From the IMG/VR virus record IMGVR_UViG_3300023174_000272, positions 1 to 45,499 of that record: a stretch of 45,499 bases of DNA. One strand, 5' to 3'. Shown here one piece after another: positions 1-45,499 of this stretch (positions within the stretch are counted from its first letter, which is position 1; each line of letters opens with the position of its first letter). Source of the stretch: a virus. The position numbers and the translations under genes were made by a program. A model generated the notes under the pieces. It worked only from the letters and a program-made list of their open reading frames with translations, was not told the origin of the DNA and searched no databases.

Positions 1-305
1 CCAGCAACTTCAGAATTTTGAATTTCATCTTCTTCACCAGCACCTTCAGCTTCACCGCCAAGATCTTCACCGCCAAGATCCTCTTCGCCCTTATCTTCCA
101 ACTCACCGCCGAGAACATTCATGAGCATGTCATGCAGCTTTTGTGCGACATCACGAGGAAGAGTCAGAGTTACCTCATCACCACCCTCCACTTTATCACC
201 GGCTGCATCACCAGCTTCGCCTTCGGGACCAGCTTGGATGCCAAGATCCAAGGCGTCGTCCTTCATTACATCTTCGTATAGTTTGTCAAAAATTGATTTG
301 CTCAT
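1..305 (-). other. Predicted nested short product from internal late promoter (starts at Met123)
   Basis: A perfect minus-strand TATAAATA at 311-318 is followed after 5 bases by ATG at 305, in frame with the longer gene. The predicted product starts MSKSIFDKLYEDVM and continues past the left edge. The motif-to-ATG spacing matches the other late starts in this window. Whether both long and short forms are made is inference. Confidence 0.45.
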
Positions 306-671
306 ACCATTATTTATATCCTCTGCTTCTGTTTTTTCAAGGGCTGAGGAAAATTTTTGTGGTGTATAATGATTGTCTTCCTTGGCTTTTCTAGGGTCAA
401 TAATGTTCTTGTTGAACCCACTGGCATTTGCGGGGCCAGAATCCTTATGAACAAAAGCTTTTGCATCAGATCCCTTGGCTGTAATCTTCTTCACATCAAT
501 CTTCTTGTCTTTTGCCTCAGGGAAGAATGGTAGCTTCGCGCCAGACTTTTCTTCAACAACATCTGTGGGTTTCTCTGCAGCAACTTCTGTAGCTTTTGCC
601 TTTTCATTGGCTGCTTGCTTCATGGAAGCATAAACTGCACCTATATCTTTGATACTATTAACTCTTGTCAT
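1..671 (-). CDS. Acidic phage protein, C-terminus beyond left edge (possible head/core protein)
   Basis: An open frame runs from ATG at 671 to the left edge, giving at least 223 residues, so its 3' end is outside the window. The N-terminal half (about 1-115) is Lys/Ala-rich and looks disordered. The C-terminal half begins around residue 123 with MSKSIFDKLYEDVM, contains a short beta-type segment (DEVTLTLPRDVAQKL) and ends in a Gly/Glu-rich tail with a repeated EDLGGE unit. The start is fixed by a perfect TATAAATA on the minus strand 7 bases upstream. It is divergent from the terminase gene across 34 bp. A second TATAAATA inside the gene sits 5 bases before the in-frame Met123, so a shorter product is likely. 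I do not recognise the family with certainty; low complexity and acidity would suit a prohead core or scaffold component, but that is inference. Confidence 0.75.
   Translation of the reverse strand, partial: MTRVNSIKDIGAVYASMKQAANEKAKATEVAAEKPTDVVEEKSGAKLPFFPEAKDKKIDVKKITAKGSDAKAFVHKDSGPANASGFNKNIIDPRKAKEDNHYTPQKFSSALEKTEAEDINNGMSKSIFDKLYEDVMKDDALDLGIQAGPEGEAGDAAGDKVEGGDEVTLTLPRDVAQKLHDMLMNVLGGELEDKGEEDLGGEDLGGEAEGAGEEDEIQNSEVA
311..318 (-). promoter_or_regulatory. Internal T4-type late promoter TATAAATA
   Basis: Exact TATAAATA on the minus strand within the left-edge gene, 5 bases before the in-frame ATG at 305. Confidence 0.5.
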
Positions 672-678
672 ATATATG

Positions 679-686
679 TATTTATA
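679..686 (-). promoter_or_regulatory. T4-type late promoter TATAAATA (left-edge gene)
   Basis: Exact TATAAATA on the minus strand, 7 bases before ATG at 671. It lies back to back with the terminase motif, with 6 bp between them. Confidence 0.7.
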
Positions 687-692
687 CTAATT

Positions 693-700
693 GATAAATA
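693..700 (+). promoter_or_regulatory. T4-type late promoter GATAAATA (terminase)
   Basis: GATAAATA 5 bases before ATG at 706; no Shine-Dalgarno sequence in between. It decides the start against a TTG 15 bases upstream, which lies inside the motif region. Confidence 0.65.
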
Positions 701-705
701 AAAAT

Positions 706-2412
706 ATGGCAGACAAAGAAAAATATTATCTCGGCAATGAGAGACTGCCCACCCTGGATACCAAGTTTGAGTATACACCAGAGATGATCAGCGAGATAAA
801 GAAATGCAAGAAAAATCTTCTACATTTTGCAGAAAACTACTTCTTTATCATTAACTTAGATAGGGGGAAAGAGAAGATTAAGCTATACTCATGTCAAAAA
901 CGTGTTCTGAGAAATCTTCGCGACAATCGATTTATCATATTATTGTCCAGTCGTCAAAGTGGAAAAACGACACAAATGACAATATATTGTCTGTGGAACG
1001 CATGCTTCAATGAAGACCAGCGCATATTGATTGTGGCAAATAAGGAGCAGACTGCAAAAAATATTTTTAAAAGAGTTAGACTGGCTTATGAAATGTTGCC
1101 AAACTTCTTGAAACCTGGCGTGGTGGAGTATGGACAGACAAGTATGACATTGACAAATGGAAGTAGCATTGGAATTAGTACAACGAGTAGTGATGCAGGC
1201 AGAGGTGATAGTTGCAACTGTCTTGTGTTGGATGAGTTGGCCTTTATTGATACGCACATTGTGGAGAAGTTCTGGGAATCTGTTTATCCTATCATTAGTA
1301 GTTCCAAGAAAAGTAAAATTTTTATTGCAAGCACACCCAACGGTACAGATAATTTATTTTATCGTCTCTACAAAGGCGCAGAAGAGGGGGACAATAATTG
1401 GAAGGCTGAACGAATTGATTGGTGGGAAATTCCTGGGCGTGATGAAAAATGGAAAAATGATACAATCAAGACTTTAGGCAGCACGGAAACTTTTTCTCAA
1501 GAATTTGGTAATGAGTTTTTACATGGTGGGGAAAGCTCCATCAACGAGTCACTTTACAATACTGCGCTGCGTGACTGTAGAGAACCAGAATTTGTTTTTG
1601 ATAATGGAAAATATCTGGTGTGGGAGGAGCCAAAAGAAAATAGATTATATGCTGCTGGGGTGGATATTAGTGAAGGTGTAAATGAAGCTGCAAGTGTAGT
1701 GCAAATTTTAGATATCACCGATCTAACCAATATTGAGCAAGTCGCTGTGTATCACACCCGTGACACAGCTCCATTTGCATTTACTACAAAACTTCTAGAG
1801 ATTTTAAATCAATGGGGAAGACCGCCAGTGTGTATCGAGCGAAACAGCTGTGGTGCACAAGTTGTGGAGCAATTAAAATTTACACATGGTTACGAAAATA
1901 TTGTTTCTTGGGGAGCTAAAGCTGGGGATAAAACAGAATTTAAGCGCATTGGCATTTTATCACATACAAACACCAAATATAGAGGCATCACAAATATGCG
2001 TTATTGGATCAACGAACTCAAAGTATTTAAATTTCGTGATATTAACACACTCAAGGAATTCAAAAGTTTTATTCGATACCCAAACAATACATGGGGGGCC
2101 CGACCAGGGAGTGATAGTTGGGATGACCGCGTCATGTCTTTGGTGTGGGCATTAATCATTCTTGAAAATGAAATCTGTAGCAGATATTATGATGTTATAA
2201 AATTGGATGATTGCGATCGGCCCCAGGTAATTAAACCTCTCGATTATGGCATTCGCGGTGTGGTGAGTCCCTTTAGTGTATATTCAAACGAAAAAAATAC
2301 TGGTATGGAGACTGTGCTCCCTACATTATTTGACGGAGAAACTGCAGAAGATGAAATTGAGACTTTAAAGGAGCAAGGCTGGAAGATGCCTGAAGATCCT
2401 TTCACAAGATAA
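706..2412 (+). CDS. gp17: Terminase large subunit (DNA-packaging ATPase/nuclease), T4 gp17-like
   Basis: Packaging motor that pumps DNA into the prohead and cuts the concatemer. The 568-residue product has an ATPase half with Walker A SSRQSGKTT (81-89), Walker B LVLDELAF (about 173-180, acidic pair DE) and a coupling motif ASTPNG (208-213). The RNase H-like nuclease half carries the expected acidic residues in GVDISEG, CIERNSCG and, near the C-terminus, DDRVMSLVW. Length is close to the T4 gp17 family. The ATG at 706 is chosen because it follows the late motif GATAAATA by 5 bases; the frame extends 15 bases further up to a TTG. The stop codon at 2410-2412 is embedded in the next gene's late motif. 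The usual partner, the small terminase, may be the minus-strand gene near 14 kb. Confidence 0.97.
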   Translation: MADKEKYYLGNERLPTLDTKFEYTPEMISEIKKCKKNLLHFAENYFFIINLDRGKEKIKLYSCQKRVLRNLRDNRFIILLSSRQSGKTTQMTIYCLWNACFNEDQRILIVANKEQTAKNIFKRVRLAYEMLPNFLKPGVVEYGQTSMTLTNGSSIGISTTSSDAGRGDSCNCLVLDELAFIDTHIVEKFWESVYPIISSSKKSKIFIASTPNGTDNLFYRLYKGAEEGDNNWKAERIDWWEIPGRDEKWKNDTIKTLGSTETFSQEFGNEFLHGGESSINESLYNTALRDCREPEFVFDNGKYLVWEEPKENRLYAAGVDISEGVNEAASVVQILDITDLTNIEQVAVYHTRDTAPFAFTTKLLEILNQWGRPPVCIERNSCGAQVVEQLKFTHGYENIVSWGAKAGDKTEFKRIGILSHTNTKYRGITNMRYWINELKVFKFRDINTLKEFKSFIRYPNNTWGARPGSDSWDDRVMSLVWALIILENEICSRYYDVIKLDDCDRPQVIKPLDYGIRGVVSPFSVYSNEKNTGMETVLPTLFDGETAEDEIETLKEQGWKMPEDPFTR

Positions 2413-2415
2413 ATA
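2408..2415 (+). promoter_or_regulatory. T4-type late promoter GATAAATA (tube-like gene)
   Basis: GATAAATA 4 bases before ATG at 2420. The motif overlaps the terminase stop codon (TAA at 2410-2412), so the first two motif bases are constrained by coding sequence. Confidence 0.6.
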
Positions 2416-2419
2416 ACAT

Positions 2420-3007
2420 ATGGCAACCCCAGTAAACCAAACACCAGTTTTTCAGAGTCCCCTCAACAAGCAGAGGCGGGATAAATTTATATGTGTCCTG
2501 ACAATACCTAATGTGTTGAGAGAGGATGTACGGGCCATAACGAGAAGAAATTCCTCGATTAATTTTGATACACTACAATTCAGTATATTTGGAGCTGTTG
2601 CACCGCCTATTGAAATACCCCCTGTACAGGTACCATTTTCTGGTCAAACACTCAAGGTCACCTCATACAATAGACCTTCTTTTCCAAGTCTCAAGATAGA
2701 TTTTACTGTAGACAATCAATTCAACAATTATTGGGTCGTATACAAATGGCTTGAAGTGTTTAATAATCCCACAATAGGGGTATTCAGCCCTACTGATCCA
2801 GTTGCAGATTCTAAAGCAAATGAATATATGACAAATATTACTATATTTGGTTTGGATGAATACAATGAAAAAACCATACAGTTTGACTATATTCGAGCAT
2901 TTCCAACTACACTTGAAGGTATAAATTATAGTGATCGAGATAGTGGTGAGATGGAATGTAGCTTTCAATTTGCATATCATCAGCTAAAAGTGACACTATT
3001 ATCATAA
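2420..3007 (+). CDS. Tail tube fold protein, T4 gp19-like (first paralogue)
   Basis: 195 residues resembling the T4-type tail tube family: a basic start (KQRRDKFICVLTIPNVL), a central segment PPIEIPPVQVPFSGQTLK, the pattern FTVDNQFNNYWVVYKWLEVF and a beta-rich C-terminus ending in MECSFQFAYHQLKVTL. Tube-family members share this order of a long beta-hairpin region followed by Y/W-rich helix and a final F-x-(Y/F) strand. It lies between terminase and sheath, where T4 has no tube gene; the more typical tube gene lies just after the sheath. It may be a second tube, an end-capping ring or a tail terminator. Assignment to the fold is moderate confidence and the exact role is unknown. Confidence 0.65.
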   Translation: MATPVNQTPVFQSPLNKQRRDKFICVLTIPNVLREDVRAITRRNSSINFDTLQFSIFGAVAPPIEIPPVQVPFSGQTLKVTSYNRPSFPSLKIDFTVDNQFNNYWVVYKWLEVFNNPTIGVFSPTDPVADSKANEYMTNITIFGLDEYNEKTIQFDYIRAFPTTLEGINYSDRDSGEMECSFQFAYHQLKVTLLS

Positions 3008-3042
3008 AAATTATTTTTTTAGTAAAAGTTAGGTACGACAGA

Positions 3043-3050
3043 TATAAATA
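3043..3050 (+). promoter_or_regulatory. T4-type late promoter TATAAATA (sheath operon)
   Basis: Exact TATAAATA. Unlike the others it is not next to the main gene: the sheath ATG is 46 bases further on, behind a Shine-Dalgarno sequence, while the ATG of an 11-codon leader frame begins 8 bases downstream. Confidence 0.7.
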
Positions 3051-3058
3051 TAAACGAT

Positions 3059-3094
3059 ATGAGTCAAATTTTCCCTGTTGGAGGTACTAGATAA
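3059..3094 (+). CDS. Putative 11-residue leader peptide upstream of sheath gene
   Basis: ATG at 3059 opens a frame encoding MSQIFPVGGTR and a TAA at 3092-3094. The sheath ATG begins at 3096, one base after the stop. The ATG is 8 bases after TATAAATA, the position where other genes in this window start, and the sheath Shine-Dalgarno GGAGG (3080-3084) lies inside the leader frame. Translation of the leader would pass over and expose or occlude that site, so coupling is plausible. No homology is claimed. Confidence 0.35.
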   Translation: MSQIFPVGGTR

Positions 3095-3095
3095 A

Positions 3096-5513
3096 ATGGC
3101 AAGAACTATTCAAAGTCCAGGAGTTGAGATTAGAGAAGTCGATCTTACACTGCGGCCAGTTGTTAATCAAGGTACTAGTATTTTTATCACTGGGTTTTCT
3201 AATCAAGGACCAGTTGACGAAGTTTTAGAGCCAACAAGTCTCAGTGATTTTGAGCAAGTATATGGTCTGCCCACCAATGCTGCAGAGCGTTATTTTTACT
3301 ATACAGTTAAAGCCGCTCTTCAAGCTCCAGTTCAATTGAAACTAACCAGATTGCCCTACGGTGAAGCAAAGGGTGAAGGTTTTGAAGCTTGGAGATACAG
3401 TGCACTAGCTTACCCTGTTATCGGTCTTACAACAGATACAACAGCATTAACATCGGATTATAGCTATTCACTATCTGCTGCTAGCACATATATTCTTGGC
3501 AACCCCACACATTTGGAGTTAGATCTCGAGCAATACCAAGAACTCTTAAACAATAATATTGATTGGTCCAATAACCCGGCGCTCACAGGTGGCACTGCTG
3601 GTACAAAGTTTAGCTATGATACACTAGGCCAGGCTGGGTTGGTCATTCTGAACCGCGCACAAACAACTGTTAATAATCGTTTTGAAGGTTATTATGTTGG
3701 TCTAACTGACAACAACAACAATAATCCTGCAACACCTTTTGATGGTATCCTTGGTGTTAATGCTATTGGTAGCAGTTCAACTGCCATTAATAGCTACATT
3801 GAAGTGCCACAGACTCGCTTGAACTTCACATTAAGCGCCACAAAGTTTGGCGATGGTTCAAGCGTCAGTGAAGTGATGGAGAATATCAGCAACTATGACC
3901 TGGGCAATGCTACATTCAATGATACATTGACATTGGGCATTTTCAAACTGCGTCAAAGCGTATTTTCACCAGATGTTATTTCATTGGATTATGTTCTTTC
4001 TGAGCGCCATGTAGGATCGTTGGATTATCACAGACAGATTGCCACAGAAACTGGTGGACCTGCTATTAGTTTCTACCTCGGCACAAATGCTGCTGTATCG
4101 CCAAATATTCGTATCCTAGGCAATCCATATGTCACAAACCGCTATCTTGATACATGGTTAGGCAATGACGGCTTGCCTGAAAAGAAAGTCAGAATGGCGT
4201 CCAACAGTCTTGCAACACCATTCAATACTCCCGGATATGTGGATAACCGCACCTCTTATGTGACCCGTGTAGGTGCAGCTTCTGGTATAGTAGGACAAGC
4301 AGTCGCTAAACTGGGTACCACAAGCACTCTGACCCCGCTTGGCATCTATACTGATACAATTGTTACAAACAAAAATATCGGTAACTTGCCTTCAAAATTA
4401 GAGCGTGCATTTGAACTTGTTGAGAACCCTGATCTATATCCAATCAATCTTGCCCTTGAGGCTGGTTTAGGATCGATCTACGTTAGTGTAACAGAAGAAG
4501 CCACCAGGACTGGTACACCTCTATCTGCTTGTGGTCCTTACATTGATACAACGCCAATTAATACATTGAGCGGCTTCTTTACCACAAATAATGAACTACT
4601 CGATGGCGATGGATTGCGCATTCGCGCCAATTACAACGCTGTTGCTAGCATATTTGTTAATCAAGCTCAAAACCAACGCAAAGACTTCATGGTAATTCTT
4701 GATGCGTTGAGACATATCTTTGTGCAAGGTGACAACAATAAAGTCATTACATCAAAGAAACTATGGAGCCCTAACGCTGGTGCTAGTCCGAATCCTTTTG
4801 CTCCTGGCTTTGTCAATACAAACTTTAGTCAGCACATCTACTGGCCGTTAAGACATCAATATAGCCTATTGAATACCAGTTACGCTTGTACATATGCTAC
4901 AGTTGCTCAAGTGTTAGATACAGTAAGCAACCGCCAAGTTTGGGTACCATTCTCTGGATTTGCAGCAGCTGCCATGGGTAATACTGATGCTAACTTCCAG
5001 CCTTGGTTTGCACCAGCTGGATTTACAAGGGGCACTCTAGTTGGAGTAAATGATGTTGGCATCTATCCTAAGATGAAGCAACGTGACCAACTTTATAAGA
5101 TTGGATTAAATCCAGTTCCATTCTTCCCTGTTGAAGGCTTTGTTATCTTTGGACAAAAGACACTACTAAAGAAACCAAGCGCTTTTGATCGTATTAATGT
5201 ACGTAGATTGTTCTTGAATCTTGAAGTAGCAACACGTGATACTGTTAAGTTCTTTATATTTGAACCTAACACATTATTCACTAGAACACAAGTTGTAAAT
5301 GTATTGACACCTATCTTTGAGAACGCAAAGAATACTGAAGGAGTTTATGATTACCTTATTATTTGCGATGAGCGTAACAATACACCTGACGTAATCGATA
5401 ACAATGAAATGAAGGTAGACATCTACCTCAAGCCTGTGCGTGCTGCAGAGTTTATCTTGGTAAGCTTCTATGCAACTCGTACAAGTCAAAACTTCCAGGA
5501 GTTAGTCTCATAA
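3096..5513 (+). CDS. gp18: Contractile tail sheath protein, T4 gp18-like
   Basis: Forms the contractile outer cylinder of the tail. The 805-residue product starts MARTIQSPGVEIREVDLT, the characteristic sheath N-terminus (short arm, then a P-G-V-x-x-x-E type motif), followed by the conserved FITGFSNQGPVDEVLEP segment and a domain ending near FEAW. The C-terminal domain (about 640-805) carries FPVEGFVIFGQKTL, the RLFLNLEVATRDTVKFFIFEPN helix-strand region and VDIYLKPVRAAEFILVSFY, typical of the conserved sheath core. It is longer than T4 gp18 (about 660), the extra length lying in the middle protruding domains. The start at 3096 is supported by GGAGG at 3080-3084. The frame reaches a TTG at 3078, but that lacks the motif. 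It is followed by the tube gene, as in T4. Confidence 0.95.
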   Translation: MARTIQSPGVEIREVDLTLRPVVNQGTSIFITGFSNQGPVDEVLEPTSLSDFEQVYGLPTNAAERYFYYTVKAALQAPVQLKLTRLPYGEAKGEGFEAWRYSALAYPVIGLTTDTTALTSDYSYSLSAASTYILGNPTHLELDLEQYQELLNNNIDWSNNPALTGGTAGTKFSYDTLGQAGLVILNRAQTTVNNRFEGYYVGLTDNNNNNPATPFDGILGVNAIGSSSTAINSYIEVPQTRLNFTLSATKFGDGSSVSEVMENISNYDLGNATFNDTLTLGIFKLRQSVFSPDVISLDYVLSERHVGSLDYHRQIATETGGPAISFYLGTNAAVSPNIRILGNPYVTNRYLDTWLGNDGLPEKKVRMASNSLATPFNTPGYVDNRTSYVTRVGAASGIVGQAVAKLGTTSTLTPLGIYTDTIVTNKNIGNLPSKLERAFELVENPDLYPINLALEAGLGSIYVSVTEEATRTGTPLSACGPYIDTTPINTLSGFFTTNNELLDGDGLRIRANYNAVASIFVNQAQNQRKDFMVILDALRHIFVQGDNNKVITSKKLWSPNAGASPNPFAPGFVNTNFSQHIYWPLRHQYSLLNTSYACTYATVAQVLDTVSNRQVWVPFSGFAAAAMGNTDANFQPWFAPAGFTRGTLVGVNDVGIYPKMKQRDQLYKIGLNPVPFFPVEGFVIFGQKTLLKKPSAFDRINVRRLFLNLEVATRDTVKFFIFEPNTLFTRTQVVNVLTPIFENAKNTEGVYDYLIICDERNNTPDVIDNNEMKVDIYLKPVRAAEFILVSFYATRTSQNFQELVS

Positions 5514-5524
5514 TTAAACCGGAG

Positions 5525-5532
5525 AATAAATA
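5525..5532 (+). promoter_or_regulatory. T4-type late promoter AATAAATA (tail tube)
   Basis: AATAAATA 7 bases before ATG at 5540. A GGAG lies further up (5521-5524), too far from the start to act as a normal Shine-Dalgarno sequence. Confidence 0.5.
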
Positions 5533-5539
5533 ATACACC

Positions 5540-6094
5540 ATGGCTGACGTAAAACAATTAATTTCCGACTTTTATAGAGTAGCTTCCGCGAGAGATTTTC
5601 AACGCGATTTTCAATTTCGTGTTCTGAGCATCACACCCGCAGGTACAACTGTGACATTTGATGAGAATGATCTTGTATATGCAAAAGCAGCGACATTGCC
5701 TGCTCGTGCCATCAACAATGTTCAAGCTCGTTACATGGGATTAAATTTCAATCTACCTGGCACAGTCAATTATCCAAACAGTGAAAATTATACATTAACA
5801 TTCTACAACGATTCTAAGAATAACCTTAGACAAAAGTTTGAAGATTGGACACGCGATACATTTAATGATGCCAATAGTACTGGTAATTATTTTACACCAA
5901 CACAAGCTAGCACCATTGATTTAGTTCAGCTCGACACACAAATGAACAGAGTTGCTCAATATCAACTCGTGGGTGTCAGTATTCGTAATGTTGGCGCGAT
6001 TGAGTATCCAATCAGTGAAGGCACTGGAACAATTATCAGCTTCCCTGTTGGTTTAGCTTATCACTATTTTACACGCAAAGAAGTCAACGATTAA
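5540..6094 (+). CDS. gp19: Tail tube protein, T4 gp19-like
   Basis: 184 residues matching the T4-type tube family: RDFQFRVLSI near the N-terminus, the hallmark LPARAINNVQARYMGLNFNL, a strand pair ending in YTLTFYNDSKNNLRQKFEDW and a C-terminal strand FPVGLAYHYF. T4 gp19 is slightly shorter (about 163). It stands directly after the sheath gene, the same order as T4 genes 18-19, so this is the best candidate for the main inner tube through which DNA is ejected. Preceded by a late motif 7 bases before its ATG. Confidence 0.93.
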   Translation: MADVKQLISDFYRVASARDFQRDFQFRVLSITPAGTTVTFDENDLVYAKAATLPARAINNVQARYMGLNFNLPGTVNYPNSENYTLTFYNDSKNNLRQKFEDWTRDTFNDANSTGNYFTPTQASTIDLVQLDTQMNRVAQYQLVGVSIRNVGAIEYPISEGTGTIISFPVGLAYHYFTRKEVND

Positions 6095-6117
6095 GATAAT
6101 CGATTCTCCTAACCAGC

Positions 6118-6125
6118 CATAAATA
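6118..6125 (+). promoter_or_regulatory. T4-type late promoter CATAAATA
   Basis: CATAAATA 6 bases before ATG at 6132. Confidence 0.5.
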
Positions 6126-6131
6126 TATCAA

Positions 6132-7085
6132 ATGGCCGGTCTCAATAATCCAATTACTAATGCCTTTCAAGGGCTTACCGATAATGTTATAGGTGTTGGC
6201 AGAGGTACAAATCCCCTCAGTCAACCGCAGATAACCAATTTATTTGGATTCAATATACCTGGTGTACCGCTGATCAGTACACGTGATTATTTTTTACTTC
6301 AACTTCAAAGCTGGCTGACATCAATACCATTGCAAACACAGTGGATTGCTGTAATCGATAGCTTTCCCTATGCCTTAAGAAGTGATATTATTCAAGGGCT
6401 TGAAAGAACAGATGGTGGTAAGAAAGGTTTTGATATTGATCAGGCTAAAACATTACTAACGAGTTACCCTTTTCAAAAAGTCATTGGATGTGTATTTGCT
6501 CAAGGTGCTCAAATCCCCGGTGAAACTTACGATACTGCTGATGTGCCAATTGATAATAATAGAGGGTTTGTGCCAGGTATAGTTTCGGGAAATCGCCGCG
6601 GATATGCACAGGTGCCATTGCAATTAAGTTTTCTTGAAACCAACACAAGCATTGTTGATTTTGTTTTTCGCCCATGGGTAATGCTGGCTAGTCATTATGG
6701 GCTGGTCGCTCGGCCTGGCGATCTTCCTGGTAGTAAAGATTATTTCAATGTAAAAAGTAACATGACTTTATTGTGCTACACACGTAGCTATCAAAATATA
6801 AGTCAGATACCACGCAAAGTTTTTACCTTCTATAATGTTACACCTACTCTTATTAACAATATTAATCTTGACTATCAGGATGAGCCCTCACAGGCAACAG
6901 CATATTCTGTCAACTTTACATACACCAATTACACTATTCAAAATAGCATGTATTTCCCGTTGGCAGATATCATACAAACAGTTGGCAATGTGACCAATGG
7001 CAAATACACACCTGTAGTATCGCCATTGCAGACAACAAACGCTACAAATAGTAATCCACCCCCCAATGTGGCTGGTTTCTTTTAA
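6132..7085 (+). CDS. Baseplate tail tube initiator-like protein (T4 gp54-like)
   Basis: 317 residues, very close to the length of T4 gp54 (320), which sits on the hub-cap ring and nucleates the tube. Visible features are IAVIDSFPYAL (a tube-type first strand), FVPGIVSGNRRGYAQVPLQLSFLE, FVFRPWVMLASHYGLVARPG, and PRKVFTFYNVTPTLINNINLDY, followed by a final strand YSVNFTYTNY and a Pro/Asn-rich tail ending in a terminal GFF. The PW-x-x-x-x-S segment and the later VTPT segment are typical of tube-fold baseplate proteins. The gene directly follows the tube. The gp54 identity is inferred from length, fold pattern and context; gp48 appears separately downstream. Confidence 0.6.
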   Translation: MAGLNNPITNAFQGLTDNVIGVGRGTNPLSQPQITNLFGFNIPGVPLISTRDYFLLQLQSWLTSIPLQTQWIAVIDSFPYALRSDIIQGLERTDGGKKGFDIDQAKTLLTSYPFQKVIGCVFAQGAQIPGETYDTADVPIDNNRGFVPGIVSGNRRGYAQVPLQLSFLETNTSIVDFVFRPWVMLASHYGLVARPGDLPGSKDYFNVKSNMTLLCYTRSYQNISQIPRKVFTFYNVTPTLINNINLDYQDEPSQATAYSVNFTYTNYTIQNSMYFPLADIIQTVGNVTNGKYTPVVSPLQTTNATNSNPPPNVAGFF

Positions 7086-7105
7086 TTTTTTTTCTAAATT
7101 ATTGC

Positions 7106-7939
7106 ATGGATTTCTATCTTAATTGTTGGGTTCCAACGCTCAGTGGATATGCGCGAATTTCTGAATTAAAAAATTCACAATTACAAGTATTGTCAAAGTA
7201 TATTCTTAATGAAGATCATGCAGGCACAAGCGATTGTTTTGATTTGATATTACAGGACAACATACAGGACAAAGATGTAGTTAATAATCTTACTAGGTTT
7301 GATAAATGGTTTATATTTTGTTTTTTAAGAGCCACAAATATTTCTCCTGTTGTTTACATTCAATCCGCAACCAAGGACGGTGCACCATGCAACATTGAAT
7401 TGCAATTGTTTGATTTGCTTACAAAGCTTTCTGAGGCCACTCTCCCTTATAGGTCTGCTGCGACGATTGAAGATCTAAATTTTAATATCCAGGCATCAAA
7501 AAACCTTTTCTCTGGAAATACACTTGCAGATTCAATTGAATCTATACATGTAAAAGGTACAAACATAGTGATTAATGATAAAGCTTCACTGCTTCAAGTA
7601 GTGAGTGACAATCATGGTATTGCAATTTTAATTAAAGACCATCTGTCAAAACTAGATCAACAGTCCAATTATAAGTTAATAGAAAATAGAAACAAAGATA
7701 TAGCGATCAAGGATATACCTGTGAGGCTGTACGATAATACATTGTTTCTCTTTCTTAGATCAATTTATCTCCCGTTTTGTAGAGGAGTATACGTGAAGCA
7801 GTACGATTTAATGAAAAAGTTAAATATTGATTTTAAGAGCATAAAAGATCTTACCCCTCTAGAAGGAGAAATACTTCTCAATCTTCATAACGAAGCAGAA
7901 GCTGACAAGAAATCCAAAAGAAATACAGATCGGCATTAA
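7106..7939 (+). CDS. Hypothetical baseplate-cluster protein (possible hub subunit)
   Basis: 277 residues with an alpha-helical look: an N-terminal segment (LNCWVPTLSGYARISEL), a cluster of aromatic residues in FDKWFIFCFLRATNI (around 66-80), and a lysine-rich C-terminus (EADKKSKRNTDR). The N-terminal pattern of a surface strand followed by a helix that reads like a chaperone-type packing domain is reminiscent of phage hub-assembly proteins such as T4 gp26, but I cannot claim homology. No Shine-Dalgarno sequence is visible. A degenerate late-like TCTAAATT ends 5 bases before the ATG at 7106. It lies between the gp54-like gene and a Pro-rich gene, in the region that carries hub and tape-measure genes in T4-type phages. 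Confidence 0.75.
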   Translation: MDFYLNCWVPTLSGYARISELKNSQLQVLSKYILNEDHAGTSDCFDLILQDNIQDKDVVNNLTRFDKWFIFCFLRATNISPVVYIQSATKDGAPCNIELQLFDLLTKLSEATLPYRSAATIEDLNFNIQASKNLFSGNTLADSIESIHVKGTNIVINDKASLLQVVSDNHGIAILIKDHLSKLDQQSNYKLIENRNKDIAIKDIPVRLYDNTLFLFLRSIYLPFCRGVYVKQYDLMKKLNIDFKSIKDLTPLEGEILLNLHNEAEADKKSKRNTDRH

Positions 7940-7950
7940 TAGAATTACTG

Positions 7951-7958
7951 TATAAATA
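7951..7958 (+). promoter_or_regulatory. T4-type late promoter TATAAATA
   Basis: Exact TATAAATA 6 bases before ATG at 7965, in a 25-base intergenic gap. Confidence 0.65.
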
Positions 7959-7964
7959 TAGTAT

Positions 7965-9410
7965 ATGGCTGATGTACAGTTAGACAATAAAGGCGATATT
8001 ACTCTTTTAAGTATTACTGACAAAATTAAGAAAGCAGATCAGACTGCCAGGGAGATGTACACCAGGTTGGATAGGTTCATGGAAGCTTCAGCTAGAAAAG
8101 AAAAAAATACTAAAGACGAAGCTAGTTTGGCCAAATCAAAAGGATCTAAGGAAAATGCACAAACTCAGAAAGAACCTGCAGCAAAGCAAGAGATTGCTGA
8201 AACTGCTAGGAGTACGGATACTGATGAATTGATGAATAGTGTCATAGGTGAGGTTTCTGACCAACTAAGTAAAGCCAATCTACAAGCAGATACACTAGAG
8301 CTGCAAGAAGATTTAAATACAAAAACTATTTTAAACGCTGTCAGTGAGCAAAACAAACAGACACCACCTCCAGCAGTACCAACTGAAGTCAAACCCTCTG
8401 AGCCTACTAAACCGCAACAGCCTGCAGATCAGAAAGAATTATTCAAAGCTATTCCTGTTGAGCCTATCAAGATCGAAGTAACAGCGGAACCAAAGCAACC
8501 CACAGAATTAGATCAAACAGAACCGCCCAAAGCTACAGAGCCCGTAGAAACGTTGACAACCGCTGCACCAGTAGCAAGCAAAACATTTGAAGAAGCAAAA
8601 CTAGATATGCCTAAGGTTTCACAGACACCGGTGATAGAAGCTTCTCCTGCACAGGAACTACCGGTTGCTGCAACGCCACCTGCACCTGAATTGCAAGAGG
8701 AACTACCGGTTGCTGCAACGCCACCTGCACCTGAATTGCAAGAAAATACCAAAATCTTAAAACCAGAGATTGCAAAAACAGAACTCCCTACAGTAATAGA
8801 AAAGCCATTAGAGGTTGAAGCAGCTAGAGAACCTGTTGCAAGTATCGCTGAGACAATTAATTCACCTGAACCTGCACTGGCTGATATACTTGAGGTACCG
8901 CAAGTGACCGCAATGCCACCTGCATCTAATACGATAGAAGATTTTCTTGAAACACCTCAAAATGCAGTGTCTGAGGTGAGCATGCCTGAAGCAGTGGAGA
9001 CCCCGGTTGAGCCATTTGTTGCAAATAAAGAATCTGCATCCACACAGGAGTTTCCAAATATAGTAGCTTCTACACAGGCAACAGAGCAAGGGACTTCCTT
9101 GAATCTAACTGATGAGAGCTTAGTAACTATTGGAAAAAGTCTTGATAATATGTCGCAACAAATGAAGCAAAATCAAGAAAAATTAGCTACATCTTTGAGT
9201 AACCTTAACAGCACTGCAATGGAGATCTTGAAAATGTTACCAGCGCTACAGCAGCACAATAGTGATCAGCCAATGAAAGTTGTTTCCAATAGTCAAACAC
9301 ACAGCATTGATACAAGTAATATGATAGGAAATTTTCGTGATTCTCTTAACCTAACAACAAAGGGGTACAGTAGAAATACAGTATTCCCTGGGAACAATAG
9401 TATCACATGA
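7965..9410 (+). CDS. Pro/Glu/Ala-rich disordered protein at the tape-measure position
   Basis: 481 residues in three parts. Residues 1-120 are helical and charged (ITDKIKKADQTAREMYTRLDRF). About 125-370 form a long low-complexity stretch rich in Pro, Glu, Ala, Thr and Val, containing a perfect 15-residue tandem duplication of ELPVAATPPAPELQE. The last 110 residues are helical again (SLVTIGKSLDNMSQQMKQNQEKL) and end in a polar tail. It overlaps the gp48-like gene by ATGA, and in T4 the gene before gp48 encodes the tape measure gp29. It could be a tape measure or a linker protein; the extended Pro-rich middle is unusual for a coiled tape measure. No direct family recognition. Confidence 0.75.
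   Translation: MADVQLDNKGDITLLSITDKIKKADQTAREMYTRLDRFMEASARKEKNTKDEASLAKSKGSKENAQTQKEPAAKQEIAETARSTDTDELMNSVIGEVSDQLSKANLQADTLELQEDLNTKTILNAVSEQNKQTPPPAVPTEVKPSEPTKPQQPADQKELFKAIPVEPIKIEVTAEPKQPTELDQTEPPKATEPVETLTTAAPVASKTFEEAKLDMPKVSQTPVIEASPAQELPVAATPPAPELQEELPVAATPPAPELQENTKILKPEIAKTELPTVIEKPLEVEAAREPVASIAETINSPEPALADILEVPQVTAMPPASNTIEDFLETPQNAVSEVSMPEAVETPVEPFVANKESASTQEFPNIVASTQATEQGTSLNLTDESLVTIGKSLDNMSQQMKQNQEKLATSLSNLNSTAMEILKMLPALQQHNSDQPMKVVSNSQTHSIDTSNMIGNFRDSLNLTTKGYSRNTVFPGNNSIT
8655..8744 (+). repeat. 45-bp tandem direct repeat, two copies
   Basis: Copies at 8655-8699 and 8700-8744 differ only in the last base (GAG/GAA) and encode ELPVAATPPAPELQE twice. The near-identity at DNA level indicates a recent duplication. 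A degenerate relative (VTAMPPAS) follows about 170 bases later. Confidence 0.95.
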
Positions 9411-10858
9411 GTCTGTATGCATTTACAAACTTCGAACAACCGTTTCCGCGGTTGCAGGGTGCACCCAGATTAGTACCCACCGGTGCTGTGAGCGGACCTG
9501 GATCTAATTTCCTCAGTCAAGATAGTCCGGGTTATAGCTTGATTGATGTTATCAACGACTTCCAATGGACAACTTCTCCTAAATCTGGCAGACAAGAAGT
9601 ACCAGCTTTGTTCTTGAAAGAGAAAAGATTAAAAACAAATGCTATGATGGCCCAGGTTGCCTACTATGGCCTTGCCTTAGGTAACGTGATTGCTGGTTCA
9701 ATAGCAGGTTTCAATAATTTACCAAACAATTTAAAGCCCTTAATAACAGGAGCTGTTGGTGGCTTGGTTGGAAATAAATTTGGGCAAATATTTCAAGGTG
9801 GTGCCGCAGGACTTGGGTCATTTTTATCTGGCTTGGCCGGTAGTAGACCAGATATAGCTGCTGCTTTTAATGTAATTGGTGGAGCTGTTGGCACTGTTGG
9901 GCAAACAGGTTCAATTGCTGCAGGTGCTGCACTTGGATACGGTCTTGATAGCAGTGTGCCTTCAGCAGGCTTGAATGCGTTGTACCAAGCCATACCCCAG
10001 CTTAACAAATATATTCCACAAAGATTTAATATTGACAGCTTAGGAAGTGATATTCTCGGACCATATGAAGGTCTCTATATAACCGAAGACACCAAGTTTC
10101 TTTATAATTTTCCTTACTTTAGTGATGAGCAGAACTCAATATCAAACTCTTTTGGCTCGCAGGACGAAGTTTTTACAAATATAGACCCAACAAATATGTA
10201 TGCTTTAGCGCAGAATATGAGGGGGGCAGCAAATTATATCTCAGGTTACACAAATTTTGATGCCCCCGGTGTTTATATAGAGAAGCCAAAATTCTTTAAT
10301 TTTAAAGAAGAGGGGGAACGTATTAGATTTAGGTTCCCATTAATCAATACAGGTTGGTCCACATTTGAGGATGTCTCTAAGCATTGGCAGCTCCTCTATT
10401 TACTGGCGTACCAGAACCGGCCCAACAGAAGAAGTCGCGATCTAATTGATCCTGCGGTGATATACGAGGTAACTATTCCTGGTGTTCGCTTCTATCCCTT
10501 CTGTTATATTAGTGAAATGAGCATAAATTTTGTTGGAGCAAGACGTAGAATGAATATTACAGCACCTGTTGGTGGTGGTCAGTCAACAGTTAACACCATT
10601 ATACCTGATGCGTATTTGGTAGATATTACCCTGACAACACTTGTATCGGAAACTCAAAACTTCTTGTACTCTGTATTACAGGATAGACAGAATATTGTAA
10701 CAGTTACGGATAGTAACCCTGCACTAAATCTTTTACAGCGAGAAATGCAGAGATCTTACAATCAGGTGAACCTCACAAGTCAAACAACAACAGATCCTTC
10801 GGGAGCACAAGCATTCGGACGAGCTGCTAGTGATATAGCAACGAGGCTAGGATTGTAG
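9407..10858 (+). CDS. gp48: Baseplate tail tube cap, T4 gp48-like, with glycine-zipper insertion
   Basis: 483 residues; T4 gp48 has about 364. The C-terminal half carries the tube-cap signature: YIEKPKFFNF, a segment IRFRFPLINTG, the helix KHWQLLYLLAYQNRPNRRSRDLIDP and then YEVTIPGVRFYPFCYISEMSINFVGARR, followed by IIPDAYLVDITLTTLV. T4-type caps use this last part to pack onto the hub. The N-terminal 75 residues are Pro/Gly-rich. Between about 78 and 187 lies a Gly/Ala-rich, small-residue segment (for example ITGAVGGLVGNKFG) that resembles glycine-zipper membrane segments and accounts for most of the extra length. The start overlaps the previous stop as ATGA (9407-9410), so translation is coupled. 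Confidence 0.8.
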   Translation: MSLYAFTNFEQPFPRLQGAPRLVPTGAVSGPGSNFLSQDSPGYSLIDVINDFQWTTSPKSGRQEVPALFLKEKRLKTNAMMAQVAYYGLALGNVIAGSIAGFNNLPNNLKPLITGAVGGLVGNKFGQIFQGGAAGLGSFLSGLAGSRPDIAAAFNVIGGAVGTVGQTGSIAAGAALGYGLDSSVPSAGLNALYQAIPQLNKYIPQRFNIDSLGSDILGPYEGLYITEDTKFLYNFPYFSDEQNSISNSFGSQDEVFTNIDPTNMYALAQNMRGAANYISGYTNFDAPGVYIEKPKFFNFKEEGERIRFRFPLINTGWSTFEDVSKHWQLLYLLAYQNRPNRRSRDLIDPAVIYEVTIPGVRFYPFCYISEMSINFVGARRRMNITAPVGGGQSTVNTIIPDAYLVDITLTTLVSETQNFLYSVLQDRQNIVTVTDSNPALNLLQREMQRSYNQVNLTSQTTTDPSGAQAFGRAASDIATRLGL

Positions 10859-10859
10859 T

Positions 10860-11252
10860 ATGATTGGCTTAAGCGCACTTGGATCATTTAGGCGAGATCT
10901 TAAAGTTCTCGGAGAAAATCCTGAAGTTAGCTATGAGAATATCTTTAGAGTGTACAGTACTGAAAACACAGATCAAGGAAATTTTTTGTATTATAATTTA
11001 CTCAATAGTGTCTACCTTCCTGAAACACTCAGCCCAACAACATATTATACAATAACTCTCAATCGTCGATTGCCATGGACTGCTATTAGCTATAATGAGT
11101 ATAGAACCATTGAACTATGGTGGTTAATAGCTCTAACTAATAAAGTCTTTAACCCTGTTCTGTACCCTTCACCTGGTACAAAGCTTAACATAATAAAGCC
11201 TGAGCTAGTAAGAACAGTAGTAAATGATATTAGCACCCAACTCAAGAGGTAA
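10860..11252 (+). CDS. gp53: Baseplate wedge protein, T4 gp53-like
   Basis: 130 residues with the gp53 pattern: an N-terminal segment with YENIFRVY, a middle PTTYYTITLNRRLPWTAISYNEY, then the diagnostic TIELWWLIALTNKVFNP and a closing PGTKLNIIKP that resembles the LysM-like end of gp53. In T4, gp53 binds wedge proteins and helps join wedges around the hub. It begins one base after the gp48-like stop codon and ends two bases before the hub gene, so it is translated within the same operon. T4 gp53 is longer (about 196). Confidence 0.8.
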   Translation: MIGLSALGSFRRDLKVLGENPEVSYENIFRVYSTENTDQGNFLYYNLLNSVYLPETLSPTTYYTITLNRRLPWTAISYNEYRTIELWWLIALTNKVFNPVLYPSPGTKLNIIKPELVRTVVNDISTQLKR

Positions 11253-11254
11253 GC

Positions 11255-12832
11255 ATGAGTAACGCGGTAATTGATAATTTATCTTTTCAAGCAGGGTCAG
11301 AGCAAGTCAAGATTGGCGATACCTATTATACATTCAACGTACAATTGGTTAATAGCGATGGAAATAATGTAGGAATCAAGTTTGGTAGTGTTGTAGATTT
11401 TGGTATTACTGATAGTATTACTAATTTTTATGTAGATGGTTATCTTATATTTCGGAATGATCTGGATGCTTTAGAAAGTGCTCAGAGTGTGTCGACAGAT
11501 GTTCGTGGTATGCCGGAGAATGCTTTTTCCCCGTATGTTTTTCGTGGCGACGGTAGAGACTTACTAATAGTTAATATCAAACCAGCCATATCTGTGGATG
11601 ATGATGACCCTATTAATACTACAAGCCAAGAAACAAACACTAATTTTGCATTGAATTATATCTTCTCCATCTACAACACCGAAGATATTATTGCTGAGGA
11701 TAAAGATATAAAGCTAAAAAAACTATACATACACGAGCAAAGCTTTCAAGTTTTAAATGAAAAAAATGCTTATTTTTCAACAGGAAGAGTAAGAAGTGGT
11801 GGTAATTCCCCCATAGGGACAAGCAATGGTGAGAGAAGTGTTGAAACAGGCGAAGCAATACGCGCTTTGCTCTCTAACGTACTGTCTGATGATACAAACA
11901 CACAGCAAACTTTTGCTGCTGATTGGGATATTGGTAGTAGTAAAGTTTTTTATAGTAGCCCTACAAATAACAAGGCAATTGACGACCTCTACTACTTGCT
12001 AGATTACCATGTAAGCAGTAAGGAGAACGATTATTCCCCAGCTTTACTAAGAAAAGATGGAAACAACACATGGCGCTTGATACCATTGACCAAGCTCTTC
12101 AAGACGGCTTATTATAAAGGCAATGAAAGCATGGGAAATCTTGGTGGGAGCAATCTTACAGAAAATTTTGTTATTGCAAAACCTAATAGCGGTGATAGCC
12201 CCCCATTAACTGGTCCTGAGAGAAATCCTCAAGCTTCACTATTTGCTAATAACTTTCCTGATTATTCCTATGCAGAAAATTTTGAAAATGCAGGCATGAT
12301 GTCTGATGCTAGCACCTTTGGTGTTACTACCCACATGGTTCATAGTTATGACCCTAGTACTAAAACATTTTCTATGGATATAACAGATAATAATATTAAT
12401 GACTCTATGAAGTTATATAATAGAAGCTTTGTACAGACACAAAAAGGTGTCGCTGGAAATTCGCCAGGCCGAAACTTTCCTCTGAATCAAATAAAAACTC
12501 AAAATAAGAATATTAATCATGTGTTTAATCCTAATCCTGATCAAAATATTAGATTGAACTCTGGCCGAAATAAGATATTACTTAATACGGTTTTTAACAA
12601 CAACACAATAGCGTTTAGAACCAGAGGAAATACGGTAAGACAGCCAGGCAAATTCATTACCCTTGAGCGTAAGGATTTTGCAAATAACTCTACATATGAC
12701 AACAAACTTTATGGTACCTATCTCGTAGTTAGAGTTGACCATGTATTTAAGAATAATCAATATTATAACTATATGATATGCACAAAGAGCTACTCTGCAG
12801 AGCCTACGAGCAGCTCTAGTAATGTAATATGA
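11255..12832 (+). CDS. Baseplate central hub protein, T4 gp27-like
   Basis: 525 residues; T4 gp27 has about 391. The N-terminal strand pattern (VDFGITDSITNFYVDGYLIFRN) resembles the first tube-like hub domain, the middle carries FYSSPTNNKAIDDLYYLLDYH followed by PALLRKDGNNTWRLIPL, and the C-terminus contains NTIAFRTRGNTVRQPG with GTYLVVRVDHVFKNNQYYNYM. The last pattern, a Gly-rich turn followed by V-x-H-x-F, is typical of hub proteins of contractile tails (gp27/Mu gp44-type). A Shine-Dalgarno AAGAGGT (11244-11250) overlaps the gp53 stop. A gp5-type lysozyme spike is not fused here and was not seen nearby. Confidence 0.6.
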   Translation: MSNAVIDNLSFQAGSEQVKIGDTYYTFNVQLVNSDGNNVGIKFGSVVDFGITDSITNFYVDGYLIFRNDLDALESAQSVSTDVRGMPENAFSPYVFRGDGRDLLIVNIKPAISVDDDDPINTTSQETNTNFALNYIFSIYNTEDIIAEDKDIKLKKLYIHEQSFQVLNEKNAYFSTGRVRSGGNSPIGTSNGERSVETGEAIRALLSNVLSDDTNTQQTFAADWDIGSSKVFYSSPTNNKAIDDLYYLLDYHVSSKENDYSPALLRKDGNNTWRLIPLTKLFKTAYYKGNESMGNLGGSNLTENFVIAKPNSGDSPPLTGPERNPQASLFANNFPDYSYAENFENAGMMSDASTFGVTTHMVHSYDPSTKTFSMDITDNNINDSMKLYNRSFVQTQKGVAGNSPGRNFPLNQIKTQNKNINHVFNPNPDQNIRLNSGRNKILLNTVFNNNTIAFRTRGNTVRQPGKFITLERKDFANNSTYDNKLYGTYLVVRVDHVFKNNQYYNYMICTKSYSAEPTSSSSNVI

Positions 12833-13677
12833 ACAATAAAACGACAACAGACCCACAGCTAACACAGATTAATCTTTTTTATAAGAAAGATTTCTATCAA
12901 AAAGCTTCGAATTTTTTAAGCACCATACAAGATTACTCATCGGAATTAGAAACAGCTATTAATTTTAACAAGTCAAAAGTACAGAATGATCCAATAACAG
13001 CGCAAGCAGATTTTTTTGCAAATCTAGACAACCAAATGAAGAGCATGCAACCGCAGTTTGCTAGCTACTGGATCAATGCATTTAATACGAGCTTAGATCA
13101 AGTCAGAAATGAAGTACGTACGAAAATAGGTGACGGAACTTTCTTTAAGCCGTTTAGTGATAGCATTGGGAGCATTGCACGTGCAGAGAATTATTTTGAT
13201 GATTCCACGCAATTGATTAGCGATATTCAGGGAAGTCAAATGATGACGCCATTGCGGTATGGCTCTTCTTTGACGAACAAAATACATCCTGCAACACTCT
13301 TACTACACGGAGAAATGAGTAAAAAGACTAATTTAGTTTTTAGAAAAAATCTTCAAAATATCCAATCCAAGGTATCGTCGAGCACAAAGGCCCATGGCGA
13401 CAACCTTGTTCCAGATACCGAGCATTTTAAGAGAATGCAAGGAATCGTGAGTACATTGAACCAGCGGATTCAAAGTGAATATAAGGAGCTCTACAGTGTA
13501 ATAGATTTTTATTGTAAATATAATCCACGTGCTGCAACAAACAACTTACAATATGTACCGAATTATAATATTACAGTAAGTGTTGAGGGTAACCCGATCA
13601 ATCAAGATATTCTCTTTAATCAATTGCAAGGCATCCAAAGTACACTCACGACGAAGAAAGTGCTGGGTGTAGGGTAA
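12829..13677 (+). CDS. Hypothetical baseplate-operon protein, mostly helical
   Basis: 282 residues, predicted mainly alpha-helical and polar (FYQKASNFLSTIQDYSSEL; QGIVSTLNQRIQSEYKELYSVIDFY), with an Asn/Gln-rich C-terminal strand region. No signal peptide or membrane segment. The start overlaps the hub stop codon by ATGA (12829-12832), so it is the last gene of the hub operon and very likely a virion or assembly component. Its 3' end overlaps the convergent minus-strand gene by 32 bases. I do not recognise the family. Confidence 0.78.
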   Translation: MNNKTTTDPQLTQINLFYKKDFYQKASNFLSTIQDYSSELETAINFNKSKVQNDPITAQADFFANLDNQMKSMQPQFASYWINAFNTSLDQVRNEVRTKIGDGTFFKPFSDSIGSIARAENYFDDSTQLISDIQGSQMMTPLRYGSSLTNKIHPATLLLHGEMSKKTNLVFRKNLQNIQSKVSSSTKAHGDNLVPDTEHFKRMQGIVSTLNQRIQSEYKELYSVIDFYCKYNPRAATNNLQYVPNYNITVSVEGNPINQDILFNQLQGIQSTLTTKKVLGVG

Positions 13678-14140
13678 CCGTTACTGCTTCAGCCTCAGCT
13701 TCAATTACCCTAGCATCTTCTAATATCTTTTTGAACACTTCATCTCTGGTTAAGAGCAATTTCTCATCTTTCTTGCTATCTTCTTTGAGCATTTTACGCG
13801 ATTCAATATCCATCACTTTTAAATCCTTGGCACTGTCTCGTTTCATTTGTGTAATATGAATATCTTTAATTATAGATAGAGCGCTTGAGACAGCTTTGAG
13901 TGCTTCTGATAGGGCTTCGACTTCCCGGCTCTCAGGGTTACTCATGACGTATTCTTTTACACCCTCAACAATATCCAATCCTTGTGTAACAAGTTTACCG
14001 GTACTGTTGAGTACGAAGTTTTCTAGATTCTCTCTTGGCAAATTGAAATCTGCCTTTTCAGCAACTTCTTTGCTTGTATTAGAACTTATCTTAAGTTGTT
14101 CAATCAGATCGTTTACGCTAAATTCTTTGTCATCAGCCAT
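13646..14140 (-). CDS. Putative terminase small subunit (T4 gp16-like)
   Basis: 164 residues, the same length as T4 gp16. The central part is a helical hairpin, NPESREVEALSEALKAVSSALSIIKDIHITQMKRD (in two blocks, about 66-100), resembling the oligomerising helices of gp16-type small terminases, where a NP/SPR segment precedes two helices. The N-terminus is acidic and the C-terminus is Glu/Lys-rich, then AEAEAVTV. Small terminases recognise DNA and regulate gp17. The start at 14140 follows the minus-strand late motif GATAAATA by 4 bases; the frame extends 24 bases further but only through that motif. Located far from gp17. The assignment rests on length and pattern only. Confidence 0.55.
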   Translation of the reverse strand: MADDKEFSVNDLIEQLKISSNTSKEVAEKADFNLPRENLENFVLNSTGKLVTQGLDIVEGVKEYVMSNPESREVEALSEALKAVSSALSIIKDIHITQMKRDSAKDLKVMDIESRKMLKEDSKKDEKLLLTRDEVFKKILEDARVIEAEAEAVTVTLHPALSSS

Positions 14141-14144
14141 ACTA

Positions 14145-14152
14145 TATTTATC
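14145..14152 (-). promoter_or_regulatory. T4-type late promoter GATAAATA (minus strand)
   Basis: GATAAATA on the minus strand, 4 bases before ATG at 14140. Divergent from the sigma70-type promoter of dut. Confidence 0.55.
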
Positions 14153-14154
14153 AC

Positions 14155-14182
14155 TTGAAATCAAAGTACCATAAGGTATAAT
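14155..14182 (+). promoter_or_regulatory. Sigma70-type promoter for dut-gp44
   Basis: TTGAAA (14155-14160), 16-base spacer, TATAAT (14177-14182), then 6 bases to ATG at 14189. The -10 box is a perfect consensus. The expected start of transcription falls on or next to the ATG, so the dut mRNA would also be leaderless. This fits early or middle expression by host RNA polymerase, unlike the surrounding late genes. Confidence 0.65.
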
Positions 14183-14188
14183 CTTATT

Positions 14189-14632
14189 ATGAGCTTACCT
14201 AACTATGTACCTTCAATAAGATTTGAGAAATTTCACCCAGATGCACAGCTACCCAAGAAGAACTTTGACACAGATTCAGGTTGGGATTTATTTGCTGTAG
14301 AGAGTATATCGATTCCACCTAAGAGCAGATTGGTCGTCCCAGTAGGCTTGAAGCTTGCTTATCTAGAACCAGGATACTGGCTGAGTGTTGAATCTAGATC
14401 TGGATTAAGCTTCAAGAGCGGGGTGCTTGCTCACCCAGGTGTTATCGATCAAAATTATCGAGGAGATTTAGGTGTACTGCTCTATAATCATAATGAACAG
14501 CCTTATCAAGTTAATAAAGGAGATAGAATTGCACAACTAGTTGTACACTATAATATTCATATGCAGGTTGATTGGGGCACGGTGCAAGCAACAGATCGTG
14601 GCGAGAGTGGGTTTGGTAGTAGCGGTAAATAA
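14189..14632 (+). CDS. dut: dUTP diphosphatase (trimeric dUTPase)
   Basis: Hydrolyses dUTP to dUMP and pyrophosphate, keeping uracil out of phage DNA and feeding dTMP synthesis. The 147-residue product has all five trimeric dUTPase motifs: motif 1 DSGWDLFA (29-36), motif 2 SRSGLSFKSG (69-78), motif 3 GVIDQNYRGDLG (84-95, catalytic-site Asp87 and the sugar-gating Tyr90), motif 4 KGDRIAQLVV (110-119) and C-terminal motif 5 RGESGFGSSG (137-146), which closes over the nucleotide. Length is normal. It is followed one base later by the clamp-loader gene, forming a two-gene DNA-metabolism unit with its own sigma70-type promoter in the middle of structural genes. Confidence 0.97.
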   Translation: MSLPNYVPSIRFEKFHPDAQLPKKNFDTDSGWDLFAVESISIPPKSRLVVPVGLKLAYLEPGYWLSVESRSGLSFKSGVLAHPGVIDQNYRGDLGVLLYNHNEQPYQVNKGDRIAQLVVHYNIHMQVDWGTVQATDRGESGFGSSGK

Positions 14633-14633
14633 G

Positions 14634-15566
14634 ATGGACGTAGACAAGATCTGGACAGAAAAATACCGACCACAAACCCTGAATGATATTGTACTCTCGG
14701 GTGGAACCAGAGAAATACTTGAATCATTTGTAAAGAATGATGAGATCCCTAATTTATTATTCTGTGGGCATGCAGGTATAGGTAAAACAACTACTTCTAA
14801 AGTATTGATTAATTTGCTAGACGCAGAAAATATATATCAAAACTGTTCTGAAGTAGGTATTGACGCAGTTCGCAATGATATTACTGGGTTCAGCAGAACA
14901 AAGAGTTTCAATGGAAAGAAGAAGATTGTGTTGTTGGATGAGGTTGATGGAATGGCATCAATAGATGCTCAGAGATCTCTTAGAAACGTTCTGGAGGAAT
15001 ATGCAGGTCATTGTAGGTTTATTTTAACCTGTAACTACAAACATCGTGTTATTGTGCCTCTGCAGAGCAGATGCCAGTCGATTGACTTGGATCCCAAGAT
15101 TGCTGATGTTGTTAAGAGGTGTTATAATATATTAAAAATCGAGAAAATTAATATTGAAGAAGAGAATAAGACCAAATTAATTAATTTAATTAGAAAATAT
15201 TTTCCTGATATACGCAAGTGTATTAATGAAATGCAGAAGTTTAGCTCAACAGGATCTTTGCTGATTCCGGATTTAAATATTCAAGATCAATTTTCTGAAA
15301 AGATCATTCAACTCGTTTTAACCAAGAAAATATTGCAAGCTCGCAAATTTATTATCGAGAATGAAACTTCGTTTAATGGTGATTATCCTGTGCTCATGAA
15401 GTTTGTCTTTGATAATATTTGCAATGGCAATTACGCATTAACAGAGAATCAAAAAAGACTTTGGCTTGTTACTATTGGTGAATACATGTATAGATCTGCT
15501 CTTGTTTTGGATCAGGAGATTAATTTTTATTGCTTACTATTGGCGCTGTCTGAGATCAGCGCTTAG
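14634..15566 (+). CDS. gp44: Sliding-clamp loader ATPase subunit, T4 gp44-like
   Basis: AAA+ ATPase that opens and loads the sliding clamp at primer-template junctions; in T4 the clamp also activates late transcription. The 310-residue product begins with the clamp-loader box WTEKYRPQTLNDIV (7-20), then Walker A GHAGIGKT (45-52), Walker B VLLDEVDGM (99-107), sensor 1 TCNYKHR (132-138) and the arginine-finger motif SRC (145-147) of RFC small subunits. The C-terminal collar is helical. T4 gp44 has 319 residues. The start at 14634 is one base after the dut stop, although the frame is open further upstream through dut. Partner gp62 and clamp gp45 are not in the window. The 3' end overlaps the convergent gene by 11 bases. 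Confidence 0.95.
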   Translation: MDVDKIWTEKYRPQTLNDIVLSGGTREILESFVKNDEIPNLLFCGHAGIGKTTTSKVLINLLDAENIYQNCSEVGIDAVRNDITGFSRTKSFNGKKKIVLLDEVDGMASIDAQRSLRNVLEEYAGHCRFILTCNYKHRVIVPLQSRCQSIDLDPKIADVVKRCYNILKIEKINIEEENKTKLINLIRKYFPDIRKCINEMQKFSSTGSLLIPDLNIQDQFSEKIIQLVLTKKILQARKFIIENETSFNGDYPVLMKFVFDNICNGNYALTENQKRLWLVTIGEYMYRSALVLDQEINFYCLLLALSEISA

Positions 15567-16158
15567 GTAGATAACGGGCTGTGCCCTTGGAAACAGCAGG
15601 ATCCTTGACACCTTCTGCAGGAGAGCTAGGAATTTTAACATTGACATTATTAAGCTTACGGTCACCATCAGAATCTTTCTTATCACCTAAATCACTTGTG
15701 CCTGTTTGTCGGTGCGGGGCAGTCATGATCTCGTCCTCATCCTTAATATCAACAGGCTTTGGTTCAATGTTTATGTCGCCTTTTCTTTTTAAACTATCTG
15801 GTACTGGGGCAAGATTTGGATAGGTATCAATGTAAGTTAAGAGATGTGCAGGTATTGTTAAGAATTCCTTATATATGCCTGGTGCAATCTCTAGAGTCAC
15901 GTCAACTAAGAAAGATTCAGCTTCGTTCTGCACGTCGCCTGAATGAATAGTGGGGCGAACAGCTTTGATGGCACTTACACGCATGTTTAAACCGCTATCA
16001 TTAAAATATTTGGCTCTTTCAACATAGTTTCGACCTTGTTTACTGAAGAATTCGTCTTTGAATGCGCCCTCGATAAACTTAACAAGATCCCCTGTTAGAA
16101 AGCCACCACGTGTAAACCGTTGAATAGAGGACTCATATAATTTGACGAACTTGTTCAT
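15556..16158 (-). CDS. Hypothetical phage protein with charged, disordered C-terminus
   Basis: 200 residues. The first 120 look folded, starting MNKFVKLYESSIQRFTRGGFLTGDLVKF and continuing with strands around VSAIKAVRPTIHSG and FLVDVTLEIAPGIYKEFLTIP. Residues 125-200 are Lys/Asp/Pro-rich and probably disordered, ending in a basic TARYLPKR. The opening K-(F/L)-x-x-(F/Y)-E-x-x-x-x-R-x-x-R-G-G-(F/Y)-L-x-G-D is a pattern I associate with unassigned conserved proteins of T4-type phages, without a known function. The start follows a perfect minus-strand TATAAATA by 6 bases. Late expression suggests a virion or assembly role. Confidence 0.8.
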   Translation of the reverse strand: MNKFVKLYESSIQRFTRGGFLTGDLVKFIEGAFKDEFFSKQGRNYVERAKYFNDSGLNMRVSAIKAVRPTIHSGDVQNEAESFLVDVTLEIAPGIYKEFLTIPAHLLTYIDTYPNLAPVPDSLKRKGDINIEPKPVDIKDEDEIMTAPHRQTGTSDLGDKKDSDGDRKLNNVNVKIPSSPAEGVKDPAVSKGTARYLPKR

Positions 16159-16164
16159 ATTACA

Positions 16165-16172
16165 TATTTATA
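16165..16172 (-). promoter_or_regulatory. T4-type late promoter TATAAATA (minus strand)
   Basis: Exact TATAAATA on the minus strand, 6 bases before ATG at 16158. Divergent from the gp25 promoter 33 bp away. Confidence 0.7.
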
Positions 16173-16205
16173 GTTTCATAACCACTTTTAGAACAAATAT
16201 CCATG

Positions 16206-16213
16206 TATAAATA
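16206..16213 (+). promoter_or_regulatory. T4-type late promoter TATAAATA (gp25 operon)
   Basis: Exact TATAAATA, 5 bases before ATG at 16219, the geometry that would place transcription start exactly on the ATG. Confidence 0.7.
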
Positions 16214-16218
16214 ATTTT

Positions 16219-16686
16219 ATGGCAGCGATCGTTGTTAATGCTTTTAGCTTACCTGTTTCAGGGGCGATATATACGGATCTACTTTTGGATCTAAAAGTTA
16301 ATTACACTCAAAACAAGCAACTAGGGAAAAGACGCGAGATCAAGGATTTACAGCGATCTGAGGATATTGGAGCTATTCAAAATAGCTTGTTCAATCTTTT
16401 TACAACTATGCCAGGTCAGAAGATACTTAACCCTATTTTTGGATTGAACCTTGCACAATATCTATTTGTCCCGATATCTGTGACTCAAGCTAGAATCATT
16501 GGTGAATCGATTTTTACAGGTATTAAGAAATTTGAACCTCGAGTACTTTTACGAAATATAAACGTTGAAACTGATTATGATAATAATCAATATAATATCT
16601 TCATGATAATTGATGTTCCTACGTTAAATATCCAAGGAGTAGGACTAAAAGGAGTATTAAGCGATTCAGGATATTATTTTAATTAA
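16219..16686 (+). CDS. gp25: Baseplate wedge protein gp25 (GPW/gp25 family)
   Basis: 155 residues with the gp25 hallmark SLFNLFTTMPGQKILNPIFG (about 59-78), followed by LNLAQYLFVPIS, a helix containing ESIFTGIKKFEPRV and strands with IDVPT. The Glu/Arg pair usual in L-x-T-x-x-G-E-R is replaced by GQK here. In contractile tails this protein starts sheath assembly at the baseplate and forms the core wedge bundle with gp6 and gp53. It is followed directly by gp6, the conserved order in T4-like tails. Confidence 0.93.
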   Translation: MAAIVVNAFSLPVSGAIYTDLLLDLKVNYTQNKQLGKRREIKDLQRSEDIGAIQNSLFNLFTTMPGQKILNPIFGLNLAQYLFVPISVTQARIIGESIFTGIKKFEPRVLLRNINVETDYDNNQYNIFMIIDVPTLNIQGVGLKGVLSDSGYYFN

Positions 16687-16688
16687 TT

Positions 16689-18563
16689 ATGAGCGACATT
16701 ACATCAAACCCATTTAATCTACCCTTCAACGCCTATGCTGCGTTTGATGCAACAAACTTAAAAACTCTAATGATACAGCGCCTCAACCAAGGCAATGTAT
16801 TTACAGATCAAATTTATGAGGGCAGTAATTTTAATAGCTTACTCGACGTAATTGCGTATAGCTATAATGTTTTGCTTTTTTATCTCAACAAGACAGCAAG
16901 TGAGAGTGTGTTTAGTCAAGCCCAGCTGTACGAGAACATGAACCGTATTGTTAAAGCACTTAATTATAACCCAATTGGATTTCAATCAAGTGTAGTTGCC
17001 TTTGAGGCTACAGCGCCAGCAACTCTACCTGCAGGGGTATATACAATTCCAAGATATTCTTATTTTACTGTGAATGGTATACCGTATTCTTTTGTACAAG
17101 ATGCAACGTTCATTAAAACAACAGACGCAAGGGAAGTACTTACCCAATTTAATAACTCGACTCTGTTGTATCAAGGAATTTTTATACCCTATCCTCTGTA
17201 TGTTGCCAATGGCTCGCCGTTTGAGGAATTTTCACTAGCAGCAGTTTCTGAGCAAGGATCAAACGAATTGATAGATCATACAAATATCTATGTGTATGTA
17301 ACGAACGATGCAGGTCAATATGAACAGTGGAATAGGGTTAATAGTCTATATCTAGAAGATCCAAATAGTAAAAGTTTTGAATGCAGATTCAATGAAAACC
17401 AGAGATATACTATTAAGTTTGGAAATAATGTTAATGGCAAGCAGCTGAAACCAACTAGTGTTGTGTCTGTTTTTTATCTCAAGAGCGATGGAACAGCAGG
17501 GGAAATTGGCCCTAATGTTCTTGACAATAATAAGTTATTCTTGTTTAATGAGCCACAATTCAACACAATTTTTAATGACATTAAGTCAAATCTAACTTAT
17601 GTAAATTCAGACCAAGCTGCAAATTTAACCTTCATAAATCCTGCAGCAAGTACAGCATTTACAAATGTAGAAGATGCATTGAGTATCAGAAGTAATGCTG
17701 CCAACACATTCAAAACGCAGTACAGACTCATTACCACGAGCGACTTCGAAACTTTTATTAAAAATAATTTCAGCAATGTACTCAATGATGTCAAGGTAGT
17801 GAACAACTGGGAATATCTAGCCGAACACGTTAGATACCTTTATAATATTGGCCTTGAGGTGCCTAATAACGATAGTCGGGTATTATTCAACCAAGTGACA
17901 TTTGCTGATAGTTGTGACTTCAACAACATATATGTCTACGCTGTGCCAAAATTACAAAATAGCAATATGAATAGTACCAAATTAAGAAATAATTTTCTTG
18001 GGACAGGGTTGAAGGATAAAATTGTTAATGAATTACTGGACGTAAAGATGACCACATCGGAGATTGTTATTATGGATCCAGTGTATGTTGCAGTCGGTCT
18101 GGGTGTTGCTAGCAATGAAGAAATAAGCAATAAGCTTCTAACATCAGATATTATATCAGAAACTAAGCTAGTTATTGGGAGATCCCCCAACAGTCGCTAT
18201 TCTGAAAACGAGGTGAAAAACCAAGCGGTTAATATTCTCAGGGATTACTTCAGTGTAGAGAATGCTAAGCTCGGGCAGTTTATTAATCTCGATTATCTAA
18301 CATCTAAGATCTTCAATATACCTGGTGTCACATCGGTAAGCTGTACCCGGGCGGTAAATGGGCAGCAAATTACAAGAAGTGGTCTTAGTTTATTAGTTTT
18401 TAACCCTGTCTATAGTGAGCCTGGGGAGGATATAAATGTAATCAATCAGAGTATTACTCTACCATATTTCAAGATTCCTTATATCTATAATCCAGATGCG
18501 ATCTTTAACAATATTGAGATAGTTACACCTGATTCACAGGAAGCTAGCCTACGGGAGTACTAA
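16689..18563 (+). CDS. gp6: Baseplate wedge protein gp6-like (baseplate J family)
   Basis: 624 residues; T4 gp6 has 660. The N-terminus has the conserved LIQRLNQ-type helix, then GSNFNSLLDVIAYSYNVLLFYLNKTASESVFSQAQL, which is the gp6 trunk helix pattern (about 42-80), and NPIGFQSS. The middle contains the J-like domain with Pro-rich PAGVYTIPRYSYF. The C-terminal half includes VNNWEYLAEHVRYLYNIG and VYVAVGLGVASNEEI. gp6 dimers form the inner baseplate ring that transmits the signal for sheath contraction. It sits two bases after gp25. Confidence 0.9.
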   Translation: MSDITSNPFNLPFNAYAAFDATNLKTLMIQRLNQGNVFTDQIYEGSNFNSLLDVIAYSYNVLLFYLNKTASESVFSQAQLYENMNRIVKALNYNPIGFQSSVVAFEATAPATLPAGVYTIPRYSYFTVNGIPYSFVQDATFIKTTDAREVLTQFNNSTLLYQGIFIPYPLYVANGSPFEEFSLAAVSEQGSNELIDHTNIYVYVTNDAGQYEQWNRVNSLYLEDPNSKSFECRFNENQRYTIKFGNNVNGKQLKPTSVVSVFYLKSDGTAGEIGPNVLDNNKLFLFNEPQFNTIFNDIKSNLTYVNSDQAANLTFINPAASTAFTNVEDALSIRSNAANTFKTQYRLITTSDFETFIKNNFSNVLNDVKVVNNWEYLAEHVRYLYNIGLEVPNNDSRVLFNQVTFADSCDFNNIYVYAVPKLQNSNMNSTKLRNNFLGTGLKDKIVNELLDVKMTTSEIVIMDPVYVAVGLGVASNEEISNKLLTSDIISETKLVIGRSPNSRYSENEVKNQAVNILRDYFSVENAKLGQFINLDYLTSKIFNIPGVTSVSCTRAVNGQQITRSGLSLLVFNPVYSEPGEDINVINQSITLPYFKIPYIYNPDAIFNNIEIVTPDSQEASLREY

Positions 18564-18566
18564 TCT

Positions 18567-21500
18567 ATGCCGACGTTAACGGCAGTCCAGATTAAAGTCA
18601 CTGTATTTGATGTACCTGATGCTGCACCTACATATACGAGCTATACGCTTGAGAATACACCTTTTCTTATCACGCCAGATTGGATGGATGGTATAGAGCA
18701 ACTAAACTATAGTCAGTATCAAATAATATGGGATCTGGGCGATGGGACATATGTCACTGGAGCAAGTGCCAAGCATACATACAAATACCCTGGCATCTAT
18801 AATATAACAGCAACATTTTTTGATAGTCAGGGTGAAGCTTATATACTAGCGGCTCCGGCGAGCTTAACAGCTTTCAATGCAGTGCCCGATACGATTGTCT
18901 TTAGTAACCTTTTACCTACAGAAAATGATGGTATATATTTGTTACCAGCAGGAAAAAGAAGTAAATCCCTCGAAGTATTTCGTTTTAATAGTTGGCAGAA
19001 TGATCAATTTTTAGCGGAAGATAATTACACTATTAATTTTTACGCATCTGGTAGTAATAGTAGCTTTTTATCAGTATCATCCTACTACACAGACAAGTAC
19101 GCACATCTTAGAACATATTTTGGTTTTGTTGAAACCACTGTCAATGCTGATGGAATCATTGATACAAAATTAATTGACTCTACGTCGACCTCTTCGGTCA
19201 GTGTCTACGCGGTTCCAACAAAGCGTCCATTTTCATGGGATATCGATCTATCTTTCTATAGCACACCTGTCGATGGTTCAGCTTTCGCTGGTACTTCTGG
19301 GTCCACACTTGACGGTCATATTGTTAGTTATGTTGATCAAACGCCTAGCGATTCTTCTAGAAATGATTTAATTTTCTTATTTGCTCAGCCAAGAACTACC
19401 AGATTTTATGACTATGGGAATATTAATAATAACTACTATCCAAGTATAAATTTTCCAACCTATGGCTACATCAACGTGCCCTGGAAGGTGCAGTTTTTAA
19501 AATCTGTCTTTAATCCTGCAGCAAGCGTTGCTATCACGAGCAACGGAATTACAGCTGAAGGTGTGCAAGATACTATCGGTCCTCTCACAGGCGAATATTT
19601 ACACTCTTTTAACATTTATCCAACAAAATGGACAGATACAGATATTGCATTTTGTTGTACATTCAAGGATAGTGAGAATTATACAACAAAATGTTACCCA
19701 CCAATAACTGGTTTTAGATTCGATGGGCAGGATCCAACACAAATTAATACAATTAGTATTGGACTATACAAATATGTGCCGCTCGATCCGTTGAATTTTA
19801 CTAACACTTCTCCGACTAGTGTAATTCAAGTAACTGGTGCAACATTTACCCGTAACCCGTCGCCTCCTTTCTTTGAAAAGAGTGGTAGTTATTTTTGTGG
19901 TTTGTTAAAATGCAGCGAAGAAGCTCGTACTGCAGTTATTAGTGCAGCTGTTCTAATTCAGGATAGTCCACCCCTTAATCTGGGCATCACATATGGTTTT
20001 GCAGCTCAACCTGGCAGAGGTGATTTTAAAAGATTCAGAAAACGAGCTATTTTTAGTAACTGTGATGTTGAAACGTTAGCATTTGATATTGTGGGTGAAT
20101 CAACAACATATTCGGATGATCAAACTTCAAATGTAGGTATATCATATGCTCCTCTGCAGGATTATAATGTTGGTCAAAATAGAGTTTATATAACAGATTC
20201 TGACAGCGATAAGATTTTTGTCTACACGGTTTCAGGTGCTCCTATCGCAACAATTGATCTTGCTGCCGCAGCAACATATCGCGGTGCTGATGTTGCACCA
20301 GATTTAGCTAGCTACAAAGGCAGTCTGGATAGCGCTAGCCCCTCGAATGTCACCATTGATAGCACCGGAAACGCTTGGATAAGCCTTTATGATGCCATCT
20401 CTACAATAAAATTAGATGCTAATACATTAAATGTTGTGGCACACGCGGAGCCAAATTTACAGAATATTGCCTATACAGACTACCGGCTCTATGTCACACT
20501 TAGGGATCAATTGAGCGGGTTTGTTGGTGAAAACTCTCTTCTGCCCACATGTGTTGATGCAGGTGTTGATGACACTGTATTTGTGGGGTACAGTCATCCA
20601 GTGAGCGGCTTTATTTTTAAATATTCTTCCACAGGAGAGTACCTAAGTGCAGTGCCGCTGAACCCACTTTACTCTGTGCAAGAAATTATAGTGGATAGAG
20701 AGAATAACATATGGGCTGCAGTTAAAAATCTACAGTCAAACCGAAGTGCGAATCCATTTCAAAATACTGATTTAATATATAAGTGGGATAGCAATTTTAA
20801 TCTGCAACCCAACTTCCCGATAAGTTCCCTCGCCAACGTTGGAAATATAACTATTGATTTGAAGCAAAATCTTTGGGTGAACAATGGAGTATCAAAAGTC
20901 ACAAAGATATCCCCTGTGGGGCAACTAACCGATATTGTTATTGGCAGTCAAGTCAATAGTGCTAGGTATTATCAGCCCATAGGTGGCATTGCCTGCGATA
21001 ATGAGGGTTTTCTCTGGGTTCTACACAATTATAATGCACAAATATATTTCTATCCTATTACGGACCTACAACAACTTCCGCTATCGGCTATCTACAGCGG
21101 CGTGCTGCCTGATACACAATACACGGTGGCTGATGGTTCCCGAGCCTTTTACAGTGTGTTCGGAGATTGGACTGGCATAAGATGGATCAACAAATACGTT
21201 AGTCCTATTAACCCGTTTCCAAGAATTATCCGGGGAAATAGTAACCTTTTCGATATTCTCAAGAGATCTCCAATCGTCAATAAAATTAATGAGGATTTCG
21301 ATCAAGCAGCAGCTTACAAGAGCTACATATTGCAAGAATCTTTATTTGATAGTACTAAATTACTAGATGATTTTCTGGGTCAAATAGTTGGTAATGTTGA
21401 TAGCCCGCCAGAAACTCTTGGTAAAGAGATTTATGAGAAAATAGCTAATTTTGTTGGTAATATCTCAGACCCTGATACATGCAACATTGCTGCACTCAAA

Positions 21501-22091
21501 AGTTTATTTGAACAATATGGTCTAGATTTTTACGACTTTTGTTCGCAATATCCTTCGGGGCTAACCCGTGCTATGGATATCTTGAGTATTAATCAACGAA
21601 AACTGTTTGGTAGTCCAAATACATTCAGTGCAAATTTCGGGATGAGTGCTTTTGATTATGGTGCTGGAAAGAATTTAGGCGAACAAATTGATATTTTAAC
21701 TGGAACATTTAATGTAGGTACTCCGATTGTAATATACGAAAAATTTAGCGGAATATACAAAAAAGTTTATAACACTGTTGTACCTGTAACAAATGGTCTA
21801 TCTGCAGTCATTGGTCAGGAATATCCACTGAGCGGTGTCAATTACAATTGGGGATGGGGATTGGTCACTGGTAATAATGCGCAGTCAGGAATCGATATTG
21901 CACCATACTATAATTTTTATAAATACAAGGCATATATGCCTTTACAAATGGTTGACGGGATTATTGATTTCAAGAATAATCTCACCACAGTAACACCAGC
22001 TCAGAGTAGTTATGAAAATTGGACTCAGTATGGTGGTACAATGGAAGCCATAATCTCTCGAGCGCTATATAATGGATTGGAGATGTTGTGA
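18567..22091 (+). CDS. Large baseplate protein with PKD domain and NHL-like propeller
   Basis: 1174 residues. The N-terminal region has a PKD-type Ig fold (about 40-85: IIWDLGDGTYVTG, then HTYKYPGIYNITATF). About 100-510 is beta-rich and unassigned. About 530-860 carries NHL-like propeller blades, each with an asp/asn-rich turn: VYITDSDSDKIFVYTVSG, NVTIDSTGNAWISLY, IIVDRENNIWAAVKN, ITIDLKQNLWVNNGVSKV and IACDNEGFLWVLH. The last 250 residues are helical then beta (FLGQIVGNVDSPPETLGKEI; FCSQYPSGLTRAMDIL) and could be the baseplate anchor. It starts three bases after gp6 and overlaps the next gene by four bases, so it occupies the place of T4 gp7. Function is inferred: peripheral wedge with host-contact modules. 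Confidence 0.85.
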   Translation: MPTLTAVQIKVTVFDVPDAAPTYTSYTLENTPFLITPDWMDGIEQLNYSQYQIIWDLGDGTYVTGASAKHTYKYPGIYNITATFFDSQGEAYILAAPASLTAFNAVPDTIVFSNLLPTENDGIYLLPAGKRSKSLEVFRFNSWQNDQFLAEDNYTINFYASGSNSSFLSVSSYYTDKYAHLRTYFGFVETTVNADGIIDTKLIDSTSTSSVSVYAVPTKRPFSWDIDLSFYSTPVDGSAFAGTSGSTLDGHIVSYVDQTPSDSSRNDLIFLFAQPRTTRFYDYGNINNNYYPSINFPTYGYINVPWKVQFLKSVFNPAASVAITSNGITAEGVQDTIGPLTGEYLHSFNIYPTKWTDTDIAFCCTFKDSENYTTKCYPPITGFRFDGQDPTQINTISIGLYKYVPLDPLNFTNTSPTSVIQVTGATFTRNPSPPFFEKSGSYFCGLLKCSEEARTAVISAAVLIQDSPPLNLGITYGFAAQPGRGDFKRFRKRAIFSNCDVETLAFDIVGESTTYSDDQTSNVGISYAPLQDYNVGQNRVYITDSDSDKIFVYTVSGAPIATIDLAAAATYRGADVAPDLASYKGSLDSASPSNVTIDSTGNAWISLYDAISTIKLDANTLNVVAHAEPNLQNIAYTDYRLYVTLRDQLSGFVGENSLLPTCVDAGVDDTVFVGYSHPVSGFIFKYSSTGEYLSAVPLNPLYSVQEIIVDRENNIWAAVKNLQSNRSANPFQNTDLIYKWDSNFNLQPNFPISSLANVGNITIDLKQNLWVNNGVSKVTKISPVGQLTDIVIGSQVNSARYYQPIGGIACDNEGFLWVLHNYNAQIYFYPITDLQQLPLSAIYSGVLPDTQYTVADGSRAFYSVFGDWTGIRWINKYVSPINPFPRIIRGNSNLFDILKRSPIVNKINEDFDQAAAYKSYILQESLFDSTKLLDDFLGQIVGNVDSPPETLGKEIYEKIANFVGNISDPDTCNIAALKSLFEQYGLDFYDFCSQYPSGLTRAMDILSINQRKLFGSPNTFSANFGMSAFDYGAGKNLGEQIDILTGTFNVGTPIVIYEKFSGIYKKVYNTVVPVTNGLSAVIGQEYPLSGVNYNWGWGLVTGNNAQSGIDIAPYYNFYKYKAYMPLQMVDGIIDFKNNLTTVTPAQSSYENWTQYGGTMEAIISRALYNGLEML

Positions 22092-25000
22092 GTAATATAT
22101 ATACATTTCAAAATAGTATTATTGAAGGGTCCTTAACACCGCTAGATACCTACGCGCCAGTTAGCTTTCTAACTTGGTTTAATCAGAAAAATTATACAAC
22201 AGTAGATCTAGATGCACTCTTTCTTCAGTATAAACAGTATATTATTGAATGGGGTAGAACGAAAAAGGTAGATGCAGCCAAGGTAAATGAGACGATCAGA
22301 GACTCTTATATTCAGGTGTTACGAGAGTTAATAATTCATTACAGTACTGAAGAAGAGAAACGCTTCATTACGAATGCTGATCTCTCAGATCCTAGTGATC
22401 TCGATATCGTATTACCTTTTTTTATTAATAAGATTAAGCAGGTTTGCTTGTATTATGCTAATACAAGAGAAAATCTTAAAACAGCTCAGATACAACACAA
22501 TCTTCGTGGCAGTAACTACGGCATAGAGAACCTTGTTAAGCAGTTAGTTTTTGATGCTGCACAGACAAATCAAGTTTTGTTTGCACAGACCACTTTCAAT
22601 TTTCCTCCTATTTCGGCTATAGCAAGACAACTTAGCATTTATATTGAAGAATTATATGATCTAAAATCGGATTACTATAATCAAGGTACTCCCTCTCCAA
22701 CCAAGAGTACTGACATCGTCAATCTTGCCACACCAAATAAAACATATGAGAGATTGTATATTGATTTCAAGCAAGCAATTATAGATGCAATACGACAGTA
22801 TCCATTTTATATCACATCTCTTGGGGTTAATAATTTTACTGTTAATCCTTATCTCTCTGGTACTGAATTAAACTATTTAAAAAATCGTGACTTCATAACC
22901 TATCTGAGCGGTGGTACTGAAGATCTTAAATTAAATTTATATAAGCGGCTTGCTCCAAAATATCTTGGGAACGATTTCTATTATCTTAGCACTGGTAGCA
23001 CACGCACTGATTTTGTTTCTGGTCTCTTATTTTCTGTAAAGCCGTTGACTGGTGCACCTACCTTAAATCTTTTAAACAGACAGACACCATCGGTTGCATC
23101 AGTACCAAGCCTTGAAGATCTTTACACAGAATATGAAATAGGAAGATTTTTCTTACCACAGCATCAAGGATTATTAATACACAATACTCCGCAGAAAAAA
23201 TATTTTCTCGATGTTTCTCAACTTCAATCTAATACCGTGTATGCTTTTCCAGATCCTGATATTGTTGGTAACACCTCATATAACAATACTCAAGATAATT
23301 TTCTTGCTCCTATAACATACACAGTGGATGTTTCATGGAACAAAAGATCCAGAAGCAATCAATTTGCGTTTGGTGATGTGCTGTCAACGAGCTACAATCA
23401 ATTATACTACGGTTATGAGAGCCGGGAACAAGACTTACAGCTGGATGTTTCAGGTCTCTCTCGATCATATGATAATGTGCAGTTTTGGGAAGGCGCTCGT
23501 CAAGAACAATGGGCCAATCCTGATATATGGCCAGGTCTCAATAAACAAGAAACACTGCCTCTAGCGGATCGTCAAACATCTCTATTAGTTAACGACTATA
23601 CACCTGTATACTGGGGCAGTGATATCTACAATAACGAGTACGGTCTCTTAAAGAAGGTAAGTGCACTCAAGGCTGCTTCTGCCACATCAGATAGCGGCGG
23701 GGTAATGCCTAATAGAAATACCACACTTGCCACTGGTGATACTGTTACAGATCAATCCATTGCGGCAAAGAAAGTCTTGATACCGGGTAAGCTTTACTTT
23801 AGAAATAGTATTACAAATATTGTATCACCAGCTAGTGCAGCCCTTAGTGCTGTGTTTTTCAAATACCCTGCCGCTGTTAAGCAGGAAATTAATGAAAGCT
23901 TGTATTACTTCAACATGTATTATGATACTTTTGTATTGGAAACTAAGAATTATGTTGTTGTTGATGCTGTCATCTTTGACTACGATACACAGCAAATTAC
24001 TATTAATAGCAATCCTGGAACTTTCCTTGAAAAATCGTTACTTAACCCCAAGTTAGAAAAATTTGCTGGAGAATGGTATTCAGAATATGATAAGAGCTTG
24101 TATCTGTGTTTTCTCACTCTCGGCAACAGACTATCGAGCTCAAATTATAAGCTACTTTATCCAAAAATATACAGAACCCCACTCACTAACATAAGGTTGT
24201 CTATGGTCTATCCGGATCCAAGAAATGATATAACTGATATGTATTCTATCAGTGCAGGCTTTATAGAACCTCCACAAATAGATTTGTATGAAATTGATGG
24301 TGTGTCTTTCAGCCGTCTTGAAAAGAATAATTTATTTAATTTGACATATCTAGCTAAAAATACCAATAGTATACCATTTTTTGTTAATGAACAAATTCAA
24401 AAAAATGATCCGTACTACTTTTCGTATGAGCCAGAGATATTTAAACCATTTTATTTTATATACGATAACAATTATTCAAACCCTACGCTACCATTCATGG
24501 TGAAGTATAATGCATCTTCTACTGGTACCATGGGTGCCCATTTGCCTGAAGAAAAAATTCTACATGTTGGTCAAGAGAATATCTACAACACAACCTATCT
24601 TTACTGTGATGGTGTAAAACCTCTTCAAATTAACAATATCGGAAGATATATTATTCAATTTGATTGGGAATCATATAGTGAGACTTCAATTTTCTTAGGT
24701 TGCAATTACTATAAGGTACGTAATATTGGTAATGATTTGATATGGAATGCTGATACTAGAGATGCACAATTGCTCGATACATATAATATTGATTATTTTG
24801 GTTCTTATAATAAAGAAATTCGCTCTACAACACAAATATTTAGTACGTTTGCTTTTGGCACATCTGGGTTAGACACTACCTTGATTGTTAATTCAGGTTA
24901 TTTAACAGCGCCATTTTTAGCTGGTCAAAGAACATTTACCATGGATTTAAAGTGGTCCCCAAGTCTAACAGCAGCTCATACACCTGATTCATATATAGCT

Positions 25001-26872
25001 CGGGGTCTTCCTTGGGAACCACGAGTAATACCACCATACTCCAAGTTAGCGTTAGAATTTTCTTTATTATCTGGGCAAACTGTTTACTTTGTAGATAGTT
25101 TTACAAACGATACAACAGCAACCGTGACCTTATGTACCCCTGTAACTCAAAATTATCCTGCAGGTCAAACAGTTTATTTTTATAACTGGCTAGAACGAAT
25201 TGAAAATATTAATTATCAAATTCTTATTGGAACTCTTTCTGCCATGGTCAGAAGACCTGTGTATCCAGATCCAAGCGTTCTTGAGATTAACTTAACAACG
25301 AGCATATCAGGATTTACAGGATTATTATGTGATGCACCTGAGTCAATTTACAGACCAGTGATCATAACAAAAGCAGGAACCGGAAACGGTATAGTTTTCT
25401 CCGATCCATTCTGTGTGAATTGTGGTGATCTGTGCACAGAGAGCTTTGGATACGGTACAACTTTAACTCTTATTGCTAGCGCAGATTACTTCAGCGCATT
25501 CAATAGATGGGAAGGTGGCCCCTGTAATATGCTCAATACAGATTGTATCTTTACTGTAACTACTGCAGAAAGTATTACAGCCTATTTTGACGCTTTACCG
25601 TATTATTTTGTAACTGTAACGACACCTGCAGGCAGAGTGATCTCCCAAGATTTAGAATTTATTATAGATGGTCCTGGCACAGCAACAATTCCTTATCTTG
25701 TTGGGTCTGTTATTACACTTTCTGCTCTGAAACCTGTTTCTGGTTGGGCCATGTTTGGTTATGATGGATCGAGTACCTGTGTTGATCAGACACAGTTTTG
25801 TAGTTTTAGCGTACAATCTGAAACTAATATTGAAGTATTATACATACGTTATTACGACTACAACTTAACTGTAACAACAAAGCCAATAAACCCTGTGTAC
25901 GGTTATCTTGGTGATATTAGTGTCACAACTAACTATCCGTGGTACTATTATGTTTGCTCGAGTAGTTGTACATATTCATTTACCGGCACAAATACTCTGG
26001 AATGGGGCAATCAGATTATTACTCTCAGCGGCATGCCTAGGCCTGGTTACAAATTAAAATACTGGCGCGGTACACCTTGCGACGAAGCAGAATTTTATAC
26101 TAGCAAGTATGTTGATCGACCAACAAAGCTGGTCAATGCAGGCAATCAGTGTACGTTTGAATCCACAGAGAATAGAAGTATTACTGGTATTTTTGATATT
26201 GGATACTACAGTCTTAATATTACTATTTCAGGATATGGCATTGGTAGAGTCTTCACAAGCGATGAGGGTATAAATTATCGGAATGAAGATGGTAGCACAA
26301 CTAAGTCATATGCTGTTTTGAGCGGCACAACATTTACATTGCGTTCAAGCGCATTCTCAGGCAGTACCATGCTGGGGTTATCAAGCAGGTACTGCTCACC
26401 TGTATTCGGAGTATCCACGTGCAACATTACCATGGATAGAGACGTGGATGTTATTGTGGAGATGTTTGCAAACAACTTCTATACTTTAACTATGAATCTA
26501 TGCACATGTGGTGTAAGTGTTACCTCGTACCCAGCAAGTATTGGTGGATCAATTAACTGCCCTTCAATATGTTCCGCTACCTATCCAGCTGGTAGAATAA
26601 TAAATCTAAATCAATTTAATGAAACAAAATCGTGCAACATACGTGCATTTACAGGTGAGGGTGTATTTTATCAATATACACCTGGGGTTGGTGTTACTAT
26701 TGCTGGGGCAGGTGCAACATTTAATGGTGGCGATGTATTTGGATTAATAGATAGTACAATTGTATTGACACCTGAGGGTGCACCATACACAACAGGTGCT
26801 GGTATAATAATAACACCTGACGCCTTTGTGTCAATGACGCAAAATAGGAGTGTAACCGCAGTACTGGTTTAA
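22088..26872 (+). CDS. Giant baseplate/adhesin protein with Cys-rich InlB-like repeats
   Basis: 1594 residues, the largest protein here. It starts with GTG at 22088, overlapping the previous stop by four bases. Residues 1-180 are helical and charged (YIIEWGRTKK; IRDSYIQVLRELIIHYSTEEEKRFI; FFINKIKQVCLYYANTREN), a pattern I associate with baseplate-anchored proteins of T4-like phages. The middle is beta-rich. From about 1093 to the end there are five divergent units of roughly 80-115 residues, resembling the InlB B-repeat/Flg_new type: G-x-G-x-(V/I)-x-(F/S), a Cys pair, G-(T/S)-x-(V/I)-(T/I)-L, then W-x-G-x-x-C and a C-x-(F/I) pair before a closing V/ITAxF. The end holds a short module (GAPYTTGAGIIITP) shared with other fibre proteins. 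Probably surface exposed. Confidence 0.85.
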   Translation: MSNIYTFQNSIIEGSLTPLDTYAPVSFLTWFNQKNYTTVDLDALFLQYKQYIIEWGRTKKVDAAKVNETIRDSYIQVLRELIIHYSTEEEKRFITNADLSDPSDLDIVLPFFINKIKQVCLYYANTRENLKTAQIQHNLRGSNYGIENLVKQLVFDAAQTNQVLFAQTTFNFPPISAIARQLSIYIEELYDLKSDYYNQGTPSPTKSTDIVNLATPNKTYERLYIDFKQAIIDAIRQYPFYITSLGVNNFTVNPYLSGTELNYLKNRDFITYLSGGTEDLKLNLYKRLAPKYLGNDFYYLSTGSTRTDFVSGLLFSVKPLTGAPTLNLLNRQTPSVASVPSLEDLYTEYEIGRFFLPQHQGLLIHNTPQKKYFLDVSQLQSNTVYAFPDPDIVGNTSYNNTQDNFLAPITYTVDVSWNKRSRSNQFAFGDVLSTSYNQLYYGYESREQDLQLDVSGLSRSYDNVQFWEGARQEQWANPDIWPGLNKQETLPLADRQTSLLVNDYTPVYWGSDIYNNEYGLLKKVSALKAASATSDSGGVMPNRNTTLATGDTVTDQSIAAKKVLIPGKLYFRNSITNIVSPASAALSAVFFKYPAAVKQEINESLYYFNMYYDTFVLETKNYVVVDAVIFDYDTQQITINSNPGTFLEKSLLNPKLEKFAGEWYSEYDKSLYLCFLTLGNRLSSSNYKLLYPKIYRTPLTNIRLSMVYPDPRNDITDMYSISAGFIEPPQIDLYEIDGVSFSRLEKNNLFNLTYLAKNTNSIPFFVNEQIQKNDPYYFSYEPEIFKPFYFIYDNNYSNPTLPFMVKYNASSTGTMGAHLPEEKILHVGQENIYNTTYLYCDGVKPLQINNIGRYIIQFDWESYSETSIFLGCNYYKVRNIGNDLIWNADTRDAQLLDTYNIDYFGSYNKEIRSTTQIFSTFAFGTSGLDTTLIVNSGYLTAPFLAGQRTFTMDLKWSPSLTAAHTPDSYIARGLPWEPRVIPPYSKLALEFSLLSGQTVYFVDSFTNDTTATVTLCTPVTQNYPAGQTVYFYNWLERIENINYQILIGTLSAMVRRPVYPDPSVLEINLTTSISGFTGLLCDAPESIYRPVIITKAGTGNGIVFSDPFCVNCGDLCTESFGYGTTLTLIASADYFSAFNRWEGGPCNMLNTDCIFTVTTAESITAYFDALPYYFVTVTTPAGRVISQDLEFIIDGPGTATIPYLVGSVITLSALKPVSGWAMFGYDGSSTCVDQTQFCSFSVQSETNIEVLYIRYYDYNLTVTTKPINPVYGYLGDISVTTNYPWYYYVCSSSCTYSFTGTNTLEWGNQIITLSGMPRPGYKLKYWRGTPCDEAEFYTSKYVDRPTKLVNAGNQCTFESTENRSITGIFDIGYYSLNITISGYGIGRVFTSDEGINYRNEDGSTTKSYAVLSGTTFTLRSSAFSGSTMLGLSSRYCSPVFGVSTCNITMDRDVDVIVEMFANNFYTLTMNLCTCGVSVTSYPASIGGSINCPSICSATYPAGRIINLNQFNETKSCNIRAFTGEGVFYQYTPGVGVTIAGAGATFNGGDVFGLIDSTIVLTPEGAPYTTGAGIIITPDAFVSMTQNRSVTAVLV

Positions 26873-26875
26873 ATA
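26868..26875 (+). promoter_or_regulatory. Late promoter variant TTTAAATA
   Basis: TTTAAATA 7 bases before ATG at 26883; the TAA stop of the preceding gene (26870-26872) lies inside it. Confidence 0.4.
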
Positions 26876-26882
26876 ATTACAA

Positions 26883-28802
26883 ATGAATCAACCTTTTGAC
26901 GATAAAAATATTGCGATCTGGAATGACCAGCCATTAGATCTTTGGAGTGATATTATTGTTAGTTTTGATTATTGCCGCTATGCATTCAACTTTACTCCAA
27001 CTGGTGGGTTTGCTGTAGTATTTTTCGATAGTATTGTCAACAGCCCTCGTAGGGGTGGGCGGGATTATAGCTTGGGCTATATACCCAACGATACCCGTGA
27101 CTACTGTATACAGGGTGGCTACGCTGGGTTGGGAGCAGCATTTGTAGGTGTGGGGTTTGATCCTTATGGTTATTTTGCACTAGATACATATGCCCCGGGT
27201 ATACCTCTTTCAGCGTTCACAGAAGCACCTTCAGTTATGATTCGTGGTGGAGTATCGGAGCAATATGCTCTATTAAATAGACTGCCGTTAACAAATTTTA
27301 CTATAGATCAAAATATTTCAGCTTTAAGCATGGCTGAATACAGATCTGTTCGCGTTATTTTGGGCAAAGCGGGTACAGAGCTAAAAGTTCAAATCAAACA
27401 GCGCTCAACTGATGATGAATACACAACAGTGATGGTTCAATCTTTGCCTAAAAAACGAAGAACAGCACTAAAGGTCGCACTTACCAATACAACGCAAGAA
27501 GGGCTAACGCAATTCAAAGTGAAAAACTTTAATGTTGCAGGCTATCCAGGATTTTCTGGAACTCAGAGAATTGCTGGTTGTGAGCAACGTATTATACAGA
27601 ATGAACCTGGCAATACAGACAGCGTTCTATGTGTGGGTAGTGAATACATCTCTAACGTACAACCGGGTAGGGTTGTAACGTATGCTACAGACACGATACA
27701 ATTTACTTTGAGGAATAACTTGTATTACGGTACAGGTATAACGTTATTTGGTCAAGATGGAGATACAATTATTGGCAAATATAACGGCTCATCCACAGTC
27801 GCTGTATTTGATTATCTTGGTGAAAAAATATTTCGTACTGCAAGTATCGTGACACCAGATAATGCAGAAGCTACAGCTGCAGATATTGATGGTGATACAC
27901 TGACAATCTGCACGGGTACCCTGTCCGGGAGTATCTACATTTATACCTACAATAGGGATATAGCTAACCCTTCAACGCTAGGGAGTTGGCAGCTATATCA
28001 AACAATAACATCAACCCAGGTGTCAAGCGGGGCCGGTCTGGGTAATTTTGCCCAGCTCTACGGCAATAATATGATGATCAGTAATAGTAATGAATATGTA
28101 CATGCATTTAGAAAGGATATTACTCAAAGATGGGAATTTATTCAAACAATTGCATCCCCCATATCAAGTGTAACGCGATTTGGAGCTACAGCATCTATAG
28201 ATGGTAATGATGCTATTATTGGTGCACCTGTTTCACAAAAATTTCAATACCCTGAGCCAGCGCAAGGAGAAGCATATCACTATGTATTTGATGAAACTCT
28301 CAATCAATGGCGTTTGGTAATGGCGATTGGCAGTTTCTACAATATAAATACACCAAACGGTAATTTTGGAAATTCTGTAGCTCTACAGAATAATTATGCA
28401 CTCATTGGTTGCCCAGGTGAAGAATATCTCTTCACACCTACATCTTCACCGATTCCTAATGTTGGTAGAGTCTATATATTTCAAAAGACAACTGGTGGTA
28501 TTTTCTCACGGGCCACTGTAATAGCGCCAGTCTCTGGTACGATTGAACCATATATGAATTTTGGCAATAAAGTGGGGTTATATAATAATATTGCTGCAAT
28601 ATTATCACCGTTTACACCTGCATATGCAAAGTCATATATTTCCATATATAATTTAGATTGTTCTTTTCCAATACCACCGGAGAATATTCCAATACCTGCG
28701 TGTGCTCTCCAGCTCATGGATTACAGTGGCTTTGTTCTCGACACTATCTCCAACACATATATGTTATCTTATACATGTCAACTACTAGGACCATTGCCAT
28801 GA
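26883..28802 (+). CDS. Baseplate/fibre protein: lectin-like domain plus FG-GAP-type propeller
   Basis: 639 residues. The N-terminal 220 form a beta-sandwich pattern like L-type lectins: GFAVVFFDSI, then GGYAGLGAAFVGVGFDPYGYFA and the closing strands YRSVRVILGKAGTELKVQIKQ and ALTNTTQEGLTQFKVKNFNV. About 280-600 is a propeller with FG-GAP-like blades: LFGQDGDTIIGKY, ADIDGDTLTICTG, LGNFAQLYGNNMMISNS, FGATASIDGNDAIIGAPV, FGNSVALQNNYALIGCPG and FGNKVGLYNNIAAILSP, each with F-G followed by a short acidic or Asn turn and the A-(I/L)-I-G type strand. Both parts suggest glycan or surface binding. It overlaps the next gene as ATGA. Its host target is unknown. Confidence 0.85.
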   Translation: MNQPFDDKNIAIWNDQPLDLWSDIIVSFDYCRYAFNFTPTGGFAVVFFDSIVNSPRRGGRDYSLGYIPNDTRDYCIQGGYAGLGAAFVGVGFDPYGYFALDTYAPGIPLSAFTEAPSVMIRGGVSEQYALLNRLPLTNFTIDQNISALSMAEYRSVRVILGKAGTELKVQIKQRSTDDEYTTVMVQSLPKKRRTALKVALTNTTQEGLTQFKVKNFNVAGYPGFSGTQRIAGCEQRIIQNEPGNTDSVLCVGSEYISNVQPGRVVTYATDTIQFTLRNNLYYGTGITLFGQDGDTIIGKYNGSSTVAVFDYLGEKIFRTASIVTPDNAEATAADIDGDTLTICTGTLSGSIYIYTYNRDIANPSTLGSWQLYQTITSTQVSSGAGLGNFAQLYGNNMMISNSNEYVHAFRKDITQRWEFIQTIASPISSVTRFGATASIDGNDAIIGAPVSQKFQYPEPAQGEAYHYVFDETLNQWRLVMAIGSFYNINTPNGNFGNSVALQNNYALIGCPGEEYLFTPTSSPIPNVGRVYIFQKTTGGIFSRATVIAPVSGTIEPYMNFGNKVGLYNNIAAILSPFTPAYAKSYISIYNLDCSFPIPPENIPIPACALQLMDYSGFVLDTISNTYMLSYTCQLLGPLP

Positions 28803-29755
28803 ATACAAGTCAATTCTTAATTCCTTCTAATACAGCAGAATTATCTACATACGATTTCTGTTCATGGCTAGATCACCATATTTTTAAAGATACAAGCTTA
28901 AGCCCTACAGGTTATGATTTCTTGTACCCATTAACAGCCTACGGTGGACCGTTGAGTGCAAATACACCCATTGTATATAGTGCATCTGCTGTTGGAGGTC
29001 CTCTGTATGAAATCTGCTATCAAGATTTTTGTTACAAGCAAACAATTCTTAATGCCTTTGAGATCTACTGTGTAACCACAGTAAGCTTCATTCTATCTGC
29101 CTTGGATGAATCTGTGGCTAATATTATGAAGATTGTGTATGACTTTAACGATGGAAGTGAGGTGATATACAATGACTACAAGTTCACCAACAATCCCCCA
29201 GTGTCTCCCAAAGACATAGTTGTGTCACACGTATATTACCCTCAAAACAAAACATTAACCACATATAATCCATCTATTAGCGTGGTGTTCAGTGATTGTT
29301 GTGTTAATACATATACTGCAATGATCTGCTCCTTCCGGTGCGGTATTTTGGATGTATATGAAGACACTTATCTGCTAGATGCAGCACAATCAAAGGACTC
29401 GTTCAATATCATATTGACACTGGAAGACCAAGGTCGTAGACAAATATTTGGCAATCTACTCGATCTAAATGAGCCGCTACCATTTCTATCTGCTCTGCCT
29501 GGTGAGGTGCAGCCTGTGCCTCAAGTCGAAGCTTCAACGGTAGTTAGATCAAATACGGCACGCCGTCTGAGCCGTAATCCTATTACTGCATCTGTTTCAC
29601 AATATGATTATATTGAAGGTGCAGGTATTGATCTAGTACCGGATGCGACAACGCTTGATGCCTCTGAACCTTTCCAAACATCCAATCGCTCCATACAATT
29701 GAGTGGCATCGGTGCACCGTACGCTGGCGGCACCGGAATAACTATAAGTGCTTAA
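28799..29755 (+). CDS. Fibre/baseplate accessory protein with PKD-like domain
   Basis: 318 residues from ATG 28799, chosen because it overlaps the previous stop as ATGA; the frame is open further upstream through the end of the previous gene. About 80-175 is PKD-like (IVYDFNDGSEVIY, then VVSHVYYP and ISVVFSDCC), followed by a Cys-containing strand ICSFRCGIL. The C-terminal 80 residues are Ser/Pro-rich with two short motifs, GAGIDLVPDA and GAPYAGGTGITISA, that recur in the 1594-residue and 661-residue proteins. It ends at the late motif of the next gene. Probably an adaptor or tip subunit; no function can be assigned. Confidence 0.8.
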   Translation: MNTSQFLIPSNTAELSTYDFCSWLDHHIFKDTSLSPTGYDFLYPLTAYGGPLSANTPIVYSASAVGGPLYEICYQDFCYKQTILNAFEIYCVTTVSFILSALDESVANIMKIVYDFNDGSEVIYNDYKFTNNPPVSPKDIVVSHVYYPQNKTLTTYNPSISVVFSDCCVNTYTAMICSFRCGILDVYEDTYLLDAAQSKDSFNIILTLEDQGRRQIFGNLLDLNEPLPFLSALPGEVQPVPQVEASTVVRSNTARRLSRNPITASVSQYDYIEGAGIDLVPDATTLDASEPFQTSNRSIQLSGIGAPYAGGTGITISA

Positions 29756-29758
29756 ATA
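29751..29758 (+). promoter_or_regulatory. Late promoter variant CTTAAATA
   Basis: CTTAAATA 4 bases before ATG at 29763; contains the previous stop codon (29753-29755). Confidence 0.4.
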
Positions 29759-29762
29759 ATAT

Positions 29763-32700
29763 ATGTTCACCAGCTATATAACATCTAAGAATTATATAGG
29801 GCTAAGTGCCTCTTATGCTTATGATAATCAATTAAATTTTCTCAATAAGAATATTGCTATTGATGGTGCATTGACAACTAGCTTTTCTCCTGCTTTTTCA
29901 GGTACTAATGACTTTATTAAGAGTAACTACAGCTTGTTGCATGTGACTAAGCCCATAAGCTTGGTTGATATTACTGATTTCGATAGACCATTTCAGGCAA
30001 GTAAAAATTATTTTTGCAACATTTTCAACCGAGTTAGCGGAACAGAAGTCTATTTAACTTTTACTAATGCTCTGGATGAACAGCTCCTTTTCACAGTAAA
30101 CTATGATCAAACTGTTAATAGCTTAATATCTGGATTAAACGACTTTTACTATTTTAACTTTGATTTCACCAAGCCTCAGATCTGCACCATATCTCATCTG
30201 TATAACAACAATGAATACTTTCTCACATTCAACCCTGCAACATTAAATCTAAATTTCGTCATTCTTTCAGCATTTACACCACTCACAGTATATAACAAAG
30301 ATTTCTTCTACACGTTTAATAAAGAAGATTTAACACTTTCTCTACAGGTAAGAATTGGTGGTCAAGCTTACCAAGTGATGCGTAATAATACAACCAAGCG
30401 ATTGACACTTAGCAGTACTGATGAAGTTAGCTTCACAGATACACGAGCTATATTTTATTTAACTGCTTTCTTTGATCCCAGTCTTCCAGAAGTTACTATT
30501 GATTGGGGCAGTTATCTGCGCTCTTTCAATCAAAATAATATTACTATTGATAATACTAAGAGTGTGTTTGATGTTAAGACTAATTTCTTAATTTATGGAC
30601 AGTACTTCAATCTTGAGAGAAGTGGGCTCATCACAAATTTATTACCACTCAAGACGCAACTCAATACGCAAAATCAACAAGGCAGAGGCAATGTATTTCT
30701 GAATGAAGAGCCTGTAAACTATAGAAATTATGTTTCTATTTTTGGTGGCCCCCGACAAGAGAAAGGATACGAAAAATTACACCTGCAATATGAGTCATAC
30801 TCCACACCCTTTACTTTTAATCAAGGTAAAACGACTTGGTTTCATATGCCTCAAAATATATACCCGTACAGTCGGCTTAATATTAAAGATACAAAATTAA
30901 TTGAAGCTGGCGCCATTGGTGGTGATCATCCATTGCGAAGTGATAAAGTTTTTAAGAAAATAGCTAATTATAAAAATACCAGCAATCAAGGTGATAGCAG
31001 CGGAGAGCTCACCGGTCAATGGCTATGCAGCTGGCTGTCGGCAGCTCCTGACATATCTGTACGACCCGTTTGGGTTGACCGGTATTATAATCCAAAACTC
31101 AACACTCCATTTGAAGCGCTCAGCGCAACACCAGGCAGTGTAACATATATACCTTCATTTGATTGTTATGATCTTAGCGTTGGTATCACAGACGTTCCAT
31201 CCAGCCTGACGTTTGAGTCAGGTGTGTGGTATGCATACTCCCATATTGGAAGATCAGATGCTGAACAAAATATCAAAGCGTTGACTATAAATCAGCAGCA
31301 AAAAAATCTTTCTTTTTATGAAAGGGTCAACGGTAGAATGCTTGATCCGTATCTTGATGAAGATAATACTGATACATATATTTTCGATGGTACCTCTTAT
31401 GGTTTGATTGACGCTCGGTATCTTCAATTCCCGTTAAATACTTTCACTATTAGTTTTTGGGCAAGTCGAGAGGATTGGACTGTACCCACAGGGTATCAGC
31501 TTGGTGGTAACTATACCGATTACGGATTGGGAGTATATAACTACGAATTAGTTACACCTTTGCTCTTTTACCCCTATCAAGGCAATATACTTGCATACAA
31601 TCAAAATCTCGAGTTAGTTGATTATTATGAGGCACCTTTCAATCGAGGAGAACAAATCGAATTTTTCTCAAGAAGAGATTCCCTGAACTCTTTCCATATA
31701 TTTACTAACGCGCCAATCACACGGACAATAGCTGAACTTAATTTGCAAGAAACCATTATTGACGGGGTCACCGGATTAATCACTAGGCCCATCAAAGATG
31801 TGACAAATGATGCAACAAATAGCTATTTGTTGCTTGATAATAACACGCTAAGTGGTTTCAATCTAGTTTCAAATCTTGCATTTTCGGTTGCTGCAGACTA
31901 TAGAGTATCGACACGAGGTGTATATCAAACAGTAAGAAAAACAAACAATAATAAAATTGTTCTTGTAGATGGTGTCCAGTCTATAGTTCGTGGTAATAAT
32001 ATATACTTCATAAGTGGCGGGTATGTAAAGGTCTGGGGAACAGAGAATAATACTGTGAGTTCATATATATCCGACCCAGTTCAACGCTTTAATATTGACA
32101 AGTATAATAATACCTGGACTTCGAGTGCAAATAGAATTAACGTGTATGGAAAGTTCACTGCACCTCTTAATACATTCACTCTGACTGCAGATTCATCACT
32201 CTCACAGTCCAGCTTAACAGCTCTTAATATTACATTTATCGAGAATTTTAATAATGGTGTACTGCAATCAAGCGTGGTGATTGCTGCAAGCGGATCTCAG
32301 GCAAACAAGCTTATATTAACAAAACTAAATTATGACGGGAAGATAGAAAAACAAACTCTTATTAATGCAGATTTATCGCTCAGCTTGAATATTGATCCAT
32401 CTAATCATAACTATAACTATGGTAATGTTTATGATACTGTTAGTGGCAACAACAACTATACTTTCAAAATAAGATTATACAATCAATTTAATACCGAAGA
32501 TATAGAAATTCCAAGGGCAACAGTATATGCTGATGATTTAAACCCAGGTTATCATCACTTCTCAATTGCTGTTAATACAGTTAAAGGATATACAAAGCTA
32601 TATCTTGATGGCGAACTATATGAAACAATTCATTTTACACCAAGCAAATATTCATTTACACCTCTGGTTGTAGATGATATTGTTGTTGGCGCATGTCCGT

Positions 32701-33164
32701 TCTACAATGGATCGCTATTTGATACTTTCTTGAGTAACAATAATCCCAAGGGGTCATACTTTGCAAAAGATATTCAATTGCAAAATTTCTATATTCATAA
32801 TACAGAGTTAAATTATTTTGATATTAATATGCTCTACAAGGAAAAAAACGTACCGCAGGATCTTGTTTGGGATGTTCCGTCAGGCAGACGCAATTACATG
32901 GAGACGGTCTCTAGATACTTCACACAGCGAGTACCTGGTGCCAAGAGTACACTTTTCAATGTTTATATAAATGATAGTATTCTCAATCAAGAATGCAGAG
33001 ATTACTTGCAAACTGCAATTACAAAGAAAATAAAAGATATTGTACCTGGTTATAGCAAATTAAACAAATTACAGTGGGTTACAAACTTGCCTGCGCAGAG
33101 TGCAGAGTATTTTCAGCCGTATTTTCCAGGCAACACCCTAACTAATGCAGGTCTCACACCATGA
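29763..33164 (+). CDS. Large fibre/baseplate protein with LamG-like domain split by an insertion
   Basis: 1133 residues. The first 520 are beta-rich, with W/Y-rich turns but no domain I can name. Around 555-570 begins a LamG/concanavalin-like fold (YLQFPLNTFTISFWASREDW). Around 690-870 follow propeller-like repeats (IVLVDGVQSIVRGNNIYFISGG; NIDKYNNTWTSSANRINVYG). About 925-1035 resumes the LamG pattern (YHHFSIAVNTVKGYTKLYLDGELY; DDIVVGACPFYNGS; AKDIQLQNFYIHN). The C-terminal 90 residues are helical (NYMETVSRYFTQRVPG; ECRDYLQTAITKKIKDIVPG) and may be the attachment segment. It overlaps the next gene by ATGA. Likely a receptor-contacting wedge or fibre component. Confidence 0.85.
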   Translation: MFTSYITSKNYIGLSASYAYDNQLNFLNKNIAIDGALTTSFSPAFSGTNDFIKSNYSLLHVTKPISLVDITDFDRPFQASKNYFCNIFNRVSGTEVYLTFTNALDEQLLFTVNYDQTVNSLISGLNDFYYFNFDFTKPQICTISHLYNNNEYFLTFNPATLNLNFVILSAFTPLTVYNKDFFYTFNKEDLTLSLQVRIGGQAYQVMRNNTTKRLTLSSTDEVSFTDTRAIFYLTAFFDPSLPEVTIDWGSYLRSFNQNNITIDNTKSVFDVKTNFLIYGQYFNLERSGLITNLLPLKTQLNTQNQQGRGNVFLNEEPVNYRNYVSIFGGPRQEKGYEKLHLQYESYSTPFTFNQGKTTWFHMPQNIYPYSRLNIKDTKLIEAGAIGGDHPLRSDKVFKKIANYKNTSNQGDSSGELTGQWLCSWLSAAPDISVRPVWVDRYYNPKLNTPFEALSATPGSVTYIPSFDCYDLSVGITDVPSSLTFESGVWYAYSHIGRSDAEQNIKALTINQQQKNLSFYERVNGRMLDPYLDEDNTDTYIFDGTSYGLIDARYLQFPLNTFTISFWASREDWTVPTGYQLGGNYTDYGLGVYNYELVTPLLFYPYQGNILAYNQNLELVDYYEAPFNRGEQIEFFSRRDSLNSFHIFTNAPITRTIAELNLQETIIDGVTGLITRPIKDVTNDATNSYLLLDNNTLSGFNLVSNLAFSVAADYRVSTRGVYQTVRKTNNNKIVLVDGVQSIVRGNNIYFISGGYVKVWGTENNTVSSYISDPVQRFNIDKYNNTWTSSANRINVYGKFTAPLNTFTLTADSSLSQSSLTALNITFIENFNNGVLQSSVVIAASGSQANKLILTKLNYDGKIEKQTLINADLSLSLNIDPSNHNYNYGNVYDTVSGNNNYTFKIRLYNQFNTEDIEIPRATVYADDLNPGYHHFSIAVNTVKGYTKLYLDGELYETIHFTPSKYSFTPLVVDDIVVGACPFYNGSLFDTFLSNNNPKGSYFAKDIQLQNFYIHNTELNYFDINMLYKEKNVPQDLVWDVPSGRRNYMETVSRYFTQRVPGAKSTLFNVYINDSILNQECRDYLQTAITKKIKDIVPGYSKLNKLQWVTNLPAQSAEYFQPYFPGNTLTNAGLTP

Positions 33165-34789
33165 ATGCCATAGATACAGAATTTCAAAAAATAGATCTAA
33201 ATTATGATCGCACAGTGACAGATGTGTTTCAACTACCATATAGTTTAGATACCATATTATTACAACCAAACGAACTAGCTGTTTCACAAGCTTTTAATCT
33301 CAAAATACAAAAACTGTATGATAATTTTTTATATCTATATGGCTTGTGCAATGTGGCTGATTTTAAAATTCCACGCAGGTACGAGGGCTGGGTTGGCTAC
33401 ACCAACCTTGAAAAACAAATTCTCTATCTGTACGATGATAATACAACGAACGCTGTTGCTGTTTTATCCTCAGTTCTTTTTGCAAGTAATCAAGCTTTGG
33501 CTTTCTATAGCACAGACAGTCGATATGAGCAGAATTTAATATTTACAAATGGTCAGTTTATCTCTCTCAATGGAATCAATCAGCGTAATGGTTATTATGA
33601 CCCTGTAAACCTAATACAACAGAATAGTGTTGATCCGCTGTCTGGTTCAATCAACTTCTACAATATAACAGGTATAGCACAATACAAAGCAGAGCAGCTC
33701 TTCATAAGTGATGCAACTTATAATAATCTTTATTCTTATAATCTTGATGGTGCTGTAAGTAATGATAATATAAGAAATAGACAACTGTTTCAATTGAATG
33801 TTGTGGGTGGTCGAGGAACTTCTCAAGATAGAATCAAGTTTAACAACATCGGAAAAATTGCTGTTGCTGGTGATGTAGTAATAGTTGAAGACAGGGGTAA
33901 CAAGACGTTCAAAGTGTACGATAGAAATCTCAACTGGCTCAATTCAACCATAACACCAACGCTGTTCAATGCAATTTCAACCATCAATGCCATGGTGTAT
34001 AGTGAGAAGGATAACAGACTGTACATTGCAAGTAACACTGCATTATTCTTGCTTGATATATCCACAGATTATAATCTCACGTCTGCAAAGAGTTACGATT
34101 TTAGCAGCATACTAACTGGTAATGAATACTTTGTGGATATTAAATTTGCAAATTATGATAAAGATATTTTCTATCTACTATCAACTAAAAATTTATATAA
34201 GAAATGGATAACCAAGCCCGAGAAAAATATTGGTATGTTGAAGAATAGCGTGTTCAATGGTGATAATTTTAGATGGATAACAACATCGCCTAGCATGTCA
34301 GGGGATGATGTTTTAATATATGCTGTTTCACAAGACTCGACAAGAAGCTACATTGCAGTATACCGAGACAATTTAAGTCTTACAACACTCTTTAAAACAG
34401 ATAACCCTCTCATCGTGTACTCTAGACAAGATGTTTTAATAGATCCAGAGGAGTACAATTGTTCATGGGTGTACAATAAGAGCATCAAGAAGATGCTCTA
34501 CAACATGAGCTTGCTTGTGAATAACATTGGATATCGTTTCTTTACAAATGAAGACAATACTGGGACTCCAGTGTTCTTGTATCGTGGTTACAATAATTTC
34601 TTCAGATATAATGCACCGTTAAATACAAACAAACATTCCAATGTGTTTATTAATGAAAACTTTCAAGCTGAAACAGTAAACAGGTGCTTCAAGCAAATAT
34701 ATGATTATCAACAACTGGTGCTTCAAACCATTATAACCAATGACTCTGTCGTGACAGATTTAACCCCATATAGCATCAGTAATGTCTGA
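33161..34789 (+). CDS. Propeller-like baseplate/fibre protein
   Basis: 542 residues. An N-terminal helical segment (1-75: QAFNLKIQKLYDNFLYLYGLCNVADFKIP) precedes blades built around Y-D-x-N/D turns: KQILYLYDDNTTN, LFISDATYNNLYSYNLDG, VIVEDRGNKTFKVYDRN, LYIASNTALFLLDIST and IFYLLSTKNLYKKW. These suit an NHL/YVTN-type propeller. The C-terminus is beta then helical (NRCFKQIYDYQQLVLQTII) and resembles the C-terminal helical part of the preceding gene product. It begins by ATGA overlap with that gene, so the two are made together and may form one complex. Role inferred as host recognition or baseplate periphery. Confidence 0.82.
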   Translation: MNAIDTEFQKIDLNYDRTVTDVFQLPYSLDTILLQPNELAVSQAFNLKIQKLYDNFLYLYGLCNVADFKIPRRYEGWVGYTNLEKQILYLYDDNTTNAVAVLSSVLFASNQALAFYSTDSRYEQNLIFTNGQFISLNGINQRNGYYDPVNLIQQNSVDPLSGSINFYNITGIAQYKAEQLFISDATYNNLYSYNLDGAVSNDNIRNRQLFQLNVVGGRGTSQDRIKFNNIGKIAVAGDVVIVEDRGNKTFKVYDRNLNWLNSTITPTLFNAISTINAMVYSEKDNRLYIASNTALFLLDISTDYNLTSAKSYDFSSILTGNEYFVDIKFANYDKDIFYLLSTKNLYKKWITKPEKNIGMLKNSVFNGDNFRWITTSPSMSGDDVLIYAVSQDSTRSYIAVYRDNLSLTTLFKTDNPLIVYSRQDVLIDPEEYNCSWVYNKSIKKMLYNMSLLVNNIGYRFFTNEDNTGTPVFLYRGYNNFFRYNAPLNTNKHSNVFINENFQAETVNRCFKQIYDYQQLVLQTIITNDSVVTDLTPYSISNV

Positions 34790-34821
34790 CCATATGAATA
34801 ACTATTATATAGGGACATAAT

Positions 34822-35577
34822 ATGGCTGGAACATACACATTTCATAGCAAATTGCACAGGGCAAGTCACCATACAATCTCTGGTACTACTCTGCCAGATG
34901 CAGGGCTGGATCCCATTGCATCTCAAACACAACCATTTATTGGGGTGTTCTATAATACCATACCAGATTCACTGGGATTCTTGACCATCAATACCAACAG
35001 CTATCAATGGTGGACAGCATATGCATCTGTGAGTACATTGTCTGGTATTTGGGCACCCTCTCTGTCACTTTATAACACTGTTAACACATTGTCTACCAAT
35101 TGGAATTTAGGTTATGTGGGTTATTCCAACTACTCACAAATCAGTAGCTTGTACGTTTCAGTGTACACCACAGTGAGCACATTCAGTGCTGATTGGAATG
35201 CACCATTCATAATGTTTACCAACTTGGCGCAAGAGTATACGGCAGCCAAGACATTCTCTGGAACAGATCTCAAGATTAACAGTGGCACAGACACAGTAAT
35301 TTGGGATGTGTCCTCCAATCAAGTGACCTTTATTACACTCTCCAGCAACTTAAACTTTGCAAATCCTCGTAATCATAGAAAGGGTGGCAACTATACATTG
35401 AATGTAATTCAAAGCGGTGCAGGGGGGTTTGATATTAATTTTAGCACTGCATACAGATTTAATGACACAATTGCATTGTCTGGTGTAATTGGTACACTGT
35501 CTGGCAGCCGTACAATAATTAATTTTATGTCAGACGGAACACTACTGTACGGGGATAGGGTAGTGTTTCTCGGATGA
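34822..35577 (+). CDS. Tail fibre protein (short paralogue)
   Basis: 251 residues. The N-terminus FHSKLHRASHHTI, then LPDAGLDPIASQTQPFIGVFYN, is nearly copied in the next gene and is likely the attachment domain. Residues about 65-130 contain shaft repeats of about 20 residues with Y-x-T-V-x-T-(L/F)-S-x-x-W (for example LYNTVNTLSTNWN; VYTTVSTFSADWN). The C-terminal tip domain has KGGNYTLNVIQSGAGGFDI, then INFMSDGTLLYG. A Shine-Dalgarno AGGGA (34811-34815) stands 6 bases before the ATG. It overlaps the next gene by four bases (35574-35577). Likely a trimeric short fibre, but this is inference. Confidence 0.88.
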   Translation: MAGTYTFHSKLHRASHHTISGTTLPDAGLDPIASQTQPFIGVFYNTIPDSLGFLTINTNSYQWWTAYASVSTLSGIWAPSLSLYNTVNTLSTNWNLGYVGYSNYSQISSLYVSVYTTVSTFSADWNAPFIMFTNLAQEYTAAKTFSGTDLKINSGTDTVIWDVSSNQVTFITLSSNLNFANPRNHRKGGNYTLNVIQSGAGGFDINFSTAYRFNDTIALSGVIGTLSGSRTIINFMSDGTLLYGDRVVFLG

Positions 35578-37559
35578 GCAATTTTCTTTTTCATAACAAG
35601 TTCCACCAGGCAAACCATCATACAATTGCTACCCCTGGTCTTCCGGATAGTGCAACAGACCCTATTGCATCTCAGTCTGACCCATTTCAGGGAATATTCT
35701 ACAATTATTTAAATGCTCTTGTAAATCTTTCTGCAATTGATGTTTCATATCTGGAAACATTTTTAACAGATTCCATCATCACATTTGATGGCTTATCAGT
35801 TAATACAATTCAGAGCATATATGCGGCAATAACTGCTGATGTCTTTACTAATAGTCAACAATGGTTTGAGATGTACACAAATATCAATGGATTGAGTGCC
35901 ATATATGGTCTGTATCCAACCGTTTCAACAACTGTGAATACATACAGTGGTAACTGGAACCGGGGTTATAATTTTTACAGCAGTCTCAATGCATTGAGTA
36001 CAAACTATTTTTCCACATACACAATGGTCAATTCATACAGCGCCAATTGGCCGTTCATAGACACAACCTTGAGACTTAATTTGGTGCAACAGAATACGCG
36101 CTCCAAAAACTTTAGTGGTGTTAATATTGTTGATGTTTCTGTGCTGGGTTCCAACGTTTCAGCATATTGGAATTTGAGTGCAGCGCAGTGTGCTTTTTTT
36201 AGGGTTACAGGTGATACAGTGTTCAAGAACATTGTCAATTCTAACAACAAGAAGAAGGGCGGTGAATATACTTTAGTACTACAGCAAGACGGTTTTGGAA
36301 ATAGAAACGTATCTTTTGATACAGATTATGTTTTTAATTTGAAGTATGCACCGTATGTTGCTTTTAAGACTTTTTCTCTTCTGCCTACAACAAATATATG
36401 GTCAAGCATATTCTTTGATTCAGATACCTGGGTTGCTGTAACAAAATTTGATACCTGGGCAGCTTGGTCAACCAATGGAACCAACTGGACAGCATCATTG
36501 CTTCCGGGGAGCCATGCATGGACCACAGTAGCGTATGGTGTGAGCGCATGGGTGTCCTTAGCTGATTTTCATGGAGTTGCAGCCAGATCAACTGATAATG
36601 CAGCAACGTGGGGGACAGCTGCACTTCCTATAACAGCAAGATGGACGTCTGTGGCTTATGGTGGCGATACTTTCATTGCTGTTGCGTCTGGAACAAACCA
36701 AGGCATCAGATCCACTGACTACGGTCAATCCTGGACTACATTCAATCTACCTGTGAGTGCGGCATGGAGCAGTGTTAGTTATGGAGATAATAAATGGATA
36801 GCTGTTGCTGGTGGTGTTGAGAGCAACAACAATACATTGAATGCAACAATATCAGGAGCAATATCAACAACAGGTGGAACCAGCTGGCAACTCTTTAAGT
36901 TTAACACATCACAGCAATGGTCAGATGTAAAATACAATGGCAATTACTGGTTAGCTGTTGCAAAATATACACGCAGAATAAACCGATCTACAAATGGTAC
37001 ATCATGGGTGGAGGTATCTGCCGTTAATGATGAAGGGTATGATAGTCTTGCTTTTGGTCCAGATACTTGGTTGGCCACTAGCAATTTGAGTGGGGATTTC
37101 GCCTTTTCAAACAATAACGGCACAACATGGATCACAGTTCCAAATACTAAAAAATATTATTACAATCAATCCGCTTATGGTAAGAAAAGTTATGTTAGTA
37201 TTGGTCAAAACAGAAAATCACCTTTTCCTATAAACGAGAACTTAGTGCTAACTGAGTTTTTATCAGGTAGTGAGAATACTAATGTTGTATCCTTAACGGC
37301 ATTGAGTGTGACTGTTATTAGGTTCGTCTGTGATGGCAATAAACTTTATGGTAAACCAACAAGTTATTATTACGAAAGAGATACAATTTGGACATATTTT
37401 GCAGGTTCTGGGTTAATCTTTACTCCAAATCCAGCTGAATTCTATATTAATGATTACTTCATACCCATCAATGGACTCACAGTTGCAGGTGTAGTGGTTC
37501 CAGCACAAGGGTATTCTGATGGTGGTGGCATAACTGTAGCACAAGGTCTTTCACCCTAA
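35574..37559 (+). CDS. Tail fibre protein with inserted Asp-box (BNR) beta-propeller
   Basis: 661 residues. It shares the N-terminal attachment motif with the preceding fibre (FHNKFHQANHHTI; LPDSATDPIASQSDPF) and the same shaft repeats (TVNTYSGNWN; YTMVNSYSANW). The tip domain (KGGEYTLVLQQDGFGNRNV; later IRFVCDGNKLYG) is split. Between about 257 and 550 lies a propeller with six Asp-box motifs at about 297, 338, 379, 430, 471 and 511 (STNGTNW, STDNAATW, STDYGQSW, STTGGTSW, STNGTSW, SNNNGTTW), spaced 40-51 residues. BNR repeats are found in sialidases and glycan-binding proteins; no catalytic residues could be assigned. The C-terminus has the Gly-rich module GYSDGGGITV. It starts by ATGA overlap. 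Best candidate for the receptor-binding protein. Confidence 0.88.
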   Translation: MSNFLFHNKFHQANHHTIATPGLPDSATDPIASQSDPFQGIFYNYLNALVNLSAIDVSYLETFLTDSIITFDGLSVNTIQSIYAAITADVFTNSQQWFEMYTNINGLSAIYGLYPTVSTTVNTYSGNWNRGYNFYSSLNALSTNYFSTYTMVNSYSANWPFIDTTLRLNLVQQNTRSKNFSGVNIVDVSVLGSNVSAYWNLSAAQCAFFRVTGDTVFKNIVNSNNKKKGGEYTLVLQQDGFGNRNVSFDTDYVFNLKYAPYVAFKTFSLLPTTNIWSSIFFDSDTWVAVTKFDTWAAWSTNGTNWTASLLPGSHAWTTVAYGVSAWVSLADFHGVAARSTDNAATWGTAALPITARWTSVAYGGDTFIAVASGTNQGIRSTDYGQSWTTFNLPVSAAWSSVSYGDNKWIAVAGGVESNNNTLNATISGAISTTGGTSWQLFKFNTSQQWSDVKYNGNYWLAVAKYTRRINRSTNGTSWVEVSAVNDEGYDSLAFGPDTWLATSNLSGDFAFSNNNGTTWITVPNTKKYYYNQSAYGKKSYVSIGQNRKSPFPINENLVLTEFLSGSENTNVVSLTALSVTVIRFVCDGNKLYGKPTSYYYERDTIWTYFAGSGLIFTPNPAEFYINDYFIPINGLTVAGVVVPAQGYSDGGGITVAQGLSP

Positions 37560-37562
37560 ATA
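37555..37562 (+). promoter_or_regulatory. Late promoter variant CCTAAATA
   Basis: CCTAAATA 7 bases before ATG at 37570; includes the TAA stop of the fibre gene (37557-37559). Confidence 0.4.
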
Positions 37563-37569
37563 ACAACAT

Positions 37570-38553
37570 ATGATGTCATGTAGCAATGTGGAACCAGTGA
37601 GTGCGTTTTATAGCACCAATCTCCAATCCAAGATTGAAAGTTACGACAGATTGGGTGCACGCATTTGTCGTGCTCTTGGTGCACCATTGATCAACATTGA
37701 AATTCATGCAGATCAATTGAATGAGTTTATCAGCATTGCTTGTGAAATGTACACAAAGTTTGCAGGATACACACAAGAGTATCTGGTATTTGATAGCAAG
37801 CTGTACGACCCAGGCGCAGGCTTGCGGCTGGATGTTCTTTTCAGTTTAACAAAAGATTTTAATTTTAGAGCCAGGTTTGAGAATGTTTCTAATGATATCA
37901 GGGCATTGTACAACGTTGGAAGAATGGTCATTGGTGATCCAAAAAATCCATATCTGTATCAAGTGTTTGATCAAAACAAACCCAGAGAACTGGAGCTGTT
38001 GAATAGTTACGATTATTTGATTGACAGCTATCGCAAAGTAACTGATGTGTTGGATTTTGAAGAAGGAAGTTCAGATGGCATCAATACACTGTTCACAATT
38101 GAACAATCTTTGGCGCAGCAAACTTATTTCAGCTACTCTCTGGGCAATTATGGATTTGATTTGATCAGTTGGTACACATTAAAGAATTGGCTTGATACCC
38201 GTGAAAAGGTTTTAGCGCTGCGTCGTGATGTGCGCTTTGATCCACGCACACAGTACATGCAAATGTTCCCTGAACCCCGCAACACACATTTCTATGGCAT
38301 TGTGACTTGCTATGTGGAAAGACCTTTAACAGACATTATCAAAGAGCAGTGGGTGTATCAATATGCACTTGCTTTGACCAAAATAGCCATTGGCACAGTG
38401 CGTGGCAAATATCAAGGCACACAATTGTTTGGTGGTGGTATTATTAATGCTGCAATTCTGGAAGATGGCAAGACGGAGAAAACAGAATTGGAGAGAAAGT
38501 TATACGAAAGTGCACAGGATTCGGAGATGCAGCACCCCCAGAATTCTTTGTAG
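37570..38553 (+). CDS. Neck/head-completion structural protein, T4 gp13-like
   Basis: 327 residues. The N-terminal part has RICRALGAPLINIEIHADQLNEFISIACEMYTKFAGYTQEYLVF in consecutive blocks, the LG-x-P-x-x-x-(V/I)-E-(L/I) helix-strand pattern of T4-type gp13 neck proteins. The C-terminal part has RFDPRTQYMQMFPEPR, a conserved strand, then YGIVTCYVERPL and WVYQYALALTKIAIGTVRGKYQG, with GGGIINAAILEDGKTEKTELERKL closing; this tail is typical of the family. Such proteins seal the portal after packaging and link head to tail. Two adjacent ATGs (37570 and 37573) are possible starts. Context supports a head-completion role: gp4 and the prohead protease follow. Confidence 0.72.
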   Translation: MMSCSNVEPVSAFYSTNLQSKIESYDRLGARICRALGAPLINIEIHADQLNEFISIACEMYTKFAGYTQEYLVFDSKLYDPGAGLRLDVLFSLTKDFNFRARFENVSNDIRALYNVGRMVIGDPKNPYLYQVFDQNKPRELELLNSYDYLIDSYRKVTDVLDFEEGSSDGINTLFTIEQSLAQQTYFSYSLGNYGFDLISWYTLKNWLDTREKVLALRRDVRFDPRTQYMQMFPEPRNTHFYGIVTCYVERPLTDIIKEQWVYQYALALTKIAIGTVRGKYQGTQLFGGGIINAAILEDGKTEKTELERKLYESAQDSEMQHPQNSL

Positions 38554-38559
38554 GTTAAC

Positions 38560-39015
38560 TTGAAACTCACAGTCAAAAACACCAAGTATGTGCAAGGTAT
38601 TTTCAAACCTACACACATGGAGAAATACAAAGGTCATGATTTGCCCAGATATTTGAGTAGTTGGGAATTAAAATTGTTTCGCTGGTGTGACATGAATCCC
38701 AATGTGTTGGAATGGGGCAGTGAATCCATTGTTATTCCTTATGAAAGCCCCATTGACAGGCGAGTGCACAGATACATTGTGGATGCAGTAGTGAAGCTCA
38801 AAACTGCCACTGGCATAAAGAAGTATCTTATAGAGGTGAAGCCCTACAAACAGACTATAAAACCAGAGCAAACTCCTGGCAAACACAAGAAGACGTTGCT
38901 TTATGAGCAATTGACCTATATACAGAATCAGGCAAAATGGGAAGCGGCTAAATTTTATGCAAAAAAATATGGCTTCGAATTCACCATTTTAACTGAAAAA
39001 GAACTCAGGAAATAA
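38560..39015 (+). CDS. gp4: Head completion nuclease, T4 gp4-like
   Basis: 151 residues, equal in size to T4 gp4 (150). It has the family pattern: QGIFKPTHMEKYKGHDLPRYLSSWE (about 12-36), then FRWCDMNPNVLEWGSESIVIPY (about 40-61), and a PD-(D/E)xK-like core with RYIVDAVVKL (Asp75) and YLIEVKP (Glu92-x-Lys94), resembling TnsA-type nucleases. gp4 finishes filled heads before tail joining. The start is TTG at 38560, weakly supported by an AGG just upstream; no ATG lies before the conserved region. It ends exactly before the protease region, whose late motif sits a few bases downstream. Confidence 0.85.
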   Translation: MKLTVKNTKYVQGIFKPTHMEKYKGHDLPRYLSSWELKLFRWCDMNPNVLEWGSESIVIPYESPIDRRVHRYIVDAVVKLKTATGIKKYLIEVKPYKQTIKPEQTPGKHKKTLLYEQLTYIQNQAKWEAAKFYAKKYGFEFTILTEKELRK

Positions 39016-39026
39016 GTGAAATCTGA

Positions 39027-39034
39027 TATAAATA
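39027..39034 (+). promoter_or_regulatory. T4-type late promoter TATAAATA (prohead protease)
   Basis: Exact TATAAATA, 5 bases before ATG at 39040. It argues against the in-frame GTG at 39016, which would put the motif inside the gene. Confidence 0.7.
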
Positions 39035-39039
39035 ATAAT

Positions 39040-39714
39040 ATGGCCTTACGCTTATTAGTTGAGACACCAGCACCTGAAGACCAGTACGAATACGTGGTCG
39101 AAGAAAAAAGTGGCAATCAACCTAGCACCATGTATATCAAGGGTCCATACATGCAGTGCGAAGAAGTTAACAAGAATAAAAGAGTGTATGATTCTGGTGA
39201 AATGGACAAAGAAGTTAACCGTTACATCAATGAAATGGTCAGAACAAACCGCTCCATGGGTGAATTGAACCATCCCACACAAGCTGAAGTCAACTTGGAA
39301 CGTGCCTGTCATTTGGTAACTGAACTCAACCGCAGTGGCAATGTTTATTATGGCAAATCCAAAGTGCTCACCACACCCATGGGACAGATTGTTAGAAGCT
39401 TGATCAATGATGGTGTGCGTGTGGGCATGAGTTCTCGTGCTCTAGGAAAACTGGAAGAGTGTGGCAATGGTGTAAACCGTGTCAAGGACTTTCGTTTGGT
39501 TGCTGTGGATTGTGTTGCTGATCCAAGTTTTCCCAAAGCTTTCGTCAATGGCATTCTTGAATCCAAACAATTTGTAGTAACACAAGATGGTCACTACGAA
39601 GAATATTATGATTCATTTTCCGACAGACTTCGCAACCTGCCTCGCAAAGATGTTGAAGGTTATCTCAAAGAACAAATTTTAGAGTTCTTTGGCAAGATCA
39701 GCAAAGTACTCTAA
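39040..39714 (+). CDS. gp21: Prohead core protease, T4 gp21-like
   Basis: Serine protease that matures the prohead by cleaving scaffold and capsid N-termini. The 224-residue product contains the T4/HK97-type fold: KNKRVYDSGEM early, the catalytic His motif GELNHPTQAEV (His78), then the strand IVRSLINDGVRVGMSSRALG with the nucleophile in GMSS (Ser131 or Ser132). His-to-Ser spacing of 53-54 fits the family. T4 gp21 has 212 residues. The start at 39040 is placed by the late motif. The stop overlaps the next gene's ATG (TAATG). gp22 and gp23, its usual substrates, follow immediately. Confidence 0.95.
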   Translation: MALRLLVETPAPEDQYEYVVEEKSGNQPSTMYIKGPYMQCEEVNKNKRVYDSGEMDKEVNRYINEMVRTNRSMGELNHPTQAEVNLERACHLVTELNRSGNVYYGKSKVLTTPMGQIVRSLINDGVRVGMSSRALGKLEECGNGVNRVKDFRLVAVDCVADPSFPKAFVNGILESKQFVVTQDGHYEEYYDSFSDRLRNLPRKDVEGYLKEQILEFFGKISKVL

Positions 39715-40088
39715 TGAATATCTCTCAGCCATTCACACCTGCTGTTATTTCGGTTGGTTCAACCCAACAAAAACCTGAATTGGCTGTACAACTGGCCATG
39801 AAGTCACAGAAGAAGATGAAACCTGCCATAGTTGTTGCAAAAGATGAAGAATGCTATGAAGATGAAACAGGTTATGTCAACATGTGCAAAAAATGTCGTA
39901 AAGATTCACAGAATTTCGTAGGCGCGCACTATAAATATAACAGTATGCAAGAGAGAGTTAATATTGTCAACTTTTTAAAGTTTTTGAACGAGAAAAATTA
40001 TGCTGAGGCGCATAAATATTTAAAGAAAGTTATGGAAATGAAATTAGCTAAGCGCATTGCACTAAATAAAAATGTGAGGTTATTTTAA
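39714..40088 (+). CDS. Small head-cluster protein: CxxC region plus gp67-like C-terminal segment
   Basis: 124 residues, beginning at TAATG overlap with the protease gene. The N-terminal 77 residues are Lys-rich with MCKKCRK (about 60-66) and no recognised fold. From Met78 the sequence ERVNIVNFLKFLNEKNYAEA, then YLKKVMEMKLAKRIAL, resembles the helical N-terminus of T4 prohead core protein gp67, a short helix-turn-helix followed by K-L-x-x-R-I. A perfect TATAAATA lies 7 bases before Met78, so a 47-residue product may be made on its own. In T4 the gp67 gene is next to the protease and scaffold genes. The longer frame may be a fusion or a separate translated gene. The C-terminal assignment is moderate confidence. 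Confidence 0.7.
   Translation: MNISQPFTPAVISVGSTQQKPELAVQLAMKSQKKMKPAIVVAKDEECYEDETGYVNMCKKCRKDSQNFVGAHYKYNSMQERVNIVNFLKFLNEKNYAEAHKYLKKVMEMKLAKRIALNKNVRLF
39930..39937 (+). promoter_or_regulatory. Internal T4-type late promoter TATAAATA
   Basis: Exact TATAAATA inside the 124-codon gene, 7 bases before an in-frame ATG at 39945. Confidence 0.55.
39945..40088 (+). other. Predicted nested 47-residue gp67-like prohead core protein
   Basis: In-frame Met78 of the larger gene, 7 bases behind TATAAATA. The product would be a single helical segment of 47 residues ending in NKNVRLF, with the gp67-like pattern described for the parent gene. The scaffold gene's Shine-Dalgarno follows at its end. Confidence 0.5.
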
Positions 40089-40091
40089 TTT

Positions 40092-40961
40092 ATGACAAAG
40101 GATATCAAAACTATTCTAAAAGAAGCAACACAAGATCTTCTCTCTGAGGAAGTTCTTAAGGAAATCGAAGCAGCATTTAATTCTGCTATTTCCGAAAAAG
40201 TGCAACTTCACGTTACAAAAGCTCTTACCGAACAAGATGAAGATTATAGCAGCAAGCTAGAGCATCTTCTGGAAACCATCGATGCAGATCATACATCCAA
40301 GCTCGAAAAAGTTGTTGAAGCCATTGATGCTAACCACACAGAGAAATTAAAAGCTCTTGTGGAGAAGTATAGCAACGCTCTCAGCAAAGAAGCCAAAGCT
40401 TTCAAAGACAGCACCATTGACAATATTAGCACATATCTCGAAGCGTATATCGACGAGACACTGCCTGCTAATGAAATCAAAGATGCAGTTAAGAATCGCA
40501 GAGCCTTGGAGGTTCTCGATCAACTAAGATCCATTTTGGGCGTTGATGCTGCCCTAGCGAAAGAAAGTGTTCGCGAAGCCATCGTAGATGGAAAGCGTCA
40601 ATTACAAGAAGCTTCTGAGAAGCTTGAAGCCGCTAACAAAGAGTTAGCTCAGGTCAAGGCACAACTCGCCACGCGTAATGCGGAACTTACACTCGAAAAG
40701 AAGACTGTAGGTTTATCCGCTCGCAAGAAGGAGTATGTGAACAAGGTGATGAAAACCAAAAGTAGCGAATTCATTACTGAGAACATTGATTATGCCTTGA
40801 GCTTATTCGATAAGACAGAAAAAGAGCGGCTTCAAAATATTAAAGAGGAAGCGGTGCAAGATGCAGCTGCAACACAAGTGGATCGCCCAGTAATGGAAGA
40901 GACAGAAATTGTTGCTGAATCAAATACCAACCCTTACCTCAAAGAACTTTCTAAGTACTAA
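40092..40961 (+). CDS. gp22: Prohead scaffolding protein, T4 gp22-like
   Basis: 289 residues, almost entirely alpha-helical and highly charged; T4 gp22 has 269. Residues 1-40 (KDIKTILKEATQDLLSEEVLKEIEAAF) match the conserved N-terminal helix of T4-type scaffolds. Three 15-residue coiled-coil repeats follow (about 52-95: SSKLEHLLETIDAD, TSKLEKVVEAIDAN, TEKLKALVEKYS). The C-terminal helix (ARKKEYVNKVMKTKSSEFITENIDYALSLF) is the conserved capsid-binding end, and the tail TNPYLKELSKY is typical. Likely substrate of the gp21 protease during maturation. A Shine-Dalgarno GAGGT (40076-40080) lies 11 bases before the ATG. Directly precedes the capsid gene. Confidence 0.93.
   Translation: MTKDIKTILKEATQDLLSEEVLKEIEAAFNSAISEKVQLHVTKALTEQDEDYSSKLEHLLETIDADHTSKLEKVVEAIDANHTEKLKALVEKYSNALSKEAKAFKDSTIDNISTYLEAYIDETLPANEIKDAVKNRRALEVLDQLRSILGVDAALAKESVREAIVDGKRQLQEASEKLEAANKELAQVKAQLATRNAELTLEKKTVGLSARKKEYVNKVMKTKSSEFITENIDYALSLFDKTEKERLQNIKEEAVQDAAATQVDRPVMEETEIVAESNTNPYLKELSKY
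40245..40370 (+). repeat. Three 15-codon coiled-coil repeats in scaffold gene
   Basis: Three diverged copies of a 45-base unit encode (S/T)xKLE/KxxxEAID-(A)-(D/N)-H. The middle and last copies share AIDANHTEKL-type residues. Approximate limits. Confidence 0.7.
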
Positions 40962-41046
40962 TTAGTACTAGTAAAGAAGTTAAAGAGGCGCAAGCCTGAT
41001 TTATATTGTAGATTTTATATATTCTACAGGTCGAAAATAAAGGAGA
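40954..41046 (+). promoter_or_regulatory. Structured leader of capsid gene with strong ribosome binding site
   Basis: Three potential hairpins precede the capsid ATG. The perfect 16-bp palindrome AGTACTAATTAGTACT (40954-40969) overlaps the scaffold stop. AGGC-GCAA-GCCT (40986-40997) has a GNRA-type tetraloop. TGTAGA/TCTACA (41007-41012 and 41023-41028) encloses a 10-base A/T-rich loop. The Shine-Dalgarno AAAGGAGAA (around 41038-41046) is the strongest in the window, about 10 bases before ATG 41057. No TATAAATA is present, so capsid mRNA may come from upstream promoters, with these hairpins acting in RNA processing or stability. Confidence 0.6.
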
Positions 41047-41056
41047 ACTAATAATT

Positions 41057-42538
41057 ATGAAATCAATCAGACCTACACAGTCTTACATTGATGAGTCTCG
41101 CGCACAAGCGTTGCTCGAAAAGTGGAAACCAGTTTTGGATTACACTTCGGCCAACGTTAAAGCCATCGAAGATGATCATACTCGTTTGAACACAGCCATG
41201 CTCTTGGAAAACCAAGAAGCTTGGTGCGTCAATGAGGCTAATCAATCTGGTGGTGGTGCCGCTGGCACAGGTTCTGTCTTCGGCTCCAACGCCACAGGTA
41301 ACTACGGGAACCAAATTCCCAATAGCTCACCTCAAGGTGATTGGTATGCTCAAGGCGATGCTCGTTTGCCCAAGATTCTCATTCCAATGATTCGTAGAAC
41401 GTTCCCCGAGTTAATCACCAATGAAATTGTAGGCGTACAGCCCATGGGTGGACCAGTTGGTCTAGCCTTTGCTTTACGTTACAAGTATTCTCCATATCAG
41501 CTTGGCAACGATGGCATCGATGGTTCCGGCACAAATGCTGGCAATCAGATGGCTAACGGTGCCCAAGCAGCTTCCCTTAACAAGGAACTTGGTTACCAAT
41601 ACCTCGACACCCGCTACACTGGTACATCCAGCACCACCCTAACCGGTGGCGCACCTGGGACAGACGCCGCAAGCCTCTTCCCTTGGATCAACCAAGATAA
41701 CGGTGTGGCTCAACTTCTCAGTCAGTTCGAATTGACGGGCAAAATCCCTCAGATCGAAGTCAGCTTTGAAAAGACAGCCGTCGAAGCCGGTACCCGCAGA
41801 CTCGCTGCTCGCTGGTCGGTAGAACTCGAACAGGATCTTAAGAACATGAACGGTATCGATATCGATACTGAGCTCACCAACGCTATGTCGTATGAGCTAC
41901 AGGCCGAAATCGACCGTGAAATGATCGCTCGCATGATCCAAGTCTCACTCAACGCTGGTGCTGGCACAGGATACTCCGTATGGAGCCCTGCTTCCGCAGA
42001 CGGCCGTTGGTTGGTAGAGCGCAATCGCGATTTCTATCAGAGACTCATCATCGAGGCCAACAGAATTGCTGTTCGCAATCGTCGTGGTGCTGCCAACTTT
42101 ATTGTTGCCACACCTCGCGTTTGCGCGATCCTCGAGATGCTTCCTGAGTTTCAATGGGTGCCAGTCCAAGGCAATGTCAACACTCAACCTGTTGGCGTAG
42201 CTAAGGTTGGTAACCTTGGTGGCAGATTCAACGTTTACCGTGATACACGTACAGAAGCCCAATATGAGGGTGGCTTACGTTCCGGTTACCGCGTTGAGTA
42301 CGCTCTACTCGGATACAAAGGTCCGGAGTTTTATGACACTGGTATCATCTATTGCCCTTACATCCCTGTAATGGTACAGAGAACCATTGGTCCTAATGAC
42401 TTCTCGCCACGCGTTGGCTTGCTAACTCGTTATGGCGTTGTTGACAATATCTTCGGTGCTAATCTATATTATCACACGATTCTATTGTCCGGACTTGGTC
42501 AAGCGTTCACACCCGCAAGTGCTTCAGTTTATTTCTAA
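41057..42538 (+). CDS. gp23: Major capsid protein, T4 gp23-like
   Basis: 493 residues; T4 gp23 has 521. HK97-fold landmarks of the T4 family are clear: PKILIPMIRRTFPELITNEIVGVQPMGGPVGLAFALRYKY (in consecutive blocks, about 114-155), the spine-helix region AVEAGTRRLAARWSVELEQDL, LQAEIDREMI, and the C-terminal RVEYALLGYKGPEFYDTGI and YCPYIPVMVQRTIGP. The N-terminal 50 residues are helical and probably removed by the gp21 protease. LLE-N (after Glu51) fits the (I/L)-x-E rule, though other LxE sites exist. Codon use is richer in C than its neighbours, as is common for very abundant proteins. Followed by a strong terminator. Confidence 0.97.
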   Translation: MKSIRPTQSYIDESRAQALLEKWKPVLDYTSANVKAIEDDHTRLNTAMLLENQEAWCVNEANQSGGGAAGTGSVFGSNATGNYGNQIPNSSPQGDWYAQGDARLPKILIPMIRRTFPELITNEIVGVQPMGGPVGLAFALRYKYSPYQLGNDGIDGSGTNAGNQMANGAQAASLNKELGYQYLDTRYTGTSSTTLTGGAPGTDAASLFPWINQDNGVAQLLSQFELTGKIPQIEVSFEKTAVEAGTRRLAARWSVELEQDLKNMNGIDIDTELTNAMSYELQAEIDREMIARMIQVSLNAGAGTGYSVWSPASADGRWLVERNRDFYQRLIIEANRIAVRNRRGAANFIVATPRVCAILEMLPEFQWVPVQGNVNTQPVGVAKVGNLGGRFNVYRDTRTEAQYEGGLRSGYRVEYALLGYKGPEFYDTGIIYCPYIPVMVQRTIGPNDFSPRVGLLTRYGVVDNIFGANLYYHTILLSGLGQAFTPASASVYF

Positions 42539-42590
42539 AGCATTTGTTGGTAGCGAATAAGAAAAAATTCCCGGTACGTCCCGGTTTAAA

Positions 42591-42617
42591 AAGAGGCCCG
42601 AAAGGGCCTCTTTTTTT
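42591..42617 (+). terminator. Rho-independent terminator after capsid gene
   Basis: AGAGGCCC (42592-42599), GAAA loop, GGGCCTCT (42604-42611) and a run of seven T. An eight-base-pair GC-rich perfect stem with a stable GNRA tetraloop. It separates the capsid operon from the LCIB-like gene. Confidence 0.97.
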
Positions 42618-42628
42618 GGTCAAAAATA

Positions 42629-42636
42629 TATAAATA
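42629..42636 (+). promoter_or_regulatory. T4-type late promoter TATAAATA (LCIB-like gene)
   Basis: Exact TATAAATA, 6 bases before ATG at 42643 and just after the capsid terminator, so this gene has its own late transcript. Confidence 0.7.
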
Positions 42637-42642
42637 ATACAT

Positions 42643-43728
42643 ATGGCCATTATACCAGTGTCTGCTTTGAAGGATGCATTTGCAGATGGAGATACACCTG
42701 ACTCAAATGATTTTATTAATTTAATTGATACAACATGTGCTCTGCCTTCTGCAACCAATGGTAACATTGGATCTACCTACACAACAAACTTAACTCTCGT
42801 ACAAGGCATGACCGGGATCCCTGTGGTAATAAACGGTAGCACCTATTATCTTCCTGTATTTACAACCTATGCAGCTCCAGATCAAGCAGCTTACACAGCT
42901 ACTGTGAGACAGACATATCCAAATGCAGTCTTAGCAGAGACTGTGGGTGCAAGATGTGCCACATTCATACAGAGCGTTTGTGGCTATGCACCAGGTGATG
43001 TGGTCACAGCAGCCTGTATATGTTCAGATGATAAAAATGCTCCCATCTTCCCCAACAATACATTTGGTCAATACCCCACATCATTGCAACAATTTTCTGG
43101 ACCATTTTTTGCTGGTGGCATTGGTGGTTATCCCTTCCCAGGCATTGTGGGTCTGTTTGCATGGATGAGCCATGTGACCACACCAGGTGCACTGTTCATC
43201 TATGTGCACCCGCACATTGGTATTACTCAAAGTGGTCAAGTGGGATTCATGAAGCGCAGAGGGCAGCAGGGCAATCTGTCTCAAACTTGTGGTGCAGTTA
43301 ATGCAGCACAAGCCAGAATTGTGGGTACACTGAGTGCAACAGCACCTGTATTTCCAAGTGCAGAATTCACCATCAATGATTTTCAACAATTCACTCTGGT
43401 GAATGCACTTTATTCTAACCGAACCACGCGCAATGCATTGACAGCTGCTGCTCCTTTGCAAGGTGGCACATATGGACAGAGAATGAAGATAGCTACTGAT
43501 GCTATTCTGGTTGCGGCATTGAGTGCAGTGGAAACAATTTTACCCATATCTTATGGTGCCTTTTTCCAGGGTGAAAACTCAGTGGATGTGTTTGTGCATG
43601 CTGGCACATTTATTAATGTGGATGATGGTTATAATGGTTATATTGATACAGTTGCGTTCAAGAAATACAATCCAGTCACACAGACATTTACTACTCTCAC
43701 GGACGCTTTTACTGCAGCTTTTGCTTAA
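42643..43728 (+). CDS. LCIB-like carbonic anhydrase-family protein with phage-type N-terminus
   Basis: 361 residues. About 95-300 match the LCIB family (limiting-CO2-inducible B/C, beta-type carbonic anhydrase fold), as found in algae and in bacteria: CICSDD (125-130), AGGIGGYPFPG (157-167), the helix GLFAWMSHV, the strand FIYVHPHIGIT (185-195), GQVGF, a basic R-x-G-Q segment and TCGAV (215-219). Candidate zinc ligands are Cys127, His191 and Cys216, with Asp129/Asp130 nearby; that order and spacing fit the family. If active, it would interconvert CO2 and bicarbonate. The N-terminal 31 residues (SALKDAFADGDTPDSNDFINLID) follow a pattern, L-x-x-x-F-x-x-G-x-x-P-x-x-x-x-F-x-x-x-x-D, seen in phage tail proteins, so the enzyme may be attached to the virion. 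Family call is by pattern recognition; activity is inference. Confidence 0.8.
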   Translation: MAIIPVSALKDAFADGDTPDSNDFINLIDTTCALPSATNGNIGSTYTTNLTLVQGMTGIPVVINGSTYYLPVFTTYAAPDQAAYTATVRQTYPNAVLAETVGARCATFIQSVCGYAPGDVVTAACICSDDKNAPIFPNNTFGQYPTSLQQFSGPFFAGGIGGYPFPGIVGLFAWMSHVTTPGALFIYVHPHIGITQSGQVGFMKRRGQQGNLSQTCGAVNAAQARIVGTLSATAPVFPSAEFTINDFQQFTLVNALYSNRTTRNALTAAAPLQGGTYGQRMKIATDAILVAALSAVETILPISYGAFFQGENSVDVFVHAGTFINVDDGYNGYIDTVAFKKYNPVTQTFTTLTDAFTAAFA

Positions 43729-43785
43729 TTATAAGCTCGCATGATTTGACTTGGTGAAGATAGGCAAAGCTTATTGTGTTATGCA

Positions 43786-45499
43786 TTAAATGAGATTGCC
43801 GTATACAATAACTCTGCCAGATAGCTGTGTGTAAGTATTTGTTCCATTAGAATCTACTCTGAACCATAGAGTATTCTGAGGAAATGCATCATCACCACTT
43901 ACAATTTGCTTTCCATTGGAAGCCAACACATTATTGCCTGTTTTATAATATCTGCCTGATGTAATTAGTGTGCTTGGAGTGGTCATGACAAGCTGATTGG
44001 TAACTTGATTTATTGCTGTTGTTTGTGTGTTGTGTCTGTATATTCTAAATGATGGCAAGCTTGTATCACCTACGTTGCCCCCGGCTACAGTATCAAAAAT
44101 GACAGCAAAATCATAAGGTAAAAATGTTTTTCCAGGAGGCACGGTGTATACCAGCTGAGCAACTCCTGATGCTGTAGTGGATAGATTGATTGAATTTGTT
44201 GTTGTTGAGCCAACAGCTATTGTGTATGATACAGCTGCAATGGGAGCAGGTATCAATCCAGATATGGCATTTACTGTAGTGTATGTGGAATTCCATGCAT
44301 TGCTGTTGCCTCCAGATGCATATACAACACCAGTAGCGCTGATATCTCCTACCACTGTTAATGTAGAACCAGGTGAAGCAGTACCAATACCAACTCTACC
44401 TGCTGATGTTATAATGAATATAGTGGAAGCATTACTGCCGCTAGTAACAGTAAACAAGTTTGATGCACTGGTGCTAGACAATGTTGATGAAACTGTTAAG
44501 CTGCCCTGTACTGAAGAGTCGTTATATGATTTAAATCCTTGACCAAATGCAGCACCTCCCGCCACATCAAGATCATTTCCTATGACAGCATTTCTTATAA
44601 TATATGCAGTATCTGTCGACAGCCCTCCTGCTTGCAATTGCTGTACGTATGCTCCACCTAAATCAAGAACATTTATTCTATTATTAGCTCTATCAGCTAA
44701 ATAGGCATATCTACCTTGTATATCGAAATTACATGGCCAGGTAGAAGTGCCGCTATAGCTAGCTATGGTTGCAACTAACCTAGGAGAAGATGGATTAGAT
44801 ACATCTATTTTGTGCAATCCAACCAGATTAGAGAAATAAGCATAATTTCCTTGCAAGATAATGTTACTGAGAGTTTGTGTACCTATACCACCTGTTGGTA
44901 CACTAACATTATTGAGAGCAGAACCATTATATATTCCGAATGTATTGTTGAAATTCATGTAGAGGTATTTTCCTCTAACCACGGCTCCTAAAACAGCTCC
45001 TCCAGAATTAAAGATTTGTTCAGCGGCAGGTATTTTTCTTGGATCAGATACATCCATTCTGTATACTCTAGCAGTGCCCTGATATCCCATTGACCAATAC
45101 AAATATTTACCTTGCATTGAAAGACCATTACTATTTCCATTAGTAGCTGTTTGAGTTGCAAAAACTTTTACTGGTGCATATGGATTGCTTATATCATATG
45201 CAACAATATATCCGTTAGATGTGCTATTGTTGGTTAGAATAAATGCATAATTGCCTTGTACTATTACATCAAATGCATTTTGCCCGGCCCCAATAGTAGA
45301 AGTACTCAACAGTACAATGCTTAATGGGTTAGATATATCAAATATTTGAAATATACTACTGGAAGTATTGGCAGTAACCACATAAGCATATTTGCCATTA
45401 ACATACAGACCTTGTGGGTTAGAAGCGGTTGAAATCTTACCGGTACTAATTGGCGTGGTTTGTGTCAAGTCATAACTCATTAAAGACGCGTCACCGTAG
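43786..45499 (-). CDS. Tail fibre/adhesin with LVIVD-type propeller, N-terminus beyond right edge
   Basis: The frame runs from the right edge to TAA at 43786-43788; the first internal ATG is at 45480 (MSYDLTQ), but codons upstream are open, a propeller repeat is cut there, and no ribosome site or late motif precedes it. The N-terminal 290 residues are LVIVD-type blades: GLYVNGKYAYVVTAN, FQIFDISNP, VIVQGNYAFILTNN, VAYDISNP, SMQGKYLYWSM, RMDVSDP, VVRGKYLYMN, IILQGNYAYFSN, KIDVSNP and DIQGRYAYLAD. A shaft region (VQGSLTVSSTLSS; GRVGIGTASPGSTLTVVGDI) and WNSTYTTVNAISG follow, then a C-terminal tip domain ending VIVYGNLI. Convergent with the LCIB-like gene, 57 bp away. Confidence 0.88.
   Translation of the reverse strand, partial: YGDASLMSYDLTQTTPISTGKISTASNPQGLYVNGKYAYVVTANTSSSIFQIFDISNPLSIVLLSTSTIGAGQNAFDVIVQGNYAFILTNNSTSNGYIVAYDISNPYAPVKVFATQTATNGNSNGLSMQGKYLYWSMGYQGTARVYRMDVSDPRKIPAAEQIFNSGGAVLGAVVRGKYLYMNFNNTFGIYNGSALNNVSVPTGGIGTQTLSNIILQGNYAYFSNLVGLHKIDVSNPSSPRLVATIASYSGTSTWPCNFDIQGRYAYLADRANNRINVLDLGGAYVQQLQAGGLSTDTAYIIRNAVIGNDLDVAGGAAFGQGFKSYNDSSVQGSLTVSSTLSSTSASNLFTVTSGSNASTIFIITSAGRVGIGTASPGSTLTVVGDISATGVVYASGGNSNAWNSTYTTVNAISGLIPAPIAAVSYTIAVGSTTTNSINLSTTASGVAQLVYTVPPGKTFLPYDFAVIFDTVAGGNVGDTSLPSFRIYRHNTQTTAINQVTNQLVMTTPSTLITSGRYYKTGNNVLASNGKQIVSGDDAFPQNTLWFRVDSNGTNTYTQLSGRVIVYGNLI

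Follow-up and report, generated by a model that had tools for sequence, protein, structure and literature searches.

A virus record of 45,499 bases, which was analysed at its full length and is hereafter called the window, encodes a protein of the LCIB/theta type of carbonic anhydrase (42643..43728, + strand; ATG start, 361 aa). The explanation that we favour, with rather better than even confidence, is that this protein is a late-expressed, zinc-dependent LCIB/theta carbonic anhydrase attached to the phage particle via its N-terminal module. The computed grounds for it are the family, the fold, the conservation of the active site, purifying selection on the core, a late-promoter box, the position behind gp23, and the exchange and sharing of modules, the sharing being found in three other lineages; from these we infer both enzymatic activity and display on the virion.

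Family, fold and active site

The assignment of the gene to the LCIB family and fold, made from short motifs in a preliminary description of this DNA, was borne out by the profile search and the structure comparison that it had proposed; the motifs CICSDD, GGIGGYPFPG, HPHIGIT, RRGQ and TCGAV are present in the order given there, and its numbering of Cys127, His191 and Cys216 is correct. The Pfam profile PF18599 (LCIB_C_CA) matches residues 109-273 with an E-value of 1.9e-23 (83.4 bits, cut-off 25), and the sequence search of the PDB returned 6kfs (E 6.9e-16) and PtLCIB4 (E 3.1e-11), with no match to classical beta-carbonic anhydrases. A further match, to PF11914 (E 0.00047, 20.8 bits, below the cut-off of 26.7), was taken as spurious.

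An AlphaFold2 model of the protein (22 sequences, mean pLDDT 72.6), in which almost all of residues 1-77 have pLDDT <50 and the active-site loops 131-140 and 160-162 are of low confidence, superposed on PtLCIB4 (5b5y) with a Z-score of 25.1 and 2.3 Å over 239 residues, model residues 82-357 being aligned, followed by 6kfs, a 'CCM related protein' (Z 24.6), and by Chlamydomonas LCIB (5k5w, Z 20.4) and LCIC (5b5x, Z 19.6). A second model, that of the crAss-like relative L083 (35 sequences, mean pLDDT 80.8), matched PtLCIB4 with Z 25.7, and Foldseek agreed for both models (window model, E 2.5e-12). The enzyme core is accordingly delimited, from the PF18599 match and the structural match to PtLCIB4, as residues 84-361 (42892..43725, +). 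Classical beta-carbonic anhydrases have a common fold with the window model, but the likeness is far weaker than that to LCIB (Z <=12.0); an excerpt of PMC8132391 describes for them a Cys/His/Cys zinc site, as proposed for the window protein. In a library of viral structures, the best match was the carbonic anhydrase of Pandoravirus celtis (BFVD A0A4D6EJK2), which superposed poorly (E 2.1e-3, TM 0.28/0.34) and is no close relative. Judged by features testable from the sequence and the model, the window ORF is, with hardly any room for doubt, a member of the LCIB/theta (beta-carbonic anhydrase-like) family, and its family and fold are secure; a chance match of motifs is ruled out by the profile, the structure and the conservation of residues.

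The proposed zinc ligands, Cys127 (43021..43023, +), His191 (43213..43215, +) and Cys216 (43288..43290, +), stand in the sequence alignment in register with the Cys/His/Cys of 6kfs, 9vzj and PtLCIB4, and are likely to lie close in space around a metal in the predicted structure, because the fold matches LCIB structures. In an alignment of 113 phage ORFs, which includes identical copies from different contigs and from which the window (L036) was removed, Cys127 and His191, together with Asp129 (43027-43029, +), His177 (43171-43173, +) and Arg205 (43255-43257, +), are each kept in 111/111 ORFs covering the position, and Cys216 in 110/110. An earlier alignment of 96 ORFs (six from genome contigs; window removed) gave 95/95 and 94/94. 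Position 128 corresponds in the alignment to Ser47 of PtLCIB4 and is occupied by Ser in 102 of the 111 ORFs and by Ala in the other 9, and His177 corresponds to His88 of PtLCIB4; information on the S47R and H88A forms of PtLCIB4 was taken from PDB titles and alignments. The alignment of phage ORFs also contains a C-terminal FINVDDG motif (residues 323-329; 43609..43629, +), at which Bacteroidota relatives have an (I/V)INTD-like sequence. The Bacteroidota proteins (L109-L133), the nearest cellular sequences found, agree with the phage proteins in the residues of the active-site region and have this matching C-terminal motif.

In six pairs with the window, dN/dS ranged from 0.02 to 0.07 in the core and from 0.10 to 0.42 in the N-terminal module, with many dS values near saturation; the core is under purifying selection. 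The window enzyme is probably catalytically active. The protein is like the known LCIB/theta carbonic anhydrases (PtLCIB4, 6kfs, Chlamydomonas LCIB and LCIC) in profile, fold and aligned Cys/His/Cys, but shares only ~20% identity with them, and the phage proteins form a separate clade; moreover, it differs from the cellular enzymes in its added N-terminal module, in its late phage promoter and in not being tied to photosynthesis.

Genomic position and expression signals

Profile searches of the window ORFs revealed a T4-like particle module with genes for the large terminase, tail sheath, baseplate wedge, head-tail adaptor, prohead protease gp21 and capsid protein gp23. The last of these, a T4-type major capsid protein (41057..42538, +; PF07068 E 4.9e-89, phrog_138 E 1e-83), lies directly upstream of the LCIB gene, as the preliminary description had stated. 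The late promoter and the upstream terminator that it had ascribed to the gene were likewise found. The Rho-independent terminator (42588..42617, +) between the two genes consists of a 12-bp stem, in which 42588-42599 pairs with 42604-42615, a GAAA loop and a U tract; its folding energy of -22.2 kcal/mol corresponds to a z-score of -3.86 and was equalled by 0/200 shuffles, and the element is missing from the output of a simple terminator scan of the window. The T4-type late-promoter box TATAAATA (42629..42636, +) ends 6 nt upstream of the LCIB start codon. Eleven such boxes occur in the window, a number attained by none of 100 shuffles, which gave 5.01 +/- 2.23, and the box is present <=40 nt upstream of 6/33 gene starts tested. 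The window LCIB gene thus has both a late promoter and a location in the particle gene module.

The same arrangement recurs in relatives. The LCIB gene of L001-L005 and L007 lies immediately behind gp23 and is likewise preceded, in the upstream sequence, by TATAAATA; in L013 it follows the portal gene, in L057 and L058 it lies between gp23 and a neck gene, and in the crAss-like L034 the capsid gene lies upstream of it. In L022 and L025, the LCIB gene is far from gp23, and the surrounding ORFs could not be tied to the particle.

Downstream of the LCIB gene, on the opposite strand, a neighbouring gene (43786-45480, -) encodes a protein of 564 aa in which LVIVD propeller repeats were recognised (PF08309, E 5.9e-15). 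Relatives of this protein occur in L005 and L024, that of L024 having weak tail-fibre matches; it is probably a fibre or adhesin.

Five of the TATAAATA boxes, at 679-686 (-), 7951-7958 (+), 16165-16172 (-), 16206-16213 (+) and 42629-42636 (+), stand 5-7 nt before a start codon, two of them as a divergent pair. In T4, late transcription starts ~6 nt downstream of the box; if the start is alike here, the late mRNAs from these five boxes would be almost leaderless.

Distribution of the family and its N-terminal modules

Queries with the window protein and with L034 retrieved no relatives from 50,697 named phage records, and the plasmids searched gave no match either. Three queries of IMG/VR, by contrast with the named phages, matched 35, 83 and 162 stretches (overlapping sets, with the best <=80 loci per query kept), and these many relatives on viral contigs rule out a one-off acquisition by the window phage. 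The carriers comprise T4-like viruses, with gp23 present in 8/30 and 5/13 carrier records tested, as well as crAss-like viruses, with the crAss-type capsid family present in 16/28 carrier records tested, namely in 16/18 with the LKPYA-type module and 0/10 others. Of 395 Bacteroidota genomes searched, 35 have a gene for an LCIB protein.

A tree of 96 rows placed the 71 phage sequences in one clade with support of 100/99 and a long-branch warning at the phage/bacterial junction. Omitted from it were L020, L035, L036, L041, L060, L084, L086 and identical sequences, as well as the first forms of L037-L042, among which L037-L040 and L042 were brought back as L109-L113. The window itself is L036, and its ORFs were still included in the comparison of neighbouring genes. 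Since the T4-like rows L057-L064 are nested among the crAss-like rows, the tree suggests that the LCIB domain has probably moved between unrelated phages. Among the entries listed in a search of the openly licensed literature, no paper on a phage LCIB or theta-carbonic anhydrase, or on its coupling to particle-type modules, was found; in the excerpts of PMC13232217 and PMC11494819, carbonic anhydrase appears only as a size standard and a plasmid gene, respectively.

In the phage LCIB proteins, module-free second copies apart, ~48-135 residues of a lineage-specific kind precede the core. The 25 Bacteroidota proteins examined (L109-L133) are without the phage N-terminal modules: their stop-to-stop frames extend only 4-41 residues before the matched region and therefore hold no module, and, unlike the phage proteins, these frames measure 227-290 aa and are module-free. 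Three lineages have, besides the LCIB gene, further genes in the same phage that begin with its module and then diverge. In L015-L018, one module partner is a protein with a baseplate wedge/tail-fibre connector domain at its end and another has this end together with an RCC1 propeller, the partner in L015 matching cyanophage proteins in its C-terminal part; fibre-like ORFs, some short and some long, are the partners in L057-L064, and ORFs with Thr-rich linkers are those in some of the crAss-like branch. Tail-connector domains are thus present in some module partners, not all. The PDB search gave nothing convincing for the L069 partner, and neither this partner nor that of L057 matched named phages.

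A control comparison was made of the first 55 residues of genes >=200 aa with otherwise unrelated genes of the same locus. The module was common to an unrelated gene for 22/89 LCIB genes and for 12/578 others, 10 of the 12 being LCIB partners; as the loci are not independent, the difference is exaggerated by the Fisher p of 7e-13. The other 67/89 LCIB genes have no module partner within their own locus. Modules are also exchanged between relatives with similar cores: the core of the window protein shares 71% identity with that of L015 and 69% with that of L016, while the window module resembles theirs no better than shuffled sequence (70/300 and 60/300 shuffles equally good).

Several individual architectures were recorded. 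The L018 protein at 6012-8555 (847 aa) starts with an LCIB-type module, contains an RCC1 propeller and ends in a baseplate wedge/tail-fibre connector domain. The crAss-like module LKAYVRYDGSGRVVAGSLIL... stands at the start of a number of distinct proteins, of which many contain long stretches of Thr (L068 1283-2986, L069 6665-7345), and two copies of the LKAYVRYDGSGRVVAGSLIL... module occur in one protein of L147 (10999-12042). Eight loci (L021-L026, L044 and L045) contain a tandem LCIB pair, one member with a module and one beginning at the core, and such a pair may form a mixed complex. In L183 and L184 (both 9632-11962), the LCIB domain constitutes residues 108-384 of a 776-aa protein, the remaining parts of which gave no convincing match, the C-terminal part of the L183 protein giving none to named phages; 0/5 L183 neighbours tested matched PHROG.

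The window's own module, residues 1-83 (42643..42891, +; LKxxFxxGxxPxSxDFxNLID), is the proposed particle anchor and is absent from the Bacteroidota relatives. It occurs as one copy per record, in the LCIB gene, in the 10 records searched; a viral scan with it kept 16 loci, 15 of them in contigs already carrying LCIB and the other being L096. Apart from L096, the module was found in no non-LCIB gene of these 10 records and the viral scan. It weakly resembles phrog_22781 (E 0.00092). The start of gp046 of Flavobacterium phage lotta8 matched it with E 8, which is not significant database-wide. When these two sequences alone were compared, their starts aligned with each other, the E-value of that comparison not referring to a whole database; this likeness in sequence is suggestive only. 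The 'structural' label of gp046 was assigned by similarity, and the excerpt of PMC7077304 reports no particle proteomics. The resemblance of the N-terminus to the starts of phage particle proteins, noticed in the preliminary description and in our view its weightiest point, is supported for other lineages by the family-wide comparison; for the module of the window itself the support is weak.

From these patterns we infer that the N-terminal modules anchor the proteins to the virion, and the LCIB protein family as a whole probably sits on virions. As the window clade's module was found only in LCIB genes, display is proposed there from position, promoter and family analogy; the window's own protein is, by its position, its late box and the family pattern, somewhat less probably a virion protein than the family at large.

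Proposed role and alternative explanations

In the mechanism that we propose, the LCIB gene would be transcribed late from its own TATAAATA promoter, the N-terminal module would fix the carbonic anhydrase to the particle, and CO2 and bicarbonate would be converted into each other at the zinc site, close to the particle. One setting might be the thin layer bordering the host while the phage attaches to it, where the particle-bound enzyme would alter CO2, bicarbonate and pH locally. A benefit to the phage from this chemistry is the weakest step, and we put it forward with considerable doubt. The wider proposition, that T4-like and crAss-like uncultured phages both mount active carbonic anhydrase on their particles, passing one domain among anchor modules and in some cases pairing anchored and module-free copies as a complex, appears to us evenly balanced.

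The main rival to display is a soluble, late-made auxiliary metabolic enzyme within the infected cell, whose N-terminal module is unrelated to the particle. Such an enzyme could provide bicarbonate for carboxylations and carbamoyl phosphate, buffer pH or, if the host is cyanobacterial, drain the bicarbonate pool of the CO2-concentrating mechanism. It would agree with the intact active site, with the module-free state of the bacterial relatives and of the second copies in eight loci, with the distance from gp23 in L022 and L025, and with hints of cyanobacteria, namely the C-terminus of the L015 partner and the capsid protein of the crAss-like L034, which is nearest to that of Leptolyngbya phage Lbo-JY46 (28.5%). 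However, the late box and the place in the particle module argue against it, as do the modules common to other genes, some with tail-connector ends, and the embedding of the domain in the 776-aa protein of L183/L184. Moreover, psbA was found in 0/30 and nblA in 0/34 carrier records, which may be fragments, the Synechococcus elongatus control being matched in both searches; psbA and nblA are not carried by all cyanophages, and a cyanobacterial host is compatible with these counts. We therefore regard a soluble enzyme as unlikely. Of the carbon- or pH-related auxiliary metabolic gene of the preliminary description, the late timing is supported by the box, and the metabolic role fares less well in view of the modules common to probable particle proteins and of the psbA and nblA counts.

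Two further readings keep the protein on or in the particle. The domain might be particle-borne with another chemistry, such as that of an esterase on acetylated surface sugars, or with binding only, as a receptor-binding head in which zinc is retained as a stabilising element; the particle-type modules and linkers would fit equally, and tail-protein enzymes attacking surface sugars are a known kind and offer a precedent. Asp129, His177 and Arg205 are, however, kept throughout besides the zinc ligands, and position 128 stays small, as in PtLCIB4, of which an S47R mutant was made, so that this reading seems improbable. The enzyme might also be packed inside the capsid and enter the cell with the DNA, performing bicarbonate chemistry at the start of infection. 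The gene adjoins capsid or portal genes in several lineages, and a late-made, early-acting protein could account for a metabolic gene having a late promoter, but the Thr-/Pro-rich linkers, RCC1 propeller and tail-connector domains of the module partners point to the outside of the particle, making packaging highly improbable.

Attachment to the particle through the N-terminal module, the explanation favoured here, has parallels. Phage tail and capsid proteins with enzyme domains, such as depolymerases and lysozyme domains, are known, and in them too the enzyme is produced late and coupled to a particle module; whereas they attack cell-surface polymer, LCIB would act on dissolved inorganic carbon. 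Carbonic anhydrases are known as enzymes of cells, the LCIB type otherwise coming from algae and bacteria. If the explanation is true, virions would perform enzymology on dissolved inorganic carbon outside the cell, and an intact, conserved phage carbonic anhydrase family, produced late and on exchangeable particle-type modules, would add a new kind to the virion enzymes. The question of what a phage gains from CO2/bicarbonate chemistry at its own surface is thereby made testable, and the N-terminus and promoter should be checked before a metabolic domain in a phage is called an auxiliary metabolic gene.

As a minor observation on the carriers, SD-like motifs precede 7/29 starts in the window (6% in shuffled sequence), and 3/125 and 6/166 starts in two crAss-like sets (3% and 2% in shuffled sequence, respectively).
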